A DNA stretch of 64,000 nucleotides, from assembly GCA_009911065.1 (NCBI GenBank), contig QXWR01000029.1, positions 1-64,000 on the forward strand. The letters run 5' to 3'. This stretch comes from Clostridiaceae bacterium (GTDB taxonomy: Bacteria > Bacillota > Clostridia > Lachnospirales > Lachnospiraceae). Positions 1 to 64,000 of this stretch are shown here, in pieces. Every line of letters begins with the position of its first letter. The first letter of the stretch is position 1. The notes below the pieces were generated by a model. The model was not told the DNA's origin, did no database searches, and was given only the letters and a program-made list of their open reading frames with translations. Made by a program: the position numbers and the translations under genes.

Positions 1-19
1 TTAAATTATTCTACAAAAT

Positions 20-71
20 AAAGGGGCTGTGAAGTTTGGAGTTTTCAACTCCTTTTTTTCACAGCCCCTTT
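20..71 (-). terminator. Terminator of the penicillin-binding protein gene
   Basis: A 14-bp inverted repeat (20-33 with 58-71, core AGGGGCTGTGAA) encloses a second stem (GGAGTT/AACTCC). Read on the minus strand it lies about 20 bases past the stop codon of the gene ending at 90 and is followed by a moderately T-rich stretch. Confidence 0.75.
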
Positions 72-89
72 GACTGTGTATTTGTTGTG

Positions 90-2780
90 TTACGGGGTGT
101 TGGAGAAGGCAGGGCCGGAATTTTCCGGGGCCTGGGTGGTTGGTTCGTGCGTTACATAGCCAGGACCAATGGGTGCTGGCGCAGTGGTCTCTTCGGTGGG
201 AGTTCCTCCCTCAGCAGGTAAGCTTTCTCCCGGTTCCGGCTCGATGATGGTTGCCTCGTGTCCCCCGCAGACCCGGGAGGGGAGAGCAAAGGGCGAGTCG
301 TCGGTGGAGGAAGTGGCGTCAGAGGGCAGGGCAAGGCGCACATGGGTAGTGCGGGGACACCAGGTTCCCGGCAGCAGCCCTGTAATCTGGCAGACCGTTG
401 CTCTCACATGAATGTCACAAACCTCTGTGGGGGTGGAGCCTTTGGCAAAATATTCCGTGTAGGAGGCATTGCCTCTTGGGTCGGAGGAGCATACGCCAGG
501 AATGGCAAGTTTGCCGGATTTGCGGCAGATGGTTGCCGTCTCCACACTTTCCGGAACTTCAAAACCAGGGTCTTCCAAGCCCTCGTGAAGCCTTGTCATA
601 ATCTTTCTCCAGATAGCTTTGTGGAAGGAGGTGTTTCCGTTGCGGCCCCCCAATCTTTGGTTGCTGTCGCAGCCAGCCCAGATTCCTGCCGTATAGTGGG
701 GGGTAAAGCCCACAAACCAAATATCCACGTTGTTGGAGGTTGTACCGCTTTTGCCTGCGTTTGACATGCCTGGAATGTTGGCGGCCACACTGGTTGCGTT
801 GACGCTGACCCCAGAGCGGGAGAACTTCCGGTTGCTTTCCATGGAATCCGACAGGGCGTCAGTCAGAACAAAGGCCGTGGAATCTTTTAATACCCGATGG
901 GTTTCCGGCTCATTGTCAATGAGAATCTTGCCGTTGTGGTCTAAGATTCGGGTAAAAAATACTGGTTTTGTATAGACCCCTCCATTGGCGATGGAAGCAT
1001 AGGCAGCAGTCAGTTCTAAGTTGGTGACACCTCGGGTCAGTCCTCCAAGGGCGGTGGCAGCGTTAAAGTCCGTGTCGGTCAGGGTGGTGATGCCAAAATT
1101 TTTGGCGTATTCAATTCCCAGCTGAGGTTTTACCGTCTCCATCAGACACCGGACCGCCACAATATTCATGGAATAAATAATGCCGTCCCGAATGCTGGAA
1201 TAACCTAAGTATCCCTGGCTGTACCAGTTGACAAAGGTTTTGGTTCCAACGGTGAAGGGTTCGTCGTAATAAACCGTACCCAAGGTGGCGCCGCAGGTGT
1301 CCACTGCAGGGGCAAAGGCAGTGATGACTTTAAAGGTAGATCCAGGCTGACGGGTGGTGTTGGTGGCCCGGTTTAAGGTCAGGCTGTCGGTTTTTTGTCC
1401 CCGTCCGCCGCTGATGGCCTTAACTTGTCCGGTATGCTGGTCCATAAGCACAAAGGAGACCTGAGGCTGCAAGACTTTGGTCAGCTTTTCTCCAATGATC
1501 ACATCCCCTTCTGCAAGCTGGTATTCTTTGTAGGCGTCCACATCGGCCTGGGCAGCTTCTTCTGAGTTGTAAAGGCCGTCAAAACTGTCCCGGCGTACCT
1601 GTTTGTGCCAGTTTTGAATATTTTTTTCCGAAAAATGCTCTGTGGTGCCATCGGCATGGGTCACAGACAGACGGTATTCCACTGAGTAGCGGGTAGCTGC
1701 ATAGTTGGCCGGATTGTTGACTTCCTCATCCACAATGGCCTGCATAACCGGGTCCTGGGTGGTATGAATCTGAAGTCCGCCGCCGTAGAGCAGGTTGTGG
1801 GCCTGTGTCTCCGAGTAGCCCAGCTTCTCCATAAGGGACTCTTTTACCTGCTGGGTTAGTTCGTCGGTAAAGTAGCTGTACGGAGTGGCGGCGGCTTCTC
1901 TGGCTACCACATTTACATCCTGAATCCTGGAATACACATCGTCAGCCAAAGCCTCTTTTTGCCGTTCTTCTGTAATTAAGCCCTGGTCCACCATATATTG
2001 AAGAATGATTTCCCGCTTTTCTGCATTGTTTTCCGGATGGGAAACTGGGTCGAACCGGGAAGGGCTTTGGGTGATGCCTGCTAAAACGGCAGCCTCAGAT
2101 AAGGTCAAATCCGACACTTCCTTATCAAAATACCGGCGGGCAGCCACCTTTACTCCAAGAGCGTTGTTGCCTAAGTTGATGGTGTTTAAATAGTTGGTTA
2201 AAATCAGCTCCTTGTCCATGGACTTGCTAAGCTGTAAGGCCAGATACTGTTCCTGAAGTTTCCGTTCCAGTTTGGCGCCGAAGCTGGATTCCATACCGCC
2301 GTTGAACACATTGTTCTTAATCAGCTGCTGGGTGATGGTGCTGCCGCCTCCCCGGTTTTCTCCGGTTAAAACGCCGTAGGCAGCGCGGGAGATGGAGCGG
2401 AGATCAATTCCATTGTGACTCCAGAAACGGGCGTCTTCAATGGCAATAAATGCGTTGATCAAATCTTCGGGAAGCTCGTCAAAGGTGGCCTCTTCCCGGT
2501 TGGCCCCTGCCATAACCAGTGTGTCCGTTAAGTTGCCGGCGCTGTCATAGACTGTGGTGGCATAGCCAATGGGGACAATGCTTTCCACATTAATGTCCGG
2601 GGCGCTGTCAATGATGCCCATGAACATTCCCACGCCGGTACTGGCGATTACCAGGGCAATAAACAGGCAGAGGACAAAGCAGGTTTTGAAAATGGTCAGG
2701 AATATACGGGAAGTATATTTCTCGGCGTTGGAATTGGCCGCCTTTATCTTTTTTAGTGTTGCATTTTTTCCGTAATTCAT
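90..2780 (-). CDS. Class A penicillin-binding protein (transglycosylase/transpeptidase)
   Basis: Bifunctional peptidoglycan synthase of 896 residues that polymerises glycan strands and cross-links stem peptides outside the membrane. A short basic cytoplasmic tail is followed by one membrane segment at about residues 30-55. A GT51 transglycosylase domain shows EDARF (about 115) and GGSTITQQ (about 147). The transpeptidase domain shows STFK (about 482), SMN (about 537) and KSGTT (about 677). The C-terminal tail is rich in Pro, Thr and Glu. The ATG at 2780 is chosen over an in-frame upstream ATG because AGGAGG lies just before it and the promoter lies between the two. It is divergent from yigZ. 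The domains are unambiguous; the exact PBP1 subtype is not assigned. Confidence 0.95.
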   Translation of the reverse strand: MNYGKNATLKKIKAANSNAEKYTSRIFLTIFKTCFVLCLFIALVIASTGVGMFMGIIDSAPDINVESIVPIGYATTVYDSAGNLTDTLVMAGANREEATFDELPEDLINAFIAIEDARFWSHNGIDLRSISRAAYGVLTGENRGGGSTITQQLIKNNVFNGGMESSFGAKLERKLQEQYLALQLSKSMDKELILTNYLNTINLGNNALGVKVAARRYFDKEVSDLTLSEAAVLAGITQSPSRFDPVSHPENNAEKREIILQYMVDQGLITEERQKEALADDVYSRIQDVNVVAREAAATPYSYFTDELTQQVKESLMEKLGYSETQAHNLLYGGGLQIHTTQDPVMQAIVDEEVNNPANYAATRYSVEYRLSVTHADGTTEHFSEKNIQNWHKQVRRDSFDGLYNSEEAAQADVDAYKEYQLAEGDVIIGEKLTKVLQPQVSFVLMDQHTGQVKAISGGRGQKTDSLTLNRATNTTRQPGSTFKVITAFAPAVDTCGATLGTVYYDEPFTVGTKTFVNWYSQGYLGYSSIRDGIIYSMNIVAVRCLMETVKPQLGIEYAKNFGITTLTDTDFNAATALGGLTRGVTNLELTAAYASIANGGVYTKPVFFTRILDHNGKILIDNEPETHRVLKDSTAFVLTDALSDSMESNRKFSRSGVSVNATSVAANIPGMSNAGKSGTTSNNVDIWFVGFTPHYTAGIWAGCDSNQRLGGRNGNTSFHKAIWRKIMTRLHEGLEDPGFEVPESVETATICRKSGKLAIPGVCSSDPRGNASYTEYFAKGSTPTEVCDIHVRATVCQITGLLPGTWCPRTTHVRLALPSDATSSTDDSPFALPSRVCGGHEATIIEPEPGESLPAEGGTPTEETTAPAPIGPGYVTHEPTTQAPENSGPAFSNTP

Positions 2781-2825
2781 AAAATTCCTCCTTTTAGAGG
2801 GCCTGGATGATAAAACCCGGATACC

Positions 2826-2854
2826 ATTATAACAAAAATTGTGGTACAATTCAA
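2826..2854 (-). promoter_or_regulatory. Promoter of the penicillin-binding protein gene
   Basis: On the minus strand: TTGAAT, 17-base spacer, TATAAT, about 45 bases upstream of the chosen ATG at 2780. This supports that start, because the longer upstream reading would begin before the promoter. Confidence 0.75.
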
Positions 2855-2963
2855 TAAGGGAATGCAAGAAGGGGATATGGGGAACGCCCGATGCTTTTGT
2901 GAACCAACGTGATTCGGTAAGTTGAAGTTGGAAGGAACGTTCGAATTAGAATTAGAAATAAAA

Positions 2964-2992
2964 TTGGATAAACGACATGTAAAAAATAAAAT
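2964..2992 (+). promoter_or_regulatory. Probable promoter of yigZ
   Basis: TTGGAT, 17-base spacer, TAAAAT, giving a transcription start near 3000 and a very short leader before the ATG at 3016. Confidence 0.5.
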
Positions 2993-3015
2993 AAGGAAAG
3001 GATGGAGCGTGTGGT

Positions 3016-3672
3016 ATGGAAGAGGGGTATCGGATTTTGTACGAGGGAGGAGAGGGGGAGGTGGTGGAGAAGAAATCCCGGTTTATTGCTTCTACCAAAC
3101 CTGTCTCCTCGGAGGAGGAAGCCATGGCATTTGTGGAGGAGATACGGAAAAAGTACTGGGATGCAAGACATCACTGTTATGCCTATGTGATCGGAAACAG
3201 GGGGCAGCTGTGCCGGTGCAGTGATGATGGGGAACCGGCGCAGACAGCGGGCCGGCCTATGTTGGATGTGCTTTTGGGGGAGGAAATCCGAAATGTGTGT
3301 GTGGTGGTGACACGGTACTTTGGAGGAACTCTTTTAGGAACCGGCGGGCTGGTGCGGGCTTATTCCGCAGCTGTGAAAGAAGGACTGAAGGAAAGCGTCA
3401 CAGTAAAGAAGCAATTGGGCCGGAAGATCAAAATGGTTACGGATTACAATGGAATCGGGAAGATTCAGTATGTGGCAGGTCAGATGGGGATTTTGATTAT
3501 AGATACCCAATATACAGACCAGGTGACGATCACCTTTGCAGTTCCAAAAAATCAGGCAGATGCTTTTTTAACCCAGGTGACAGAGAAGACGGCCGGGAAA
3601 GCGGTATGGGAAGAAGAGGGCCAGTTGTTTTATGGAATGGCAGGGGAACAGATGGTATTCTTTGAAGGGTGA
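3016..3672 (+). CDS. YigZ/IMPACT family protein
   Basis: A 218-residue protein of the YigZ/IMPACT (UPF0029) family. The N-terminal domain has the family signature RHHCYAY, then [12 protein letters not shown] and [17 protein letters not shown] (about residues 50-115). The C-terminal half matches the smaller DUF1949-type alpha/beta domain. Bacterial members are linked to translation or stress responses, but the biochemical role is not settled. The start at 3016 has only a weak purine-rich site (AAGGAAAGG) upstream. An ATG at 3002 is out of frame. It sits just upstream of typA, which has its own promoter beginning about 13 bases after the yigZ stop. Confidence 0.9.
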
Positions 3673-3684
3673 GAAAAATATTGC

Positions 3685-3713
3685 TTGCATTCTATCTCCA
3701 GAGATGATATATT
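3685..3713 (+). promoter_or_regulatory. Promoter of typA
   Basis: TTGCAT, exactly 17 bases, TATATT. It sits between the yigZ stop (3672) and typA and would start RNA near 3720, upstream of the hairpin at 3735-3770. Confidence 0.65.
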
Positions 3714-3734
3714 AATGTATCGAAGATTATCTGG

Positions 3735-3770
3735 AGCTAAGGACCGTCTCCCCGTGTTCTTAGCTTTTTT
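3735..3770 (+). terminator. Intrinsic terminator in the typA leader (attenuator candidate)
   Basis: A 10-bp stem (AGCTAAGGAC at 3735-3744 with GTTCTTAGCT at 3756-3765, one G-U pair) is followed by a run of six T. It would end yigZ read-through. It also lies downstream of the predicted typA promoter and 26 bases before the typA ATG, so RNA from that promoter must pass it. Confidence 0.75.
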
Positions 3771-3795
3771 GAGAAGAGGGAAGAGAAGAGCTGAC

Positions 3796-5619
3796 ATGAA
3801 GAGAGAAGATGTAAGAAATATTGCAATCATTGCCCATGTAGACCATGGGAAGACCACTTTAGTAGACGAGCTGTTAAAAAGCAGCGGCGTGTTTCGGGCC
3901 AACCAGGAGGTAGTGGAGCGGGTTATGGACTCCAATGACCTGGAGCGGGAGCGGGGAATCACGATCCTATCCAAAAATACGGCTGTTTTTTATAAGGATA
4001 CAAAGATCAACATTATTGATACTCCGGGACATGCCGATTTTGGCGGCGAGGTGGAGCGGGTTCTTAAAATGGTCAATGGAGTTATTCTGGTGGTAGATGC
4101 TTATGAAGGTCCTATGCCTCAGACCAAGTTTGTGTTGAAAAAGGCGCTGGAGCTGGACTTGCCGGCCATTGTGTGTATCAATAAGATTGACCGGCCAGAA
4201 GCCCGTCCCCAGGAGGTAATCGACGAGGTTTTAGAGCTGTTTATGGATTTGGATGCGTCGGACGAGCAGCTGGACTGTCCTTTTGTGTTTGCGTCTGCCC
4301 GGTCTGGTTTTGCAAAGAAAGAACTGACTGACCCAGAAGAAGATATGCGGCCCTTGTTTGAGACCATTTTAAATTACATTCCGGCGCCGGAGGGAGATCC
4401 GGATACGGATGCAAGGCTTCTGGTCAGTACCATTGATTACAATGAGTATGTAGGCCGTATTGGGATTGGAAAGATTGACGATGGAACTATCCGGGTCAAT
4501 CAGGAATGTGTGATTGTGAATCACCATGATCCGGACAAGCGGCGCAAGGTAAAGATCGGTAAACTGTATCAGTTTGACGGCTTAAACCGGGTGGACGTGA
4601 CAGAGGCAACGGTGGGAGATATTGTGGCTGTATCCGGCATCGCGGATTTGCACATTGGTGACACCATCTGTTCTCCAGAGAATCCAAACGCCATTCCCTT
4701 TCAGAAGATTTCCGAGCCGACCATTGCCATGAATTTTATGGTTAATGACAGTCCCCTGGCCGGAAAAGAGGGAAAGTATGTGACTTCCCGCCATATTCGG
4801 GAACGGCTCTTTAAGGAGCTGAATACCGATGTGAGCCTTCGGGTGGAAGAGACGGAGTCTCCCGACTGCTTTAAAGTGTCTGGAAGAGGAGAGCTGCATC
4901 TTTCGGTGCTGATTGAGAATATGCGCCGGGAGGGGTATGAATTTGCAGTCAGCAAGGCGGAAGTGCTGTATAAGTACAATGAGAGGAACCAAAAACTGGA
5001 ACCAATGGAGCTGGCCTATATTGATGTTCCGGAGGAATTTACTGGAAGTGTGATTCAAAAGCTGACGTCCCGGAAAGGGGAGTTACAGGGAATGAGTCCC
5101 ATGAGTGGCGGCTATACCCGGTTGGAGATTGCCATTCCGTCAAGAGGCTTGATCGGATACCGGGGAGAATTTATGACCGACACCAAAGGCAATGGGATTT
5201 TAAATACCATATTTGACGATTACGGTCCGTATAAGGGAGATTTAAACTACAGAAAAACAGGCTCTTTGATTGCCTATGAAAGCGGGGAGACGATTACGTA
5301 TGGTCTGTTTAATGCTCAGGAGCGGGGGATTTTGTTTGTAGGACCTGGCGAGAAGGTATATGCCGGCATGGTAATCGGGCAGAATCCAAAGGCGGAGGAT
5401 ATTGAGGTAAATGTGTGCAAGACCAAGAAGCTGACCAACACCCGTTCCTCCAGTGCAGACGAAGCGCTAAAGCTGACGCCCAAAAAAGAGATGAGTCTGG
5501 AACAGTGTTTGGAATTTATTGATACAGATGAGCTTTTGGAAGTGACGCCGGAAAGCTTGCGGATTCGAAAGAAGATTTTGGACCCAACGATGCGCAAAAG
5601 AGCTGCTTTTAAAAAATAA
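3796..5619 (+). CDS. typA: Translational GTPase TypA/BipA
   Basis: Ribosome-associated GTPase of 607 residues, related to EF-G and LepA, that acts in ribosome assembly and stress or cold adaptation. The G domain begins near residue 8 with AHVDHGKTT, then RGITI (switch I), [12 protein letters not shown] and NKIDRP. Beta-barrel, EF-G-like and TypA-specific C-terminal regions follow. The frame is open upstream to 3685, but ATG 3796 matches the usual family N-terminus ([19 protein letters not shown]). The upstream extension runs through a terminator hairpin, so I do not treat it as coding. The GA-rich sequence before 3796 is a weak ribosome site. Confidence 0.97.
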
Positions 5620-5726
5620 ATTAAGAAAAGTCGTTATTTGGCGAACGAATTGCATCATATCTACGTTTTCTTTTTCATAGACATATTAAGAGCAGCAGGA
5701 CCGTCTGCTTTGCGCAAAATCCAAGT

Positions 5727-5890
5727 TAGAGGGTGTTGGAAAATGTATTCCTGGCATCTAAACGCCCCGCTATACGATAGATTTGGCACAAATTCATTTC
5801 ACGTGACCCGCTTACGCCCCGTTTACTTGTGCCAGATTTCCTACAAAGTGGAGTATATCGTTACCAGAAAGCAATGTTCAAACACCAGTA
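5727..5890. repeat. About 164-bp imperfect palindrome, element E (family membership uncertain)
   Basis: The 400-base stretch between typA and the next gene holds a long imperfect inverted repeat. Outer arms run GGGTGTTGG...CCTGG against CCAGA...AACACC, with a strong inner stem ATTTGGCACAA/TTGTGCCAGAT around a GC-rich core (GGGGCGTAAGCGGGT on the minus strand). Length and nested layout match the CTAG-bounded palindromes at 34770 and 57568, but the sequence similarity is weak and the ends read TTAG and AGTA rather than CTAG. A second small inverted repeat (TGCATTCAT at 5898-5906, ATGAATGCA at 5929-5937) follows. Confidence 0.6.
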
Positions 5891-6018
5891 CATCTTTGCA
5901 TTCATCTTGAAGTAAATCGTGCTTGAGAATGAATGCAGCGCTACATCAGGTTTTGCCGGTATGCTGTGAATATGAAAAAATAAATATGAATATGAAAAAG
6001 GAAGAGGAGAGAAGTACC

Positions 6019-6660
6019 ATGGCAGAAAAAGTGATTGAAAATAACAAGGTAAGCGTAATTGGAGAAATCATTTCCGGATTCACCTTCAGTCATGAGGTGT
6101 TTGGAGAGGGCTTTTACGTGGTGGATGTGGCGGTGAACCGTTTGAGCGAACAGGCAGATATTATCCCTTTGATGATTTCAGAGCGGCTGATTCATGTGCA
6201 GGAAGATTATCGCGGCTGTACGGTGGAGGCCATAGGACAGTTCCGTTCCTATAACCGGCATGAAGGGGTAAAGAACCGTCTGGTGCTGTCGGTGTTTGTT
6301 CGGGAGATTAATTTTATGGAGGAGTTTACCGATTATACCAAGACCAACCAGATTTTTCTGGACGGGTATATCTGTAAGGAGCCGATTTACCGGAAAACTC
6401 CTTTGGGACGGGAGATTGCAGACCTTTTGCTGGCAGTGAACCGCCCTTATGGAAAATCGGATTATATTCCCTGTATTGCCTGGGGACGCAATGCCCGTTT
6501 TGCTTCTGGTTTTGAAGTGGGAACCAGGGTTCGGGTGTGGGGCCGTGTTCAGAGCCGGGAATATACGAAAAAGCTGTCCGAGACTGAGTGCGAAAAGAGA
6601 GTGGCCTATGAAGTGTCTATCAGCAAGTTAGAGTGCGGAGAAGAGCAGGATAAACAGTAA
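6019..6660 (+). CDS. Single-stranded DNA-binding protein-like (OB-fold) protein
   Basis: A 213-residue protein resembling SSB-family OB-fold proteins. The C-terminal half contains FLDGYICKEPIYRKTPLGRE, then ADLLLAVNR and DYIPCIAWGRNARFA, the usual SSB beta-strand order (strand, loop, P-I-A-W-G), and ends the fold at GRVQSREY. The N-terminal 100 residues look like a second, diverged OB-like unit. There is no acidic DDDIPF-type tail, so it is probably not the housekeeping SSB. The start at ATG 6019 has GAGGAG upstream; the frame is open further upstream without a good site. It may be cotranscribed with the adenosyltransferase-like gene 45 bases downstream. Confidence 0.75.
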   Translation: MAEKVIENNKVSVIGEIISGFTFSHEVFGEGFYVVDVAVNRLSEQADIIPLMISERLIHVQEDYRGCTVEAIGQFRSYNRHEGVKNRLVLSVFVREINFMEEFTDYTKTNQIFLDGYICKEPIYRKTPLGREIADLLLAVNRPYGKSDYIPCIAWGRNARFASGFEVGTRVRVWGRVQSREYTKKLSETECEKRVAYEVSISKLECGEEQDKQ

Positions 6661-6705
6661 AATCGCAGACACAGGCAAAAGATCGGATACTTGGGAGTAT
6701 ATTTC

Positions 6706-7194
6706 ATGGATACAGGAAAGATTGAGATTATTTACGGAGAGGGTTCTGGCAAGACAGCCATGGCCCTTGGAAGAGGACTGAAAGCGTTGGTCCAGCAGAA
6801 AAAAGTGGTTGTCATTGAGTTTTTAAAGGGAAGTCAAAGTCAGGAGTGGCTGGATGTGATGAAGCGTCTGGAGCCGGACATGAATGTTTTCCGGTTTGAA
6901 AGAGCGGGCTGTGAGTTTGAGCAGCTGTCAGAGCCGGAGAGGCAGGAGGAATGCGCCAATATCCGCAATGGGGTGAACTATGCAAGAAAGGTGCTGGCCA
7001 CCAGAGAGTGCAGCGTGCTGATTTTAGACGGGGTTTTAGGACTTTTGGACCATGAGATTTTGTTGGAGTCAGAGCTTTTGCAGCTGGTGGACAGCCGGGG
7101 CGATGTGGATGTGATTCTCACCGGACGGGTCCTTCCAGATGATTTGGCAGCGATGGCAGACCGGATTGATCGGATTACCCGGATTGAAGGGTAA
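6706..7194 (+). CDS. Corrinoid adenosyltransferase-like P-loop protein (CobA/BtuR family)
   Basis: A 162-residue P-loop protein with the size and order of CobA/BtuR cob(I)alamin adenosyltransferases, which transfer adenosyl from ATP to cobalt in corrinoids. Walker A is GEGSGKTAMALG near the N-terminus, where the family usually has GxGKGKTTAALG. Later blocks are VVVIEFLKG, SVLILDGVLGLLD (in the Walker B position) and DVILTGRVLPDDL, which resembles the family's TGR motif. ATG 6706 is chosen because GGGAG lies 8 bases upstream; a TTG at 6691 is also in frame. The altered P-loop makes the exact activity uncertain. cbiB, another cobamide gene, lies 50 kb away and is not in the same operon. Confidence 0.65.
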   Translation: MDTGKIEIIYGEGSGKTAMALGRGLKALVQQKKVVVIEFLKGSQSQEWLDVMKRLEPDMNVFRFERAGCEFEQLSEPERQEECANIRNGVNYARKVLATRECSVLILDGVLGLLDHEILLESELLQLVDSRGDVDVILTGRVLPDDLAAMADRIDRITRIEG

Positions 7195-7201
7195 ATTTTG
7201 A

Positions 7202-7230
7202 TTGACAAGATAAGAAGATGATGGTAGTAT
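7202..7230 (+). promoter_or_regulatory. Promoter of the lysine riboswitch and dapAB
   Basis: TTGACA, 17 bases, TAGTAT, starting 8 bases after the preceding stop codon and about 50 bases upstream of the L-box core. Confidence 0.75.
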
Positions 7231-7279
7231 TTTGTTCATAGAGTGAAACAGCCGCAGATGCAGGAAGGCGGTTCAAAGA

Positions 7280-7470
7280 AGAAGTAGAGGTTGCGTGAAG
7301 CATCAGTAGGCTGCCGGATGTTCCAGAGACAGGGGAAGGCAGTTAAAAGGGCGGACGCCGAAGGCAGGTACAGGCTGGATGTATTTGCCTGGGCGCAGGG
7401 TGAAGAACTCTGCGACTGTCATTCGGATTTTCAGTCTGGATGGAGAGCTGCTCATGTAGAAAAGATTATA
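7280..7470 (+). promoter_or_regulatory. Lysine riboswitch (L-box) of dapAB
   Basis: The 390-base leader of dapA contains the L-box landmarks in order: GTAGAGGTTGCG at the 5' side, AAAGGGCGGACGCCGAAGGC in the middle, GCCTGGGCGCAGGG, ACTGTCATTC, and GGATGGAGAGCTGCTC at the 3' side. P1 can form between AGTAG and CTGCT. It is followed by an intrinsic terminator and then a lysine-pathway operon, which fits lysine-induced transcription termination. Recognised by eye against the Bacillus lysC L-box; the boundaries are approximate. Confidence 0.88.
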
Positions 7471-7491
7471 AGGGTATTATAATTTTTTATG

Positions 7492-7520
7492 GAGGAGCTG
7501 TCAGGTCAGCTCCTCTTTTT
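7492..7520 (+). terminator. Riboswitch-controlled terminator before dapA
   Basis: Stem GAGGAGCTG (7492-7500) with CAGCTCCTC (7507-7515) and a T run to 7520, between the L-box and the dapA ribosome site. It is the expected expression platform. Confidence 0.85.
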
Positions 7521-7585
7521 AAGTGACGATTCAGGAGCGTTTGCTCCTGATTTGAGGAAACCTGTATTGTAAGGAGGATGATTTT

Positions 7586-8470
7586 ATGGCTATTTTTGAA
7601 GGCGCAGGCGTGGCCCTTGTTACCCCTTTTGGGGCAGATGGGGAAGTGAATTACAATAAGCTGGAGGAGCTTTTGGAGGAGCAGATTGCAGGAGGCACAG
7701 ATGCCATTATTTCCTGCGGCACCACAGGAGAATCTTCTACCATGAGCCACGAGGAGCATCTGGATGTGGTTCGTTTTACCTGTCAAGTAGTGAAAAACCG
7801 GATTCCGGTTATTGCAGGGACCGGCTCCAATTCTACCAGGGAAGCAGTTCATCTGTCAAAGGAAGCAAAGACCGCAGGAGCAGACGGCCTTTTACTGGTG
7901 ACGCCTTATTATAACAAGGCAACTCAGGCAGGTTTGACTGCCCATTATACCACGGTGGCAAAAGAGGTGGACTTACCCATTCTTTTGTATCATATTCCTG
8001 GACGGACCGGTGTGACCATGAAGCCGGAGACCATGGTAAATTTGTGCAGACAGGTTCCGAACATTGTGGGAATTAAGGAGGCCAGCGGAGATTTTTCTGC
8101 CATCGCTCAGATTATGAATCTGGCAGACGGGTGTGTGGATTTGTATTCAGGCAATGACGACCAGATTGTTCCTCTTCTTTCTCTGGGAGGAAAGGGAGTG
8201 ATCTCGGTGCTGTCCAATGTGGCACCCAGACAGACCCATGAGATCTGTGCCAGCTACTTTGCAGGGGATGTAAAGAGAAGCTGTGAATTGCAGCTTGCTG
8301 CCATTCCTCTTGTCAACGCCCTGTTCTGCGAGGTGAATCCCATTCCGGTAAAGGCTGCGCTTAATTTGATGGGCAAGGAGGCAGGACCGCTGCGGATGCC
8401 GCTGACTCAGATGGAGCCAGAGAATCAGGAGCGCCTTTTGAAAGCAATGAAAGAGTACGGAATTTTGTAG
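7586..8470 (+). CDS. dapA: 4-hydroxy-tetrahydrodipicolinate synthase
   Basis: Condenses pyruvate with aspartate semialdehyde, the first committed step to diaminopimelate and lysine. The 294-residue TIM barrel shows SCGTTGESST (about residues 40-50), the tyrosine motif TPYYNKATQ and the Schiff-base lysine in IVGIKEASGD. The ribosome site AAGGAGG lies 10 bases before ATG 7586. First gene of a dapA-dapB operon 19 bases apart, under the lysine riboswitch. Product meso-DAP also feeds the peptidoglycan cross-linked by the penicillin-binding protein of this window. Confidence 0.97.
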   Translation: MAIFEGAGVALVTPFGADGEVNYNKLEELLEEQIAGGTDAIISCGTTGESSTMSHEEHLDVVRFTCQVVKNRIPVIAGTGSNSTREAVHLSKEAKTAGADGLLLVTPYYNKATQAGLTAHYTTVAKEVDLPILLYHIPGRTGVTMKPETMVNLCRQVPNIVGIKEASGDFSAIAQIMNLADGCVDLYSGNDDQIVPLLSLGGKGVISVLSNVAPRQTHEICASYFAGDVKRSCELQLAAIPLVNALFCEVNPIPVKAALNLMGKEAGPLRMPLTQMEPENQERLLKAMKEYGIL

Positions 8471-8489
8471 AGAGGAAAGGGCGGCAGAA

Positions 8490-9269
8490 ATGGTGAGAGT
8501 GATTTTGCACGGATGTAACGGAGCCATGGGAAGGGTGATTTCGGAACTTGCCAAAGAGATGGATTCTATGACAATTGTGGCTGGGATTGATTTGGAGGAC
8601 TTGGGACTTTATGACTATCCAGTTTATCAGAAACTGGAAGATTGTCCAAAAGGAGATGTGACGGTAGATTTTTCTTCGGCAAAAGCAGTAGATCCTTTGT
8701 TAAAAGCATGTGCGGCCTGCAAGATGCCACTGGTGCTGTGTACCACTGGACTTTCAAAAGAACAGATCGATAAGGTGCAGGAGACGTCAAAGGAGACGGC
8801 GATTCTTCGCTCGGCCAATATGTCCCTTGGAATCAATACGCTTTTGCGGGTTTTGGAGGATGCAGCAAAGGCTCTTTTGAAAGCGGGATTTGATGTTGAG
8901 ATTGTGGAGAAGCACCATAACCGGAAGGCAGACGCACCCAGCGGCACAGCCCTTGCGCTGGCAGATGCAGTCAACGAGGCAGCCGACGGGCAGTATCATT
9001 ATACCTATGGCCGTGTGGGACGGCAGCAGAGGGACAAAAAGGAGATCGGGCTTCATGCCGTTCGCTGCGGTACCATGGCCGGAGAACATGAGGTGATTTT
9101 TGCAGGTCCGGACGAGGTGATTACCTTTGGCCATACGGCATATTCCAAGGTGGTTTTTGCCAAAGGAGCTTTGGAGGCTGCTTGTTTTCTTGCAGGAAAG
9201 AAGCCAGGGCTTTACACCATGGGAGATGTGATTGGAGAAGAAGGAGAAGCAGAAGAAACGGGAGCGTAA
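8490..9269 (+). CDS. dapB: 4-hydroxy-tetrahydrodipicolinate reductase
   Basis: NAD(P)H-dependent second enzyme of the diaminopimelate/lysine branch, 259 residues. The N-terminal dinucleotide motif is GCNGAMGRVIS. The catalytic and substrate loop EKHHNRKADAPSGTA appears at about residue 140, and FGHTAYSK near the C-terminus fits the family. The ribosome site GAGGAAAGG precedes the ATG. Translated from the dapA transcript and so subject to the same lysine riboswitch. Confidence 0.97.
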   Translation: MVRVILHGCNGAMGRVISELAKEMDSMTIVAGIDLEDLGLYDYPVYQKLEDCPKGDVTVDFSSAKAVDPLLKACAACKMPLVLCTTGLSKEQIDKVQETSKETAILRSANMSLGINTLLRVLEDAAKALLKAGFDVEIVEKHHNRKADAPSGTALALADAVNEAADGQYHYTYGRVGRQQRDKKEIGLHAVRCGTMAGEHEVIFAGPDEVITFGHTAYSKVVFAKGALEAACFLAGKKPGLYTMGDVIGEEGEAEETGA

Positions 9270-9368
9270 AAATTTTAAAAATAAATTTGCGCTTTGAAAA
9301 TTTTTCCGGATGAAAGAGAGTCATAAAATTGTTTTTCCGAAGCATAATAGGAAGAGTTACGAATGCAG

Positions 9369-9425
9369 TTGTACCGCTATGTGAGCGGATTACAAGTGCT
9401 TTCGAGACTGTCCTTTGACAGGACA
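9369..9425 (+). other. Two leader hairpins upstream of the small lipoprotein gene
   Basis: Between dapB and the lipoprotein gene: a stem-loop TTGTA-CCGCT / AGCGG-TACAA (9369-9395) and a second, TGTCCT / AGGACA (9409-9425), directly before the AAAGGAG ribosome site. Neither has a T run. Their role is unknown; they could shield the ribosome site or stabilise the RNA. Confidence 0.4.
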
Positions 9426-9448
9426 ACAAATGAAAGGAGAACAGGATT

Positions 9449-9796
9449 ATGAAAAAGATCCGGATTTCGGCTTTGTTTCTGCTTATGCTTCTCGTATTTT
9501 CCCTGACCGCCTGTGGAGACAATACAAATAGTGGAACTTCCATGGAAAGTTCTGCCAGCGCCGGTACTTCAGGAACCGTTGGCACTTCGGGAAGTTCCGG
9601 TACCACAGGAAGTTCCGGGGTCTCCAATGGGTCCAATGCTTCCCAGGGACCTGGCAGCGGCACAGCCAATGGGACTTCCGGTTCCGTTCAGGAGAGCAGC
9701 AAAGGTGTAATTGACGGTCTGGTGGATGATGTGGAGCAGGGTGTTGAGGATTTGACTGGTGAGACCACATCAAGAGCTTCGGACGAGAGTAAATAA
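9449..9796 (+). CDS. Small Ser/Gly/Thr-rich lipoprotein
   Basis: A 115-residue predicted lipoprotein. The signal peptide MKKIRISALFLLMLLVF leads to the lipobox LTAC, so Cys22 would be lipidated and the protein held on the outer face of the membrane. Residues 25-85 are a low-complexity Ser/Gly/Thr linker with TSGSSGTTGSSG-like runs. The last 30 residues form an acidic amphipathic stretch (GLVDDVEQGVEDLTGE). No enzymatic domain is visible. The ribosome site AAAGGAG is clear and a strong terminator follows, so it is probably a single-gene unit. Function unknown. Confidence 0.85.
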   Translation: MKKIRISALFLLMLLVFSLTACGDNTNSGTSMESSASAGTSGTVGTSGSSGTTGSSGVSNGSNASQGPGSGTANGTSGSVQESSKGVIDGLVDDVEQGVEDLTGETTSRASDESK

Positions 9797-9807
9797 GTGA
9801 GTAAAGG

Positions 9808-9845
9808 AACACCAGACAGGGACTTTTCCAGTCTGGTGTTTTTTT
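9808..9845 (+). terminator. Terminator of the lipoprotein gene
   Basis: Perfect 10-bp stem AACACCAGAC (9808-9817) with GTCTGGTGTT (9831-9840), followed by T residues to 9845. The rest of the 360-base gap up to the next gene is AT-rich, with only a weak TGTCTGA/TCAGACA repeat near 9850-9880 and the promoter at 10109. Confidence 0.9.
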
Positions 9846-10108
9846 AGAGTATGTCTGACGGAAAGCAATTTTCAGACACACGCAAAAGAGTGGATAAATA
9901 TGACGAAAAAAATGGGTTGTTTGTTGGGAAACCCGTTAAAAAGGCATAAAAACAGACAAGGGATACTGGAATGAAGAAGATTGTACAAAAAGCTGCATAT
10001 AGAAACAAAGAAATGGGGCAGGATATTTTGTAAAAAGATATAAGAAAAGGAAAGAAACAAAAGACAGGAAAAATTTCTGTCGGTTTTCTGAACATTTTGA
10101 AAACTCTA

Positions 10109-10137
10109 TTGTACTCTTTTCCGGAGTGTGATATAAT
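10109..10137 (+). promoter_or_regulatory. Promoter of the PAP2 phosphatase gene
   Basis: TTGTAC, 17 bases, TATAAT. The transcription start would be near 10144, only about 11 bases before ATG 10155. Confidence 0.75.
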
Positions 10138-10154
10138 CCCGGAAAAGTAAATTT

Positions 10155-10838
10155 ATGGTAGTGAGGCGAAGTCAAGTGAAGAACTTGTTAAAGAAGTATG
10201 GCCATATTTGGGCCTTGGGTTATGGATTTATTTATTTGCCGTGGTTTTTTCATCTGGAGCGGACTGTAGTGCGGGATTATACGGTGATGCATGTGAAACT
10301 GGATGATTTTATCCCTTTTAATGAATATTTTATCGTGCCATATTTGTTTTGGTTTGTATATGTTTCCGGGGCTGTTTTATATTTTTTCTTTACCAGCAGA
10401 CAGGAATATTACCGGCTGTGTACCTTTTTATTTACTGGCATGACCATCAGCCTTTTGATCTGCACCTTTTTTCCAAACGGCACAGATCTTCGGGTGCCGG
10501 TAGACCCGGAGAAAAATCTCTGCAGTTTTCTGGTTTCCTTGGTTCATTCGGCAGATACGTCTACCAATGTGTTTCCCAGCATTCATGTGTATAATTCTCT
10601 GGGAGTGTATGTGGCAGTCCGGAAAAGTGCGTTGCTGCAGAACCGGAAGGCTCTTTTGAGAGGATGTTTTGTGATGACAGCAGCAATCAGTCTTTCCACT
10701 GTGTTTTTAAAGCAGCATTCGGCCATTGATGTAACTGGAGCTATGATTTTGGCCTATGTGGTGTATCCGTTTGTGTATGGGGAAGACTATGCCGGCAGCA
10801 GAAAACCAGTGCGCCGGAAAGTTCTGGTTAGAGATTAG
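10155..10838 (+). CDS. PAP2-family membrane phosphatase
   Basis: An integral membrane protein of 227 residues with about six hydrophobic segments and the PAP2 phosphatase motifs. NVFPSIHVYNSL (PSxH block, about residues 138-149) supplies a catalytic histidine. STVFLKQHSAIDVTGA (about 178-193) carries the second histidine and aspartate. Such enzymes hydrolyse lipid phosphates or polyprenyl diphosphates at the membrane. The start is uncertain. ATG 10155 leaves almost no leader after the predicted promoter, whereas GTG 10176 has GAGG at a 9-base distance and could be the true start. The neighbouring lipid kinase suggests shared lipid-phosphate chemistry. Confidence 0.85.
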   Translation: MVVRRSQVKNLLKKYGHIWALGYGFIYLPWFFHLERTVVRDYTVMHVKLDDFIPFNEYFIVPYLFWFVYVSGAVLYFFFTSRQEYYRLCTFLFTGMTISLLICTFFPNGTDLRVPVDPEKNLCSFLVSLVHSADTSTNVFPSIHVYNSLGVYVAVRKSALLQNRKALLRGCFVMTAAISLSTVFLKQHSAIDVTGAMILAYVVYPFVYGEDYAGSRKPVRRKVLVRD

Positions 10839-10889
10839 AAATAATACAGATATTTTATATAAATTTTCTTAGGCATTTTTGAGATTTTA

Positions 10890-10898
10890 TGATATAAT
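10890..10898 (+). promoter_or_regulatory. Extended -10 promoter of the lipid kinase gene
   Basis: TGATATAAT, an extended -10 box (TGnTATAAT) in an AT-rich gap, about 30 bases upstream of the kinase ATG. No good -35 is visible. Confidence 0.5.
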
Positions 10899-10927
10899 TT
10901 TTAATAGTAATGGATTTGGAGGTTTCC

Positions 10928-11872
10928 ATGTACTATTTTATCGTGAATCCAAGTGCCAATGGGGGTCATGGGGAAAAAGTATGGAGAAAACTGGAACGTC
11001 GGCTGCTGTATTTGGGAATTGAGTATAAGGCGCTGGTGACAAGAGCGCCGGGGGATGCGGCAATGTATGCTGCCTGTTTAAACGAACAGGAGCAAAAGCC
11101 GTTGGTCATTGTGGCAGTTGGCGGAGACGGGACGGTCAATGAGGTTTTAAACGGATTGTCTTTTGAGGGACAGGTTACGATTGGGTATATTCCGGTTGGC
11201 GGGGGGAATGATTTTGCTCGCAGTTTAAAGCTGCCTCGCAACCCAGGGAAATGCCTTAGACGGATTTTAGACTCCAGATGTCATATCTGGCTGGATTACG
11301 GTGTTTTATCGTATACGAATACATCGCCGGTTCACCGGCGGTTTGCGGTCAGCAGCGGCATGGGACTGGATGCCGCCATGTGTGTGGACCGGCTGGAATT
11401 TCAAAAGAGAACAAAGAAAGACCAAAAGAGCAGAAGAAGGTTTGGGATTCCAGGCCGTCTGGTCTGTGCTGTTTTGGGAATCCGGCAGTTTTTCCGGACC
11501 AGGCCGGTGAAAGGGTATCTGATTCTGGACGGAATACGAAAAGTGGAATTTAACCACATTTATTTTATTTCTGCTCACATTCACCCTTATGAAAGCGGCG
11601 GTTTCCGCTTTGCGCCGAAAGCAGACGGAAGCGATGGACTTTTGGAAGTGTGTGTGGTCCACAATTCTTCCCGAATGGGTCTGATTCCAGTGCTGGTTGA
11701 TGCTTTCCTAGGCAAGACGGCCTCTCACCGGGGAGTGCGGTTTTATTGCTGTCGGGAGGCGCAGATTCATGTGGAAAAGCCGGTGCCAGTTCATGCAGAC
11801 GGAGAGAACTGCTATGTTCAGACCGACATCCATGTGCGGTGTATTGAGAAGAACATTCGGATGCTGGTATAA
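10928..11872 (+). CDS. Diacylglycerol/lipid kinase (YegS/DagK type)
   Basis: A 314-residue lipid kinase of the DagK/YegS/BmrU family, which phosphorylates diacylglycerol or related lipids using ATP. VNPSANGG opens the protein. The catalytic and nucleotide loop GGDGTVNEVLNG is at about residues 63-74, and PVGGGNDFAR follows. The C-terminal beta-sandwich (HADGENCY) is typical. ATG 10928 is chosen because TTTGGAGG precedes it at good spacing; an upstream in-frame ATG at 10910 overlaps this site. Its substrate is inferred only from family. Confidence 0.9.
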   Translation: MYYFIVNPSANGGHGEKVWRKLERRLLYLGIEYKALVTRAPGDAAMYAACLNEQEQKPLVIVAVGGDGTVNEVLNGLSFEGQVTIGYIPVGGGNDFARSLKLPRNPGKCLRRILDSRCHIWLDYGVLSYTNTSPVHRRFAVSSGMGLDAAMCVDRLEFQKRTKKDQKSRRRFGIPGRLVCAVLGIRQFFRTRPVKGYLILDGIRKVEFNHIYFISAHIHPYESGGFRFAPKADGSDGLLEVCVVHNSSRMGLIPVLVDAFLGKTASHRGVRFYCCREAQIHVEKPVPVHADGENCYVQTDIHVRCIEKNIRMLV

Positions 11873-11952
11873 TCGGTTTATAAGTATCTTTGTCGGAATA
11901 GAAAGATATTTAAAACAAAAAGAGGATTTTGTGGAATTGAAGGAGAACAGAG

Positions 11953-12432
11953 ATGCGAATTGGACAAGGATATGATGTACACCGGCTGGTAAAAGGGCGG
12001 GATTTGATTCTTGGGGGTGTACACATCCCCTTTGAAAAAGGTTTGCTTGGACATTCGGATGCAGATGTGCTGGTTCATGGGATCATGGACGCTCTTTTGG
12101 GTGCGGCTGCTTTGGGGGATATTGGACAGCATTTTCCAGATACCGATGAAGCCTATAAAGGGATTTCCAGCATAGTGCTTTTGCGGCATACAAAAGATTT
12201 GCTGCAAAAGCATGGTTATCAGGTGGGGAATATTGACGCCACCATTGTGGCCCAAAGGCCAAAGTTAGCACCCTACCGGTTGGAGATGGAGGAGAATATT
12301 GCCGCGGCTCTAGGGATTGAGAAGAATGCAGTAAATGTAAAGGCAACCACAGAAGAAGGTCTTGGATTTACCGGCAGCGGGGAGGGGATGGCAGCCTGGG
12401 CCGTAGCTTTGATTAAGAGGGAAGAGAACTAA
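11953..12432 (+). CDS. ispF: 2-C-methyl-D-erythritol 2,4-cyclodiphosphate synthase
   Basis: MEP-pathway enzyme that cyclises CDP-methylerythritol 2-phosphate with release of CMP, on the way to isoprenoids. At 159 residues it has the full family length. The metal-binding start GYDVHRL, the [17 protein letters not shown] block and DIGQHFPD are all present, as is the C-terminal [20 protein letters not shown] precedes the ATG. It heads a tight run with cysS, mrnC and rlmB. Confidence 0.97.
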
Positions 12433-12517
12433 CCCAATCCGAGAAGATCTGTGGATTTGAGAGATAGGACCATATGTCCGAAGAAGCTGGGGGAAAATGG
12501 GAAAAGGAGAGTAAATT

Positions 12518-13972
12518 ATGAAAATCTTTAACACTTTGACCAGGAGAAAAGAGGAATTTGTGCCTCTTGAGCCAGGAAAGGTGAAGATGTATGTGTGTGG
12601 TCCCACTGTGTACAATTTTATTCACATTGGAAATGCCCGCCCGATGATTGTGTTTGACACAGTTCGGAGATATTTTGAGTATAAGGGGTATGAGGTCAAC
12701 TATGTGTCCAATTTCACGGATGTAGATGACAAGATTATCAAAAAAGCGCTGGAAGAGGGAGTGGATTCAGAGGTCATTTCTTCCCGTTACATTGAAGAGT
12801 GCAAAAAGGATATGGAAGGCATGAATGTAAAACCTGCCACAGTCCACCCAAAAGCTACCTTAGAAATCGCAGGAATGCTGGAGATGATTCAGGTTTTGAT
12901 TGACAAAGGCCATGCTTATGCGGCTCCAGACGGGACGGTTTATTTTCGGACTTCCTCTTTTAAGGATTATGGGAAATTGTCTCACAAGAACTTAGAGGAG
13001 CTTCAGTCTGGATTTAGGGAGATTAAAGTGACGGGGGAAGAGGGAAAAGAAGACCCGTCGGATTTTGTCCTGTGGAAGCCTAAGAAGGAGGGAGAGCCTT
13101 TTTGGGAGTCTGTCTGGTGTCAGGGGCGTCCAGGATGGCATATTGAGTGTTCGGTTATGGCTAAGAAATACCTGGGAGATTCCATCGACATTCACGCAGG
13201 AGGGGAAGATTTGGTATTTCCACACCACGAGAATGAGATTGCCCAGTCCGAAGCAGCCAGCGGGAAGCCTTTTGCCCGGTATTGGATGCACAATGCCTTT
13301 TTAAATACAGAAAAGAATGGCCATGTGCAGAAAATGTCAAAGTCATTGGGGAATTTCTTTACGGTGAGGGAGATCAGTGAAAGGTATGATCTTCAGGTTC
13401 TGCGGTTTTTCATGCTGAGCGCTCACTATCGGAGTCCTTTAAATTTCAGCGCAGATTTGATGGAAGCTTCCAAAAACAGTTTGGAACGGATTCTTACGGC
13501 TGCTGACCGGTTAAGAGACGCTAAGGAAGCGGCAGCTCGGAAGAGGACAGAGGCAGGTGTTACTGGGTCCGGGGATGGGATGAATCCCAAGGAGGAGGCT
13601 TACGCACAGGAGGCGAAGGTGCTTGTGGCCAAGTATGAGGCTGCCATGGAAGATGACTTTAACACTGCAGATGGGGTTTCCGTCATTTTTGAGCTGGTGA
13701 AGCTTTCCAACACCACAGTTTCCGGCGACAGCAGCCCTTCTTACATTGCTTTTATGGAAAAGACGCTCCATACCTTGTGCGATGTGCTGGGAATCATTAC
13801 GGTCAGGAAGACTGAGGTTTTGGAAGAAGAGATTGAGGATTTGATTCGCCAGCGGCAGGAGGCCAGGAAAATGAAGAATTTTTCATTGGCAGATGAGATT
13901 CGTGGGAAGCTTTTGGACATGGGAATCGTTCTGGAAGATACCAGAGAGGGCGTTAAATGGAAGAAAGCATGA
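12518..13972 (+). CDS. cysS: Cysteinyl-tRNA synthetase
   Basis: Class I aminoacyl-tRNA synthetase of 484 residues that charges tRNA-Cys. The zinc cysteine and HIGH region read [16 protein letters not shown] (about 28-43), the zinc site continues with [33 protein letters not shown] is the family block, and KMSKSLGN is the second ATP motif. The C-terminal helical anticodon region is complete. AAAGGAG lies before the ATG. Its stop codon overlaps the start region of mrnC. Confidence 0.98.
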
Positions 13973-14388
13973 TCCGTCAGATTTTGGAGCTTCCTAAGGT
14001 AGAGGCAGGGGAGTATTCTTCCCTTGCCCTTGCCTATATTGGAGATGCGGTCTACGAGGTGGTGATTCGGACCAAGGTTATGAGCCAGGGAAATATGCAG
14101 GTTCACAAAATGCACAAAAAAAGTGCGGCATTGGTGAAAGCCCCGGCTCAGGCCGCTATGATTCGGTTACTTATGGAAGAGCTTTCCCCGGAGGAGGAGA
14201 CCGTGTACCGGCGGGGGCGCAATGCCAAGTCTGGAACTATGGCCAAACATGCCACTATGACTGAGTACCGGATGGCTACTGGTTTTGAGGCGCTTCTTGG
14301 CTATTTGTATCTGACAGGGCGCAGCGGGCGTCTTTTGGAGCTGGTTGGAAACGGATTAAAAAAGATGGGGGATTGCCATGAGGTATGA
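13957..14388 (+). CDS. mrnC: Mini-ribonuclease III
   Basis: A 143-residue dimeric RNase III catalytic domain without a double-stranded RNA-binding domain, which matures 23S rRNA in Firmicutes. The signature LALAYIGDAVYEVVIRTKV is at about residues 23-41, and the C-terminal TGFEALLGYLYLTGR holds the second acidic cluster. The reading frame overlaps the end of cysS. ATG 13957 gives a 16-base overlap; an in-frame ATG at 13969 forms an ATGA overlap with the cysS stop and is an equally good start. The cysS-mrnC-rlmB order is common in Firmicutes. Confidence 0.94.
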   Translation: MEESMIRQILELPKVEAGEYSSLALAYIGDAVYEVVIRTKVMSQGNMQVHKMHKKSAALVKAPAQAAMIRLLMEELSPEEETVYRRGRNAKSGTMAKHATMTEYRMATGFEALLGYLYLTGRSGRLLELVGNGLKKMGDCHEV

Positions 14389-15121
14389 GGAGATGACCAT
14401 TGAAGGAAGGAATGCAGTGTTAGAGGCATTTCGTTCCGGACGGACGGTGGATAAGCTGTATGTGCAGGACGGCTTAAAGGATGGTCCGATTTTAACCATT
14501 ACCAGGGAGGCCAAAAAGCAGGGGACAATCCTTCGCTTTGTCTCCAAAGAACGGATGGACCAAATGTCTGACACTGGAAAGCATCAGGGGGTGATTGCCC
14601 AGGCAGCTGCCTATGCCTATGCTCAGGTGGAGGATATTTTAAAGGCAGCAGAGGACAAAGGAGAAGATCCTTTTATTTTCCTTTTGGATGGCATTGAAGA
14701 TCCTCATAATTTAGGAGCCATTATCCGTACCGCTAATTTGGCGGGAGCACATGGGGTAATTCTTCCCAAGCACCGGGCGGCTGGTTTGACGCCGGTGGTG
14801 GCGCGGACATCTGCCGGAGCGCTGAACTATACGCCGGTGGCGAAAGTGACCAATTTGACGGCGACCATGGAAGATTTGAAGAAGCGGGGAATGTGGTTTG
14901 TCTGTGCTGCCATGGATGGGGAAGTGATGTATCGGTTGAATCTGACTGGACCCATTGGGTTGGTGATTGGAAATGAAGGCAGCGGGGTCAGCCGTCTGGT
15001 GGGAGAGCGGTGTGATTTGACAGCAGCTATTCCTATGAAAGGCGATATTGATTCCCTCAATGCCTCTGTGGCCGCTGGAGTGCTGGCCTATGAGGTGGTA
15101 AGACAGCGAATGGGAGTTTAA
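14378..15121 (+). CDS. rlmB: 23S rRNA (guanosine-2'-O-)-methyltransferase RlmB-like (SpoU family)
   Basis: SPOUT-fold 2'-O-methyltransferase of 247 residues. The N-terminal substrate-binding domain (about 1-80) starts EEMTIEGRNAVLEAFRSGR. The knot domain shows LDGIEDPHNLGAIIRTA, VVARTSAGAL and VIGNEGSGVSRLV, then SLNASVAAGVLAYE for cofactor binding. It overlaps mrnC by 11 bases and is translationally coupled. The exact modified nucleotide (G2251) is taken from the family. Confidence 0.92.
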   Translation: MRYEEMTIEGRNAVLEAFRSGRTVDKLYVQDGLKDGPILTITREAKKQGTILRFVSKERMDQMSDTGKHQGVIAQAAAYAYAQVEDILKAAEDKGEDPFIFLLDGIEDPHNLGAIIRTANLAGAHGVILPKHRAAGLTPVVARTSAGALNYTPVAKVTNLTATMEDLKKRGMWFVCAAMDGEVMYRLNLTGPIGLVIGNEGSGVSRLVGERCDLTAAIPMKGDIDSLNASVAAGVLAYEVVRQRMGV

Positions 15122-15141
15122 GGGGAAAGGGGCGTTACAGG

Positions 15142-15978
15142 ATAAAATATCAGAAAAAAGCAGCAGCGCTGCTGGCGGCCGTTTTTTTGTCTATGCTGTC
15201 AGCGGCGGTGGTTCTGGCTGCCCAAAAAGAGCAGGCAGTCATCGATGGATCACAGTCTTTTCACGGCTATGTGATGGTCCAGTATACGGGAAAGAATCCC
15301 AAAATCAAAGTACAGGTCATTAAAAATACTGCCTATACTTATGATTTGAATGCCAGAGATGCCTTTGAGGTATACCCTTTTACAGAGGGAAATGGGGTTT
15401 ATGTGGTAAAAGTATTTGAACATGTGGGCAGAGATCAATATGCCCAGTTATTGAGTCAGTCAATCTTTGTGTCTTTAATCAATGAGTTTGTTCCATTTTT
15501 ATATCCAAATCAGTATGTGAATTTTCATTCAGACAGCAGGGCGGTAAAGTTAGCCTGTGAATTGGCCGAGGGAAAGGATTCTCTAGGAAAAACAGCGGCT
15601 GTGTATGATTATGTGGTAGAAAACATTTGTTATGATTATGAAAAAGCGAAAAATGTCCAAAGCGGGTATTTGCCGAATGTAGATGAAACTCTTAGGTCAA
15701 AAAAGGGAATTTGTCTGGATTACGCTGCTTTGATGACGGCAATGCTTCGTTCTTTGCACATTCCGGCTAAGTTAGTGGTGGGATACACAGGTGAATTGTA
15801 TCATGCCTGGGTAAGTGTGTATTTGGAGGAAGAAGGATGGATTGACAATCTGTTTTATTTTAATGGGAAGGAATGGGTTTTTATGGACCCAACGTTTCTG
15901 TCTTCTGGAAAGAAGAGCCGTGAAGTTCGGGAGTATGTGGGGAATCGGGAGAATTATTACGAAAGATATTGTTATTGA
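15142..15978 (+). CDS. Secreted transglutaminase-like protein, probable ATA start
   Basis: An exported protein with a papain-like transglutaminase core. The catalytic triad is visible as Cys191 (KKGICLDYAA), His221 (LYHAWVSVY) and Asp249 (VFMDPTF). The only signal peptide that fits begins KYQKKAAALLAAV and runs to about VVLAA, and the codon before it is ATA at 15142. AAAGGGG ends 9 bases before that ATA. No ATG, GTG or TTG lies in frame between the upstream stop (15091) and TTG 15187, which falls inside the hydrophobic core. So either ATA is used or an ATG has been lost. It lies 20 bases after rlmB, probably cotranscribed. Substrate unknown; such domains act as proteases, transamidases or structural folds at the cell surface. 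Confidence 0.8.
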   Translation: MKYQKKAAALLAAVFLSMLSAAVVLAAQKEQAVIDGSQSFHGYVMVQYTGKNPKIKVQVIKNTAYTYDLNARDAFEVYPFTEGNGVYVVKVFEHVGRDQYAQLLSQSIFVSLINEFVPFLYPNQYVNFHSDSRAVKLACELAEGKDSLGKTAAVYDYVVENICYDYEKAKNVQSGYLPNVDETLRSKKGICLDYAALMTAMLRSLHIPAKLVVGYTGELYHAWVSVYLEEEGWIDNLFYFNGKEWVFMDPTFLSSGKKSREVREYVGNRENYYERYCY

Positions 15979-16070
15979 CAAAAGGGAAATCCATAAAACC
16001 GGAATTTTGGTATTTTGATGAAATGAGATATGGGATTTTGGCAGATGATGAAGGGAAAAAGGAGAAGGAA

Positions 16071-17093
16071 ATGAGAAAGCGCAGGACCCATGAATGGGAT
16101 GAGGAAAGGATGGCAGGTTTTTGCCTTCAGGTATCTTTATTTTTACAAGCCGGAATTTCCCTCTCAGATGGTTTGGAGTCCATGGCCCAGGAGGCAGAGG
16201 AAGACCAGGAAATGTTAGGTCGGCTTTTTCGGGGCGTGAAATCGGGAGCGCTCTTTTCGGATGTTTTGGAGAAGGAGGGAATTTTTCCTTCTCTGGTGAC
16301 AGCTATGGTGAAAAATGGTCAGGAGAACGGGGAGTTAAAACAGAGACTCGGACAGCTGGCTGCTTTTTACAAAAGAGAAGCTAAAAGGAAAAGACAGATT
16401 GTGGATGGGTGGATTACTTCTGGAGGGATGGCTGCGTCATTTTTGATTGTGTTGTTTATTTTATTTACTCAGGTTCTTCCGGTTTTTGAACCGGTTTATG
16501 TGCAGATGGGCATGAGAATGCCGCGGATTTTTCAGGTGGTTTCTTTGGCGGGAGGAATTGTTTGCGGGGGAGGTTTGATTTGTGGGGGGATGGCAGTGGT
16601 GATTCTCTCTGCTTCCCAAGGTTCGTTAGCAGAACCAGTGAGAAGATGGGTGAGAAGGAAAAGCAAGATTTGGAGGGCAGAGTCTGGACGGCGGTTTGCA
16701 TTGGTTTTGGCTATGGCTTTAAAAAATTGTTTGGAGTTGGAAGCTTCTGTTTGGCTGGCGTGGGAGGAAGGAGGTTTTCAGGGGATTCCAGGGGATTTAA
16801 AAACCTGCATTCAAAGGATTCAGAAAGAGGCAGGCAGTTTGGATGGAATCGGGGAAGCGGGAAGATTTGGCCGCTATCACCTTTTGATGATTCAGGGAGG
16901 TATGCACAGCGGACCGTTAGATGGGATTATGGAGGAGATTGCAAAAGATTATGAACAGCAGGCAGAGAGGCTGAGAACTCAGTTATTGGTTTGGATAGAA
17001 CCGATTTTAGGAGGGATTTTTGCAGGCGGAACGGGATTTGTTCTTTTGTGTGTCATGCTTCCTCTGGCTGGAGTGGTGGCAGGTATGGGATGA
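16071..17093 (+). CDS. Type II secretion/type IV pilus F-family platform protein (GspF/ComGB/PilC-like)
   Basis: A 340-residue polytopic protein with two T2SSF-type helical domains. The first (about 10-130) contains FCLQVSLFLQAGISLSDGLE and VKNGQENGEL; the second (about 205-315) contains FALVLAMALKNCLELEASV and the matching GGMHSGPLDGIMEEIA. Membrane helices lie between them and at the C-terminus. The protein would anchor a pseudopilus at the inner face of the membrane. ATG 16071 is preferred because AAAGGAGAAGG lies directly upstream; the frame is open to 15969. The four genes that follow look like small pilin-type or accessory proteins, but there is no assembly ATPase nearby. Confidence 0.85.
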   Translation: MRKRRTHEWDEERMAGFCLQVSLFLQAGISLSDGLESMAQEAEEDQEMLGRLFRGVKSGALFSDVLEKEGIFPSLVTAMVKNGQENGELKQRLGQLAAFYKREAKRKRQIVDGWITSGGMAASFLIVLFILFTQVLPVFEPVYVQMGMRMPRIFQVVSLAGGIVCGGGLICGGMAVVILSASQGSLAEPVRRWVRRKSKIWRAESGRRFALVLAMALKNCLELEASVWLAWEEGGFQGIPGDLKTCIQRIQKEAGSLDGIGEAGRFGRYHLLMIQGGMHSGPLDGIMEEIAKDYEQQAERLRTQLLVWIEPILGGIFAGGTGFVLLCVMLPLAGVVAGMG

Positions 17094-17115
17094 GATTAGA
17101 AAGAAGGAGAAAAAT

Positions 17116-17430
17116 ATGGGAAAAAAATATAATTCCAAATTAGTGGCAGTAGTTTTTTGTTCCATGGTTTTGTTTTCTGCGGGAATCGGAGGGTTTTTGG
17201 CTGGTATGGATTTTCTTGTGGCACGTGTCCAGGAGGAAGGGTCCAAAAGGCTGCAGGAGGACCTTGTAAGGGCATGTGTTCGATGTTATGTGGCTGAGGG
17301 GCAGTATCCTCCCGATGTTTTGTATTTAAAAGAACATTATAAGGTGTCTTTTCCAGAGGAGATGTATATGGTATTTTACGACCGTTTTGCTTCCAATGTG
17401 ATGCCGGAGATTGTTGTATGCCTACTTTGA
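17116..17430 (+). CDS. Small membrane-anchored protein of the pseudopilus-like operon
   Basis: A 104-residue protein with one N-terminal hydrophobic helix (about residues 8-30, VAVVFCSMVLFSAGIGGFL). A short extracytoplasmic part includes CVRCYVAEGQYPPDVLYLKE. The ALEGQYP-type stretch, a helix followed by a short Tyr-Pro loop, resembles pseudopilin globular starts, but there is no canonical prepilin cleavage motif (G/FTxxE). AAGGAG precedes ATG 17116. It overlaps the next gene by 13 bases. No confident family. Confidence 0.75.
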   Translation: MGKKYNSKLVAVVFCSMVLFSAGIGGFLAGMDFLVARVQEEGSKRLQEDLVRACVRCYVAEGQYPPDVLYLKEHYKVSFPEEMYMVFYDRFASNVMPEIVVCLL

Positions 17431-17861
17431 GAATTGTGTGGATTGAGTTTGCTCTGTGTATATTTTTTGCTGCTTATTCCGGCAGCCGGATCTATGAGAT
17501 TATCTGCAGTCGCACGGCAGACAATTACAAAGAGAGCGTGGCGTTACAGTACATTGGAGAAAAAGTGCGCCAGGGGGATGAGGCAGGCAATATAAGAGTG
17601 GTGGAAATAAATCAGATTTCCGTTCTGGAATTGGGAAAACCATCAAAAGAAGATGGATATATCCTTTGGATTTATGCGTATGAAGGCAGGATACGAGAGT
17701 TGTTTGCGGCAGCGAACACGGATTTGGAATTGGAAGATGGAATTTGTGTTTTGGAGTGTGATGGGCTTTGGTTTCATCTCGAAGATTCTCTTTTAACTGT
17801 GGAGATTGGAAGTCAGGGAGGGAAGGGATTGTTTTTGGCTGTACGGAGCAGGGAAAAATGA
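17418..17861 (+). CDS. DUF4860-like (ComGF-type) membrane-anchored protein
   Basis: A 147-residue protein with one hydrophobic N-terminal segment (IEFALCIFFAAYSGSRIY). A beta-rich domain includes YIGEKVRQGDEAG, YILWIYAYEGRIRELF and a C-terminal LLTVEIGSQGGKGLFLAV. The order matches my memory of DUF4860, a family found next to pilus-type genes in Clostridia; this was not checked by search. Both ends overlap neighbouring genes (13 bases before, 4 bases after as ATGA), so the four genes are translationally coupled. Confidence 0.72.
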   Translation: MPTLRIVWIEFALCIFFAAYSGSRIYEIICSRTADNYKESVALQYIGEKVRQGDEAGNIRVVEINQISVLELGKPSKEDGYILWIYAYEGRIRELFAAANTDLELEDGICVLECDGLWFHLEDSLLTVEIGSQGGKGLFLAVRSREK

Positions 17862-18277
17862 GGGGACAAGGGGCAGCTGGGAGCTGGATAGAAGGGATGG
17901 CAGCAATTTGTTTTTTTACACTATGCCTTTCCCAGTGGGTGTTGGTGTTTGGAATTTCGGACCAGATCAGCCGTCACAGTCAGGACTTTCATCAGGCAGT
18001 GATTTTGGCAGAGAGTGTGGCAGAGGTATGGAAGGCATGGGGAACAGAGGGAGTGATAGAAAAACTGGGATTTTCAGAAGAGGAAAATGAAAATAGCCAA
18101 AAGGAAAGAAGGGTGTATAGGGGAATTATAAGAGAGGAGTGGCAGGCTGTTTTAGAGGTAAAAAATACTAGTGCAGCTGACAAAAACCATAAGGATGGCA
18201 TGTGGATTGCACAAATAAGGATAGAAAAGGGCCGGACGATATTTGAATTGGAAGTGAAAAAATATCACAGAGAGTAG
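17858..18277 (+). CDS. Pseudopilin-like membrane protein
   Basis: A 139-residue protein starting MRGQGAAGSWIEGMAAICFF. It has a short basic N-terminus, a Glu at the start of a long hydrophobic helix, then a soluble part beginning with ISDQISRHSQDFHQAVILAE. The glutamate-plus-helix arrangement recalls type IV pilin-like proteins, though a clear leader-peptidase site is not seen. ATG 17858 overlaps the upstream stop as ATGA. The region is unusually rich in Lys/Glu towards the C-terminus. Function inferred only from position. Confidence 0.72.
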   Translation: MRGQGAAGSWIEGMAAICFFTLCLSQWVLVFGISDQISRHSQDFHQAVILAESVAEVWKAWGTEGVIEKLGFSEEENENSQKERRVYRGIIREEWQAVLEVKNTSAADKNHKDGMWIAQIRIEKGRTIFELEVKKYHRE

Positions 18278-18313
18278 GGAGAATCAAAATTTTGTGAAGG
18301 GAGAATGAAACGA

Positions 18314-18775
18314 ATGAGAAGAAGGATGAGCGCTGGATGCAGCTGTCTGCTGCTGATTTTTGCCGTGATGATTATGGGGATTTTTGGAATGTTCGTATGG
18401 GATGAGTCCAGAGGAGAGGAGGAGATGGCAAAAAGTACCGGGGAGGCTGTGAGACAGTATTATAAGGCCGATGGGGCCGGAGAAGAGTTTGTGGCTTTCG
18501 TAGACCGGATTTTTCAGGAAGCAGATTGGATGGATGATCCAGAAGAATGGAAACGGCAGGTGACAAGGGAGTTAAAATCCAAAGGTCAGGTTGAGCCGGA
18601 GGGTGTGTCGGCAAAAATTCCAATCCAAGAGGGAAAAGTGCTTTTGGTGGAATTGCACACGGATTTGGAGGAAAGAACTTTTTCTGTGAAGACTTGGAAA
18701 GTTTTGACCGAGGAGGAACAAAGAGAAGAAAAGAGGATGGAAGTGTGGGACGGAAGTCTGTTTGGTCTGGAATAA
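18314..18775 (+). CDS. Small exported protein at the end of the pseudopilus-like operon
   Basis: A 153-residue protein with a strongly basic N-terminus (MRRRMSAGCSCLLL), one membrane segment and a Glu-rich extracytoplasmic part. ATG 18314 is chosen because AGGGAG ends 10 bases upstream; ATG 18305 would have only one base of spacing. No known domain is recognised. It is 36 bases after the preceding gene and in the same direction, so it probably belongs to the same operon. Confidence 0.75.
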   Translation: MRRRMSAGCSCLLLIFAVMIMGIFGMFVWDESRGEEEMAKSTGEAVRQYYKADGAGEEFVAFVDRIFQEADWMDDPEEWKRQVTRELKSKGQVEPEGVSAKIPIQEGKVLLVELHTDLEERTFSVKTWKVLTEEEQREEKRMEVWDGSLFGLE

Positions 18776-18983
18776 TCTTTGGGATTTGAAAAAGAATTGG
18801 GAACCGAAAAAATTGGATGGCATCAGGAAGGTAATGAGACTCGGAAAGGTTTTAAAGGGGGCGGAAAGCCGAAAAGACTGTATGTTTTGACTGTTTTCGG
18901 AGATAGTAAAGATTGTAGAAAGGGATGGAATACCAGAGGGTGTTTGAAGGGAGTTTAAAAATTGTGGAAAACAGGAGGTTTTT

Positions 18984-19937
18984 ATGAGAACCGATACCAG
19001 AAAAATTGTATTGATTGGAACAGGAATGGTGGGTATGAGTTATGCCTACTGTCTTCTAAACCAAAACGTTTGTGACGAATTGGTGCTGGTAGATATTAAC
19101 CGGAAGCGGGCAGAGGGAGAAGCCATGGACTTGAATCATGGTCTTGCATTTTCTTCTTCTCACATGAAAATTTATGCAGGAGATTATCAAGACTGCCGGG
19201 AGGCGGATATTGTGGTGATCTGTGCTGGGGTTGCCCAAAAAGAAGGAGAATCCCGTCTGAATCTTCTAAAGAGAAACAAGGAAGTATTTCGTTCTATCAT
19301 TGGACCCGTGACAGATTCCGGATTTAACGGAATATTTTTGGTGGCCACCAATCCTGTGGATATTATGACAAGGATTACTTACGAACTATCTGGATTTAAT
19401 CCCAAAAGAGTTCTTGGCACTGGAACGGCGCTGGATACGGCGCGGCTGCGGTATCTTTTGGGAGATTATCTCCATGTAGATCCCAGAAATATTCATGCCT
19501 ACGTAATGGGAGAACATGGGGACAGCGAGTTTGTACCATGGAGTCAGGCCATGATTGCCACCCGTCCCATTCGGGAGATTCTGGAGGAGACGGAAAATCC
19601 GGTTCAGATGGAAGAACTGACCCGGATTTCCGAAGAAGTGAGGGGCGCTGCTTACAGAATCATTGAGGCAAAGCAGGCGACCTATTATGGAATTGGAATG
19701 GCAATGACCCGTATCACAAAGGCAATTTTGGGAGATGAGAGCAGTGTATTGACTGTGTCAGCCATGCTTCGGGGAGAATATGGCCAGAATGGTGTGTTTA
19801 CAGGAGTGCCCTGCATTATTAATCAGGATGGGGTTCAGCGGGTGCTGACCTTAAAACTGTCCCAGGAAGAACAAAGTCAGATGACGTCTTCTTGCGATCT
19901 TCTGCGGGACAGTTTTTGCGGCTTGGAAAATCTGTAA
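18984..19937 (+). CDS. ldh: L-lactate dehydrogenase
   Basis: NAD-dependent 2-hydroxyacid dehydrogenase of 317 residues, reducing pyruvate to L-lactate in fermentation. The Rossmann motif is IGTGMVGMSYAY, the NAD and substrate blocks are VVICAGVAQKEGESRL, VATNPVDIMT and GTGTALDTARLR, and the catalytic histidine lies in MGEHGDSEF at about residue 177. The arginine in the QKEGESRL loop and lack of malate-type substitutions favour lactate over malate. AGGAGG lies upstream. It converges with the repeat protein gene, 12 bases away. Confidence 0.94.
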   Translation: MRTDTRKIVLIGTGMVGMSYAYCLLNQNVCDELVLVDINRKRAEGEAMDLNHGLAFSSSHMKIYAGDYQDCREADIVVICAGVAQKEGESRLNLLKRNKEVFRSIIGPVTDSGFNGIFLVATNPVDIMTRITYELSGFNPKRVLGTGTALDTARLRYLLGDYLHVDPRNIHAYVMGEHGDSEFVPWSQAMIATRPIREILEETENPVQMEELTRISEEVRGAAYRIIEAKQATYYGIGMAMTRITKAILGDESSVLTVSAMLRGEYGQNGVFTGVPCIINQDGVQRVLTLKLSQEEQSQMTSSCDLLRDSFCGLENL

Positions 19938-19949
19938 GGAAGAAAATGG

Positions 19950-21164
19950 TTAATCTTCAACCGTCAGTACACGTATGCCATTGCCAGACCAGGTATTTCC
20001 AATCACATAGGAGGTGTAGTTCCTGCCGGCAATGAGATTGGCCGAGAAGGACAGCAGAGGCTGGCGTATGCCGGAACCTGTGGCAACAGCGCCAATAACA
20101 ATAATGGGCAGCTCTCGGATGAAGGCATAAGTGTTGGAGTTTGCCAGATTGAACTGGTAGGAACCAGCCACTGCCTGTTTGTAAGAGGTGACGCTCTGGA
20201 AGCTTACGTTGCGGAATACGGTTTCTCCTCCAGTAAGAAGAAGATCATAGGAAGAGCCGCTGTAGGACATGTTGGCAAACCGGTAGCAGGCGGAACCAGA
20301 AGGAAGATTGGTGCAGCCAGTGTCTACCACACGAACCATTTCCAGACCGCCGGAGGCAGAATCCGTCAATACCATGGTAACTTTTTGATTGGAAACAAAT
20401 GGGAAATTCTGCTGCAGCAAAATATTGCGCATTCCATTGGCCCGGCGTACTGTAACTGTATGGAAACCGTCGGAAATCCAATCGTAGCTAGTGATGCAGC
20501 CAAAACTGGAATTAGCGGCGTAAATGGTGCTGTCAATGGTAATGCTGACAGCAAATGTATTGGTGGAAGCATTTAAAAAGCGGACCTGGCCAAAGTACTG
20601 TAAGGAACCGGGAGGGCAGACAGGGCCAACCGGGAAGGAAGGCATCCAGGTAATGTTGCAATTTCCCGGAGGATTGCCAGGATAGACCGGACCGCCTTCT
20701 CCAGGATTGGGAAGGGGAATCACTGCTTCACCCCCATTGCCGGGATAAACGGGACCGCCTTCCCCAGGGTTGGGAAGGGGAATCACCGCGTCATTCCCAT
20801 TGCCGGGATAGACCGGACCGCCTTCCCCAGGATTGGGAAGGGGGACAACCGCATCGTTCCCATTGCCGGGATAAACCGGACCGCCCTCGCCAGGGTTGGG
20901 AAGGGGAATCACTGCATCATTGCCATTGCCGGGATAGACCGGGCCGCCTTCGCCGGGGTTGGGAAGGGGGACAACCGCATCGTTTCCATTGCCGGGATAA
21001 ACCGGACCGCCTTCGCCGGGATTGGGAAGGGGGACAACCGCATCATTGCCATTGCCGGGATAAACCGGACCGCCTTCGCCGGGGTTAGGAAGGGGAATCA
21101 CAGGTTCGGTCTGCATTTGGGTCATGTCAGGAACTCCATTGTAGTGGGTATCATTTTCAGCCAT
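19950..21164 (-). CDS. DUF4397-like protein with N-terminal 21-residue tandem repeats
   Basis: A 404-residue protein in two parts. Residues 22-164 are seven tandem copies of a 21-residue Pro/Gly unit (PLPNPGEGGPVYPGNGNDA). Residues about 185-404 look like two DUF4397-type beta domains. These are marked by VRFLNASTNTFAVSITID with SYDWISDGFHTVTVR, and YRFANMSYSGSSYDLLL with SYKQAVAGSYQFNLA. DUF4397 occurs in surface or secreted proteins. No signal peptide or sorting motif is seen here, so the location is uncertain. The start ATG at 21164 has an AGAGGC-type site. It runs opposite to ldh, with no gene between. Function unknown. Confidence 0.8.
   Translation of the reverse strand: MAENDTHYNGVPDMTQMQTEPVIPLPNPGEGGPVYPGNGNDAVVPLPNPGEGGPVYPGNGNDAVVPLPNPGEGGPVYPGNGNDAVIPLPNPGEGGPVYPGNGNDAVVPLPNPGEGGPVYPGNGNDAVIPLPNPGEGGPVYPGNGGEAVIPLPNPGEGGPVYPGNPPGNCNITWMPSFPVGPVCPPGSLQYFGQVRFLNASTNTFAVSITIDSTIYAANSSFGCITSYDWISDGFHTVTVRRANGMRNILLQQNFPFVSNQKVTMVLTDSASGGLEMVRVVDTGCTNLPSGSACYRFANMSYSGSSYDLLLTGGETVFRNVSFQSVTSYKQAVAGSYQFNLANSNTYAFIRELPIIVIGAVATGSGIRQPLLSFSANLIAGRNYTSYVIGNTWSGNGIRVLTVED
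20673..21101 (-). repeat. Seven-copy 63-bp in-frame tandem repeat
   Basis: Seven consecutive 63-bp units, the last one truncated, in frame inside the gene at 19950-21164. Units differ at a few synonymous positions and at V/I and ND/GE choices near the end. Being a multiple of three, copy-number changes would not break the frame. Confidence 0.93.
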
Positions 21165-21265
21165 AAAAATGCCTCTGTGGGTTTTTAATTTACTGTATGA
21201 GAGAGAGGTTTTCCAAGTTCACAAAGAAAGCAAATTTTTTTGTTGAATCAATCCGAAAAAACTGG

Positions 21266-21294
21266 TTGAATAAGAGTCCGCAAAGTGCTATACT
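21266..21294 (+). promoter_or_regulatory. Promoter of the patatin-like gene
   Basis: TTGAAT, 17 bases, TATACT, giving a leader of about 210 bases before ATG 21513. Confidence 0.65.
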
Positions 21295-21367
21295 GGAAAA
21301 GATCTGGAAAGTCATAAGAAAAGTGAAAGGTCCCGGTGCAGATACCAAAGTCTGAACCGGGGCTTCT

Positions 21368-21452
21368 GCCGTGTATGGCGCAGAATGGAAATGGACTGTT
21401 GGGAAATAGCACAGAATGGAAATCGGCTGCCATGTATGGTGCAGAATGGAAA
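21368..21452 (+). repeat. Short direct repeats in the patatin-like gene leader
   Basis: The motif GCCRTGTATGGYGCAGAATGG occurs at 21368 and 21428, and a shorter copy AGCACAGAATGGAAA near 21408, within the 348-base gap between the repeat-protein gene and the patatin-like gene. Nothing else stands out in this gap besides the promoter at 21266. Confidence 0.5.
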
Positions 21453-21512
21453 CCAGACTGCTGTTTTGATGGCAGATGGTTTAAAATTCAGGTGACAGGA
21501 GGTTTTTGAGAA

Positions 21513-22385
21513 ATGGAAAGGAAAGAAAAGACGGGCCTGGTGTTAGAGGGCGGTGGTATGAGGGGCATCTACACGGCAGGAGTGCTGGATGTGTTTCTGG
21601 AAAAAGGCATTGTTTTTGACGGTGTTATTGGAGTATCTGCCGGGGTGGTTCATGGATGCTCTTATCTTTCCGGGCAGAAGGGGAGAAGCATTCGCTATTA
21701 TAAACGATACTGCCGGGACTGGCGGTTTATGAGCTTTTTAAATTTTCTGCTGACGGGCAATATGGTGGGAGAGAAATTTTGCTACCATGATCTTCCGGAT
21801 CGGCTGGAACCCTATGATTACGAAGCTTTCAAACGGTCTAAGACAGCGTTTTATGCCACATGCAGCAATGTGGAAACGGGAAGGCCGGAATATCTGCAGC
21901 TGACGGATATGAAGGCTCATGTGGATATTATGAGAGCTTCTGCATCTTTGCCGTGTATATCCAGAATTGTACGCATTCATGGAATGAAGCTTTTGGACGG
22001 CGCCTGTACGGACAGCGTGCCGGTGCGGGCGTTTCGCCGGATGGGATATGGAAAGAATGTGGTGGTGCTGACAAGACAGGAAGGATACGTAAAGAAGCCG
22101 GAGAAAAATCCCATGGTGCGGATGCGTTATTTTCGGTATCCCCGGTTTGTGAAAGCAGTGGAGCAGCGCCATTTAAACTATAACAAAACCGTTCGCTACA
22201 TTCACCGGCTGGAAAAAGCAGGGGAGGTGTTTGTGCTGCGTCCAAGCAGGGAGTTGACCATTGGACGGATGGAGCATGATCCTAAGAAGCTGCAGTGGAC
22301 CTATGATCTGGGAAGACAGGATGCCCTTGACCGGCTTTTCGAGCTGGAAAACTGGCTGAAAGAAGCAAAAAGCCTCTCGCTCTAG
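21513..22385 (+). CDS. Patatin-like phospholipase
   Basis: A 290-residue alpha/beta hydrolase of the bacterial patatin type with a Ser-Asp dyad. The oxyanion motif is LEGGGMRGIYTAGVLD (about 11-26), the nucleophile lies in GVSAGVVHG (Ser about 43) and the aspartate in LDGACTDSVPV (about 160-170). These enzymes release fatty acids from phospholipids; the substrate here is unknown. AGGAGG precedes the ATG. No signal peptide is visible, so it is likely cytoplasmic or membrane-associated. Confidence 0.93.
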   Translation: MERKEKTGLVLEGGGMRGIYTAGVLDVFLEKGIVFDGVIGVSAGVVHGCSYLSGQKGRSIRYYKRYCRDWRFMSFLNFLLTGNMVGEKFCYHDLPDRLEPYDYEAFKRSKTAFYATCSNVETGRPEYLQLTDMKAHVDIMRASASLPCISRIVRIHGMKLLDGACTDSVPVRAFRRMGYGKNVVVLTRQEGYVKKPEKNPMVRMRYFRYPRFVKAVEQRHLNYNKTVRYIHRLEKAGEVFVLRPSRELTIGRMEHDPKKLQWTYDLGRQDALDRLFELENWLKEAKSLSL

Positions 22386-22462
22386 TTTAACGCCCGTTTT
22401 TCCGTTTTTTTCCTTAACTGATTCCCGAAATAAGCCGAAATATCAGTATGGATAATTGTGGA

Positions 22463-22494
22463 AGCCAAATGCCGTGCCAGCACGGCGCTTGGCT
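22463..22494. repeat. Perfect-arm hairpin upstream of the coiled-coil gene
   Basis: Stem AGCCAA / TTGGCT (22463-22468, 22489-22494) enclosing GCCGTGC / GCACGGC. It lies in the leader of the next gene, about 38 bases before its ATG, without a T run. It looks like a dispersed palindromic unit rather than a terminator; only this copy is in the window. Confidence 0.5.
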
Positions 22495-22531
22495 CATTGC
22501 TCACGGAAATAAAACGGTAAGGGGTGGTGTT

Positions 22532-23599
22532 ATGGGTTTGGGAACAATTGGCAGCCTGAATCAATATCTCAAATCGGTGAAGCTGGAACGGAAATGGGAG
22601 GCAAGACAGGCCGGACGGACGGGAAAAGGAAGCAGAGCGCCTTTGGCAACGGGGATTCAGTTAAACCGTGGGGGCAGTGGAATGTTCATCAAGGCGATTT
22701 CTTCCGGAAAGTCTCAGATGGACAATTCTGACATACAGAAAAAGCTTCAGAAGATTAAAAATAAGCTGAAGGCAGGGGAAAAGCTTACCGGGGAAGAGCT
22801 GTCTTTTCTGCGCAAGTATGCGCCTGAGCTGTATCGAAAGGTGGTGGCTTTGGCGAAGGAGCGGGAAAATTATGAACAGCGTTTGAAAGATGCAGATACG
22901 CGGGATGAGGCAGAGCAGATTAAGACGGAGAAGCTAGCCCAGTCAGCAGCTGCTTCCAAACAGAAAGATCCGGAATTTCAGCTGGTCCGTATTGCCCAGT
23001 TTCAGGCAGCAGACTCAGATACCCGAAAGATTGTGTTGCTTAAACCCTGGAAGCGGGAGCTGAATCAAGAGAAGAAGAAGCGATTGGAGCGGGCCGCAGA
23101 GGAACAAAAAGAGCGGGAGCGGCGGATGAAGAAGCTTCGAAGATGGAACCAGGAGCGGGTGCGGAAGCGGATTTTGGAGGAGAAGCGGGCAGACAAGGAG
23201 TTTGTGGAAAACCAGCAGATGGAAAAGAAACAGCTGCTTGACGAGATGACAGAGAGTTTACCAAAGGAAGAACTAAAAGGTTTTGCAGCTGCCACGGGGG
23301 AAGCCCTTGTGGACGGAGAGGCTGTGACACGGGGAGAGATCTCGGTGGACGATGCGGCTATGGCCAGAAGAAGAGTGACTGCCCAAAAAGAACGGGAAAG
23401 GCTTTCCGAGATTGATCTGGCGATGGTTCAGTCAGCAGAGGCCAGAAGGGTTATGATTCAGGAAGAGTTTGTTGAGACAGAGCCTGGAAAAGAGGGAAAT
23501 CTGCCTTCCGGGTTTTCCATGGGAGTGGAAGCTTATGCGGCTGCAGCAGCTAGAACAGAGCCTGAAGGCGTGGAGAGGCAAAAAGGAAAGTATGCATAA
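22532..23599 (+). CDS. Charged coiled-coil protein of unknown function
   Basis: A 355-residue soluble protein without signal peptide or membrane helix. The middle third (about 60-240) is dominated by Lys, Arg and Glu helices, for example QKKLQKIKNKLKAGEKL, LSFLRKYAPELYRKVVALAK and the QEKKKRLERAAEEQKERERR stretch, and is predicted to be coiled-coil. The C-terminal part is more Ala/Glu-rich. No enzyme motif is seen. ATG 22532 is chosen because AAGGGGTGG precedes it; an upstream ATG at 22448 would run through the hairpin at 22463. No operon partner is adjacent; the following gene runs the other way. I do not recognise the family. Confidence 0.75.
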   Translation: MGLGTIGSLNQYLKSVKLERKWEARQAGRTGKGSRAPLATGIQLNRGGSGMFIKAISSGKSQMDNSDIQKKLQKIKNKLKAGEKLTGEELSFLRKYAPELYRKVVALAKERENYEQRLKDADTRDEAEQIKTEKLAQSAAASKQKDPEFQLVRIAQFQAADSDTRKIVLLKPWKRELNQEKKKRLERAAEEQKERERRMKKLRRWNQERVRKRILEEKRADKEFVENQQMEKKQLLDEMTESLPKEELKGFAAATGEALVDGEAVTRGEISVDDAAMARRRVTAQKERERLSEIDLAMVQSAEARRVMIQEEFVETEPGKEGNLPSGFSMGVEAYAAAAARTEPEGVERQKGKYA

Positions 23600-23713
23600 T
23601 AAGCATAAAGGCAAGTGAAAATTCCATGGGGTGAATGGATGTTCAGACACACCTTTGTTTATGTGTGGAAAGACTGCGGAAAGAAAACCATCAAAAGATA
23701 AAGATCAAAAAAT

Positions 23714-23790
23714 AAAGACCGAAACCTGGTTGTTTGAAATAGAGCAAGTTTCTTATGTGCTCGGTTTCAAACAATCGGTTTTGGTCTTTT
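23714..23790. terminator. Large bidirectional terminator
   Basis: Near-perfect arms at 23714-23739 and 23765-23790 (AAAGACCGAAACC...TTGTTTGAAA against TTTCAAACAA...GTTTTGGTCTTTT) enclose a small GAGCA/TGCTC stem. T-rich sequence follows on both strands, so it can end the coiled-coil gene (plus) and the isomerase gene (minus). It accounts for most of the 230-base gap. Confidence 0.8.
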
Positions 23791-23829
23791 GTTTGATTCT
23801 GATTTTGACGGATGTAAGCAATAAGGAGG

Positions 23830-24642
23830 TTAAATCTGATTTAGTTTATCACGAAGTTTAACACCCCGGTTGTAAGCTTCTTTTAAGTATTCTTCCAGGG
23901 ACATGGTCTGATACTTAGGGAGTCCTTGGTTGGATACTTCCAGGGTTATAGGTCCTTCATAATGATACTTGTTTAACTGACTGACAAACCAGTCCCAGTC
24001 TAAAATGCCGTCAAAGGGAAGGAAGTGTCTATCGTCCCGGTAATCGATGTCCCCTGGTCTGGTTACGCCCAGGTTGTCGTGGATGTGAAGGCATTTCAGG
24101 CGGGAACCATATTTTTTCATTAAGTCCAGATTTGGCGTGTAACAGGCATTATGGCCAATATCCCAGCAAAAGCCGTGGAAAGGGTCTTTGACAAAATCCA
24201 TGACTGCTTCCAAATGGGGCAATGGCTCCAAATTTTCAAAGCAGATATGAACATTTTGAGATTTGGCGTAATCACACAGTTTTTGAAAACGGAGAAGTCC
24301 TTCGGGAGAAATGGGGGGAGCCGTATTGCCAACGGTTACGTGAAGGATGCACTTGTCCACAGAAATTTGGTGACAACACTCAATAATGCCCTGAAGGTAA
24401 GCAAGGTATTCTTCAGCGGAAGAATCCGACTCCCACAAGCGGTTGGCGTACTGGAAGGGACCATGGATGGTCTCAAATTCCAGATTGTGTTTTCTGGCTT
24501 CTTCGGCCCACAGACCAATCGGCTCGGTTCCGGTAAACATGGTGAAAAATCCATCAAAGCCGGCTTTTTTAATCATTGGTATCTGTTCTGTTTCAGAAAT
24601 GGCACAGCCGATTACTGTAGAAATATTAATGGGTCTCATCAT
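23830..24642 (-). CDS. Sugar phosphate isomerase/epimerase-like TIM-barrel protein
   Basis: A 270-residue protein of the xylose isomerase-like TIM-barrel superfamily (AP endonuclease 2 type). Metal-site regions are visible as ETIHGPF (about 57), ILHVTVGN, VHICFENLEP, FCWDIGHNACY and CLHIHDNLG. Such proteins epimerise or isomerise sugars or inositols; the substrate is inferred only from context. The start MMRPINIS at 24642 has only a weak AAGAAG site; a second ATG follows immediately. It is divergent from a sugar ABC transporter and GH2 gene and probably acts in the same pathway. Confidence 0.85.
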   Translation of the reverse strand: MMRPINISTVIGCAISETEQIPMIKKAGFDGFFTMFTGTEPIGLWAEEARKHNLEFETIHGPFQYANRLWESDSSAEEYLAYLQGIIECCHQISVDKCILHVTVGNTAPPISPEGLLRFQKLCDYAKSQNVHICFENLEPLPHLEAVMDFVKDPFHGFCWDIGHNACYTPNLDLMKKYGSRLKCLHIHDNLGVTRPGDIDYRDDRHFLPFDGILDWDWFVSQLNKYHYEGPITLEVSNQGLPKYQTMSLEEYLKEAYNRGVKLRDKLNQI

Positions 24643-24933
24643 TTTTTCTTCTTTTCTTTTTGTTTTGAAAGTCCATCGCCCTACTTTATTGGTGGCGTGT
24701 TCCCTGTTGGGCGCATGGAAGTTTACATGTAAATTGGTTTAAAGTGTATACTTAACGGAACAAAAAATCAAGAGTTTCAGAGAAAAAATTCTTTTTTACA
24801 TTATTTTAGTTTTTTTATAATAAAAACCGGAATTTTATTACATAAAAAATATAGTAAAAATAAACAGAAATCCTGTTTTTGGATCGGATAATAGAAAAAA
24901 TACACAAAATCAATAATTTCTTGTCGGAAAATG

Positions 24934-24962
24934 TTGACATATTGGTAAGAATATGTTAATGT
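24934..24962 (+). promoter_or_regulatory. Promoter of the sugar transport operon
   Basis: TTGACA, 17 bases, TAATGT, in a very AT-rich 440-base divergent region. The transcription start would be near 24969, inside the palindrome at 24965. Apart from these two sites the region shows only A/T runs. Confidence 0.65.
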
Positions 24963-24964
24963 AA

Positions 24965-24977
24965 TGTTACAGTAACA
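24965..24977. promoter_or_regulatory. Candidate operator over the transcription start
   Basis: Perfect 13-base palindrome TGTTACAGTAACA overlapping the predicted start point of the sugar operon. Position and symmetry fit a repressor site. No dedicated regulator gene is in this cluster, so the binding protein is unknown. Confidence 0.5.
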
Positions 24978-25082
24978 AAGGAACATTTCAACAATTTTAA
25001 TTTTGTGTTTGCCTTTGGAGTGTATTTATTACATGAGTATTGTAGTGAATGGTAGGGGAAATACAAGGAAAAGGAGAGAAAA

Positions 25083-26411
25083 ATGAAAAAAAGCGTAGCA
25101 TTGTTACTGGCAGGAGTTATGGCACTGTCATTGACCGCCTGTGGGGGCGGCGGATCGAATGGAACGAATACCACGGCAGCTCCGGCAGCAGGAGGAGATC
25201 AGTCACAGGCGTCAGGAGGCGGGTCATCTGCCGGGGCAGAGGGCAAGACCAAGATCACCTTTATCAACGGTTTTACCGGAGGCGACGGTCCTTACATGAG
25301 CAAGATTGTGGATGGTTTTAACGCATCCCAGGATCAGTATTTTATTGAACAGCTTCAGGACTCGGATCATTATACCAAGTTTAAGTCTGACAATTTTGAT
25401 ATGCTGATCATTCATGCAGACTGGATTTCCACCTACCATGCTATGGGACTTTTAAGGGAAGTATCTGATCTTTATGAGAAAGCAGAGCTTTCTTTTGAGA
25501 ATGATTGGCATCCCATTACTCAGACGTATGCCAAGTATGAAGACGGCGTGTTTGCCTTCCCATTGGATTTATATGCGGAGACCTTTTACTACAACAAGGA
25601 ACTGACCGAGACTCCGCCAAAGGATTATGCAGAGATGATCGCTCTTCGAGATAAGCTGGATTCGGAAAATTCCCGGATTTATCCCATCGGCCTTCCTCTG
25701 ACTGGCGACGAACAGTGGGCCTGGATGACAGCCCTTGGACAGTCCGGCTGCAACTGGGTGGAAGGGGAGCACATTAAGATGGACACAGAAGAGGTGTGTG
25801 ATGCGTTTATGAAGGTTCATGATCTGATTTATAAAGATCATTTAAGCGCAGAGGGACTTGGAGACCAGGATCATTACAATACCTTTGTCAATGAATCCAC
25901 AGACAATTCCAATGTTAAGGTTGCTATGTGTCTTTCCGGTCCTTGGAAGTATGTGACTGCCAAGGAGATTTTGGGAGACAATTTAGGGATTGGCACTTTG
26001 CCGCAGATTTACGGAGATACTCCTTGTGTTCCTGCAGGAGGACATACCTTTGCGGTTTCTGCTGATGTGACCGATGAGGCCAAACTGGACGGAATTGCCG
26101 CTTTTATGAAGTATGCTTATCAGCCGGATGTGATGCTCAACTGGGCAGATTCCGGACAGGCTCCCATTCATCTTGCCACCATGGAGAAGGTAAAGGCAGA
26201 GCCAGACAAGTATCCGGTGGCAGCAGTCAATTATGAGATTTTTGATAATGCCATGATTCTTCCTGCTATTTACAACATTCGTGAGCAGGTGAAATATGTC
26301 AACAAGACCGTGTGGGCATTGGTGCTTCAGACTCCGGATTTGACCAGAGATCAGCTGATGGAAGAGTTAAAGAACGCCACTGAGATTGCCACAGAGCTGT
26401 CAGAACAGTAA
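25083..26411 (+). CDS. Sugar ABC transporter substrate-binding lipoprotein
   Basis: A 442-residue family 1 extracellular solute-binding protein. The signal peptide MKKSVALLLAGVMALSL leads to lipobox LTAC, with Cys20 as the lipidation site. A Gly/Ser/Thr-rich linker (about 21-55) precedes the mature fold, which starts KTKITFINGFTGGDGPY. Blocks such as FAFPLDLYAETFYYNKEL and PCVPAGGHTFAVSADV are typical of carbohydrate binders. AAAGGAGAG precedes the ATG. The gene heads an operon of binding protein, two permeases, GH2 enzyme and HAD phosphatase, so the ligand is probably a glycoside or oligosaccharide cleaved by the GH2 enzyme. Confidence 0.95.
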   Translation: MKKSVALLLAGVMALSLTACGGGGSNGTNTTAAPAAGGDQSQASGGGSSAGAEGKTKITFINGFTGGDGPYMSKIVDGFNASQDQYFIEQLQDSDHYTKFKSDNFDMLIIHADWISTYHAMGLLREVSDLYEKAELSFENDWHPITQTYAKYEDGVFAFPLDLYAETFYYNKELTETPPKDYAEMIALRDKLDSENSRIYPIGLPLTGDEQWAWMTALGQSGCNWVEGEHIKMDTEEVCDAFMKVHDLIYKDHLSAEGLGDQDHYNTFVNESTDNSNVKVAMCLSGPWKYVTAKEILGDNLGIGTLPQIYGDTPCVPAGGHTFAVSADVTDEAKLDGIAAFMKYAYQPDVMLNWADSGQAPIHLATMEKVKAEPDKYPVAAVNYEIFDNAMILPAIYNIREQVKYVNKTVWALVLQTPDLTRDQLMEELKNATEIATELSEQ

Positions 26412-26440
26412 GCACATGCACTGGGGCGAAGTCCCCTTTG

Positions 26441-26497
26441 GCGGCCGGAGACAGGCAAATGGGTTTCCGGCCGCACCATAAGGCTGCCTATGCAGCC
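26441..26497 (+). other. Tandem stem-loops between binding-protein and permease genes
   Basis: Stem 1: GCGGCCGGA (26441-26449) with TCCGGCCGC (26466-26474). Stem 2: GGCTGC (26482-26487) with GCAGCC (26492-26497). Neither is followed by a T run, so they are not standard terminators. In transporter operons such structures often protect the 3' end of the binding-protein RNA and lower permease output; that role is inferred. Confidence 0.7.
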
Positions 26498-26515
26498 GGA
26501 AAGGGAAGGTAGAAG

Positions 26516-27409
26516 ATGAAAAAGAAGACAACCATAGCGGTTTTGTTTGTACTTCCTTTTATTCTGTTTTTTTTGATGTTCTGGCTGATTCCCTTTGTTT
26601 ACGGGATTGTAATGAGCGTGAGCAAATACAGTCTGGTAAAAGGCAATCAGGGGTTTGTGGGATTGGACAACTATATCAAAGTCCTGTTTTCTTCTTCCAT
26701 GTATAATAAGTCTTTTTGGCTTGGCATGAAGAATACCATGATTTTTGTTATTTTAACCACGCCGTTTTTGGTTCTTGGAAGTCTTGCTCTGGCGCTTCTT
26801 TTAGACCGGCTTCCGGACCGGATAAAGGGTGTGTTTCGAACCATTTATTTCGCATCTTATGCGGTTTCTGTAACTGCCGTTGCAGCTGTGTTCGTATGGC
26901 TGATGAAGGGGAACGGCGGTTACTTAAATAACCTGATGCTGAATCTTGGGATTATTGACAAGGCAGTGCCGTGGATGGAGCAGCAGCCCTTTGTGTGGGT
27001 GTCTTTGACAGTGGCTACCATCTGGTGGACCATTGGATACAACATGATGTTGTTTGTCAATGCCCTCAATGAGATTGACACTCAGCTTTATGAGGCGTCT
27101 GCCATTGATGGGGCAGGTTTTGGGACTCAGCTTCGGTATATTATATTTCCGGGAATTAAAAATGTATTTTTCTTTGTGCTGATGACTACGATCATCGCAT
27201 CCTTTAATGTGTATGGACAGACCAGACTGATGACCCAGGGTGGACCGGGAGAGACGACAAAGCCGATGATTATGATGATCACTTCCACCATTATGGACCG
27301 GAATGACCTGGGGGTAGGAAGCGCTATGACCATTCTTATGGGTATTGTGATTGTGCTCTGTTCCGTGGGGCAGTATTATCTGACCAAAGAAAAAGAAGAA
27401 CTCAGATAG
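26516..27409 (+). CDS. Sugar ABC transporter permease (MalF/UgpA type)
   Basis: A 297-residue polytopic permease with about six membrane helices. The cytoplasmic EAA loop reads EASAIDGAGFGTQLRYIIFPGIK (about residues 195-217) and would contact the ATPase. An AAGGGAAGG-type site precedes the ATG. It pairs with the second permease 12 bases downstream to form the translocation pore for the binding protein encoded at 25083. No ATP-binding subunit is encoded in this cluster. Confidence 0.95.
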   Translation: MKKKTTIAVLFVLPFILFFLMFWLIPFVYGIVMSVSKYSLVKGNQGFVGLDNYIKVLFSSSMYNKSFWLGMKNTMIFVILTTPFLVLGSLALALLLDRLPDRIKGVFRTIYFASYAVSVTAVAAVFVWLMKGNGGYLNNLMLNLGIIDKAVPWMEQQPFVWVSLTVATIWWTIGYNMMLFVNALNEIDTQLYEASAIDGAGFGTQLRYIIFPGIKNVFFFVLMTTIIASFNVYGQTRLMTQGGPGETTKPMIMMITSTIMDRNDLGVGSAMTILMGIVIVLCSVGQYYLTKEKEELR

Positions 27410-27421
27410 GAGGAGAGAACG

Positions 27422-28252
27422 ATGAAAACAAAGAACATGAATAAAATATTTCTGGTTATCATTGCCTGTATTGTTGCGTATCTGTTCCTCCTGCCCTTGA
27501 TGTTTATGATTTTTACCAGCTTTAAAGGGATTGCAGAGTCAGTTACGTCCACCACGCTGCTGCCAAAGACCTGGACCATGGAGAATTACCGGGAGTTGTT
27601 TATGAACACCTCCACATCGCCGGTTCTTCGGTGGCTGGGGAACACGGCTGTTGTCACCTGTGCAGGCACAGCTCTTCGGATTGTCACCAGCGTTTTGGCA
27701 GCCTATGCTCTGGCACGTCTTCCGGTTCCTGGGAAAAAGTTTATCCTGGTGGCTCTTATTTGGGCTATGGCGATTCCGGAGATTGTGACGTTTTTCCCGC
27801 TGTTTTATATGTTTAAGCAGGTAGGGGGATTAAATACGTTTTGGCCGTTAATCCTGCCTTCCGGGTCAGGCGTCATGTGTATTTATCTGATTTATAATTT
27901 CCTTCTGGCTTTTCCAAAAGAGCTGGAGGAGGCAGGCTTTGTGGAAGGCGCCAATGTGTTTCAGGTGCTGTGGCACATTGTGGTGCCGTCGGTGAAACCA
28001 GTGATTGTTACTCAGGCATTTATTACGTTTTTGGGATTGTACAACAGTTATCTGTGGCCGTCTCTTGTGATCAGCAGGAATGAGAACCGGACCATTACCC
28101 TGGGAATTGCGGCTTTGGTTCTGGGCGAGAATTATACCAATCCTGGACTGATGATGGCGTCTACAGTGGTATCGGTGCTTCCGGTCATGTTGATCTTTAT
28201 GTTTGCAAACAAGTATATTGTACGAGGATTTACACAATCAGGAATTAAATAG
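27422..28252 (+). CDS. Sugar ABC transporter permease (MalG/UgpE type)
   Basis: A 276-residue permease with six predicted helices, starting with KIFLVIIACIVAYLFLLPLM. The EAA loop reads EEAGFVEGANVFQVLWHIV followed by VPSVKP (about 187-212). AGGAGAG lies before the ATG. It is the heterodimer partner of the preceding permease. The ATPase is probably an unlinked shared one, as with MsmX/MsmK of other Gram-positives. Confidence 0.95.
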   Translation: MKTKNMNKIFLVIIACIVAYLFLLPLMFMIFTSFKGIAESVTSTTLLPKTWTMENYRELFMNTSTSPVLRWLGNTAVVTCAGTALRIVTSVLAAYALARLPVPGKKFILVALIWAMAIPEIVTFFPLFYMFKQVGGLNTFWPLILPSGSGVMCIYLIYNFLLAFPKELEEAGFVEGANVFQVLWHIVVPSVKPVIVTQAFITFLGLYNSYLWPSLVISRNENRTITLGIAALVLGENYTNPGLMMASTVVSVLPVMLIFMFANKYIVRGFTQSGIK

Positions 28253-28261
28253 GAGGATCGG

Positions 28262-30034
28262 ATGATGAGAGAAGAATATCCACGTCCGGAATTTGTCCGG
28301 GAGAAATGGATGAGCCTGAATGGCTGCTGGTCCTTTGGATATGGCAGCAAGAAGACACAGATTGAAGTTCCCTTTGTGTGTCAAAGCAAGTTAAGCGGAA
28401 TTGGAGAGCGGATTGAAGAAGACCATGTGGTGTACGAGCGGAAATTTGTGATTCCTTCCGACTGGAAAGAAAAGGTGATTCTGCTGCATTTCGGCGCTGT
28501 GGATTATCGGTGCAGCGTGTTTGTCAACGAGCGGTGCGTGGGAAGCCACACAGGAGGCCAGACGTCCTTTTCCTTTGACATTACTCGGTATTTAAACTGG
28601 CAGGAGGAGACAATCCGGGTGGAGGTGGAAGATCCCTTAAAGGATGAGAGCATTCCAAGAGGGAAACAATTTTGGGAGAAAGAATCCAAGTTTATCTGGT
28701 ATACTCCCAGCACGGGAATCTGGCAGAGTGTATGGCTGGAGCCGGTTTCTGCCACCAATCTTAAGTGGGTGCATTTTACGCCGGATATTGATGAAGGAAC
28801 CGTTAAGATCGATTATCAGCTTTCGGACACATCCGTGCTTCCCAGCCGGGTTCATGTGAAGATCTTTTTGGGAGAACAGGAGATTTTTCATGGAAACATG
28901 CTGTGCAATACAGCCAGAAACAGTTTGACCGTGGATGTTTTTCGAAAAAAAGCCATGGAAGGGTCCTTCCACTTTACCGGCAATTACTGGAGTCCGGAAA
29001 ATCCCATTCTGTATGATGTGCGGATTGATGTGGATGAAGGGGAGACTGGAAAGCAGGCGGATTATGTTGAGACCTATTTTGGAATGCGCAAGATTCATGT
29101 GGAGAACGGCAAGCTGTATCTGAACAATCAGCCTTACTATCAGAAGCTTTTGTTAGATCAGGGGTACTGGAAGGACGGGCTGGTGACAGCTCCCACAGAC
29201 GAGGATTATCAGGAGGATATTCGCAAGTCCAAGGAAATGGGTTTTAACGGGTGCAGAAAGCATGAGAAGGTGGAGGACCCCAGGTTCCTTTACTGGGCAG
29301 ACAAGATGGGATTTTTGGTTTGGGAGGCCATGGCCAGCTTCTGGTCTTATACCCCCCAGGCGGCAGAGGCATTTACCAGAGAGTGGATGGATGTGATTCA
29401 CCGGGATTATAATCATCCTTCTATCGTGGTTTGGGGGATGTTAAATGAGAGCTGGGGCGTGCCGAGAATTTACAGCAACCGCCAGCAGCAGGATTTCTCC
29501 CGCGCCCTTTATTATCTGGCCAGAGGTCTGGATACCACCCGTCTGGTAATCTCCAATGACGGCTGGGAAATGACTGAGACCGACATCTGTGCTTTCCACA
29601 GCTATAAACATGGGGAAAAGGATCATAAAGAACAGCATGACTTTTTCAAAGAGTCCTTAAAGAAGGTGGACAGTCTTCATCTGATTATGGAGAAGCTTTT
29701 GTTTGCCAAGGGAAGTTCTTACAAAGGGCAGCCAGTAGTGCTGACTGAGTGCGGCGGCATTACGGTTAAGTCAGAGGATAAGACAGAGGGTGTGATGGAG
29801 GAAGCAATCCGGGAACATGACAAAGAGTGGGGATATACTTCTGCTTCCAAGTCGGATTTTCTGGAAGAGTATGGCCGGGTGATCGGCGCTATCTACGATT
29901 CTGAGATAATCAATGGCTTCTGTTATACTCAGCTGACGGATGTGGAACAGGAAACCAATGGTCTTTTGACCTATGACCATAAGTATAAATTTGATCCGGC
30001 CGAAATCCGGAAAATAAATGATCGGAAAAAGTGA
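28262..30034 (+). CDS. Glycoside hydrolase family 2 enzyme
   Basis: A 590-residue GH2 enzyme with the usual order: N-terminal sugar-binding beta-sandwich (about 40-170, VFVNERCVGSHTGGQTSFSF), an immunoglobulin-like domain, and the TIM barrel (about 290-590). The acid/base glutamate is in WGMLNESWG at about 396 and the nucleophile in VLTECGG at about 495. It lacks a signal peptide, so it acts on imported substrate in the cytoplasm. Beta-galactosidase, beta-glucuronidase or beta-mannosidase activity cannot be told apart by eye. AGGAGG precedes two consecutive ATGs (28262, 28265). It is shorter than LacZ and close in length to UidA-like enzymes. Confidence 0.93.
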   Translation: MMREEYPRPEFVREKWMSLNGCWSFGYGSKKTQIEVPFVCQSKLSGIGERIEEDHVVYERKFVIPSDWKEKVILLHFGAVDYRCSVFVNERCVGSHTGGQTSFSFDITRYLNWQEETIRVEVEDPLKDESIPRGKQFWEKESKFIWYTPSTGIWQSVWLEPVSATNLKWVHFTPDIDEGTVKIDYQLSDTSVLPSRVHVKIFLGEQEIFHGNMLCNTARNSLTVDVFRKKAMEGSFHFTGNYWSPENPILYDVRIDVDEGETGKQADYVETYFGMRKIHVENGKLYLNNQPYYQKLLLDQGYWKDGLVTAPTDEDYQEDIRKSKEMGFNGCRKHEKVEDPRFLYWADKMGFLVWEAMASFWSYTPQAAEAFTREWMDVIHRDYNHPSIVVWGMLNESWGVPRIYSNRQQQDFSRALYYLARGLDTTRLVISNDGWEMTETDICAFHSYKHGEKDHKEQHDFFKESLKKVDSLHLIMEKLLFAKGSSYKGQPVVLTECGGITVKSEDKTEGVMEEAIREHDKEWGYTSASKSDFLEEYGRVIGAIYDSEIINGFCYTQLTDVEQETNGLLTYDHKYKFDPAEIRKINDRKK

Positions 30035-30845
30035 GATGAATAAGCAGCAGATATTAGATAAGACAGAACTTTTTGTGTTGGATATGGATGGGACTTTTTA
30101 TTTGGGAGACCAGATTCTTCCGGGAGCTTTGGACTTTTTAAAAGCAGTGGAGGAAAGCGGGAAGCGGTATTTGTTTTTCACCAACAATTCTTCCAAATCA
30201 CCGGAGAAATACATTGAGAAACTGGCTGGAATGGAGTGCCAGATCAGCCGGGATCAGATTATGACTTCAGGAGATGTGACCATTCAATATTTAAAGGAAT
30301 TTTATCCGGGGAAACGGGTGTATCTGATGGGAACGCCTGCTCTGGAAGAGAGTTTTTGCCAGGAGGGAATCTGCCTGGTGCAGGAAGAGGCAGATGTGGT
30401 GGTGATCGGATTTGACACAACCCTCACCTATGAGAAACTGGAACGGGCCTGTACCTTAATCCGCAACGGAGCTGTTTTTCTGGCCACCCATCTGGATATT
30501 AATTGTCCGGTGGAAAATGGTTTTATTCCGGACTGCGGAGCGTTTTGTGCAGCCATTCAGCTTTCCACAGGCGTGAAGCCAAAATATCTTGGAAAACCTT
30601 TTGCGGAGACGGTGGACATGGTTCTGGAACGAACCGGGGCAGCCAGAGAGAAAACTGCTTTTGTAGGGGACCGGCTGTATACGGACGTGGCCACGGGAGT
30701 AAAGAACAAAGCGATGGGGTTTTTGGTTCTGACCGGAGAGACAAAACTGGAGGATGTGGAAACCTCCGATGTAAAGCCGGATGAGATTTTTCAGTCAATC
30801 GAGGAAATGGGACAGATTTTAAGGGGAATGGGCCAATCGGTTTAG
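30018..30845 (+). CDS. HAD-IIA family sugar/aryl phosphatase (NagD-like)
   Basis: A 275-residue HAD-superfamily IIA phosphatase. Motif I is VLDMDGTFYLGD with nucleophile and acid Asp, motif II lies in FFTNNSSKSP, and motif IV is FVGDRLYTDVATG. Cap residues PDCGAFCAAIQLSTG fit the NagD group, which dephosphorylates sugar phosphates or nucleotides. The reading frame overlaps the GH2 gene; ATG 30018 gives a 17-base overlap and ATG 30036, just after the GH2 stop, is the alternative. Last gene of the sugar operon; a terminator follows. Confidence 0.92.
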   Translation: MIGKSEMNKQQILDKTELFVLDMDGTFYLGDQILPGALDFLKAVEESGKRYLFFTNNSSKSPEKYIEKLAGMECQISRDQIMTSGDVTIQYLKEFYPGKRVYLMGTPALEESFCQEGICLVQEEADVVVIGFDTTLTYEKLERACTLIRNGAVFLATHLDINCPVENGFIPDCGAFCAAIQLSTGVKPKYLGKPFAETVDMVLERTGAAREKTAFVGDRLYTDVATGVKNKAMGFLVLTGETKLEDVETSDVKPDEIFQSIEEMGQILRGMGQSV

Positions 30846-30905
30846 GCTCAGAAAGGACAGGAGTTGTCCTTACTTTTGGGAATGGATTTTAATAAAACGT
30901 GAAGA

Positions 30906-30953
30906 AAAGCCGTCAAAGGGACCTTAGGGGAATGGACTTTTGGCGGCTTTTTT
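30906..30953 (+). terminator. Terminator of the sugar operon
   Basis: Stem AAAGCCGTCAAAGG (about 30907-30920) with CTTTTGGCGGCTTT (about 30937-30950), with one mismatch and wobble pairs, followed by six T. Confidence 0.82.
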
Positions 30954-31006
30954 GTGGTTGATGATATTGGAAATGGGTTCTTAATAAATTCGTAATTTTT
31001 TTCATC

Positions 31007-31035
31007 TTGCCTTATGTGGGGATTTATGGTATAAG
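31007..31035 (+). promoter_or_regulatory. Promoter of the GntR/ABC operon
   Basis: TTGCCT, 17 bases, TATAAG, overlapping the left arm of the operator at 31031. Confidence 0.72.
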
Positions 31036-31061
31036 TGTATTAACAATCTTAGTACACTTAT
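31031..31061. promoter_or_regulatory. YtrA-type operator
   Basis: Perfect 9-base inverted repeat ATAAGTGTA (31031-31039) and TACACTTAT (31053-31061), 13 bases apart. The left arm overlaps the -10 box, as expected for repression by the GntR/YtrA protein encoded 41 bases downstream. The GTGTA/TACAC half-sites fit YtrA-subfamily sites. Confidence 0.78.
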
Positions 31062-31101
31062 TTGATGTATGTATGAAGGCTGGAGAGAAAGGAGAATGTC
31101 T

Positions 31102-31521
31102 ATGATTCTGCTGGATTTAAAGGACAGCCGGCCAATCTATGAGCAGGTGGCGGAGCGGCTTCAGGAATTGATGATGCTGGGAATATTGGAGGAGGACAGC
31201 CAGATGCCGTCGGTGAGAGGTCTTGCGATGGAACTATCCATTAACCCAAATACGATTCAGCGGGCTTATGGAGAGCTGGAACGGAGAGGATATACCTATT
31301 CCATCAAAGGAAGAGGCAGCTTTGTGGGCAGCATTCGAAAGCTGAAGGAAGCCCGGAAGGCAGAGCTGGAGAGTAAGCTGCAGACTCTTGCCAGAGAAGC
31401 AAAGACCGTTGGTATAGACCGGAGGGAATTTGCGGATATGGCTCACAAGGCTTATGATGAGGGAGGACCGCCAGAGAAGAAAAAAGAGGATACCGACACA
31501 CCAGAGGTCAGGAATGAATAA
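31102..31521 (+). CDS. GntR family transcriptional regulator, YtrA type
   Basis: A 139-residue regulator: a GntR winged helix (about 1-75; SRPIYEQVAERLQELMMLG, PSVRGLAMELSINPNTIQRA, YTYSIKGRGSFV) and a short helical tail, the compact layout of the YtrA subfamily. It probably represses its own operon by binding the repeat at 31031. ATG 31102 is chosen because AAAGGAG ends 7 bases upstream; ATG 31096 is too close to it. It is followed by an ABC ATPase and a large permease, the usual partners of YtrA-type regulators, often induced by cell-wall-active antibiotics. Confidence 0.93.
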   Translation: MILLDLKDSRPIYEQVAERLQELMMLGILEEDSQMPSVRGLAMELSINPNTIQRAYGELERRGYTYSIKGRGSFVGSIRKLKEARKAELESKLQTLAREAKTVGIDRREFADMAHKAYDEGGPPEKKKEDTDTPEVRNE

Positions 31522-31536
31522 GGGAGGGATGGCAGT

Positions 31537-32436
31537 ATGATCGAGGCAGTAAACCTGACAAAGAAATTTGACGATATTGTGGCAGTAGACAAAATTAACG
31601 CCCAGATTCGGGACGGAAGCGTATTTGGCCTGATTGGAACCAACGGGGCGGGGAAAAGCACATTTCTTCGAATGGCGGCAGGAGTTTTAAAGCCGGATGA
31701 AGGAACCATTACCATTGACGGGATGGAAGTGTTTGAAAATGAGGAGGCAAAAAAGCGGTTTTTTTATATTTCGGATGATCAGCATTTTTTCAGCAATGCC
31801 ACTCCAAGGGATATGATGGTTTATTACAAGATGGTTTACCCTTCTTTTGACAAGGAGCGGTTTCATGGGCTGATGCGAAGTTTCGACCTGGATGAAAGGA
31901 GAAAGATCAATACTTTTTCCAAGGGCATGAAAAAACAGGTTTCTGTGATCTGCGGCGTGTGTGCAGGCACAGACTATCTGTTCTGTGATGAGACTTTTGA
32001 TGGTCTGGACCCAGTGATGCGGCAGGCGGTGAAAAGCATTTTTGCCAATGACATGGAGGAGCGCCATTTGACGCCCATTATTGCATCTCACAATTTGCGG
32101 GAGCTGGAGGATATTTGCGATCATGTGGGACTTCTTCACAAAGGCGGCATTCTTTTAAGCAGAGATTTGGATGAGATGAAGATGAACATTCACAAGGTTC
32201 AATGTGTGCTTGCTGAGGGAATGGAGCCAGAGGAATTATCTGGTATTGACGTGATTAAGACAGAGCGGCGGGGGCGGCTTTTGACTTTGACGGTGCGGGG
32301 AGATTTGAGTGTAGTGGAGCACACAATGCAAACAGCAGATCCGGTATTTTATGAGACCATTCCCCTGTCTTTGGAAGAAATCTTTATCAGTGAAACGGAG
32401 GTTGTAGGGTATGACATCAAAAAGCTTATTTTTTAA
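31537..32436 (+). CDS. ABC transporter ATP-binding protein (YtrB-like)
   Basis: A 299-residue ATPase subunit of an ABC-2 type exporter. Walker A is GTNGAGKST (about 34-42), the signature region is FSKGMKKQ, and Walker B reads YLFCDETFDGLDP. The C-terminal 80 residues form the usual regulatory tail. The signature differs from the common LSGGQ but is normal for YtrB-like proteins. It lies 15 bases after the regulator and overlaps the permease gene by 26 bases, so it is tightly coupled to it. Confidence 0.94.
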   Translation: MIEAVNLTKKFDDIVAVDKINAQIRDGSVFGLIGTNGAGKSTFLRMAAGVLKPDEGTITIDGMEVFENEEAKKRFFYISDDQHFFSNATPRDMMVYYKMVYPSFDKERFHGLMRSFDLDERRKINTFSKGMKKQVSVICGVCAGTDYLFCDETFDGLDPVMRQAVKSIFANDMEERHLTPIIASHNLRELEDICDHVGLLHKGGILLSRDLDEMKMNIHKVQCVLAEGMEPEELSGIDVIKTERRGRLLTLTVRGDLSVVEHTMQTADPVFYETIPLSLEEIFISETEVVGYDIKKLIF

Positions 32437-34678
32437 ACTGATGAAAGAGGATTTGAAAAGGCGGATTTGGGCCGTGGCGCTGATCAGTTTAGGATTTTTC
32501 TTTTTTTATCCAGTGGTGGCGGCGTTTACAGCTGGAGAGATCAAAGAGTATACGGTGTACGCAGAGGGAATCGCCCGGTATGAAAAGCAGCTTATGGCGT
32601 GGCTCTCTTTTAATTGTGGAATGACCGTGTTTTTGATGATGGTAGCATCGCTTATTTGTGGTTTGAGCAGCTTTTCTTACTTAAATTCCAAAAGCAAAGT
32701 GGATTTCTTTCACGGAATCCCTGTAAGGAGAGAGAAGCTGTTTGCCGCCAATTTTTTTAATGGAATTTTGATTTTGGCTATCCCTTATGGAATCTGCCAG
32801 ATTTTGGCTGTATTTGTGGGGATTTCCAACGGGGCCAGCGGAATGAGACTGTGGCCAGTGGCTTTGGCAGCTTTTGGGCTGCACATTACCTATTATATTT
32901 TAATGTATTGTACTGTGGTGGTGGCGGCTATGATGACGGGTCATCTGATTATCAGCTTTTTAGGAGCCATGGTGTTTGCCTCCTATGTGCCTATGGTGGT
33001 TGCCCTGATTCTTGGATACTTTTCCGGATTTTTCAAAACTTTTGTTTCTCAGATATTTCCAGGAACCCTTTCTCACTGGATGTTTCAGTATGGGATTCGC
33101 TTTTCGCCAGTAGCTGAGTATTTGTACCAGTTGGCAAGAACCGCAGAGGACGAATCGGTTTCCATGGTGGGTGCGGTTTTGATTGCCTGGGCGGCGTCTG
33201 TGATTTTGACAGGACTTGCTTGTTTTCTCTATCAGAAACGTCCTTCCGAGGCAGCAGGAAAGGCCATGGCTTTTCCGGTTACGTGTCCGGTCATTCGGAT
33301 TCTTTTGACTTTGGTGTGTGCTTTGGGCCTTGGATTATTTTTCTACCTTGTGCGCGATTCTATGGGATGGGCTATATTTGGAATTGTGTTTGGCGGGGGA
33401 ATCTGCCATTGTGTGGTGGAGATTATTTACAATTTTGATTTTCGGAAATTGTTTTCCCATAAGCTGCAGCTTGGAATCTGTCTTTTGGCGTCATCTGCAG
33501 TGATGGTGGTGTTCCGGTATGATGTGTTTGGCTATGACCGGTATCTGCCAAAAGCAGGAGATGTGAGGGATGCGGCGGTTCACATTCAGAATATAACCGA
33601 CTGGGTGTCTTATGGACATTCGGAACAGTTCCAAAATGGATATTATGGCTGGGTGGATACTTCCGAGTACGATTATGTTATGACGCATATGAAGTATGAG
33701 GATATTGACAATCTTCTTTCCATAGCATCTGAGGGGATTGTGAAATTGGAGGAGATGAAGGCAAATCAGAGAAATTACCAATATTCTTATCAGGACAGCC
33801 AGACTTCAGAGTCTGAGGAAGAGATGATTTGGAGTCAGGTTTTGATTTGCTATACTTTAAACAGCGGGAGAAAGGTTTACCGGTCTTATCATATGCCTGT
33901 GGGAGGCAGGATTCGTCCGGCTTTGGAAAAGATGTATGTGGACGAAAATTATCAGAAGGGAATTTTTCCGGTGATGACTCTTACTGGAGAAGAGGTGGCT
34001 GCAGTTCGTTACCGGGGAGAGATGGACCAGGAGGTATGTCTGAATCAGCTGTCGGATGGAGAACAAAAGGCCCTTCTTGAAGCGTTCCAGAAAGAGTTTC
34101 AGTCTATGACGGTTTCCAAGTTGGAAAAGGAGGCTCCCATTGGTCTGATTCGGTTCAGCAAAGCCTTAGATGAGGAGGCAATCCGCTGGATGAAGAACTA
34201 TGAGAATAAGGATATGGATTATCGGTATCGCAGCCGGGGAGATAGACTTTCCATCAGAGATTTTTATCCGGTTTATCCGTCCTTTACAGAGACCATTAAA
34301 ATTTTAAACAGCTATGGAGTAAAGACGGGAGGGTATCTGGACAGTTTGGACGTGAGGGGTGTGGAGGTGCTTTGGGAATACTGGAAGGAGAGAGACAATG
34401 GAAGCTCCTATTGTACCAGCCAAAATTTCTTTGTGGAAGATTCACAGCAGATCAATGAACTTCGAAAGATCCTGGTGTCAGAACGGCTTTGTTATTATAA
34501 TCCATTCTTTCTGACAGAACCCTATCATGTGTTTTTCCTGGTGCAGAATGTGCCGGAGGATGTTGTGATAGAAGAAGAGGGGTATGAGTGGAAAGAGGAT
34601 TGGGAGAGCAGGATACAGGTAAAATTCCCCAAAGGCATGACGCCGGAATTTGTGGAAACGAGGATGAAAGAGAACTGA
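32411..34678 (+). CDS. ABC-2 type exporter permease with large C-terminal domain
   Basis: A 755-residue membrane subunit. Residues 1-370 carry about ten hydrophobic segments (for example AVALISLGFFFFYPVVAAF and AYGICQ-type loops near 120). Residues 380-755 are a soluble, probably extracytoplasmic domain rich in Tyr, Glu and Asp; its end EDVVIEEEGYEWKEDWE is strongly acidic. This size and layout resemble YtrC/YtrD-associated permeases of Clostridia, probably with a DUF6449-like tail; that family name is from memory. The start ATG 32411 lies inside the ATPase gene. Substrate unknown; the regulator type suggests a cell-envelope stress role. Confidence 0.85.
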   Translation: MTSKSLFFKLMKEDLKRRIWAVALISLGFFFFYPVVAAFTAGEIKEYTVYAEGIARYEKQLMAWLSFNCGMTVFLMMVASLICGLSSFSYLNSKSKVDFFHGIPVRREKLFAANFFNGILILAIPYGICQILAVFVGISNGASGMRLWPVALAAFGLHITYYILMYCTVVVAAMMTGHLIISFLGAMVFASYVPMVVALILGYFSGFFKTFVSQIFPGTLSHWMFQYGIRFSPVAEYLYQLARTAEDESVSMVGAVLIAWAASVILTGLACFLYQKRPSEAAGKAMAFPVTCPVIRILLTLVCALGLGLFFYLVRDSMGWAIFGIVFGGGICHCVVEIIYNFDFRKLFSHKLQLGICLLASSAVMVVFRYDVFGYDRYLPKAGDVRDAAVHIQNITDWVSYGHSEQFQNGYYGWVDTSEYDYVMTHMKYEDIDNLLSIASEGIVKLEEMKANQRNYQYSYQDSQTSESEEEMIWSQVLICYTLNSGRKVYRSYHMPVGGRIRPALEKMYVDENYQKGIFPVMTLTGEEVAAVRYRGEMDQEVCLNQLSDGEQKALLEAFQKEFQSMTVSKLEKEAPIGLIRFSKALDEEAIRWMKNYENKDMDYRYRSRGDRLSIRDFYPVYPSFTETIKILNSYGVKTGGYLDSLDVRGVEVLWEYWKERDNGSSYCTSQNFFVEDSQQINELRKILVSERLCYYNPFFLTEPYHVFFLVQNVPEDVVIEEEGYEWKEDWESRIQVKFPKGMTPEFVETRMKEN

Positions 34679-34769
34679 AATAAGGTGACAAACCACTCTG
34701 TCTTTTCTTGTAATTCTACAATGAATATGTTATTATAAAATGAGTTTTCCGGGGAAAGTGGTTGACAAA

Positions 34770-34934
34770 CTAGTATGACCCACACCAGTTACCATTATGT
34801 TTCGCGCAGGATAAATTTTCATCCTGCAAGGCGGAGGAGGGAGGCGATGTGGTGGCATCGTTGACCGACGACAACGAAGCAGGGGGAAATTTAGACAAGC
34901 GAAACATATGGTTAATTGGTGTGGGTCATACTAG
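34770..34934. repeat. CTAG-bounded 165-bp palindromic element, copy D
   Basis: Begins and ends with CTAG. The first and last 18 bases (CTAGTATGACCCACACCA) are a perfect inverted repeat, and complementarity continues imperfectly inward through ATGTTTCGC and GATAAATTT. The core has TGCAAGGCGGA, GGCGATGTGGTGGCATCG, then AACGAAGCAGGGGGAAA and TAGACAAG. It sits in the 415-base gap before the exporter operon at 35094. The ORF at 34849-35097 reads through it and is not treated as a gene. See the copies at 57568 and 57730. Confidence 0.9.
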
Positions 34935-35093
34935 GGGGGTAAAATGGATTGATACATTTTCAAACAGACCAAAACATTCAGGAGAAGGGACCCTTTTTGC
35001 AGAAAGTAAATCTGCATATATGAGGGAAAAGGGGGTTTGTGAGGAGAAGAAAAATGGGGTGTCAGCAGATGGACTGGAAGGGAGTTTAAAAAA

Positions 35094-36404
35094 ATGACAG
35101 ATCAGGAATTTGAGAGGGAGCTGGCGGATCAGATGGCTGTGGATTCGCCAGGGAAAAAGAAAAAAGGGAAAAAGAGCGGAAGGTTCTGGACAAAGAAAAA
35201 GTTGATTTTGATTGGAGTGACAGCGGTAGCTGTCGCTCTGATTGTGATTCTGATGAAAATGAGTGGAAATAAGAACGGGGTTATGATGGTTTCTACGGCT
35301 CCCTTGGAAAAGGGTAACATTCAAGAGGTGCTTTCCATCAGCGGTCCCATTTCTGGAACGGACAGTGCAGAGGTGGTGTCCCGGCTTCACGCAGAGATTT
35401 TGGAGATTCTGGTGAAGGAGGGGGATAAGGTGAAGGCAGGAGAAGTGCTTGCCAGATTGGACCCTGAAGATGTGCAGAAGGAAGTGGAGATTGCCCAAAA
35501 TGCCTACAATCTGGCAGTGGCTGAGCGAAGCGAGGCCCAGCTTCAGGCGGAGACTGGGTATGCCAAGGCCAGACAGGACGAGCTGGCGGCAAAGAGAGAT
35601 TATGACCGGAAGGCCATGCTGTATGCAGGAGGGGATGTGTCCCAAATGGAACTGGAGGAGGCCAGGGATGTGCTGGCAGAGGCGTCCAGACAGGTGGCTA
35701 CATACCGGGTAAAAAATGGAAAAGCAGTGGCAAATGAGTCCTATGATCTGCGGATTCGCAATGCTGAGTTTGAGTTGGAGAAAAAGAAAAAAGAGCTGGA
35801 GGAGATTGAGGTCACAAGTCCCATTGACGGCACTGTGGTTCGTGTGAATACACGGGTGGGCCGTTTTGCGGACATTGTGGAGGAGGATCGTCCTTTGTTT
35901 GCCATTGACAATCTGGAAAATCTGGAGATGAAGATCAATGTAAGCGAATATTCGATCGGGAAGGTGCAGATGGGACAGAAGGCGGAGATCTCTGCAGACA
36001 TTTTAAATGGCCAGACTGTAGAAGGGGTGATTACCGCCATCTCTCCCACTGGTGAAGAAAAAGGCGGCGGTTCAACAGAGCGGGTTATTCCCACCACCAT
36101 TCAGATTCAAAAAGGAGACACAAAGCTTATTGCCGGAATTACTGCCAGAGCGAAAATTGTGTTAAATGAGTCCAATGACGTATGGGTCGTGCCCATAGGG
36201 GCATTGGTGGAACAAGAGAGCGGTCCTTGTATTGCTGCTGTGGAAAATAACATTGTAAAGATGATCCCAGTTGAGACTGGCGTGGAAAGTGACGTACAGG
36301 TGGAGATTATGGGAGAAGGACTGACCGAGGGGATTTTTTACATCACTTCTCCAGGTCCTTTCCTAACGGATGGCATGACGGTGGCAGCTGTCCCCATGCA
36401 GTGA
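35094..36404 (+). CDS. MacA/HlyD-like exporter adaptor protein
   Basis: A 436-residue membrane-fusion-type adaptor. A Lys-rich cytoplasmic N-terminus is followed by one membrane helix (about 38-58). Then come a lipoyl half-motif (IQEVLSISGPISG, ILEILVKEGDKVKAGEVLARLD), a long coiled-coil hairpin (about 125-235) and the second lipoyl half (ITSPIDGTVVRVNTRVG). A beta-barrel and C-terminal domain complete the family length. AGGGAG precedes the ATG. It forms an operon with a MacB-type ATPase and two FtsX-type permeases. In a Gram-positive cell this would be a one-membrane exporter of peptides, drugs or lipids. Confidence 0.92.
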   Translation: MTDQEFERELADQMAVDSPGKKKKGKKSGRFWTKKKLILIGVTAVAVALIVILMKMSGNKNGVMMVSTAPLEKGNIQEVLSISGPISGTDSAEVVSRLHAEILEILVKEGDKVKAGEVLARLDPEDVQKEVEIAQNAYNLAVAERSEAQLQAETGYAKARQDELAAKRDYDRKAMLYAGGDVSQMELEEARDVLAEASRQVATYRVKNGKAVANESYDLRIRNAEFELEKKKKELEEIEVTSPIDGTVVRVNTRVGRFADIVEEDRPLFAIDNLENLEMKINVSEYSIGKVQMGQKAEISADILNGQTVEGVITAISPTGEEKGGGSTERVIPTTIQIQKGDTKLIAGITARAKIVLNESNDVWVVPIGALVEQESGPCIAAVENNIVKMIPVETGVESDVQVEIMGEGLTEGIFYITSPGPFLTDGMTVAAVPMQ

Positions 36405-36417
36405 TGGAGGATGGGCC

Positions 36418-37281
36418 ATGAGACAAGATAAGCAAAACGGGAGGAATTGGTGGACCTTTCGAAAAAAGGACCAGCTTCCGGATTATATGACGGAAAACGT
36501 CCAGGAGGATTTGATTCGTCTGGAAGATATGGTGAAAATCTATGACACAGGCGTATTGAAGGTTTTGGGCTTGAAACGAATTAACCTGACCATCCATCGG
36601 GGAGAGTTTGTGGCAATCATGGGACAGTCTGGGTCTGGAAAGTCTACTCTTATGAATATTTTAGGATGTCTGGACCGGCCTTCTATTGGTCATTATTATC
36701 TGGACGGAGTGGATGTGGCAGCCATGAATCCAGATGAATTGTCCCTTATCCGCAACCGGAAAATCGGCTTTGTGTTCCAGTCTTTCAATTTGATTTCCCG
36801 GACTTCGGCTTTGAAAAATGTAGAACTGCCTATGACCTATGCCCGAAAAGGCAAAAGGTTCAGAGAGGAGCGGGCGCGGGTTTTGTTAGAGCGGGTGGGA
36901 CTTGGAAAAAGGGCGGATCATATGCCCAATGAGCTTTCCGGAGGCCAGCGCCAGCGGGTGGCCATTGCCCGCGCCCTTGCCAATGAGCCGCCTCTTCTTC
37001 TGGCAGATGAACCGACGGGAAATCTGGATACAGCGGCATCCATAGAGATCATGGAGCTGTTTTCCCAGCTTCACAAAGAGGGAACAACTGTGGTGGTCGT
37101 TACCCATGAGGAGGAGATTGCAGCGTTTACCGAGCGGATTATCCGGTTTCGGGACGGGGAGATCGTCAGTGATTGCCCCAATGTGCCAAGGCAGCCGAAA
37201 GAACAGGAAAAAATCGATTCTGCCGGGAATGAAATAAAGGCAGAAGGGTTGGGAGAGGACGGAAACAAGGCTTTATGTTAG
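36418..37281 (+). CDS. MacB-type ABC transporter ATP-binding protein
   Basis: A 287-residue ATPase of the LolD/MacB group. Walker A is GQSGSGKST (about 70-78), the Q-loop FVFQSFNLI, signature [15 protein letters not shown] and Walker [13 protein letters not shown]. An unusual N-terminal extension of about 35 basic and aromatic residues (starting [19 protein letters not shown]) precedes the normal family start. GGAGG lies before ATG 36418, which supports including it; ATG 36487 is the alternative. The gene overlaps the first permease by 7 bases. Confidence 0.94.
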
Positions 37282-38486
37282 TGGAAAATATGAAGATGGC
37301 CTTTTCTGCCATACGCGCCAGTAAAATGCGGTCGTTCCTTACTATGCTTGGAATTATCATTGGAATCGGCTCGGTGATCTCCATTGTATCCATTGGAGAT
37401 ACCATGCAGCGGTTGTTTGCAGATTTGTATGAAAAGATCGGCATTACTCAGGCATATATTGCCATTGGCTATTGGGTGGACGAATGGCGGGAAAGCGATT
37501 ACTTTAATTTGGAAGAGATGGAGCGGATTAAGGAGATTTTTGGGGACGAAATCGCCTATATGGATTGCGATACACAGACATCTGCCGATGCTTCCTGGGG
37601 CAGAACCACCGTAAAGTTTAATTTTACGGGAATTGACTACAATTATCCGGAGGTTCAGCCTGTGAATCTGATTTATGGAAGATTTATAAATGAGGGAGAT
37701 GTTTTGGGGCGCAGGAAAAATGTGGTTATGGACACAGTCAGCGCAACCAATCTGTTTGGAGAGGAAAATGTAGTGGGCAAAACCTTTCGAACCACTCTTT
37801 TTGGTACTACCGATGAATACACGGTGGTGGGGGTGTATCAAAAAGATATGGACCCGTTTCAGGCTATGATGATGGGGGCAAGCACAGAGGGAGGGGAGGC
37901 TTTTCTGCCCTATACGATTCTTACCTGGCCCAATGATTTGATCTATGATCTGAGGTTTTTCTGCCGGGATGAGAACACCATGGATGAAGTGTGTGCCAAT
38001 ATAAAAAGTTATGTAGCCAGAACAAAGGACCGGAGGCCGGAGGATTTCCGGCTGATCACAGCCAAAGATCAGATGGGACAGTGGAACGGGATACTGGGAG
38101 GCGTTTCCATGGCAGTGGGAGGAATTGCAGCCATCTCTCTTTTGGTGGGAGGCATTGGGATTATGAATATTATGCTGGTGTCTGTGACTGAGCGGACCAG
38201 AGAAATCGGAATCCGCAAAAGTTTGGGGGCAAGGACCAAGGATATTATGGTGCAGTTTTTAACAGAGTCAGCCATATTGTCTGCCTGCGGCGGAATCTTA
38301 GGAACCATGTTGGGAGGCGGGCTGGTTATGGCCGGCGGGATTTTGATGGGAATTTCTACTGTGGTCCGGCCTGGAGTGGTGCTTTTGGCAGTAGGATTTT
38401 CCGCTATAGTCGGGGTGTTTTTCGGACTTTATCCGGCGTCAAAAGCAGCAAAAAAAGATCCCATTGATGCGCTGCGGTATGAGTAG
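37275..38486 (+). CDS. FtsX/MacB-type ABC transporter permease, copy 1
   Basis: A 403-residue permease with the MacB_PCD layout. One N-terminal helix (SFLTMLGIIIGIGSVISIVS) is followed by a large extracytoplasmic domain (about 45-270). Three C-terminal helices complete it, with the conserved ISLLVGGIGIMNIMLVSVTERTREIGIRKSLGA. It overlaps the ATPase gene. The gene immediately downstream is a close paralogue in the same frame length, so the two may form a heterodimer. Confidence 0.93.
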   Translation: MLVENMKMAFSAIRASKMRSFLTMLGIIIGIGSVISIVSIGDTMQRLFADLYEKIGITQAYIAIGYWVDEWRESDYFNLEEMERIKEIFGDEIAYMDCDTQTSADASWGRTTVKFNFTGIDYNYPEVQPVNLIYGRFINEGDVLGRRKNVVMDTVSATNLFGEENVVGKTFRTTLFGTTDEYTVVGVYQKDMDPFQAMMMGASTEGGEAFLPYTILTWPNDLIYDLRFFCRDENTMDEVCANIKSYVARTKDRRPEDFRLITAKDQMGQWNGILGGVSMAVGGIAAISLLVGGIGIMNIMLVSVTERTREIGIRKSLGARTKDIMVQFLTESAILSACGGILGTMLGGGLVMAGGILMGISTVVRPGVVLLAVGFSAIVGVFFGLYPASKAAKKDPIDALRYE

Positions 38487-38498
38487 AGGAGGAATCGT

Positions 38499-39710
38499 AT
38501 GTTGGTGGAAAATATGAAAATGGCATTCTCCGCCATAAGAGCCAACAAAATGCGCTCGTTTCTCACCATGCTGGGAATCATTATTGGCATTGGGTCGGTG
38601 ATTGCCATTGTGTCCATTGGAGATACCATGAAAAGTGCGTTTGAGGGCCTTTACAAGGATATAGGGGTTACACAGGCATATTTGTATATTGGGTATTGGG
38701 TGGATGATGTAAGGCAGAGCGATTATTTTACTTTGGATGAAATGGAGCGAATCAAGGAGGTTTTTGGGGACGAGATTGCCTATATTGACTGCAGCTCCTA
38801 TGCCTCCGCAGATGCAGTCAGCGGTAAGACGACAGTAAAATTCAGTTTTACGGGAATTGACTATAACTATCCGAATGTTCAGCCTGTAAATTTGATCTAT
38901 GGAAGATTTTTAAATGAAGGGGATATTTTGGGCCGCAGGAAAAATGTGGTTATGGATACGGTCAGCGCCAACAATCTGTTTGGGGTGGAAAATGCCGTGG
39001 GAAAGACCTTTCGGACTACCCTTTACGGATATACAGATGAATATACGGTAATCGGGATTTACAGAAAAGAACAGGGACCTCTTCAGGCTATGATGATGGG
39101 GGCCAGCACAGAAGGCGGCGAGGCGTATCTGCCTTATACGATTCTTACCTGGCCCAATGATTATTTTTATAATCTCCACATATATGCAGAAAATGAGGAA
39201 CACATGGATGATTTTTACAACCGGCTGAAGGCTTATGTGGCAAAGATGAAAGACCGGAAACCAGAGGATTTCCGGTTAAGTACCGTGAAGGATGAGATGG
39301 GAAGCGTCAGCGGAATGTTAGGTAAGATGGCATTAGCAGTGGGAGGAATTGCAGCCATCTCTCTTTTGGTGGGAGGCATTGGGATTATGAACATTATGCT
39401 GGTGTCTGTGACTGAGCGGACCAGAGAAATCGGAATCCGAAAGAGTCTGGGAGCCAGAACCAGGGATGTTTTGATTCAGTTTTTAACCGAATCTGCTATT
39501 TTGTCTGCCTGCGGCGGGATTTTAGGCACCATGCTGGGAGGAGGACTGGTGACAGTCGGTGGCATGATCATGGGAATCCCCACGGTAATCCGGCCGGGGG
39601 TGGTCCTTTTGGCAGTGGGATTTTCTGCCATGGTGGGGGTGTTTTTTGGAATTTATCCTGCCTCCAAGGCAGCCAAGAAAGATCCCATTGAGGCCCTTCG
39701 GTATGAGTAG
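38499..39710 (+). CDS. FtsX/MacB-type ABC transporter permease, copy 2
   Basis: A 403-residue paralogue of the preceding gene with the same layout and length, clearly similar along its whole length. The first 40 residues differ at only a few positions. A 104-bp block (38112-38215 and 39336-39439), coding for the conserved C-terminal helix and following loop, is identical between copies except for one synonymous base. Divergence is greater in the extracytoplasmic domain, for example WVDEWRESDYF versus WVDDVRQSDYF. AGGAGG precedes the ATG. Last gene of the exporter operon. Confidence 0.93.
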   Translation: MLVENMKMAFSAIRANKMRSFLTMLGIIIGIGSVIAIVSIGDTMKSAFEGLYKDIGVTQAYLYIGYWVDDVRQSDYFTLDEMERIKEVFGDEIAYIDCSSYASADAVSGKTTVKFSFTGIDYNYPNVQPVNLIYGRFLNEGDILGRRKNVVMDTVSANNLFGVENAVGKTFRTTLYGYTDEYTVIGIYRKEQGPLQAMMMGASTEGGEAYLPYTILTWPNDYFYNLHIYAENEEHMDDFYNRLKAYVAKMKDRKPEDFRLSTVKDEMGSVSGMLGKMALAVGGIAAISLLVGGIGIMNIMLVSVTERTREIGIRKSLGARTRDVLIQFLTESAILSACGGILGTMLGGGLVTVGGMIMGIPTVIRPGVVLLAVGFSAMVGVFFGIYPASKAAKKDPIEALRYE

Positions 39711-39804
39711 ACGGATGGGAGAGAAGGGATTTTAAGTGGCAGCCGGACAATGATGCAAATAACGAGCGCTTGCCATAAACAGGAGATGAAAAAGGGGGAA
39801 AGCC

Positions 39805-40248
39805 ATGAAACTGCGTGTAAATGTAAAAAGTATGGGGAAAAAGCCAAAGGCAGTGACAGAGACCATCTGTACCATTGCCGGACGTCCAAAGACAGTGAAG
39901 GAATTGATTCTGGCAGTGGTGGATTCCCAGGTGGAAGAGTATAACCAGCGTGTGGAGGCGTCCAAGGGACAACTGGAAGCATATCCAAAAGTGCTTTCTT
40001 GTCTGACAAAAGAGTTCATAGACCAGCAGGCAGAAGGAGGAAGAATAAGTTTTGGCATAAATTATGGTGACAGGAAGGCGGATTTAAAGGCAGCAAGGGA
40101 GAATGGGATACAGTGTTTTGAGGATGGGATTTATCGGATTTTTATGGACGGACAGCCGTTAGAGGCTTTAGAAGATACGGTGGAAATCACTGAGGAGAAT
40201 GTATTTACGTTTGTCCGGTTGACAATGTTAGCAGGAAGGATGTGGTAA
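39805..40248 (+). CDS. Small protein upstream of the DUF4132-type protein
   Basis: A 147-residue soluble protein without signal peptide or membrane helix. The N-terminal half starts MKLRVNVKSMGKKPKAV and includes RPKTVKELILAVVDSQVEEY; the C-terminal half ends DTVEITEENVFTFVRLTML. I do not recognise a family. AAAAAGGGGGAAAG precedes ATG 39805. The stop lies one base before the start of the 1753-residue gene, so the two are almost certainly cotranslated and probably work together. Confidence 0.8.
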   Translation: MKLRVNVKSMGKKPKAVTETICTIAGRPKTVKELILAVVDSQVEEYNQRVEASKGQLEAYPKVLSCLTKEFIDQQAEGGRISFGINYGDRKADLKAARENGIQCFEDGIYRIFMDGQPLEALEDTVEITEENVFTFVRLTMLAGRMW

Positions 40249-40249
40249 A

Positions 40250-43200
40250 ATGGCGGAGATGAATTGGGAGACCCGGAGAAAGATTGCACAAAAGAGGGAA
40301 GAAGCGTTTGAAAAACGGAGAGAAAAGCTTAAAGGAGAGGAAAGGGAGCTGGCATTGGCTTTGAACAGAGGCTATTTTGCAGGAAGTGAGCAGCTTCGAA
40401 AAATTCAGGAGGAATTTTATTCTCATCCGGAGAAAAAGCCTTCCCAGTGGTTTGTTCCCCCAGGAGAAAAGAAATCTGGCCTTTCGGTGGTTCGGCAGGA
40501 GTTTTTAAATACCTTTGTTCCCAAACCGATGCAGCCTTCTTTTCTTTTGATCATTGATAAATTGAATCAGTTTCCCTTTGCCAGGGGATGGGGGCGGAGG
40601 AGTGTGCGGACCGCTGGCTATGGCCCTCAGATTTACGAGGTGTTTTCTCTTTTAAAGGTCTATGAAAAGCTGTTTTATTTTGGACAGTACAAGCTGGAGG
40701 ATTACATACTCGGAAGGTTGGATGAAGAACGGCTAAGTTACATCCGCAGTGAATATACCTTTACCTTTGATTTTGGTTATCTGTATGCAGCTGAGATTGA
40801 CCGGGGGAATGAGGCGGTGATTCAGGCTCTGCGGGATGTAATTTACAGTGAAAACAATACTTCCTATCTGGACCGGGAGATGATTCGGGGAATCCTTCGC
40901 TCCAGCCACAAAGAGCTTCAGGAAAGTTTGTGTAAGCTTCTTCTGGCGGCGCGGCTTCAGGAGGGGCTTCGTCAGGCGATCTGCGAGTCCATGGATGAGG
41001 GAACGACAGAGGCTTTTCTTATGCTTTTGCAGGTGATTGAGGATAATAACCTGATTCGTTTTTCTTCTGTGCAGCGGTCTGTGTCTGTGTGGATTGGCAT
41101 TGGGGACCCGGAGCATACGGAGCGAATTACAGGGAAGCTGCTGGCTTTGATGGATAAGTGTCTGCGGGATGGGGAATTTTGCAAGGAACAGCTGGCCACA
41201 GAGGATGCGATTGGAATTAGTGTTGCATTGTGGGCTTTGGGATTTTATGAAGTGGAGGATGCCATTTCTTCCATGAAGAAATTGGTGGATCATGGGACAA
41301 GACATCAGAGACTGGCTGTCTCTTATTACAACCAGATGATTCATGATGAGAAACTTCGTAGTCAGGTGGCGGAAAAGATCCTGTTGGAATATGGAGAGGA
41401 TTTGGAACTGGCGGCGGCGTATATGCCGGTCTTTCTAGCACGGACACACAAATGGATTCATGATGTTTTGGACGGGCGTCTGTATGACTCCAAACCAAGA
41501 AAACCAAAGACCATGGACATTCAGGACTGTTTTGGGGACCGGCAGAAGGCAGAGCGGTTATATCAGCGCTTTCAGAATATTTACCAGCAGCTTCCAAAAA
41601 AAGGGTTGGTATACAATCCTTGTATTTTTCCCTGGTATAAAGTGGAATTAGAGCCTTCGTCTGTAATCACTCAGCTGGTGTTTTTGGCTTATGTTCTTGG
41701 GGATGAGGAGAAAATCACTTCTATGGCAGAGCTTTTGGGGGAAAGTGTCAGCACAGACCGGGCCAATCTTCTAAATCTTTTGCTCTATGAACCGTCTGGA
41801 GAACGGCAGCGGCAGCTGGTGATTGGATATATGGGAAATGCAGACACAAAAACTTCTGCTTACGGGGTGGATATTGTAAAGCGGCTTGACCTGACACAAG
41901 AGGAGTACCAGCAGGTGGAGGAGCTTTTGCGCTTTAAGAGAAGCCAGCTTCGGAATATTCTCATTGAGCTTTTGATGGATCAGCCGGAAAAAAATATAGA
42001 TGCATGTTTAAAGCGGCTTTTAAAGGATAAGAGGGAAGAGAAGCGCACCGCAGGACTGGATATGCTTTTGCGACTTTCCAAAGAGGAAAAGCGGGCTGCT
42101 CTTTATGAGCGGGTGAGGGGGATGGCTTCTTTGGTGGAGAAGCCATCCGATAAGGAGAAGATTTTGCTGGCAGAGCTTTTGGGAGATCAGAAAGAGGCAG
42201 TGGAAGAGAAAAAAGGTTATGGAATCTATGACCCGGATGCCCCGGAGGAGCTGCTTGGGCCTGGGCCAGAAGAGCCTTTGGCCGATCCTGCGGGACTTTT
42301 GGCCCGGTTTATGCCATTGTCCTGGGACAAGGCTGCCGAAAAGATACAAAAGCTGGATCAGCTGTTTCAGGATAACAAGGATTATGAGTACACTAATTAT
42401 AGCGGAGAAAAAACTCTTTTGGGAAACGCTTACTCTGTTTTAATGGGAAGGGAAGAAGTCAATGTCAATGGGCAGGGCAGAATGGAAGATTATCCTCTTT
42501 CCCACATCTTTCTTCGTTTTTATCAGGAGGAGATCAACGATTATTTTCAAGCGGTGCAAATGAGGGAAATGCTTCATTGGGGAGGAAATTCAGCGGCAAA
42601 AAACGCTGCCAAATTGTTTTACGAGACCGTGTTTGGGTGCGTGCCGGAAACACCAAGATCTCTCAGTCTGAAATATCGAAATCATGTGGCGACCGTCCTG
42701 AAGCTTTACATGGAACAGTTTGAGGATAAAAAGATGGTTTTGGATACAGGAGTCCGGCTTTTAAATGGGCTTTATCCGGTGATCAATTCGGAAAACAAGA
42801 TCATTCGTTATGAATATACTACCATGACTGGAAGAAAAGCAGAAACCACAACCTGCATATCCAATCTGTTTTTGTTTTCCAGGTATTTTACGAAAATTTC
42901 TCAGTGGGAGAATGAGGAGGATTTTAAGCGGGGGTTTGCTGCAACCTGGAAGCTGGAGGTGAAATGTCAGGATAGCAGAAAGAGAAGACGGTTTATTCCG
43001 GTTGGCGGCAACACCGGAGATACTGCCATGACCGGGATTCGCCCTTACTGGTTTTTCAAGGCATATCATATGGGGATGATCTCTTTGGATATTTTGTATA
43101 AGGCTGTCTTAGAGTACTTTGCCAGAGAAGATTGTTTGAAGGTGCTGTGCGAGGTGAAAAAGGGAGAGGGTATCAAACCGAAAAACCGCCATGTTTTGGA

Positions 43201-45511
43201 GCAGTTTTTCGGGTGGGAGATGACCAGACAGATTTATAAAGAGGGGGAGACGTTTTTTGGTCAGGGTACCTGGCTTGGAGATCTGATTCGGCAGCTGTAT
43301 GACCAGATTGTTCCGGTGCTTGTGGACGTGGAGCTGCGCCGGGGGGAGGCAGAGACCGAGTTTTCCTGGGATATGCGGGGCGTCAGCTATATCTGCGGAG
43401 TGGATTATCTGGTTCGGATTCTCATGGCCCTTGGCAAGGATACCTTAGACCGGGATTCCTATTATGTCTGGGGGTATGGCGGCAATAAACGTTCCAAGAA
43501 GGAGGTGTTAAGCAACCTTTTGAAGGCATGCTATCCAGGGGAGCATGAGACGGGAGCTGATTTGAAAAAGGCGTTAATGGGGACAAGCATCAAGGAGCCA
43601 AGACTGGTGGAAGTGGCCATGTATGCGCCCCAGTGGATTGATGTTTTGGAACGGTATCTTGGATGGAAAGGGCTAAAGAGTGGCTGTTATTATTTTATGG
43701 CTCATATGAATGAGTACTTTGACGACCAGAAAAAGGCTATGATTGCCCGGTTTACGCCTCTTTCCCCTGAGGAGCTTCAAAACGGCGCTTTTGATGTGAC
43801 CTGGTTTGAGGAAGCTTACCATCTTTTGGGAGAAAAGAATTTTGGACTCCTTTACAACGGGGCCAAATATATTTCCAACGGCACAGCTCATTCCCGCGGA
43901 AGAAAGTACGCAGATGCAGCTACTGGAAAGGTGACGTTGGAGGCGCTTCGTCAGGAGATTGGGGAAAAGCGAAATAAGGATCTGCTGATGAGCTATGGTC
44001 TGGTTCCCTTTGAAAAAGACAGAGACAAGGATTTGCTGGAGCGGTATGAATTTATTCAGCAGTATTTAAAGGAAAGCCGTCAGTTTGGAGCACAGAGACG
44101 GGCCAGCGAGGCAAAAGCAGCAGAGATTGCCTTGGTGAATTTAAGTGTCCGGGCAGGATTTGGAGACGTGACCCGGCTGACTATGAATATGGAGTCCCGG
44201 CTGGCAGACGCATTTTCAGATAAGATGGAATGGACCCAGGTGGAGGATGTGGAGATCTGTCTGAAGATCGAAGAGGACGGGAAGAGCCAGATTTTGTGCA
44301 GAAAAAATGGAAAAGAGCTAAAGTCAGTTCCGTCCAGACTTGGGAAAAACCCTTATGTGGTGGAGGTGAAAGCCGCTCACAAGAAGTTGAAGGACCAGTA
44401 TTCCCGGACTCGCTTTATCATGGAGGACGCCATGGAACACGGGACTTTGTTTGCGGTGTCCGAGATTTGTCAGCTGTTTGACAATCCGGTGGTGCGGGCC
44501 ATTTTAGAACCCCTTGTGTTCTTGTATAAGGGGGAGGGCAGCAAAGAAGCCGTGGCCAAAGACCATGGAGATGACCAGACGAAACCAGCCCTGGCATTGG
44601 GATTTGTGAGTGGGAGGAAGAAGGAGAAAGCCGGATCAGAAAAAGGAAGTTTGTGTCTTACTGCATGGGACGGTCAGGAGGTTTGGCTTTCTTCCACAGA
44701 TGAGATTTCCATTGCCCATCCGTTTGATCTGTATCAGACCGGCCAGTGGCATGAATACCAGAAACTTTTGTTTGACAAAGCCATTCGCCAGCCCTTTAAA
44801 CAGGTGTTCCGGGAGCTGTATGTAAAGCTTCCTGAGGAAATGGGACAGAAATATTCCCGGATGTTTGCCGGAAACCAGATTCAGCCAGCCAGAACAGTGG
44901 GATGCCTTCGGAGCCGCCGCTGGATTGCTGACTATGAGGAAGGACTGCAGAAAATCTTTTATAAGGAAAATATCATTGCCCGGATTTATGCTTTGGCAGA
45001 CTGGTTTTCTCCCAGTGATGTAGAAGCTCCCACTTTGGAGTGGGTAGAATTTTCCGACCGGAAGACCTTTCGCAGTCTGACCATGGAGGAAGTGCCAGAT
45101 CTTATATACAGTGAAGTGATGCGGGATGTGGATTTGGCTGTGAGCGTAGCTCATGCAGGGGGCGTGGACCCGGAGACCAGCCATTCCACCATTGAGATGC
45201 GACGTGCCATTGTGGAGTTTAACCTGCCTTTGTTTGGAATGAAAAATGTTACTTTGTCTGACAGCCATGCCTTGATTCGAGGCAGCAGGGGAGTCTACAA
45301 TGTACACTTAGGCAGCGGGGTGGTCCATCAGGAGGGCGGTGCCATGTTAAACATTCTTCCAGTACACAGCCAAAAGAGGGGCAAGTTGTTTTTGCCTTTT
45401 GTGGATGAAGATCCAAAGACTGCGGAAATTATGTCAAAGATTGTGCTGTTATCGGAAGATAAGAAGATAAAAGATCCATTTATTCTGGACCAGATTATTA
45501 GAAATGAATAG
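40250..45511 (+). CDS. Giant DUF4132-type (MolR/YehI-like) protein
   Basis: A 1753-residue soluble protein, one of the largest in the window. The first 90 residues are highly charged. The middle (about 100-680) looks alpha-helical and repeat-like, for example IRGILRSSHKELQESLCKL and LRQAICESMDEGTTEAF. The C-terminal third carries blocks I associate with DUF4132, including CLRSRRWIADYEEGLQKI, IARIYALADWFSPSDVEAP (about 1570-1590), SEVMRDVDLAVSVAHAGGVD and a final beta-rich HSALIRGSRGVYNVHLGSG-like block. DUF4132 occurs in E. coli MolR/YehI and is of unknown function. Assignment is from memory of family sequence. It is one base after the 147-residue gene. Confidence 0.8.
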   Translation: MAEMNWETRRKIAQKREEAFEKRREKLKGEERELALALNRGYFAGSEQLRKIQEEFYSHPEKKPSQWFVPPGEKKSGLSVVRQEFLNTFVPKPMQPSFLLIIDKLNQFPFARGWGRRSVRTAGYGPQIYEVFSLLKVYEKLFYFGQYKLEDYILGRLDEERLSYIRSEYTFTFDFGYLYAAEIDRGNEAVIQALRDVIYSENNTSYLDREMIRGILRSSHKELQESLCKLLLAARLQEGLRQAICESMDEGTTEAFLMLLQVIEDNNLIRFSSVQRSVSVWIGIGDPEHTERITGKLLALMDKCLRDGEFCKEQLATEDAIGISVALWALGFYEVEDAISSMKKLVDHGTRHQRLAVSYYNQMIHDEKLRSQVAEKILLEYGEDLELAAAYMPVFLARTHKWIHDVLDGRLYDSKPRKPKTMDIQDCFGDRQKAERLYQRFQNIYQQLPKKGLVYNPCIFPWYKVELEPSSVITQLVFLAYVLGDEEKITSMAELLGESVSTDRANLLNLLLYEPSGERQRQLVIGYMGNADTKTSAYGVDIVKRLDLTQEEYQQVEELLRFKRSQLRNILIELLMDQPEKNIDACLKRLLKDKREEKRTAGLDMLLRLSKEEKRAALYERVRGMASLVEKPSDKEKILLAELLGDQKEAVEEKKGYGIYDPDAPEELLGPGPEEPLADPAGLLARFMPLSWDKAAEKIQKLDQLFQDNKDYEYTNYSGEKTLLGNAYSVLMGREEVNVNGQGRMEDYPLSHIFLRFYQEEINDYFQAVQMREMLHWGGNSAAKNAAKLFYETVFGCVPETPRSLSLKYRNHVATVLKLYMEQFEDKKMVLDTGVRLLNGLYPVINSENKIIRYEYTTMTGRKAETTTCISNLFLFSRYFTKISQWENEEDFKRGFAATWKLEVKCQDSRKRRRFIPVGGNTGDTAMTGIRPYWFFKAYHMGMISLDILYKAVLEYFAREDCLKVLCEVKKGEGIKPKNRHVLEQFFGWEMTRQIYKEGETFFGQGTWLGDLIRQLYDQIVPVLVDVELRRGEAETEFSWDMRGVSYICGVDYLVRILMALGKDTLDRDSYYVWGYGGNKRSKKEVLSNLLKACYPGEHETGADLKKALMGTSIKEPRLVEVAMYAPQWIDVLERYLGWKGLKSGCYYFMAHMNEYFDDQKKAMIARFTPLSPEELQNGAFDVTWFEEAYHLLGEKNFGLLYNGAKYISNGTAHSRGRKYADAATGKVTLEALRQEIGEKRNKDLLMSYGLVPFEKDRDKDLLERYEFIQQYLKESRQFGAQRRASEAKAAEIALVNLSVRAGFGDVTRLTMNMESRLADAFSDKMEWTQVEDVEICLKIEEDGKSQILCRKNGKELKSVPSRLGKNPYVVEVKAAHKKLKDQYSRTRFIMEDAMEHGTLFAVSEICQLFDNPVVRAILEPLVFLYKGEGSKEAVAKDHGDDQTKPALALGFVSGRKKEKAGSEKGSLCLTAWDGQEVWLSSTDEISIAHPFDLYQTGQWHEYQKLLFDKAIRQPFKQVFRELYVKLPEEMGQKYSRMFAGNQIQPARTVGCLRSRRWIADYEEGLQKIFYKENIIARIYALADWFSPSDVEAPTLEWVEFSDRKTFRSLTMEEVPDLIYSEVMRDVDLAVSVAHAGGVDPETSHSTIEMRRAIVEFNLPLFGMKNVTLSDSHALIRGSRGVYNVHLGSGVVHQEGGAMLNILPVHSQKRGKLFLPFVDEDPKTAEIMSKIVLLSEDKKIKDPFILDQIIRNE

Positions 45512-45560
45512 TAAAAAATTAAATATAAAAAATAAATGGAAAATTTTGCATTTGAATCCA

Positions 45561-45569
45561 TGGTATAAT
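45561..45569 (+). promoter_or_regulatory. Extended -10 promoter of the coiled-coil gene
   Basis: TGGTATAAT (TGnTATAAT) about 78 bases before ATG 45647; no clear -35 at standard distance. Confidence 0.5.
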
Positions 45570-45646
45570 AAAATGTCCTTACGAGCAATGATTCTTTAAG
45601 GGGTGGGGAGATGGAGCTTACCATTTTGAGAGAGGAGGAATGAAAA

Positions 45647-46237
45647 ATGACGATGGATGAAAAACTGGATTTATTGCTTATGAATCAACAAGAGATGCAT
45701 GGGGACATTTTGGAGATGGGTAAGGACATTGCCGAACTTCAGAAAGGCCAGACGGAGATGCGCAAGGACATTGCCGAACTTCAGAAAGGCCAGGTGGAGA
45801 TGCGCAAAGATATTACCAAGATGCAAAATGACATCACCGAGATTAAAAAAGACCAGGTGGAAATGCGCAAGGATATTACCAAAATGCAAAATGACATCAC
45901 CGAAATCAAAAAAGACCAGGTGGAGACGCGCAGAGACATTACAAAACTTCAGAAGAACCAGGCAGAGGTGTGCAGAAATGTTTTTGCATTACAAGAGACC
46001 ACAGACAAAATGCAAAGTAGCATTAGCGGATTGAAGATGATGCTTGAAAATGAGACGAATTTCAACATCCAGCTGTTGGCCGAGAACCATGGAAATCTCA
46101 TTGATAAGCTAAATCAGGCAATTCCGGCAGTGAATCGAAATTTAGTGATGGAAGTGCAGTTTACCAGTCTCCGGATGCGCATTGAGAAGCTGGAGAAAGA
46201 TGTGATCGGTTTAAAGAAAGAGACGATACCAGCTTAA
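45647..46237 (+). CDS. Repeat-built coiled-coil protein
   Basis: A 196-residue soluble protein, almost entirely coiled-coil. Residues 27-110 are tandem units of 14 and 21 residues, that is whole numbers of heptads, such as DIAELQKGQTEMRK and DITKMQNDITEIKKDQVEMRK. The C-terminal part (NIQLLAENHGNLIDKLNQ) is less regular. AGGAGG precedes the ATG. It lies 135 bases after the DUF4132-type gene with its own extended -10 promoter and directly before RNase P RNA. No enzymatic domain; probably a scaffold or oligomerising protein. Confidence 0.8.
   Translation: MTMDEKLDLLLMNQQEMHGDILEMGKDIAELQKGQTEMRKDIAELQKGQVEMRKDITKMQNDITEIKKDQVEMRKDITKMQNDITEIKKDQVETRRDITKLQKNQAEVCRNVFALQETTDKMQSSISGLKMMLENETNFNIQLLAENHGNLIDKLNQAIPAVNRNLVMEVQFTSLRMRIEKLEKDVIGLKKETIPA
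45725..45976 (+). repeat. In-frame 42/63-bp tandem repeats
   Basis: Five consecutive units inside the coiled-coil gene: 42 bp (45725), 42 bp (45767), 63 bp (45809), 63 bp (45872) and 42 bp (45935). The two 42-bp units at the start are nearly identical, as are the two 63-bp units. Unit lengths of 14 and 21 codons keep the heptad register. Confidence 0.9.
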
Positions 46238-46297
46238 AAGAGGATTTTAGGAACGATTCTGGTTCATGGAGATTGTCGATCCTTCTTTGGAATATGT

Positions 46298-46326
46298 TTG
46301 ACAGGTTTTTGATTTGATGGTAAAAT
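46298..46326 (+). promoter_or_regulatory. Promoter of RNase P RNA
   Basis: TTGACA, 17 bases, TAAAAT. The start point would fall at about 46333, the 5' end of the RNA. Confidence 0.85.
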
Positions 46327-46332
46327 AAGCAT

Positions 46333-46676
46333 GGGAAGTAGGACAGATGGTCGCTGCCGCAGGGCCGAAAGGCGGCGGGAGAGGAAAGTCCGGGCTTCAC
46401 AGGGCAGGATGCCAGATAACGTCTGGCGGAGGCGACTCCAGGGACAGTGCAACAGAAATATACCGCCGGCAGAACCGGTAAGGGTGGAAGGGCAGTGTAA
46501 GAGACTACCGCCCGTCTGGCAACAGACGGGGCATATGTAAACCCCATCTGAAGCAAGACCGAACAGAAAGCATAAGGCGGCCCGTCTGCTTTCGGGTAGG
46601 TTGCTTGAGCCGAGCGGCGACGTTCGGCCTAGATAGATGACCATCTAAGACATAACCCGGCTTATCGTCCTGCTTT
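46333..46676 (+). ncRNA. rnpB: RNase P RNA, bacterial class A type
   Basis: The catalytic RNA that trims the 5' leader of pre-tRNAs. The universal core GAGGAAAGTCCGGGCT lies near 46380, with CACAGGGCAGG and GCCAGATAACGTCTGGC after it. ACAGAAATATACCGCC follows, and AGATAGATGACCATCT near the 3' end. The terminal helix P1 forms between GTAGGAC (46338-46344) and GTCCTGC (46667-46673). The ORFs reading through this region on both strands are spurious. Confidence 0.96.
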
Positions 46677-46680
46677 TCGT

Positions 46681-46709
46681 AAAAAAGAGAGGTGTCCCCT
46701 CTCTTTTTT
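46681..46709 (+). terminator. Terminator of RNase P RNA
   Basis: Perfect 12-bp stem AAAAAAGAGAGG (46681-46692) with CCTCTCTTTTTT (46698-46709), five-base loop, directly after the RNase P RNA. Confidence 0.93.
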
Positions 46710-46745
46710 GTAAATATTTTAGGAGCCGAAAGGATTGGCAGAGTT

Positions 46746-47744
46746 GTGAAAAAAGATCAGATGAAAGGGATCGTCCTTGTGCTGGCATTGTTTTTTTCCT
46801 GTGTGCAGCCTGCATATGCCATGGAAGCGCCGGGAGATGGAGATCTGGGATGGTATTATGACCAGGAATTTCATCACTGGTATTACTGTCACGAGGATCA
46901 GACCATTCAGACAGGATGGATGAAATACCACGGAGAATGGTACTGGTTTGACGGGGATGGGTGGATGGCAGACAGAGGAAATGTGACAATCGACGGTGTT
47001 CCTTACTATTTTTTTCTAAACGGACATATGGCTTGGAATCAGTATGTGGGAATGATGTTTTACGGAGAAGACGGAAGGCACTGGGAGAAAAAAGATGTGC
47101 GGGTAATTGGGAGAATAATGCCGGATACAGAAGACCGGGATTTATTTTCAGACTATATGTATCCAGTTCCCAGAAGCTGGCTGGCCCGGTTTATTCGGGA
47201 GGACTGGGAGTTTATGTTTTATAAACAGAAAGATTATTTTGCTGCGCCCAGTACCGATCAAGGAGTTTATTATGTATACCATGATGTGGACACCCATTAT
47301 AAGAAGGTGAAGTTTACCGATGTAAATGCAGCGCTGCAGGCTTTTGGGGAATATGTGGGTTATGCTGCAGGGTGTTACCGGAAAAATAATCCCCGAATGG
47401 AGATATTGTGGCAGGAACAGCCGGCAGTAAGGTCTTTGCTGGAACTGCCGGATTATTATGCAGATGACGCTGCTTTTTATTTTGGGAAGCTTTTTGCCGC
47501 TTATTTGGGGGGAGAAGACCGACAGGAGTTGATGCAGGCGTCTCCCAGGGCGTGTGAGGTTTTGGAGGAAATATTGTACCAGGAAGAGGAAAAAGAAGAG
47601 GGAGAGCGATTGCGGGACAAAGCGCGTCAGGAGCGGGAGGCAGCTGCGGAGAAGGCTTTCTGGCTGGCTGATGAAAAGACCGGACCAGGAGTAAAACAAA
47701 AGGAAGAAGAAAAAGAGATCGAAGAAAAAGAGATCGAAGAATGA
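46746..47744 (+). CDS. Secreted protein with cell-wall-binding repeats
   Basis: A 332-residue exported protein. The signal peptide starts VKKDQMKGIVLVLALFF and ends near PAYA. Residues about 30-105 have Trp/Tyr-rich choline- or glucan-binding-type repeats: GWYYDQEFHHWYY, GWMKYHGEWYWFDGDGWM and GVPYYFFLNGHMAW. The middle domain (about 115-275) is not recognised. The C-terminal 55 residues are strongly charged, ending in repeats of KEIEE. GTG 46746 is chosen because it gives a basic signal-peptide start; ATG 46761 would also give a usable shorter signal. Function is probably attachment to the cell wall; no enzyme domain is seen. Confidence 0.82.
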   Translation: MKKDQMKGIVLVLALFFSCVQPAYAMEAPGDGDLGWYYDQEFHHWYYCHEDQTIQTGWMKYHGEWYWFDGDGWMADRGNVTIDGVPYYFFLNGHMAWNQYVGMMFYGEDGRHWEKKDVRVIGRIMPDTEDRDLFSDYMYPVPRSWLARFIREDWEFMFYKQKDYFAAPSTDQGVYYVYHDVDTHYKKVKFTDVNAALQAFGEYVGYAAGCYRKNNPRMEILWQEQPAVRSLLELPDYYADDAAFYFGKLFAAYLGGEDRQELMQASPRACEVLEEILYQEEEKEEGERLRDKARQEREAAAEKAFWLADEKTGPGVKQKEEEKEIEEKEIEE

Positions 47745-47765
47745 CAGATTTTTTCACAGAACTGG

Positions 47766-47794
47766 TTGTCTATTTTGCTAAAGGGGTGTATAAT
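47766..47794 (+). promoter_or_regulatory. Promoter of the two-gene membrane protein unit
   Basis: TTGTCT, 17 bases, TATAAT, about 145 bases upstream of ATG 47940. Confidence 0.7.
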
Positions 47795-47939
47795 TGTGAG
47801 GTGTTTGGCTGTTATTTTGCCAAAAGACTGACAGTTTGGGGAGGATGTGCGGATGGTATAGAAAGAAAGCAAAAATCATTGGTTTTTAAATCAAGGAAGG
47901 ACAAGAATACATACAAAGAATGAAGGAGGATCATGTGCC

Positions 47940-48554
47940 ATGAGTGCATTAATTGAGAAAGGGGCTGAATTGGTAGGGGTAACTCCCCAGGTGTTTGTGA
48001 TCACCATTGCAATTTTGGTGGTTCTGTTTATTATCATTTTCATTAAGATTACTTTGGATGAAAAAAAAGGTGTAAACAGCCAGGAAAAGGCGGAGATTCG
48101 GAAGATTATCGACAATCTGGTGCCAAATGGAAACCAATATGTGGCTGCCTACGCTCACAGCAAAGAAGTGTATGGCGGAGCCAGAATGAGACGGGAAGTA
48201 TACCATTACTATGCCATCGGTTTTCGTGATGACCAGCCGGACCATCTGTGGGTGGTTCCCATTGGCGTGGAAGGCGGGAAGATTGTGTACACCAAGCCAG
48301 TTCGGGCCAGTGCAGAGAATGTGAATTACGTTGGCGGCAATAAATATGAGCTGTGGCTGATGTTCCCAGGGGGCAAGGACAGCAAGTATATTATTAAGGT
48401 AGACGGAAGCAACACCAAGATGGGAAAAGAGTGTCAGGTGAACATTCAACAGCAGGAAGAGGAAAAGGCATTTACAAGTTTTGCAGAGAAGTTCCAGGAA
48501 TGTGTGAATGCTCAGAGAGGCGTAGATAAAAAAGGCCGCGTGGTTAAAAAATAA
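47940..48554 (+). CDS. Single-pass membrane protein of unknown function
   Basis: A 204-residue protein with one membrane helix (about residues 17-37, FVITIAILVVLFIIIFIKI) and a cytoplasmic-looking soluble domain. This contains VYHYYAIGFRDDQPDHLWVVPIG and KYIIKVDGSNTKMG and ends in a basic tail KKGRVVKK. No known family is recognised. AAGGAGG lies upstream with good spacing. It is 17 bases before the next membrane protein gene and likely works with it. Confidence 0.8.
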   Translation: MSALIEKGAELVGVTPQVFVITIAILVVLFIIIFIKITLDEKKGVNSQEKAEIRKIIDNLVPNGNQYVAAYAHSKEVYGGARMRREVYHYYAIGFRDDQPDHLWVVPIGVEGGKIVYTKPVRASAENVNYVGGNKYELWLMFPGGKDSKYIIKVDGSNTKMGKECQVNIQQQEEEKAFTSFAEKFQECVNAQRGVDKKGRVVKK

Positions 48555-48571
48555 GTTAAGAGGAAAATATT

Positions 48572-49240
48572 GTGAAAGTGGGAGCTATTTTCAGAGGATT
48601 AAGCACACCAGTGCTGATGTTGTTTATGATTGGTGGGATGATCTTGTATCTGACCACAGGAGATATGATTGTGTCCTTTAAACCTGCTGTCAGTTTTGAG
48701 GATATGCTGGATGAAAACAGCGAAGGAATGAAAGCAGGACAGCATGTGAAGGGAAACGTAAAATATGTTCTGGATTATTTTGCGTCTGAGAGTACTTATA
48801 CCAAGCGTAGCGATGGCTCCCGCAGTGCCAGCAAAAAGTCGGGAAATTATTATCTTCTTCCTACAGCAGAAGGATATATTGGTCTCAAAAGCCGTGAGAA
48901 GGATGTGAGTATTCTCAATAAGCTGACGGAAGAGACCTATACCTATCTGACCACTGGGGAGGAGCCGGTTACAGAGTTTTTTATAGAAGGCCATGTGAAA
49001 AAGTTAAAAGGAAATGTGGTCAGATATTATAAGGAATATTTGGAAGAGTTTGGTTATACTGAGTCAGAGATTGAAGCCATGGGAGATCCCCTGGTAATCG
49101 AGTATGTGTCATTTGGCGCTGTGCGAATCATGTTTGTGATTGGAGTTTTATTCCTTATTTTGGGAGTATTTTTATTCCGGAGAGGATATCGTTTGGAGAT
49201 ACAAGGCTCCGGACTTCCAAAGGCGGAAGATCTTCCGTAA
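48572..49240 (+). CDS. Two-helix membrane protein of unknown function
   Basis: A 222-residue protein with an N-terminal helix (about 12-30) and a C-terminal helix (about 182-202, IMFVIGVLFLILGVFLF). The 150-residue loop between them contains VKGNVKYVLDYFASESTY and ATAEGYIGLKS-like blocks. No known family. The start is GTG 48572, with AGAGGA at good spacing. Same operon as the preceding gene; the loop is probably extracytoplasmic if the tail with RRGYRLEIQ is cytoplasmic. Confidence 0.8.
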   Translation: MKVGAIFRGLSTPVLMLFMIGGMILYLTTGDMIVSFKPAVSFEDMLDENSEGMKAGQHVKGNVKYVLDYFASESTYTKRSDGSRSASKKSGNYYLLPTAEGYIGLKSREKDVSILNKLTEETYTYLTTGEEPVTEFFIEGHVKKLKGNVVRYYKEYLEEFGYTESEIEAMGDPLVIEYVSFGAVRIMFVIGVLFLILGVFLFRRGYRLEIQGSGLPKAEDLP

Positions 49241-49303
49241 ATCTGTAAAACGTTCAGAGAGCAGCAGGAGTCAGAAAAGTACATAAAAGGAGGGCCAAGG
49301 AGC

Positions 49304-50011
49304 ATGAGGTCTTTGGAACAGGAGCTGAAAAACAACCGCTATCCGGGACGGGGCATTGTGATTGGAAAAACGCCGGACAAAACAAAGGCAGTGATGGCCT
49401 ATTTCATCATGGGAAGAAGCGAGAACAGCAGAAACCGGATTTTTGTTACAGAGGGAGAGGGAATCCGTACTCAGGCATTTGATCCGGCAAAGCTAAAAGA
49501 TCCCAGTCTGATTATCTATGCACCGGTGCGGGTGTTGGGAAATAAAACGATTGTTACCAATGGGGACCAGACGGATACCATCTATGAGGGAATGGACCGG
49601 CAGCTGACGTTTGAACAGTCCCTTCGCAGCCGGGAGTTTGAGCCGGACGGACCCAATTATACCCCGCGGATTTCAGGGATTCTCCATATTGACAAGGGAA
49701 AATATAATTATGCCATGTCTATCTTAAAGAGCAATCATGGAAAACCATCCTCCTGTTGCCGTTTTACTTTTGCCTATGAAAATCCGGCTCCAGGAGAAGG
49801 ACATTTTATTCATACCTATGAACAGGATGGAGATCCCCTGCCAAGTTTTTCCGGTGAGCCGAAGCTGGTGGCTATGATGGATTCCATGGACGATTTTACG
49901 AAAATGATGTGGGAAAGCCTGAACGAAGAAAATAAGGTATCTCTATTTGTGCGGTATGTGGATCTTTTTTCCGGAGCGTATGAAAGCCGGATTGTAAATA
50001 AAAATCAATAG
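49304..50011 (+). CDS. IMP cyclohydrolase, PurO-like
   Basis: A 235-residue protein of the archaeal-type IMP cyclohydrolase family, which closes FAICAR to IMP, the last purine step. Family blocks are [44 protein letters not shown] and PNYTPRISG. It stands alone rather than fused to a transformylase, and the following gene supplies the transformylase. The start has an AGGAGGGCC-type site upstream. This split arrangement is typical of Clostridia. Confidence 0.9.
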
Positions 50012-50045
50012 ACAGGACCGGGAGAAAAAGAAAGGAACGAAAAAG

Positions 50046-51224
50046 ATGAGAGAGTGGGAGCTGAAATATGGCTGTAACCCGAATCAGAAGCCAGCGAGAA
50101 TTTTTATGGAGGGAGAGCAGGAGCTTCCCATTCAGGTGCTGGCAGGCAGACCAGGGTATATTAACCTGCTGGACGCATTGAATGGATGGCAGTTAGTAAA
50201 GGAACTTAAAAAAGCTTCAGGTCTGCCAGCAGCGGCTTCTTTTAAGCACGTTTCACCGGCAGGGGCAGCAGTGGGGATTCCTTTGGATGAAACTCTGGCA
50301 AAGATTTACTGGGTGGAAGATATGGGACAGCTTTCCCCTTTGGCCAGTGCCTATGCCCGCGCCCGCGGAGCAGACCGGATGTCTTCCTTTGGCGATTTTA
50401 TTTCTCTGTCGGATGTGTGTGATGTGGATACGGCAAAACTGATTAAGCGGGAAGTTTCGGACGGAGTGATTGCTCCAGGGTATGAACCGGAGGCGCTGGA
50501 GATTTTGAAATCCAAAAAGAACGGCAATTATTGCGTGATTCAAATGGATGAGGCATATGAACCAGATCCCATAGAACGCAAGCAGGTGTTTGGCGTAACC
50601 TTTGAACAGGGAAGGAACGATCTAAAGATTCATCCAGAAATGTTTGATCAGATTGTCACTGACAACAAGGAGATTCCAGAGGCAGCCAAGGTGGACTTAG
50701 CCATTTCACTGATTACTCTGAAATATACTCAGTCTAACTCCGTTTGTTATGTGAAGGGCGGTCAGGCCATTGGCATTGGGGCAGGACAGCAGTCAAGGGT
50801 ACATTGTACCCGTCTGGCAGGACAAAAGGCAGATAACTGGTTTTTGCGGCAAGCGCCCCAGGTGCTGGAACTGCCATTTTTGGATGGAATCCGGCGGGCG
50901 GACCGGGACAATGCCATTGACGTATACATTGGGGAAGAGTATGAGGATGTACTGGCAGACGGCGCATGGCAGAAGATCTTTAAGGTAAAACCGCCGGTGT
51001 TTGACCGGAAAGAAAAACGGGCATGGCTGAACGGGATGTGTGATGTGGCTTTGGGTTCGGATGCATTCTTTCCTTTTGGGGACAATATTGAGCGTGCTTA
51101 TAAAAGCGGCGTGAAATATATTGCCCAACCTGGAGGTTCTGTACGGGATGACCATGTAATTCAGGCTTGCAATAAATATGGGATTGCTATGGCATTTACC
51201 GGAATCCGTCTGTTCCATCATTAA
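50046..51224 (+). CDS. AICAR formyltransferase (stand-alone PurH C-domain type)
   Basis: A 392-residue phosphoribosylaminoimidazolecarboxamide formyltransferase, transferring formyl from 10-formyl-THF to AICAR. Characteristic blocks include [80 protein letters not shown] in two parts, [13 protein letters not shown] and [12 protein letters not shown]. It lacks the N-terminal cyclohydrolase domain of PurH; the PurO-like neighbour 34 bases upstream does that step. AAAGGAACG precedes the ATG. Confidence 0.94.
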
Positions 51225-51259
51225 TTGGAGGAGATGGGAAATAGAGGAGGATTTTACAG

Positions 51260-51285
51260 ATGGCGGGCATGTTCCCGCCATTTTG
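51260..51285 (+). terminator. Terminator after the purine genes
   Basis: Stem ATGGCGGG (51260-51267) with CCCGCCAT (51274-51281), six-base loop, followed by TTTTG. Short T run, so moderate strength. Confidence 0.7.
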
Positions 51286-51400
51286 TGTGAATTTGACTCT
51301 GATTTTGTTGTTATTTTACAGTCCAAGTTACGGACATCAAAATGCGGTGCCTGCAAGCCGGGATCTTATCATAAAGAAAGAAGAAAGTGATTTGGATACC

Positions 51401-51429
51401 TTGCATAAAATTTGGATGAAAGGTAAAAT
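51401..51429 (+). promoter_or_regulatory. Promoter of hflKC
   Basis: TTGCAT, 17 bases, TAAAAT, about 55 bases upstream of the HflK start. Confidence 0.7.
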
Positions 51430-51484
51430 AGATTTGTTGCGTGATTTGAATTGATCAGGAAATGGAATTTACAGGAGAATGTAT

Positions 51485-52678
51485 ATGAACCAAAATCAGT
51501 TTGAGCAGTTGTTCCAGGCATTTGCATCCAAGAAAATGTCTTCCACAGACAAAAAAGGCAAAGAAAAAGAGCCAGACTCCGGACCGGAAAAGTTTGATTC
51601 GGACGGGAATCCAGTGAAAAACCGCCATTCTTTTGGGGGAGTGGGAGTTGTGTTTTTGGTGATGCTTTTGATTTTTGCAGGGATGAACAGTTACTATATG
51701 CTGGATGAGGAGAATTATGGGGTGGTGACAACTTTAGGGAGCGCAGAGGCAGTTTCCAAAGCTGGACTGCATTTTAAGATTCCTTTTGTTCAGACCGTGA
51801 AAAAGGTATCCAAGGGAATCAAGGGTATGCCCATTGGATACAGCCTGGAGACAGGAGATACCATTGATGAAGAATCGATTATGATTACCAAAGATTTTAA
51901 TTTTGTGAATACGGATTTTTATTTGGAATACATGGTCAATGATCCAGTGAAATATCTGTATGCGTCGGCGGAGCCAGAGTCCACTTTAAAGATGCTGGCT
52001 CAGTCCTATATCCGTGACACAGTAGGAATTTACAATGTGGATGATGTGATTACCACGGGAAAAGCGGCCATTCAGTCAGAGATTAAGGAGAAGCTGACCA
52101 ACCGGATGATTGCAGAAGACATTGGGCTTTCTGTAGTGAACATTACCATTCAGGATGCCTTTCCCCCCACAACCGAAGTGATGAATGCTTTTAAAAATGT
52201 GGAAAATGCCAAACAGGGCAAGGAGACGGCCATTAACAATGCCAATAAAGACCGAAACGAGAAGATTCCGTTGGCAGAGGCAGAGTGTGATCAGATTATC
52301 AAGAATGCAGAGGCTCAGAAAGAAGCCCGCATCAAGGAAGCCCAGGGGCAGGTATCCCGGTTTGAGCAGATGTATGCAGAGTACAGCAAGTATCCGTTGA
52401 TTACAAAACAGCGTATGTTTTATGAAACCATGGAAGATCTGCTTCCAGGAATGAAAGTTTATATTGTGGATGAAAGTGGAACTCAGAAAATGCTGCCGCT
52501 GGATTCCTTTTATTCCTCAGCTCCTGTTTCCGGAAATGTGATTTCTGGGGTCCCTTCCTCTGACACCAGGACCGGAGAGAACGGAGGTGACACCCCCAAT
52601 CCTGCCGGGGCGTCAACACAAAACCGCGAACAAGAATCCCAACAGGCAGACCAATTGGAAAAGGAGGCAGATCAATGA
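51485..52678 (+). CDS. hflK: HflK-like SPFH/band-7 membrane protein
   Basis: A 397-residue member of the SPFH (stomatin/prohibitin/HflK) family, which forms cages in the membrane and modulates the FtsH protease. A charged 48-residue N-terminus is followed by one helix (GVGVVFLVMLLIFAGMN), then the SPFH domain (about 70-290) starting EENYGVVTTLGSAEAVSKAGLHF. The C-terminal tail is Gly/Pro/Gln-rich. ATG 51485 is chosen because AGGAG ends 7 bases upstream; ATG 51479 is too close. Its stop overlaps the start of hflC. Confidence 0.93.
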   Translation: MNQNQFEQLFQAFASKKMSSTDKKGKEKEPDSGPEKFDSDGNPVKNRHSFGGVGVVFLVMLLIFAGMNSYYMLDEENYGVVTTLGSAEAVSKAGLHFKIPFVQTVKKVSKGIKGMPIGYSLETGDTIDEESIMITKDFNFVNTDFYLEYMVNDPVKYLYASAEPESTLKMLAQSYIRDTVGIYNVDDVITTGKAAIQSEIKEKLTNRMIAEDIGLSVVNITIQDAFPPTTEVMNAFKNVENAKQGKETAINNANKDRNEKIPLAEAECDQIIKNAEAQKEARIKEAQGQVSRFEQMYAEYSKYPLITKQRMFYETMEDLLPGMKVYIVDESGTQKMLPLDSFYSSAPVSGNVISGVPSSDTRTGENGGDTPNPAGASTQNREQESQQADQLEKEADQ

Positions 52679-53547
52679 TAAGAGGAGCAAAAAAAGCAGC
52701 CGGATTTCTGATGGTTATTGTTTTAATCATCCTTTTGGCAGCTGGAATGGTGGTTACGTATCCCAATGAATATAAGCTTATTCGGCAGTTTGGAGAGATT
52801 GTCCGGGTGGTGGAGACCCCAGGGGTATCTTTTAAGATTCCATTGATTCAGACCAGCACTTCTCTGCCAAAGGAATTGCAGATTTATGATATACCCAAGT
52901 CGGATGTGATCACAAAAGACAAAAAGAGCATGATTGCAGACGCGTTTGTATTGTGGCGGATTTCTGATCCCATTCTTTTTACCCGCCATCTAAACGGTCA
53001 GGTGGCTCAGGCCCAATCCAGAATTTCCGCTTCTGTGTTTTCCTCTATGAAGTCGGTGATTTCCAACATGGACCAGGCTGAGATCATAGAGAACCGGAAT
53101 GGCCAGCTGGCTTTGGACATTAGCGGAAACATTGGCAATTCTCTGGACGGATATGGGATTCAGGTTCTGGCAGTGGAGACCAAATCCCTGGACATGCCAG
53201 ATGACAACAAACAGGCGGTTTATGACCGGATGATCTCTGAGCGGAACAATATTGCGGCGTCCTTTACAGCCCAGGGCAATTCCTCTGCTCAAAAGATCAA
53301 AAATGATACCACAAAAGAGGTGTCTGTGATGAAGTCTGCTGCCAGAGCGGAGGCGGAGAAGATCAAGGCAGAAGGAGAGGCTCAGTACATGCAGATCCTC
53401 TCCAATGCTTACAACGATGTGAACAAGGCGGACTTTTACAATTTTGTCCGCTCCCTGGATGCGGCAAAGGCATCTTTAAAAAATGGAAATAACACGTTGA
53501 TTTTGGATAAAAGCTCTCCCATGGCTCAGATTTTTTACGGGTATTAA
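52675..53547 (+). CDS. hflC: HflC-like SPFH/band-7 membrane protein
   Basis: A 290-residue partner of HflK. An N-terminal helix (FLMVIVLIILLAAGMVV) leads into the SPFH domain, which starts YPNEYKLIRQFGEIVRVVE. The ATAPE-like region reads IPKSDVITKDKKSMIADAFVLW, and a helical tail (about 200-245, AARAEAEKIKAEGEAQYM) supports oligomerisation. The start overlaps the hflK stop as ATGA, so the two are coupled at equal levels. FtsH itself is not in the window. Confidence 0.94.
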   Translation: MIRGAKKAAGFLMVIVLIILLAAGMVVTYPNEYKLIRQFGEIVRVVETPGVSFKIPLIQTSTSLPKELQIYDIPKSDVITKDKKSMIADAFVLWRISDPILFTRHLNGQVAQAQSRISASVFSSMKSVISNMDQAEIIENRNGQLALDISGNIGNSLDGYGIQVLAVETKSLDMPDDNKQAVYDRMISERNNIAASFTAQGNSSAQKIKNDTTKEVSVMKSAARAEAEKIKAEGEAQYMQILSNAYNDVNKADFYNFVRSLDAAKASLKNGNNTLILDKSSPMAQIFYGY

Positions 53548-53552
53548 GAAGA

Positions 53553-53586
53553 AAAGCAGGGACTATTGCAGGATGGTCCCTGCTTT
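53553..53586. terminator. Bidirectional terminator between hflC and carbamate kinase
   Basis: Perfect 11-bp stem AAAGCAGGGAC (53553-53563) with GTCCCTGCTTT (53576-53586) overlapping the end of the convergent carbamate kinase gene. T residues follow on the minus strand (TTTTCTTCTT). Confidence 0.78.
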
Positions 53587-54495
53587 GCCGTCCAGACTGT
53601 CAATGGCCTTGTCTAAGGAGGTAATGATGGCGCGCCGGCCTTTGCCGGCTTTTAAAAATGTGACGGCAGCCTGAATTTTAGGCAGCATGGAAGCAAATTC
53701 AAAATGTCCCTGGCGGATGTATTCCTCTGCCTGAGCTGTTGTCATGGAATCAATGGCTTTTTCCTCATTGGTTCCATAGTTTAAAGTTACATTGGAAACG
53801 CTGGTAAGGATTAAGAGAACTTCTGCGTCGGTTTCTGTGGCAACCAAACCAGCAGCCAGATCTTTTTCAATAACTGCGCTGGCGCCTTTTAAACGGGAAC
53901 CCTGCTCCAGAACCGGAATGCCCCCTCCTCCGCAGCAAATGACGATTTGTCCGGCATCCAGCAAAGTGCGGATGGCGTCGATCTCAACAATGGAAACCGG
54001 TTTGGGAGCAGATACGATTCGCTGCCATCCTTTTCCTGGAATTTCGGTTACATAGTTTCCTTTCGCCTCTTCTTGGTCGGCTTCTTCCCGGTTCATATAG
54101 CGGCCGATTTTTTTAATCGGGGTGTAGAAGGAGTCGTCATAAGGGCTGACCATGACCTGAGTGAGGATGGTGGAAACCGGCTTGTAAATCCCACGGCGAA
54201 TCATTTCCGAGCGGATGCCGTTTTGGAGATCATATCCAATGTAACCTTGGCTCATGGCAGAGCACACAGACATAGGGGCAGCGGTGTAGCCTTCGTGTTG
54301 TCTGGAAAATTCATTCATAGCTGTGTGAATCATGCCTACCTGGGGAGCATTGCTGTGGACCAGAGCAATCTGCCATCCTTTTTCAATAAGATCGGCAATG
54401 ATCTGGGATGTGTCAATGACCGCGGCTTTCTGTTCCGGAAGATTGGTGCCAAGGGCCTTGTGGCCAAGGGCTATGACAATACGCTTTTTAGACAT
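53563..54495 (-). CDS. arcC: Carbamate kinase-like protein
   Basis: A 310-residue amino-acid-kinase-fold enzyme of the carbamate kinase family, interconverting ATP plus carbamate with carbamoyl phosphate. Family blocks include HSNAPQVGMIH, DDSFYTPIKKIGRYM (region in which the family has DPAFxxPTKPIG) and ICCGGGGIPV. The usual N-terminal GGNAL motif is replaced by LGHKALGTN, and no other arginine-deiminase gene is adjacent. This could be a specialised subgroup. Starts at ATG 54495 with an AGAGGT-type site and its own promoter. It faces hflKC. Confidence 0.88.
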   Translation of the reverse strand: MSKKRIVIALGHKALGTNLPEQKAAVIDTSQIIADLIEKGWQIALVHSNAPQVGMIHTAMNEFSRQHEGYTAAPMSVCSAMSQGYIGYDLQNGIRSEMIRRGIYKPVSTILTQVMVSPYDDSFYTPIKKIGRYMNREEADQEEAKGNYVTEIPGKGWQRIVSAPKPVSIVEIDAIRTLLDAGQIVICCGGGGIPVLEQGSRLKGASAVIEKDLAAGLVATETDAEVLLILTSVSNVTLNYGTNEEKAIDSMTTAQAEEYIRQGHFEFASMLPKIQAAVTFLKAGKGRRAIITSLDKAIDSLDGKAGTILQ

Positions 54496-54529
54496 ATGGA
54501 TACCTCTTTTTCTTTCTTGTTATGGTTGT

Positions 54530-54558
54530 ATTATAGTGTTTTTAAAAAGAAAAAGCAA
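54530..54558 (-). promoter_or_regulatory. Promoter of the carbamate kinase gene
   Basis: On the minus strand: TTGCTT, 17 bases, TATAAT, about 35 bases before the ATG. Confidence 0.75.
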
Positions 54559-54660
54559 GACATCTGTCGTGGACCTGGGGGCATTTGCCTGATAAATGGT
54601 GGGATGTTCAATTTTTCATATATTTCCGTATTTTTTTGCTGGAAAAATCCAGATGGTTTG

Positions 54661-54669
54661 TGCTATACT
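54661..54669 (+). promoter_or_regulatory. Extended -10 promoter of the CPBP protease gene
   Basis: TGCTATACT (TGnTATACT), about 50 bases before ATG 54719, without a good -35. Confidence 0.45.
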
Positions 54670-54718
54670 GTTAGAGCGTGCAGATGACAGAAAGCAAAAG
54701 AGAAAGGAAGATCATTCT

Positions 54719-55513
54719 ATGGATGGAAGAATACAGAAAATCTTTCAGATTCTATGGCTGCTGTCTCTTCCTTTGCTGATTTATCTTTCGGTGGGCGACT
54801 TGGTTTTTACGGCGTGGGGCGTTGTAAGAGGCAGGATTTTGCAGGAGGAGATTCTTCCGTTGTCAGCAGCAGCTTCCGGGAGCGCATCGCTGATTCTTGG
54901 AATCTGGTATGAGAGATGGAGGAAAAAGCAGGATTTTCCAAACCGAGTAAGCTGGTCCTTTGCTGTCTGCGCCGTAATGGCGGGAGCAGGGGCATGTCTG
55001 TTCTTTAATGGGTTAATGAGGCTTCTTCCTTTTCCGGTAAAAGGGTATGAACCGGTGAGTCAGATTTTGTACCGCCCTGCCTTTGCCACTCAGCTTCTCT
55101 GTATGGGAATTGTGATTCCCCTAGGGGAGGAGCTTGTGTTTCGGGGGCTGGGATATGGAAGAATGCGGACGAAGCTTTCTTACCCTGTGGCAGTAATGGT
55201 GTCAGCAGTATGTTTCGGAGTGTATCATGGAAATCTGGCACAGGGAATTTACGCGGGGCTATTGGGGATTTTTCTGGCAATACTATATGAAAAAGGCAAA
55301 AGTCTGTGGGGGTGTGTGCTGTTCCATGGAGCAGCCAATGGAGCGGCAGTGGCGCTGACTGGGATTTCTCTGGAAAAACGGATGAATGAGTCAGCAGGCT
55401 GGACGGCAGGCGCTATGATCCTTGGAGGAAGTCTGCTTGTGGCTTCGTGCAATAAGATAAGAAGGGATGGAAAAGAACGTGAAGCTGTTATCCATAGCAA
55501 TACCATGCTATAA
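54719..55513 (+). CDS. CPBP family intramembrane metalloprotease
   Basis: A 264-residue polytopic protein with about seven membrane segments and the CPBP (Abi/CAAX-type) motifs. GEELVFRGLGYGRM (about 140-153) has the paired glutamates and arginine, FGVYHGNLAQGIYAG has the first catalytic histidine, and LFHGAANGAAV the second. Such proteins process membrane peptides or prenylated substrates; bacterial roles include bacteriocin immunity. AAAGGAAG lies upstream of ATG 54719. The end overlaps the glycosyltransferase gene by 47 bases. Confidence 0.92.
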   Translation: MDGRIQKIFQILWLLSLPLLIYLSVGDLVFTAWGVVRGRILQEEILPLSAAASGSASLILGIWYERWRKKQDFPNRVSWSFAVCAVMAGAGACLFFNGLMRLLPFPVKGYEPVSQILYRPAFATQLLCMGIVIPLGEELVFRGLGYGRMRTKLSYPVAVMVSAVCFGVYHGNLAQGIYAGLLGIFLAILYEKGKSLWGCVLFHGAANGAAVALTGISLEKRMNESAGWTAGAMILGGSLLVASCNKIRRDGKEREAVIHSNTML

Positions 55514-56498
55514 TTCAGAAGCTTATATGAGAAGATGTATTGACTCCCTGCTTCCTGGGGGGGATGAGGTGGAAATCCTGATTGTGGATGACGGATCTGC
55601 AAAGGACCGGACCGGAGAAATTGCAGATGAATATGAGGCGAACTATCCGGGAATCTGCCGTGCAATCCATCAGGAAAACGGTGGACACGGGGAGGCGGTA
55701 AACGCAGGGCTGCGTGCTGCTTCTGGCGTCTATTTTAAGGTGGTAGACAGTGACGACTGGGTGAATGAGGATGCTTACCGGCAGGTCCTTGAAGTGCTGC
55801 GTCAGTTTGTGTATGGGGATGGAACTCTGGACATGTTGGTGACAAATTTTGTCTACGAAAAACAGGGCGCCCGCCACAAGAGAGTGATGCAGTATCGGAC
55901 GGCTCTTCCCAAACGGGAGCTGATCACCTGGGAAGATGTGAAGGTTTTTATTTTAGGACAATATATTTTGATGCATTCGGTGGTTTACCGGACTCAGATG
56001 CTTTTAGACTGTAAACTGGAGCTGCCAAAACATACCTTTTATGTGGATAATATTTTTGTGTATCAGCCCCTTCCTTATGTGAAGACATTGTATTATCTGG
56101 ATGTGAATTTTTATCGTTATTTTATTGGAAGAGAAGATCAGTCGGTCAATGAGCAGGTGATGATCGGGCGGATTGACCAGCAGATTTTGGTGACAAAACT
56201 GATGTTGGATTGTTGTGATCTTTCAAAGGTAGGCAGCCGGAAGCTGCGCCATTACATGGTTCGTTATCTGGAAATTATGATGACGATTTCTTCTATTTTG
56301 GCCATTAAGTCCGGAATGAAGGAAAATATGGCCAAGAAAAAAGAATTGTGGCAGTACTTAAGGAAAAAGAATTTCCCCTTGTTTTTGCGGCTTCGGTGGG
56401 GATTTTTAGGGCAGGGAATGAATCTGCCGGGACGAAGCGGACGGACGGTGTCCATTGCAGGATATAAGATCAGCCAGAAGTTTTTTGGCTTTAATTAG
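55467..56498 (+). CDS. Family 2 glycosyltransferase
   Basis: A 343-residue GT-A glycosyltransferase. The nucleotide-sugar site starts LSIAIPCYNSEAYMRRCIDS, and VDDGSAKDRTGEIADEY, NGGHGEAVNAGLRAASG and VVDSDDW carry the metal-binding aspartates (DxD-like). There is no membrane anchor; the C-terminal part has a helical bundle (about 235-300). The start is inside the CPBP gene, with AAGAAGG very close to ATG 55467; GTG 55479 is another possible start. It probably adds sugars to a cell-surface or lipid acceptor. Confidence 0.92.
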   Translation: MEKNVKLLSIAIPCYNSEAYMRRCIDSLLPGGDEVEILIVDDGSAKDRTGEIADEYEANYPGICRAIHQENGGHGEAVNAGLRAASGVYFKVVDSDDWVNEDAYRQVLEVLRQFVYGDGTLDMLVTNFVYEKQGARHKRVMQYRTALPKRELITWEDVKVFILGQYILMHSVVYRTQMLLDCKLELPKHTFYVDNIFVYQPLPYVKTLYYLDVNFYRYFIGREDQSVNEQVMIGRIDQQILVTKLMLDCCDLSKVGSRKLRHYMVRYLEIMMTISSILAIKSGMKENMAKKKELWQYLRKKNFPLFLRLRWGFLGQGMNLPGRSGRTVSIAGYKISQKFFGFN

Positions 56499-56500
56499 GA

Positions 56501-57487
56501 ATGAAGATGGAAACGGAAATAAAAATACACATAGCGGCAGTGATTGTTGGTTTTTTTCTGGATTTATGGATTGGAGATCCGGAAAGATGGCCGCACCCGG
56601 TTCGGGCAATGGGGTGGCTCATTGGGCGGCTGGAAGGAATGTTTCGTAAAATTTTTCCCAAAACTCCTGCAGGAGAGCTGGTGGCTGGCGGACTGCTGGC
56701 AGCGGCAGTGACAGCAGCCACAGGAGGTATTGTAACGGCGATACTCATAGCGGCCGGATGGATTCATCCGGCCTTGCGTTTTTTCTTTATGTGCATCATG
56801 AGCTGGCAGGCTCTTGCAGCAAAATCCCTGAAAACCGAAAGCATGAAGGTTTATGACCATTTGATGAGAGAGGACGTAGAAGGCGCCAGATGGGCGGTTT
56901 CCCGAATTGTAGGAAGAGATACAAAGCCATTGTCAAGGGATGGAATCATTCGGGCAGCAGTGGAGACGGTTGGGGAAAATACGTCGGATGGGGTGATTGC
57001 GCCGCTTTTTTATTTGCTCTTTTTTGGTCCGGTGGGAGGGTTTGTCTACAAGGCAGTGAATACCATGGATTCTATGGTGGGATACCGAAACGAGAAGTAT
57101 TTGTATTTTGGAAAGATTCCGGCCCGTCTGGATGATCTGGCAAACCTATTGCCAGCCCGCCTGACTGGTTTTTTACTTATTGGAACTGCATTTTTTCTTC
57201 CGGGTTTTGATGGAAAAGAGGCTTTTCGAATCTGGCGCAGAGACCGATATTGCCACAAAAGCCCCAATTCTGCGCAAGGGGAAGCGGCCTGTGCCGGAGC
57301 TTTGGGGATACAGCTGGCGGGTCCAGCCTGGTATTTTGGAAATCTCCATGAAAAACCATGGATCGGAGATGAGACCCGGCCAGTGGAGTCGGAGGATATT
57401 CGCCGGGTGAACCGATTGATGATGGGAAGTGCCTGGATGGCTTTGGGGGTGGGAATTGTGAGTGTGGTTTGGTTTGTAGGAATCTAA
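56501..57487 (+). CDS. cbiB: Adenosylcobinamide-phosphate synthase (CbiB/CobD)
   Basis: A 328-residue polytopic membrane enzyme that amidates adenosylcobyric acid with aminopropanol phosphate, late in cobamide synthesis. Family blocks are LDLWIGDPERWPHPVRAMG near the N-terminus, VETVGENTSDGVIAPLFYL (about 152-170), VGYRNEKYLYFGKIPARLDD and HKSPNSAQGEAACAGALG. It lies 3 bases after the glycosyltransferase; ATG 56501 or 56507. No other cobamide gene is adjacent. The CobA-like protein at 6706 might act in the same pathway. Confidence 0.93.
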   Translation: MKMETEIKIHIAAVIVGFFLDLWIGDPERWPHPVRAMGWLIGRLEGMFRKIFPKTPAGELVAGGLLAAAVTAATGGIVTAILIAAGWIHPALRFFFMCIMSWQALAAKSLKTESMKVYDHLMREDVEGARWAVSRIVGRDTKPLSRDGIIRAAVETVGENTSDGVIAPLFYLLFFGPVGGFVYKAVNTMDSMVGYRNEKYLYFGKIPARLDDLANLLPARLTGFLLIGTAFFLPGFDGKEAFRIWRRDRYCHKSPNSAQGEAACAGALGIQLAGPAWYFGNLHEKPWIGDETRPVESEDIRRVNRLMMGSAWMALGVGIVSVVWFVGI

Positions 57488-57567
57488 GACGACAAAATGG
57501 CGCTGGTTTGAAAAATTGCTGCAAAGTGGGGGTGTGCAGCTGGAAAGAGTGATTGTTTAGACACGCT

Positions 57568-57733
57568 CTAGTATAACCCAACTTAAATACCTTTCTGTTT
57601 CGATGAGGATGCTTTTTCGAGAGCGCAAAGGAAAAAGCAGAGGCGTAGTGGTGCTACGTTGAGCATTTTTCCTTTGTGCTCTCGAAAAAGCAGACCAGCG
57701 AAACGTAAGGTTATTTAAATCGGGTTATACTAG
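57568..57733. repeat. CTAG-bounded 166-bp palindromic element, copy A
   Basis: Starts and ends with CTAG; the first 12 bases (CTAGTATAACCC) are perfectly inverted at the right end. Complementarity runs almost to the centre, including the long GCTTTTTCGAGAGCGCAAAG arm. The core is GAGGCGTAGTGGTGCTACGTTGAGC. It is in the same orientation as copy D at 34770, with which it shares CTAGTATRACCCA, TGTTTCG and the spacing to the core. The region from 57488 to 57990 has no gene. Confidence 0.9.
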
Positions 57734-57895
57734 TGTCTTGACCGTATTATATTCCGTCAAACCTCCTTGTCTATTTGTCCACCTGCTGCGTTGGATTTTC
57801 TAGCCGTAGCCACCGCTACGCCGTCGAAAATCCGCCTTGCAGATGAACAAATATCCTGCGGAGTTTCGCCAGATATAATACGGTCAAGACACTAG
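57730..57895. repeat. CTAG-bounded 166-bp palindromic element, copy B
   Basis: Shares a single CTAG with copy A and lies in the opposite orientation. The outer 23 bases are a perfect inverted repeat (CTAGTGTCTTGACCG and onward). On the minus strand its core reads TGCAAGGCGGA, then GGCGTAGCGGTGGCTACG, AACGCAGCAGG and TAGACAAGG. These match copy D closely although the outer arms have a different sequence. Confidence 0.9.
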
Positions 57896-57982
57896 TGTTC
57901 CATCCGGACAGAAAATGGAGTTGTGAGCGGTCTGGTGCGTGACAGACCGTTCACGACTTCGATTTCTGTCCGGATGGTGTAG
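57892..57982. repeat. 91-bp CTAG-bounded hairpin, copy C
   Basis: Begins with the CTAG that ends copy B and ends with GTAG. Arms CCATCCGGACAGAAA and TTTCTGTCCGGATGG, with a further near-perfect inner stem (GTGAGCGGTCTG / CAGACCGTTCAC), make one long hairpin. It lacks the TGCAAGGCGGA core and is shorter, so it may be a different unit that targets the same site, or a terminator of the minus-strand gene ending at 57991. Confidence 0.7.
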
Positions 57983-57990
57983 GAATTTGG

Positions 57991-58281
57991 TCATGCAGAC
58001 GGCTTTGACGGAGGAAGAATGTCAAGGTGGCGAAACATGGCAAATATATAGGGAGCGCCAAACACATTCAGTGCTTTTGGCCCAGTGATGGTGTGAAGGG
58101 TGTCTTCCTGAACTTTGATAAATGCTTTTTCAAAAGTGGCTCTGGTGATGGATTTTTTCTTACGCTCTGTAAAAAATTCTCCGCCTTTGATGGTGTAGGT
58201 AAAGGGAAGTCCTTTGGTAGTGTAAAAGGTTTCTCCCTGATGGGCGATGAGCACGTCCCATAAAGTCTCAACTGTAATCAT
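57991..58281 (-). CDS. Small protein of unknown function
   Basis: A 96-residue soluble protein. It starts MITVETLWDVLIAHQGETFYT and includes LPFTYTIKGGEFFTERKKK and SITRATFEKAFIKVQ, then ITGPKALNVFGAPYIFAMF. The mix of short helices and strands suggests a small DNA- or ligand-binding fold, but I recognise no family. AAAGGCAG lies before the ATG. It stands alone, facing the CTAG repeats. Shadow ORFs on the plus strand here are longer in part but lack a ribosome site. Confidence 0.7.
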   Translation of the reverse strand: MITVETLWDVLIAHQGETFYTTKGLPFTYTIKGGEFFTERKKKSITRATFEKAFIKVQEDTLHTITGPKALNVFGAPYIFAMFRHLDILPPSKPSA

Positions 58282-58556
58282 TGGTAGGCTGCCTTTCTGT
58301 ATAGGTGTTCGTTTGATATGATTATAGCGGACTTGGAATAGTTTTACAATAGATTGTGGTAAAAATTGGAAAAAACTTATAGTGAGAGTGAATAAGGAAG
58401 TTCATGGGAGAGAACGGTTTTGCTGGCATGATTAAGGATTGTCTGAAAACAGCAGGAATGGGCTTACCAAAAGGTTCATTGGATGGCTTGGTGCTTGCAA
58501 CAGGGGATTTGGCTGGATACTACTTGTGTTTTTTGTTACAAAATTGTTAAATCGTA

Positions 58557-58585
58557 TTGTTTTTTTTAACAAAACGTATTAATAT
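58557..58585 (+). promoter_or_regulatory. Promoter of the bactofilin gene
   Basis: TTGTTT, 17 bases, TAATAT. An inverted repeat TTTTGTTA (58531) and TAACAAAA (58567) overlaps it and could bind a regulator. I see nothing in the remaining part of the 370-base gap (58282-58530). Confidence 0.6.
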
Positions 58586-58650
58586 ATAGGCAGAGCAGAT
58601 TTGCGGGAGCGATTCTGAATCAAAAAGGCAGATACACACAGGGAGGAAAT

Positions 58651-59100
58651 ATGTTCAATTCGAAAAAGAAAAACGAAGTTGTCAGTACTGGTACGATCAA
58701 CACAATTATCGGCAATAATTCAAAAGTAGAGGGATTGCTGGAAGCTTCCGATCCTACCAGGGTAGATGGATTGGTGCAGGGAAAGATTTTATCTCAAAGT
58801 TCGGTGATTGTTGGGGAGCATGGAGTTGTAAAAGGAGATATTATTGCCATTGAAATTTTGGTAGCAGGCACAGTTTACGGCAATTTAAAGGCAGAGCAGC
58901 GGATTGAGCTGACAGAGACAGGCCGTGTGCTGGGAGATCTGGTGACAAAGACCCTTGTGATTGATGAGGGTGCCTCCTTTAAGGGTAATTGTACCATGGA
59001 AGTGATGGAAGAAAAGAAGGCTTCCGAAAGCACCCGTGAGGAGTCTTCGGAGGAAAAAGGAAAAAAGGAGACGAAAGAGTCGGATAAAGAGGATAAATAA
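58651..59100 (+). CDS. Bactofilin (polymer-forming cytoskeletal protein)
   Basis: A 149-residue bactofilin, a beta-helical protein that polymerises without nucleotides and positions cell-wall or division enzymes. The N-terminus (about 1-20, KKKNEVVSTGTINTI) is followed by the beta-helix (about 20-115), with repeating VEGLLEASDPTRVDGLVQGK, VKGDIIAIEILVAGTVYGNL and VLGDLVTKTLVIDEGASFKG. The C-terminal 30 residues are highly charged Glu/Lys. GGAGG precedes the ATG. The next gene encodes a peptidoglycan hydrolase, the usual partner. Confidence 0.95.
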   Translation: MFNSKKKNEVVSTGTINTIIGNNSKVEGLLEASDPTRVDGLVQGKILSQSSVIVGEHGVVKGDIIAIEILVAGTVYGNLKAEQRIELTETGRVLGDLVTKTLVIDEGASFKGNCTMEVMEEKKASESTREESSEEKGKKETKESDKEDK

Positions 59101-59158
59101 AAAGAAAATAAGCAAATTGTAAAGAATGAATTTATGAAAAGAAGGAAATGAAGAATCA

Positions 59159-60280
59159 GTGTCGATGAAGTGGAAAAAGTTTAAAAAAGAACGAATTTCT
59201 CTGAATTACACGGTTATGCTGCTGCCTCATTCCCAAAAGAAGGCGATCCATTTTAAGACGCCTGTCTGGACGTTTGGAGTTGCCTTTTTAGGACTTTTGG
59301 TGCTGACCGGAGCTTGTTTGTTTTTTGCAGGATCTCGTCACCAGCTGAAACAGGTTCAAAAAGAAAAGGAGCTGCTGGAGCAGGAATGGGAGCAGCTGGC
59401 AGAGCAGAAGCGGCTGGCAGATGAGGAAAACAAAGCTCTGAAAAAGGAACAGGAGCTTCAGGAGCAGGAGCTTATGGCTTTGGAGCAGCGAACCAGAAAC
59501 ACATTAAAGGAGTTAGAAAATCTGGTGGAGCGGGAGAGCCAGATCCGGCAGGAGCTGGGGCTGGGACAGATTGCGGAAGATGAGACAGAAGGCAAAACAG
59601 AGGATGAAGATTCATCAGAGGAATCAGAAAACGGTGAAAATGGGACGTCTGCAGATTCACAGGAAGATTTGTCGGATTCCGGAGATGGAGCCAGAGATGC
59701 CCTTAGGGCAGATAATGGCAACGGCACGGTGCGGATTGCTTCAGCGGACCTTCCCCTTGTTCTGGCCCAAAATGATGCCAATTTTACCGCCATCCAGGCT
59801 GAGCTTGGGTATTTGCAGAGCAAACTTACCGAAAAAACCGGACAATATGACGGCTATCTGAATACCATTGAGGAGAAGAAAGCCGCAGAGGCGGCAGAGA
59901 AGGCGAGAAAAGAAGCTTTGAGAACTTCCATTGTCACCAATGCTCTTCAATATGTGGGAAATCCTTATGTTTATGGCGGCAACAATCCCAATACTGGGGT
60001 GGATTGTTCTGGATTTACCAAATACATTTTGGGAAATACGGCCGGAGTCTATTTAAACCGGACAGCAGCAGAACAATCCACTCAGGGACGAGCCGTCTCG
60101 GCAGAAAATGCAAGGCCGGGAGATCTGGTATTTTACAGCAATGGAAGCACAGTCAACCATGTTGCTATTTATATCGGAGATGGCCGGGTGGTCCATGCAT
60201 CCAATGAGCGAGTGGGAATCACCACATCCAATATGTATTACCGAACCCCGGTAAAGATTGTAAATATGCTGGGAGATTAA
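59159..60280 (+). CDS. Membrane-anchored NlpC/P60 peptidoglycan hydrolase
   Basis: A 373-residue protein. A basic cytoplasmic N-terminus is followed by one helix (about 40-60, FGVAFLGLLVLTGACLFF). Then come a long coiled-coil (about 65-140), an acidic Glu/Ser linker (about 140-180), a second coiled-coil and the NlpC/P60 domain (about 255-373). The catalytic cysteine is Cys283 (VDCSGFTKY) and the histidine His334 (NHVAIYIGD), so it should cut stem peptides. The start may be GTG 59159 or ATG 59165; AAGGAAA favours GTG. The bactofilin upstream may localise it. Confidence 0.93.
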   Translation: MSMKWKKFKKERISLNYTVMLLPHSQKKAIHFKTPVWTFGVAFLGLLVLTGACLFFAGSRHQLKQVQKEKELLEQEWEQLAEQKRLADEENKALKKEQELQEQELMALEQRTRNTLKELENLVERESQIRQELGLGQIAEDETEGKTEDEDSSEESENGENGTSADSQEDLSDSGDGARDALRADNGNGTVRIASADLPLVLAQNDANFTAIQAELGYLQSKLTEKTGQYDGYLNTIEEKKAAEAAEKARKEALRTSIVTNALQYVGNPYVYGGNNPNTGVDCSGFTKYILGNTAGVYLNRTAAEQSTQGRAVSAENARPGDLVFYSNGSTVNHVAIYIGDGRVVHASNERVGITTSNMYYRTPVKIVNMLGD

Positions 60281-60292
60281 GGAGAACATGGG

Positions 60293-60340
60293 AAAAGCTT
60301 CGGGAACAGAATTGTTTCCGGAGCTTTTGGCTGTTTTTTT
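60293..60340 (+). terminator. Terminator after the NlpC/P60 gene
   Basis: A 16-bp stem (AAAAGCTTCGGGAACA at 60293-60308, TGTTTCCGGAGCTTTT at 60313-60328) containing G-U pairs, followed a few bases later by a run of eight T. Confidence 0.87.
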
Positions 60341-60351
60341 GCAGGAAATGA

Positions 60352-60380
60352 TTTACATTAGATTACAATTTGGCTATAAT
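60352..60380 (+). promoter_or_regulatory. Promoter of the FtsA-like gene
   Basis: TTTACA, 17 bases, TATAAT, about 33 bases before ATG 60413. Confidence 0.72.
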
Positions 60381-60412
60381 GATAAAATACATTGGTTGAG
60401 CAGGAGGGCAGT

Positions 60413-63280
60413 ATGGCAAGAGGACAGGTGAGCAGGATTCCCGTTCAGACAAATCCCTTGATGGACTTTGAGACAAACCAGGTAGTGTTTGCCCTGGATA
60501 TTGGAACCCGGAGCATAATCGGGATGGTAGGGGTGGTTGAAGAAGGCAAAGTAAGAATTGTAGCCATTGAGAGGGAAGAACATACAGAACGGGCGATGAT
60601 TGATGGGCAGATTGAGAATATTGAGAAGGTTGCAGCTTTGGCAGAGCGAGTGAAAAAGCGGCTGGAGAGCCAGCTAGGTCTCACTTTGGACCGGGTCTGT
60701 GTGGCAGCGGCAGGACGCGCTCTTCGGACTCGTCGTGCGGATTTTGAGATGGAACTTTCCGGAACACAGCTGATTGATGATGAGATTATCAGCCGTCTGG
60801 AGGCAGGGGCCATCAATAAAGCCGAGGAAGCGTTTGATGCAGAAAATGAAGCTGTGGGAGATTCCCGCCGTTTTTATCTGGTAGGATATACGGTGTGCCA
60901 GTATTATTTGGATCAATACACCATGTCCAGCCTGAAAGATCACCGGGGCCGACTGGTGAAGGTGGATTTAATCGCCACATTTCTTCCCAGCGAGGTGGTG
61001 GAAAGCCTGTATACGACTATGAACAAGATTGGTTTGGAAGTTGCCAGCCTGACGTTGGAGCCGATTGCCGCCATCAATGCGGCGATTCCGGAAAATCTTC
61101 GGCTTTTAAATCTGGTTATGGTGGATATTGGCGCGGGAACTTCCGATATTGCCGCCTGTACCGGGGGCAGCGTGACCGGCTACACCATGGCTACAGTGGC
61201 TGGGGATGAGGTAACAGAGACTTTGATGAAAGCATATCTGGTGGATTTTGAGACGGCTGAAAAAATCAAGTCGCAGATGGACCAGGATAAAGAGATTGTT
61301 TTTGCGGATATTTTGGGATTTGAACACAAAGTTCCCCAGGAGGAGGTTTTTGAGAAAATTCAGGGAACCTCGGAACTTTTATGTAAGGAGATTGGGGACA
61401 AGATTGTGGAGGTAAACGGAGGTCCGCCCTCTGCTTTGTTTTTGGCTGGCGGCGGCAGTAAGCTGGCCAGACTTAGGGAAGGGTTGGCAGAGGCTCTTGG
61501 GATGGATTTAAACCGGGTGGCCATTGCAGGAAACTATTTTCAGGCCAGCGCTTTTTCAGAGGAGTATGACCTGAACAATCCAGAATATGCCACTCCTTTG
61601 GGAATTGCCATTTCTTCCGGACTAAACCGGATTAATGACAGCTTTCGGGTGATTTTAAATGACAAGCCGGCCAAGCTGTTCCGCAGCGGAAGTTTTACCG
61701 CTCTGAATCTGTTGATGATGAACGGATACAGTTTTCGGGATATTATGGGGCGGTCTGGTATGAATCTTGCAGTGACTGTCAATGGGGAGCGGAAGGTGTT
61801 TTATGGCACAGCGGCCAAACCAGCTTCTCTTTTGATTAACGGAAAAGAGGGGAAGCTTTCTGAAATTATCCATGCAGGGGATTCCATTGATTTTGAGCCT
61901 GCAGAGTCTGGAATACCGGCAAAGGCATGTCTTGGGGATTTGGAGGGAGCGTCTTTTTGTGAGGAGATTACCCTTAACGGCACATATGCTTTTTTGGAAA
62001 CGCCTCTTAAAAACGGGGATGTGGTGGTTATGAAGTTTCCGGGAAATGAGAATAATAATGGAAAAGACCGCCTGACCGATTTGATGTCACAACCCCAAAA
62101 GCAGCAGGAGATGGAAAAGAGAGCGGCATTTAGAGAGACCCCTGTGCTGGAGACCCCGGCTGGAGGGGGAAAGCGAAAAAACAGAGTTGAGGCGGAAGAA
62201 AAGCTGGAGACCAATGAATATTTGGCGGAAAACAGCAAGATAACAGATGGAAACTTGGCAGAAGACAGCCGAAAGACCGACGAAAATTTGGGGGGAGAAA
62301 CCTGGAATGCAGGCGAAAATCTGACGGGAGCCAGCCAGAATACAGGTGAAAACTTAGGAGGAGAAATTTGGAATACAAGTGAAAATCTGACGGGAGCCAG
62401 CCAGAATACAGGTGAAAATTTGGTGGGAGAAATCTGGAACACAGATAAAAACCTGACAGAAGACAACCAGAAAAACGCTGAAAGCTCAGTGAAAGAATCT
62501 GGTGTAAAACAGGCTTGGGAAAATGGAAAATCGGAAGAGAACTTGACGGCATCTGGTGAAAAAGAAAGTATGGCGGCTCTGTTTAAGGGAAGAAGGAGGG
62601 CAGCAGCTGCCCTTACCAGAGGAAGAATGGCAGATCTTTCGAGAAAAAGAAGCGAGGCTGCCGGCAGAATGTCTGAGAGGGAAGGAATAACCTATGATTC
62701 ATCCCGCCCGGAGAGGAAACCAGAAGACATAAGAAAAGAGACGAATCCGATGAATGGTTTGCCGGAAAGCGGCGAGACGGCAGCAGCCTTAGGGGCGAAT
62801 TTCAAATCTTCGGAATTAGCAAAACCAAAAACTGAGACAAAAATAGACGAAAAAACACAAGAAGAGGGAAAGAGAAAGGCAGAAGTACAAGACGATTTTG
62901 AGATACCAGAAGAATTAGAGATACAGGAAGAATTGGAGATTCAGGAAGAGATTGAGATACACGAAGAGACAGAAATACAAGAAGAGATGAAACAAGAGAA
63001 AACCATAGACATTATGGAGGAACCGCCCCGGTTAGAATGGGGAAAACTTCCTGCTGCAAGAGAAGTTTTGTTCTACTTAAACGGTTCGCCTCTTCGCCTT
63101 CCTGCCAAAGAGGATGGTCAGCCTTATTATCTGATGGATTTGATTGAACATTCCGGCATTGACTTGAAGAATCCAAAAGGAGCCATTCGGTTGACAATCA
63201 ATGGAGCTGCCGGATTATTTCAGCAGGAGCTTCGGGAGAGGGATACAGTGGAAATTCGGGAAGAGGAGAGATCCTTTTAG
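60413..63280 (+). CDS. FtsA-like actin-fold protein with long repeat tail
   Basis: A 955-residue protein. Residues about 15-420 form an actin-type ATPase related to FtsA/PilM: ALDIGTRSIIGMVG (phosphate 1), VDIGAGTSDIA (phosphate 2) and FLAGGGSKLARLR (adenosine), with an inserted 1C-like domain at about 85-190. A beta-grasp-like region follows (about 430-555). Residues about 600-870 are low complexity, with 11-residue repeats and an acidic Glu-Ile-Gln stretch. A second small beta-grasp-like domain ends the protein (LNGSPLRLPAKEDGQPYY). No amphipathic FtsA membrane helix is seen at the C-terminus. ATG 60413 has AGGAGG; a TTG at 60392 is in frame. Role unknown; a division or envelope scaffold is likely. 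Confidence 0.88.
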   Translation: MARGQVSRIPVQTNPLMDFETNQVVFALDIGTRSIIGMVGVVEEGKVRIVAIEREEHTERAMIDGQIENIEKVAALAERVKKRLESQLGLTLDRVCVAAAGRALRTRRADFEMELSGTQLIDDEIISRLEAGAINKAEEAFDAENEAVGDSRRFYLVGYTVCQYYLDQYTMSSLKDHRGRLVKVDLIATFLPSEVVESLYTTMNKIGLEVASLTLEPIAAINAAIPENLRLLNLVMVDIGAGTSDIAACTGGSVTGYTMATVAGDEVTETLMKAYLVDFETAEKIKSQMDQDKEIVFADILGFEHKVPQEEVFEKIQGTSELLCKEIGDKIVEVNGGPPSALFLAGGGSKLARLREGLAEALGMDLNRVAIAGNYFQASAFSEEYDLNNPEYATPLGIAISSGLNRINDSFRVILNDKPAKLFRSGSFTALNLLMMNGYSFRDIMGRSGMNLAVTVNGERKVFYGTAAKPASLLINGKEGKLSEIIHAGDSIDFEPAESGIPAKACLGDLEGASFCEEITLNGTYAFLETPLKNGDVVVMKFPGNENNNGKDRLTDLMSQPQKQQEMEKRAAFRETPVLETPAGGGKRKNRVEAEEKLETNEYLAENSKITDGNLAEDSRKTDENLGGETWNAGENLTGASQNTGENLGGEIWNTSENLTGASQNTGENLVGEIWNTDKNLTEDNQKNAESSVKESGVKQAWENGKSEENLTASGEKESMAALFKGRRRAAAALTRGRMADLSRKRSEAAGRMSEREGITYDSSRPERKPEDIRKETNPMNGLPESGETAAALGANFKSSELAKPKTETKIDEKTQEEGKRKAEVQDDFEIPEELEIQEELEIQEEIEIHEETEIQEEMKQEKTIDIMEEPPRLEWGKLPAAREVLFYLNGSPLRLPAKEDGQPYYLMDLIEHSGIDLKNPKGAIRLTINGAAGLFQQELRERDTVEIREEERSF
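62219..62482 (+). repeat. Eight 33-bp tandem repeats in the FtsA-like gene
   Basis: Eight consecutive 11-codon units, for example NLTGASQNTGE (twice), NLGGEIWNTSE, NLVGEIWNTDK and NLAEDSRKTDE. Units alternate between two sequence types in the central part, indicating earlier duplication of a 66-bp pair. Frame is conserved. Confidence 0.88.
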
Positions 63281-63307
63281 ATAACCATTATTTTTGGAAA
63301 AAACTGG

Positions 63308-63336
63308 TTGCGTTTGCAGGTTAAGTAGGGTAGAAT
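63308..63336 (+). promoter_or_regulatory. Promoter of nrdR
   Basis: TTGCGT, 17 bases, TAGAAT, about 40 bases before the GTG start. Confidence 0.7.
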
Positions 63337-63375
63337 AAGAAAAACGTCGAAATATACCAAACAGGGGGAAGAACC

Positions 63376-63831
63376 GTGAGATGTCCATTTTGCAATGCGT
63401 CAGATACCAAGGTAATTGATTCCAGACCAGTGGATGAACACTGCTCCATTCGTCGCCGCCGTCAGTGCGAGAAGTGTAAAAAAAGGTTCACCACCTATGA
63501 AAAACTGGAGACGATACCGCTTATGGTGATCAAAAAAGATCGCACCAGGGAGGTTTATGAGCGTTCCAAGATTGAAGACGGAGTAATTCGTTCCTGTCAT
63601 AAGCGTCCGGTATCCATTGAACAGATCAATCTTATGATTGATGAGATTGAAAATCAGGTGTTTAATATGGAAGCCAAGGAAGTGGAGACTTCTGCCATTG
63701 GAGAGCTGGTGATGGAAAAGCTCAAGAATCTGGATGAAGTGGCTTATGTGCGCTTTGCTTCTGTATACCGGGAATTTAAAGATGTGAATACTTTTATGGA
63801 GGAGCTGGGAAAGCTGTTGAAAAATAAATGA
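63376..63831 (+). CDS. nrdR: Transcriptional repressor NrdR
   Basis: A 151-residue repressor of ribonucleotide reductase genes. The N-terminal zinc ribbon shows CPFC at residues 3-6 and CEKC near 31-34, with the basic [19 protein letters not shown]. An ATP-cone domain (about 48-138) senses ATP and dATP, starting [14 protein letters not shown]. The start is GTG 63376 with GGGGGAAG before it; this gives the invariant MRCPFC start. Its stop overlaps the next gene as ATGA. Confidence 0.97.
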
Positions 63832-64000
63832 TATTAGAGCGGTTTTACCCGAAAGAATGGGTGGAAAGCACCTATAAAATTGACTGGGAAGCATGGAGCA
63901 GGAAGGGAATCGCCGGTGTAATTTTTGACATTGACAATACCCTGGTTCCCCACGATGCTCCGGCAGATGACCGGGCGAGGGCGCTTTTTTTGCGGCTTCG
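63828..64000 (+). CDS. YqeG-like HAD phosphatase, 5' part only
   Basis: The first 57 residues of a gene running past the end of the window, starting [14 protein letters not shown]. The HAD motif [16 protein letters not shown] follows at about residue 31. This fits the YqeG family of class IIIA phosphatases, some of which act on phosphatidylglycerol phosphate. ATG 63828 overlaps the nrdR stop by four bases (ATGA), so the two are coupled. Confidence 0.85.

Follow-up and report, generated by a model that had tools for sequence, protein, structure and literature searches.

ERIC elements, which occur in Enterobacteriaceae and Vibrionaceae according to a 2024 review (PMC10969869), are among the closest described systems for the palindromes reported here. 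In Photorhabdus, ERIC is described as resembling a subset of IS630 ends (PMC6267812), and in Yersinia it has been reported to affect mRNA stability (PMC2229807). For RUP of Streptococcus pneumoniae, mobilization by IS630-Spn1 has been proposed, and the same 2007 review presents the movement of such elements as being without experimental support (PMC2229807). Among IS630-type elements, ISY100 is described as duplicating TA (PMC2170065), and a preference of IS630 for TA within CTAG is given in the title of Tenzen and Ohtsubo (1991), as cited in PMC2170065. The beta-proteobacterial repeat element (BRE) is known from a small-RNA locus in Bordetella (PMC3110155). The titles and abstract openings that make up most of the literature considered describe no ERIC relatives outside Gammaproteobacteria.

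In this work, we analyzed 64,000 nt of the genome of a Clostridiaceae bacterium (Lachnospiraceae; contig QXWR01000029.1, positions 1–64,000; hereafter the window) and followed up its CTAG-bounded palindromes. Three of these stand end to end past an open frame whose stop codon is at 57487 and that, by eye, we take to be CbiB/CobD-like. Based on the letters and on a covariance model (R2), element A (57568–57733, plus strand) and element B (57730–57895, minus strand) are 166-bp palindromes, with CTAG at both ends and the CTAG at 57730–57733 in common. A third palindrome of 91 bp (57892–57982), absent from the original prediction, shares the CTAG at 57892–57895 with B. Element C (34770–34934, plus strand) is a 165-bp CTAG-bounded palindrome that represents the commonest element type in the genome. 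The perfect outer arms are 12 bp long in A, 23 bp in B, and 18 bp in C, and the elements fold into a single long stem in which interruptions recur and which ends in an apical loop. The elements carry inverted ends and no gene, and are scattered through the genome.

The core of B (57783–57841, minus strand) was located by pattern match and consists of TGCAAGGCGGA, a stem with an apical loop, and AACGCAGCAG; that of C was located in the same manner (34825–34882, plus strand). Both TGCAAGGCGGA and AACGMAGCAG are letter-perfect in B and C, which thus have the full core, and both are missing from A, in which the core is diverged and only the apical hairpin is retained. Cores fall into a short class (55–63 nt) and a long class (71–81 nt), and R2 is the covariance model of the short class. 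With R2, the minus-strand core of B was recovered at E 6.9e-25 (both B and C belong to the training set), and the plus strand gave the diverged core of A, at E 0.011 in a search of 82 kb and at E 0.054 in one of 398 kb. The original prediction had described the lengths, shared CTAG, and arm lengths of A and B, their opposite orientation, and a core that is clear in B and in a copy D (apparently element C) and partial in A, all of which agree with these results. In the third palindrome (57892–57982), R2 found no core, and this palindrome looks as if it were a core-less derivative. Its left end is that of two core-bearing elements (L102 and L149). Elsewhere in the window, we observed a class A RNase P RNA (46335–46680) and a lysine riboswitch (7277–7458), both ordinary, as well as direct repeats in register at 20610–21176 (63-bp spacing) and 45714–45986 (42- and 63-bp spacing).

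The exact core pattern has 13 matches in this genome vs. none for a reversed control pattern, and CTAG is present at the left end of all 13 copies, with 12 of them having it on the right as well. The A-type is represented by five full-length copies, including A itself, and by partial ones. Half copies, with the break close to the apical loop, were observed in L062, L079, and the partial A-type matches. With R2, 18 matches were found in this genome, and the spread among relatives is patchy: 17 of the 61 genomes surveyed are positive, with nine of 24 in the genus, under strict filters by which weak matches are lost. The R2 matches total 92 in 81 sources, and 58 of them have a terminal inverted repeat (at least 14/20) that starts at NTAN; the tetranucleotide is CTAG at the left in 43 and at the right in 45 of these 58, the other 34 matches having no clear terminal repeat and being left out of the end counts.

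We compared 23 CTAG-type palindromes with 1.34 Mb from a relative (G013), in which both flanks were present for nine. One of these nine is a clean empty site, in which a 64-bp A-type element with CTAG at both ends in this genome corresponds to a single CTAA in the relative; this is compatible with duplication of either TA or all four letters. Another site (L020) is near-clean, and the remaining ones are too diverged. In the region of the trio, the flanks are separated by 39 bp in the relative vs. 502 bp in this genome; the relative therefore lacks A, B, and the third palindrome, and the junction is too diverged for a clean empty site. Insertion at CTAG had been suggested beforehand, with further copies in this and related genomes and empty sites with a single CTAG as points to check. 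Such insertion is supported by the ends (13/13 and 12/13) and by the clean empty site of one copy in 23; the R2 survey gave further copies, and at the one clean site the relative has a single CTAA.

CTAG is rare in the window, with 18 occurrences where base composition predicts 234 and a second-order model 31; therefore, each inserted element brings new targets. Stacking on a common CTAG was found again in L168, and in L439 an element and an IS630 copy use one common CTAG. The rarity of CTAG, with new targets supplied at the ends of elements, fits as an account of this stacking. Separately, L408:1360–1640 and L412–L417 showed a double form of ~275 bp with two inverted cores within one CTAG-type end pair (read in L408), and adjacent inverted core pairs at four places in G031, as well as in G026 and G027.

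Candidate mobilizers with similar ends exist within the genus. Matches to DDE_3 (IS630) were found in eight of the 24 genus genomes, namely, five of the nine carriers and three of the 15 non-carriers, which is a weak association; this genome and the carriers G010, G012, and G013 have no DDE_3 match. Among the 10 DDE_3 loci inspected, CTAG-type inverted ends are present in L434 (one side only), L435, and L436, one CTAG-type end precedes the contig stop in L439, and the other six showed no such ends. The element in L436 is CTAG-bounded, 1355 bp long, and encodes a 398-aa IS630 protein (NCBIfam NF033545, E 7.6e-55). The IS630 frame is shortened in L439 and broken in L434 and L435; of three pieces from the latter two, one exceeds the family cut-off and the others match at lower scores. 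When compared with the ends of A and C, the right end of L434 is identical at 25–27 of 33 positions, its degenerate left end at 22–24 of 30, and the L439 end at 21–25 of 33. In comparisons of either L434 end with A and C, and of L439 with the right ends of A and C, none of 500 shuffles reached the score; the scores of the other L439 pairs were reached by 17 to 34 of 500. The ends of B match IS630 ends at no more than 13 of 33 positions, with a weak score for L436 that three to four of 500 shuffles reach. IS630-type ends are assigned to A and C by sequence, and may be extended to B by analogy. R2 found no match in G028, the genome that hosts L434, and no insertion sequence with matching ends was found in five Polaromonas-type genomes.

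With the dispersal of the elements, their CTAG ends, the clean empty site, and the genus IS630 copies that have A- and C-like ends, we consider it likely that these elements are non-autonomous MITEs moved in trans by IS630-type transposases into the TA of CTAG. IS630-family (Tc1/mariner) transposases would recognize the terminal repeats and insert the elements at the TA of CTAG, such that every insertion would leave a CTAG on either side of the element. Given the scarcity of CTAG, the ends of older elements would be favored targets, and end-to-end stacks on one CTAG would form; A, B, and the third palindrome may be stacked because element ends are favored CTAG targets. The payload would be a conserved core from a superfamily to which ERIC also appears to belong; this core stays, and the arms vary by host group. 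We infer that such a transposase acts on the elements, that the duplication is TA rather than all four letters, and that B is served by a similar enzyme with other ends. Movement by IS630 would account for the runs of CTAG-bounded hairpins in the window.

Single-stranded transposition, in which an IS200/RAYT-type HUH (Y1) enzyme recognizes the hairpin in a REPIN-like manner, would agree with the strand-specific folding described below and with the presence of Y1_Tnp genes in 17 of the 24 genus genomes. However, the element ends match IS630 ends, and Y1_Tnp is absent from the carriers G010, G012, and G018 (six, one, and seven copies; completeness 86, 83, and 92%). With the gene missing from three of the nine carriers in the genus, a Y1 transposase was rejected as the mobilizer, and we regard this route as very improbable. 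Other candidates were rejected as well. For the Polaromonas copies, an IS5-like origin (YTAR target) was considered, and none of 11 DDE_Tnp_1 matches in four of five genomes has the ends of the element; a lone 18/23 end match in this survey lies beside L443. Pairs of element copies (in L244, L202, L168, and L210) enclose frames that are not transposase-like by eye, and no transposase-like cluster was seen by eye among the listed neighbor genes across loci.

The core has an unexpectedly wide host range; neither the crossing of phyla nor the link to IS630 was part of the original prediction. A scan of species genomes with the pattern of TGCAAGGCGGA, 30–60 letters, and AACGNAGCAG found at least 119 genome loci (80 listed with titles) and six viral-contig loci, vs. 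roughly 15 expected by chance in the scanned collection by our own estimate. Among the matches listed, the arms beside the core are complementary (score ≥9) in 98 of 125 vs. two of 125 after shuffling; the 27 with lower scores, some of which end at contig edges, were left out. These 98 include isolates of Pseudomonas, Streptomyces, Polaromonas eurypsychrophila, Bdellovibrio bacteriovorus, and Roseburia inulinivorans, together with metagenome bins titled Nitrospirae, Deltaproteobacteria, and Bacteroides, for which binning is doubtful as usual. The invariance of the core in the scanned loci is by construction, as these were selected by exact pattern; in 33 non-redundant, model-picked R2 matches from the same order as the window (Lachnospirales), the core is the best conserved part. 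A plasmid search with a Polaromonas element gave seven records with partial matches only. In Pseudomonas, a long-class element was observed next to a PurH-like frame at six loci (L113, L119, L130, L150, L163, and L173), five of which have it between PurH- and PurD-like frames, these names being presumptive and assigned by eye. This fixed position suggests old or retained copies.

The elements form a single long imperfect stem-loop, and the 87 copies of this order that were examined lie between open frames (five of the 92 R2 matches were left out of this gene-context count, for short flanks). In two alignments, with structures derived from the same alignments that gave the scores, standard pairs make up 92.7 and 90.6% of the hairpin, and covariation is 0.734 and 0.718 vs. 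0.193 and 0.201 when shuffled and at most 0.145 when slid (at most 0.127 for the first). The predicted compensatory change of arms around a fixed core is thus upheld. The role as a structured RNA that had been drawn from it is not established by these data: Rfam has no family at the core in the window and in a set of eight loci, and the orientation relative to genes is inconsistent. In own-order copies, 30 cores are in sense and 23 in antisense orientation, with no bias; in tandem gene contexts of the wider set, outside this order, six are sense and 27 antisense, with loci in common not filtered out and with 33 of the 98 excluded for short flanks and 13 of the 98 for lying inside open frames of at least 150 codons. 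As these two sets disagree, orientation was dropped as an argument for RNA.

The two strands of the elements differ in their mismatches. With arms paired by Watson-Crick score alone and the 8 nt beside the core excluded, the core strand of 38 non-redundant elements has 83 G-T vs. 42 A-C mismatches and 82 G-A vs. 30 C-T. G-T exceeds A-C in 24 elements vs. eight with the reverse (six ties), and G-A exceeds C-T in 30 vs. six. This suggests that one strand, as RNA or single-stranded DNA, is selected to fold. An account that puts the RNA first, in which selection keeps the core as an RNA, either independent or cis-acting, and mobility is a secondary or former trait, draws on this asymmetry, on the strong covariation, on a Pseudomonas element whose gene junction is conserved across several species, and on the reported action of Yersinia ERIC on mRNA stability (PMC2229807). 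However, the copies are dispersed, patchy, and CTAG-ended, the core has no Rfam match, and the orientation differs between the two sets, such that we find this account unlikely.

The complementarity of the arms and the asymmetry may also be products of hairpin-templated repair and of strand-biased mutation, the fold itself not being under selection. Template switching can make long palindromes more perfect, which speaks for such an origin, and the copies broken near the apical loop are a sign of hairpin instability. Nevertheless, unpaired core letters are kept in the 33 non-redundant own-order copies (selected by model), fixed interruptions of the stem persist, and a bias linked to transcription or replication should cancel because gene orientation is mixed. 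An origin by repair and mutation alone seems to us improbable.

The relationship to ERIC was examined with two further covariance models, namely, R1 from 18 long-class sequences without ERIC and R3 from 10 ERIC copies only. In 100 kb of Escherichia coli, R1 detected ERIC at pgk-fbaA (19.5 bits) and ybhI-ybhJ (19.4 bits), with 10.1 bits for the next best match, and it detected all eight further enterobacterial copies (25.1–33.1 bits), i.e., ERIC at 10 of 10 distinct sites. R2 detected none of the ERIC sites. R1 also detected B (1.8e-9) and C (1e-6) in the window, which is partly circular as the pattern was taken from them; 15 of 21 own-order loci gave matches with R1, at 18 places. In the reverse direction, R3 was applied to the window, to 19 long-class and 10 short-class loci, and to one stretch of E. 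coli. Besides ERIC, it detected four long-class loci of the 19, namely, L110 (twice), L120, L161, and L167 (31.9–46.3 bits). The 10 short-class loci gave no match, nor did the window, which makes four of 29 core loci overall. R3 also found nothing in eight own-order loci. The chain from ERIC through the long class to the short class is supported stepwise, not end to end. From the results of R1 and R3, ERIC looks like one branch of a wider core family.

More tentatively, and with somewhat more doubt than belief, we propose that parasitic palindromes form an ancient, pan-bacterial family of which ERIC is one twig. Its invariant core, selected to fold on one strand, would swap arms as it passes between hosts and transposases, such that the lasting identity of the element would lie in the core and not in the ends. 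If true, the core would have a job common to distant bacteria, e.g., binding a universal factor as RNA or single-stranded DNA. Homologous cores in distant groups, together with arms like those of the genus IS630 copies, point to a candidate mobilizer, and the comparative set would allow the conserved core letters to be tested.

Compared with known systems, the window elements resemble REP and REPIN in being dispersed palindromes with stacked copies; unlike these, they are longer and CTAG-ended, and a Y1 transposase is lacking in some carriers. Integron attC sites, which go with R boxes and an integron integrase, were considered as a further comparison, as recognition there is of bulged, folded strands. 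BRE is likewise repeated and intergenic, with 29 copies described in Polaromonas JS666 (PMC3110155), and Polaromonas also hosts the present core; BRE is compared here by description rather than by letters, and is shorter (~90 bp). RUP is a MITE with IS630-type ends at TA, as described in PMC2229807; it is 107 bp long and is likened by its ends alone. ERIC (also IRU, RU-1, or MITEEc1) is given as 127 bp in the same review vs. 165–166 bp for the window elements, which have CTAG ends and other arms and are undetected by R3. Nevertheless, ERIC shares with them the gene-free, intergenic, long stem-loop form and TA termini, and models in both directions (R1 and R3) indicate a core homologous to that of the long class.
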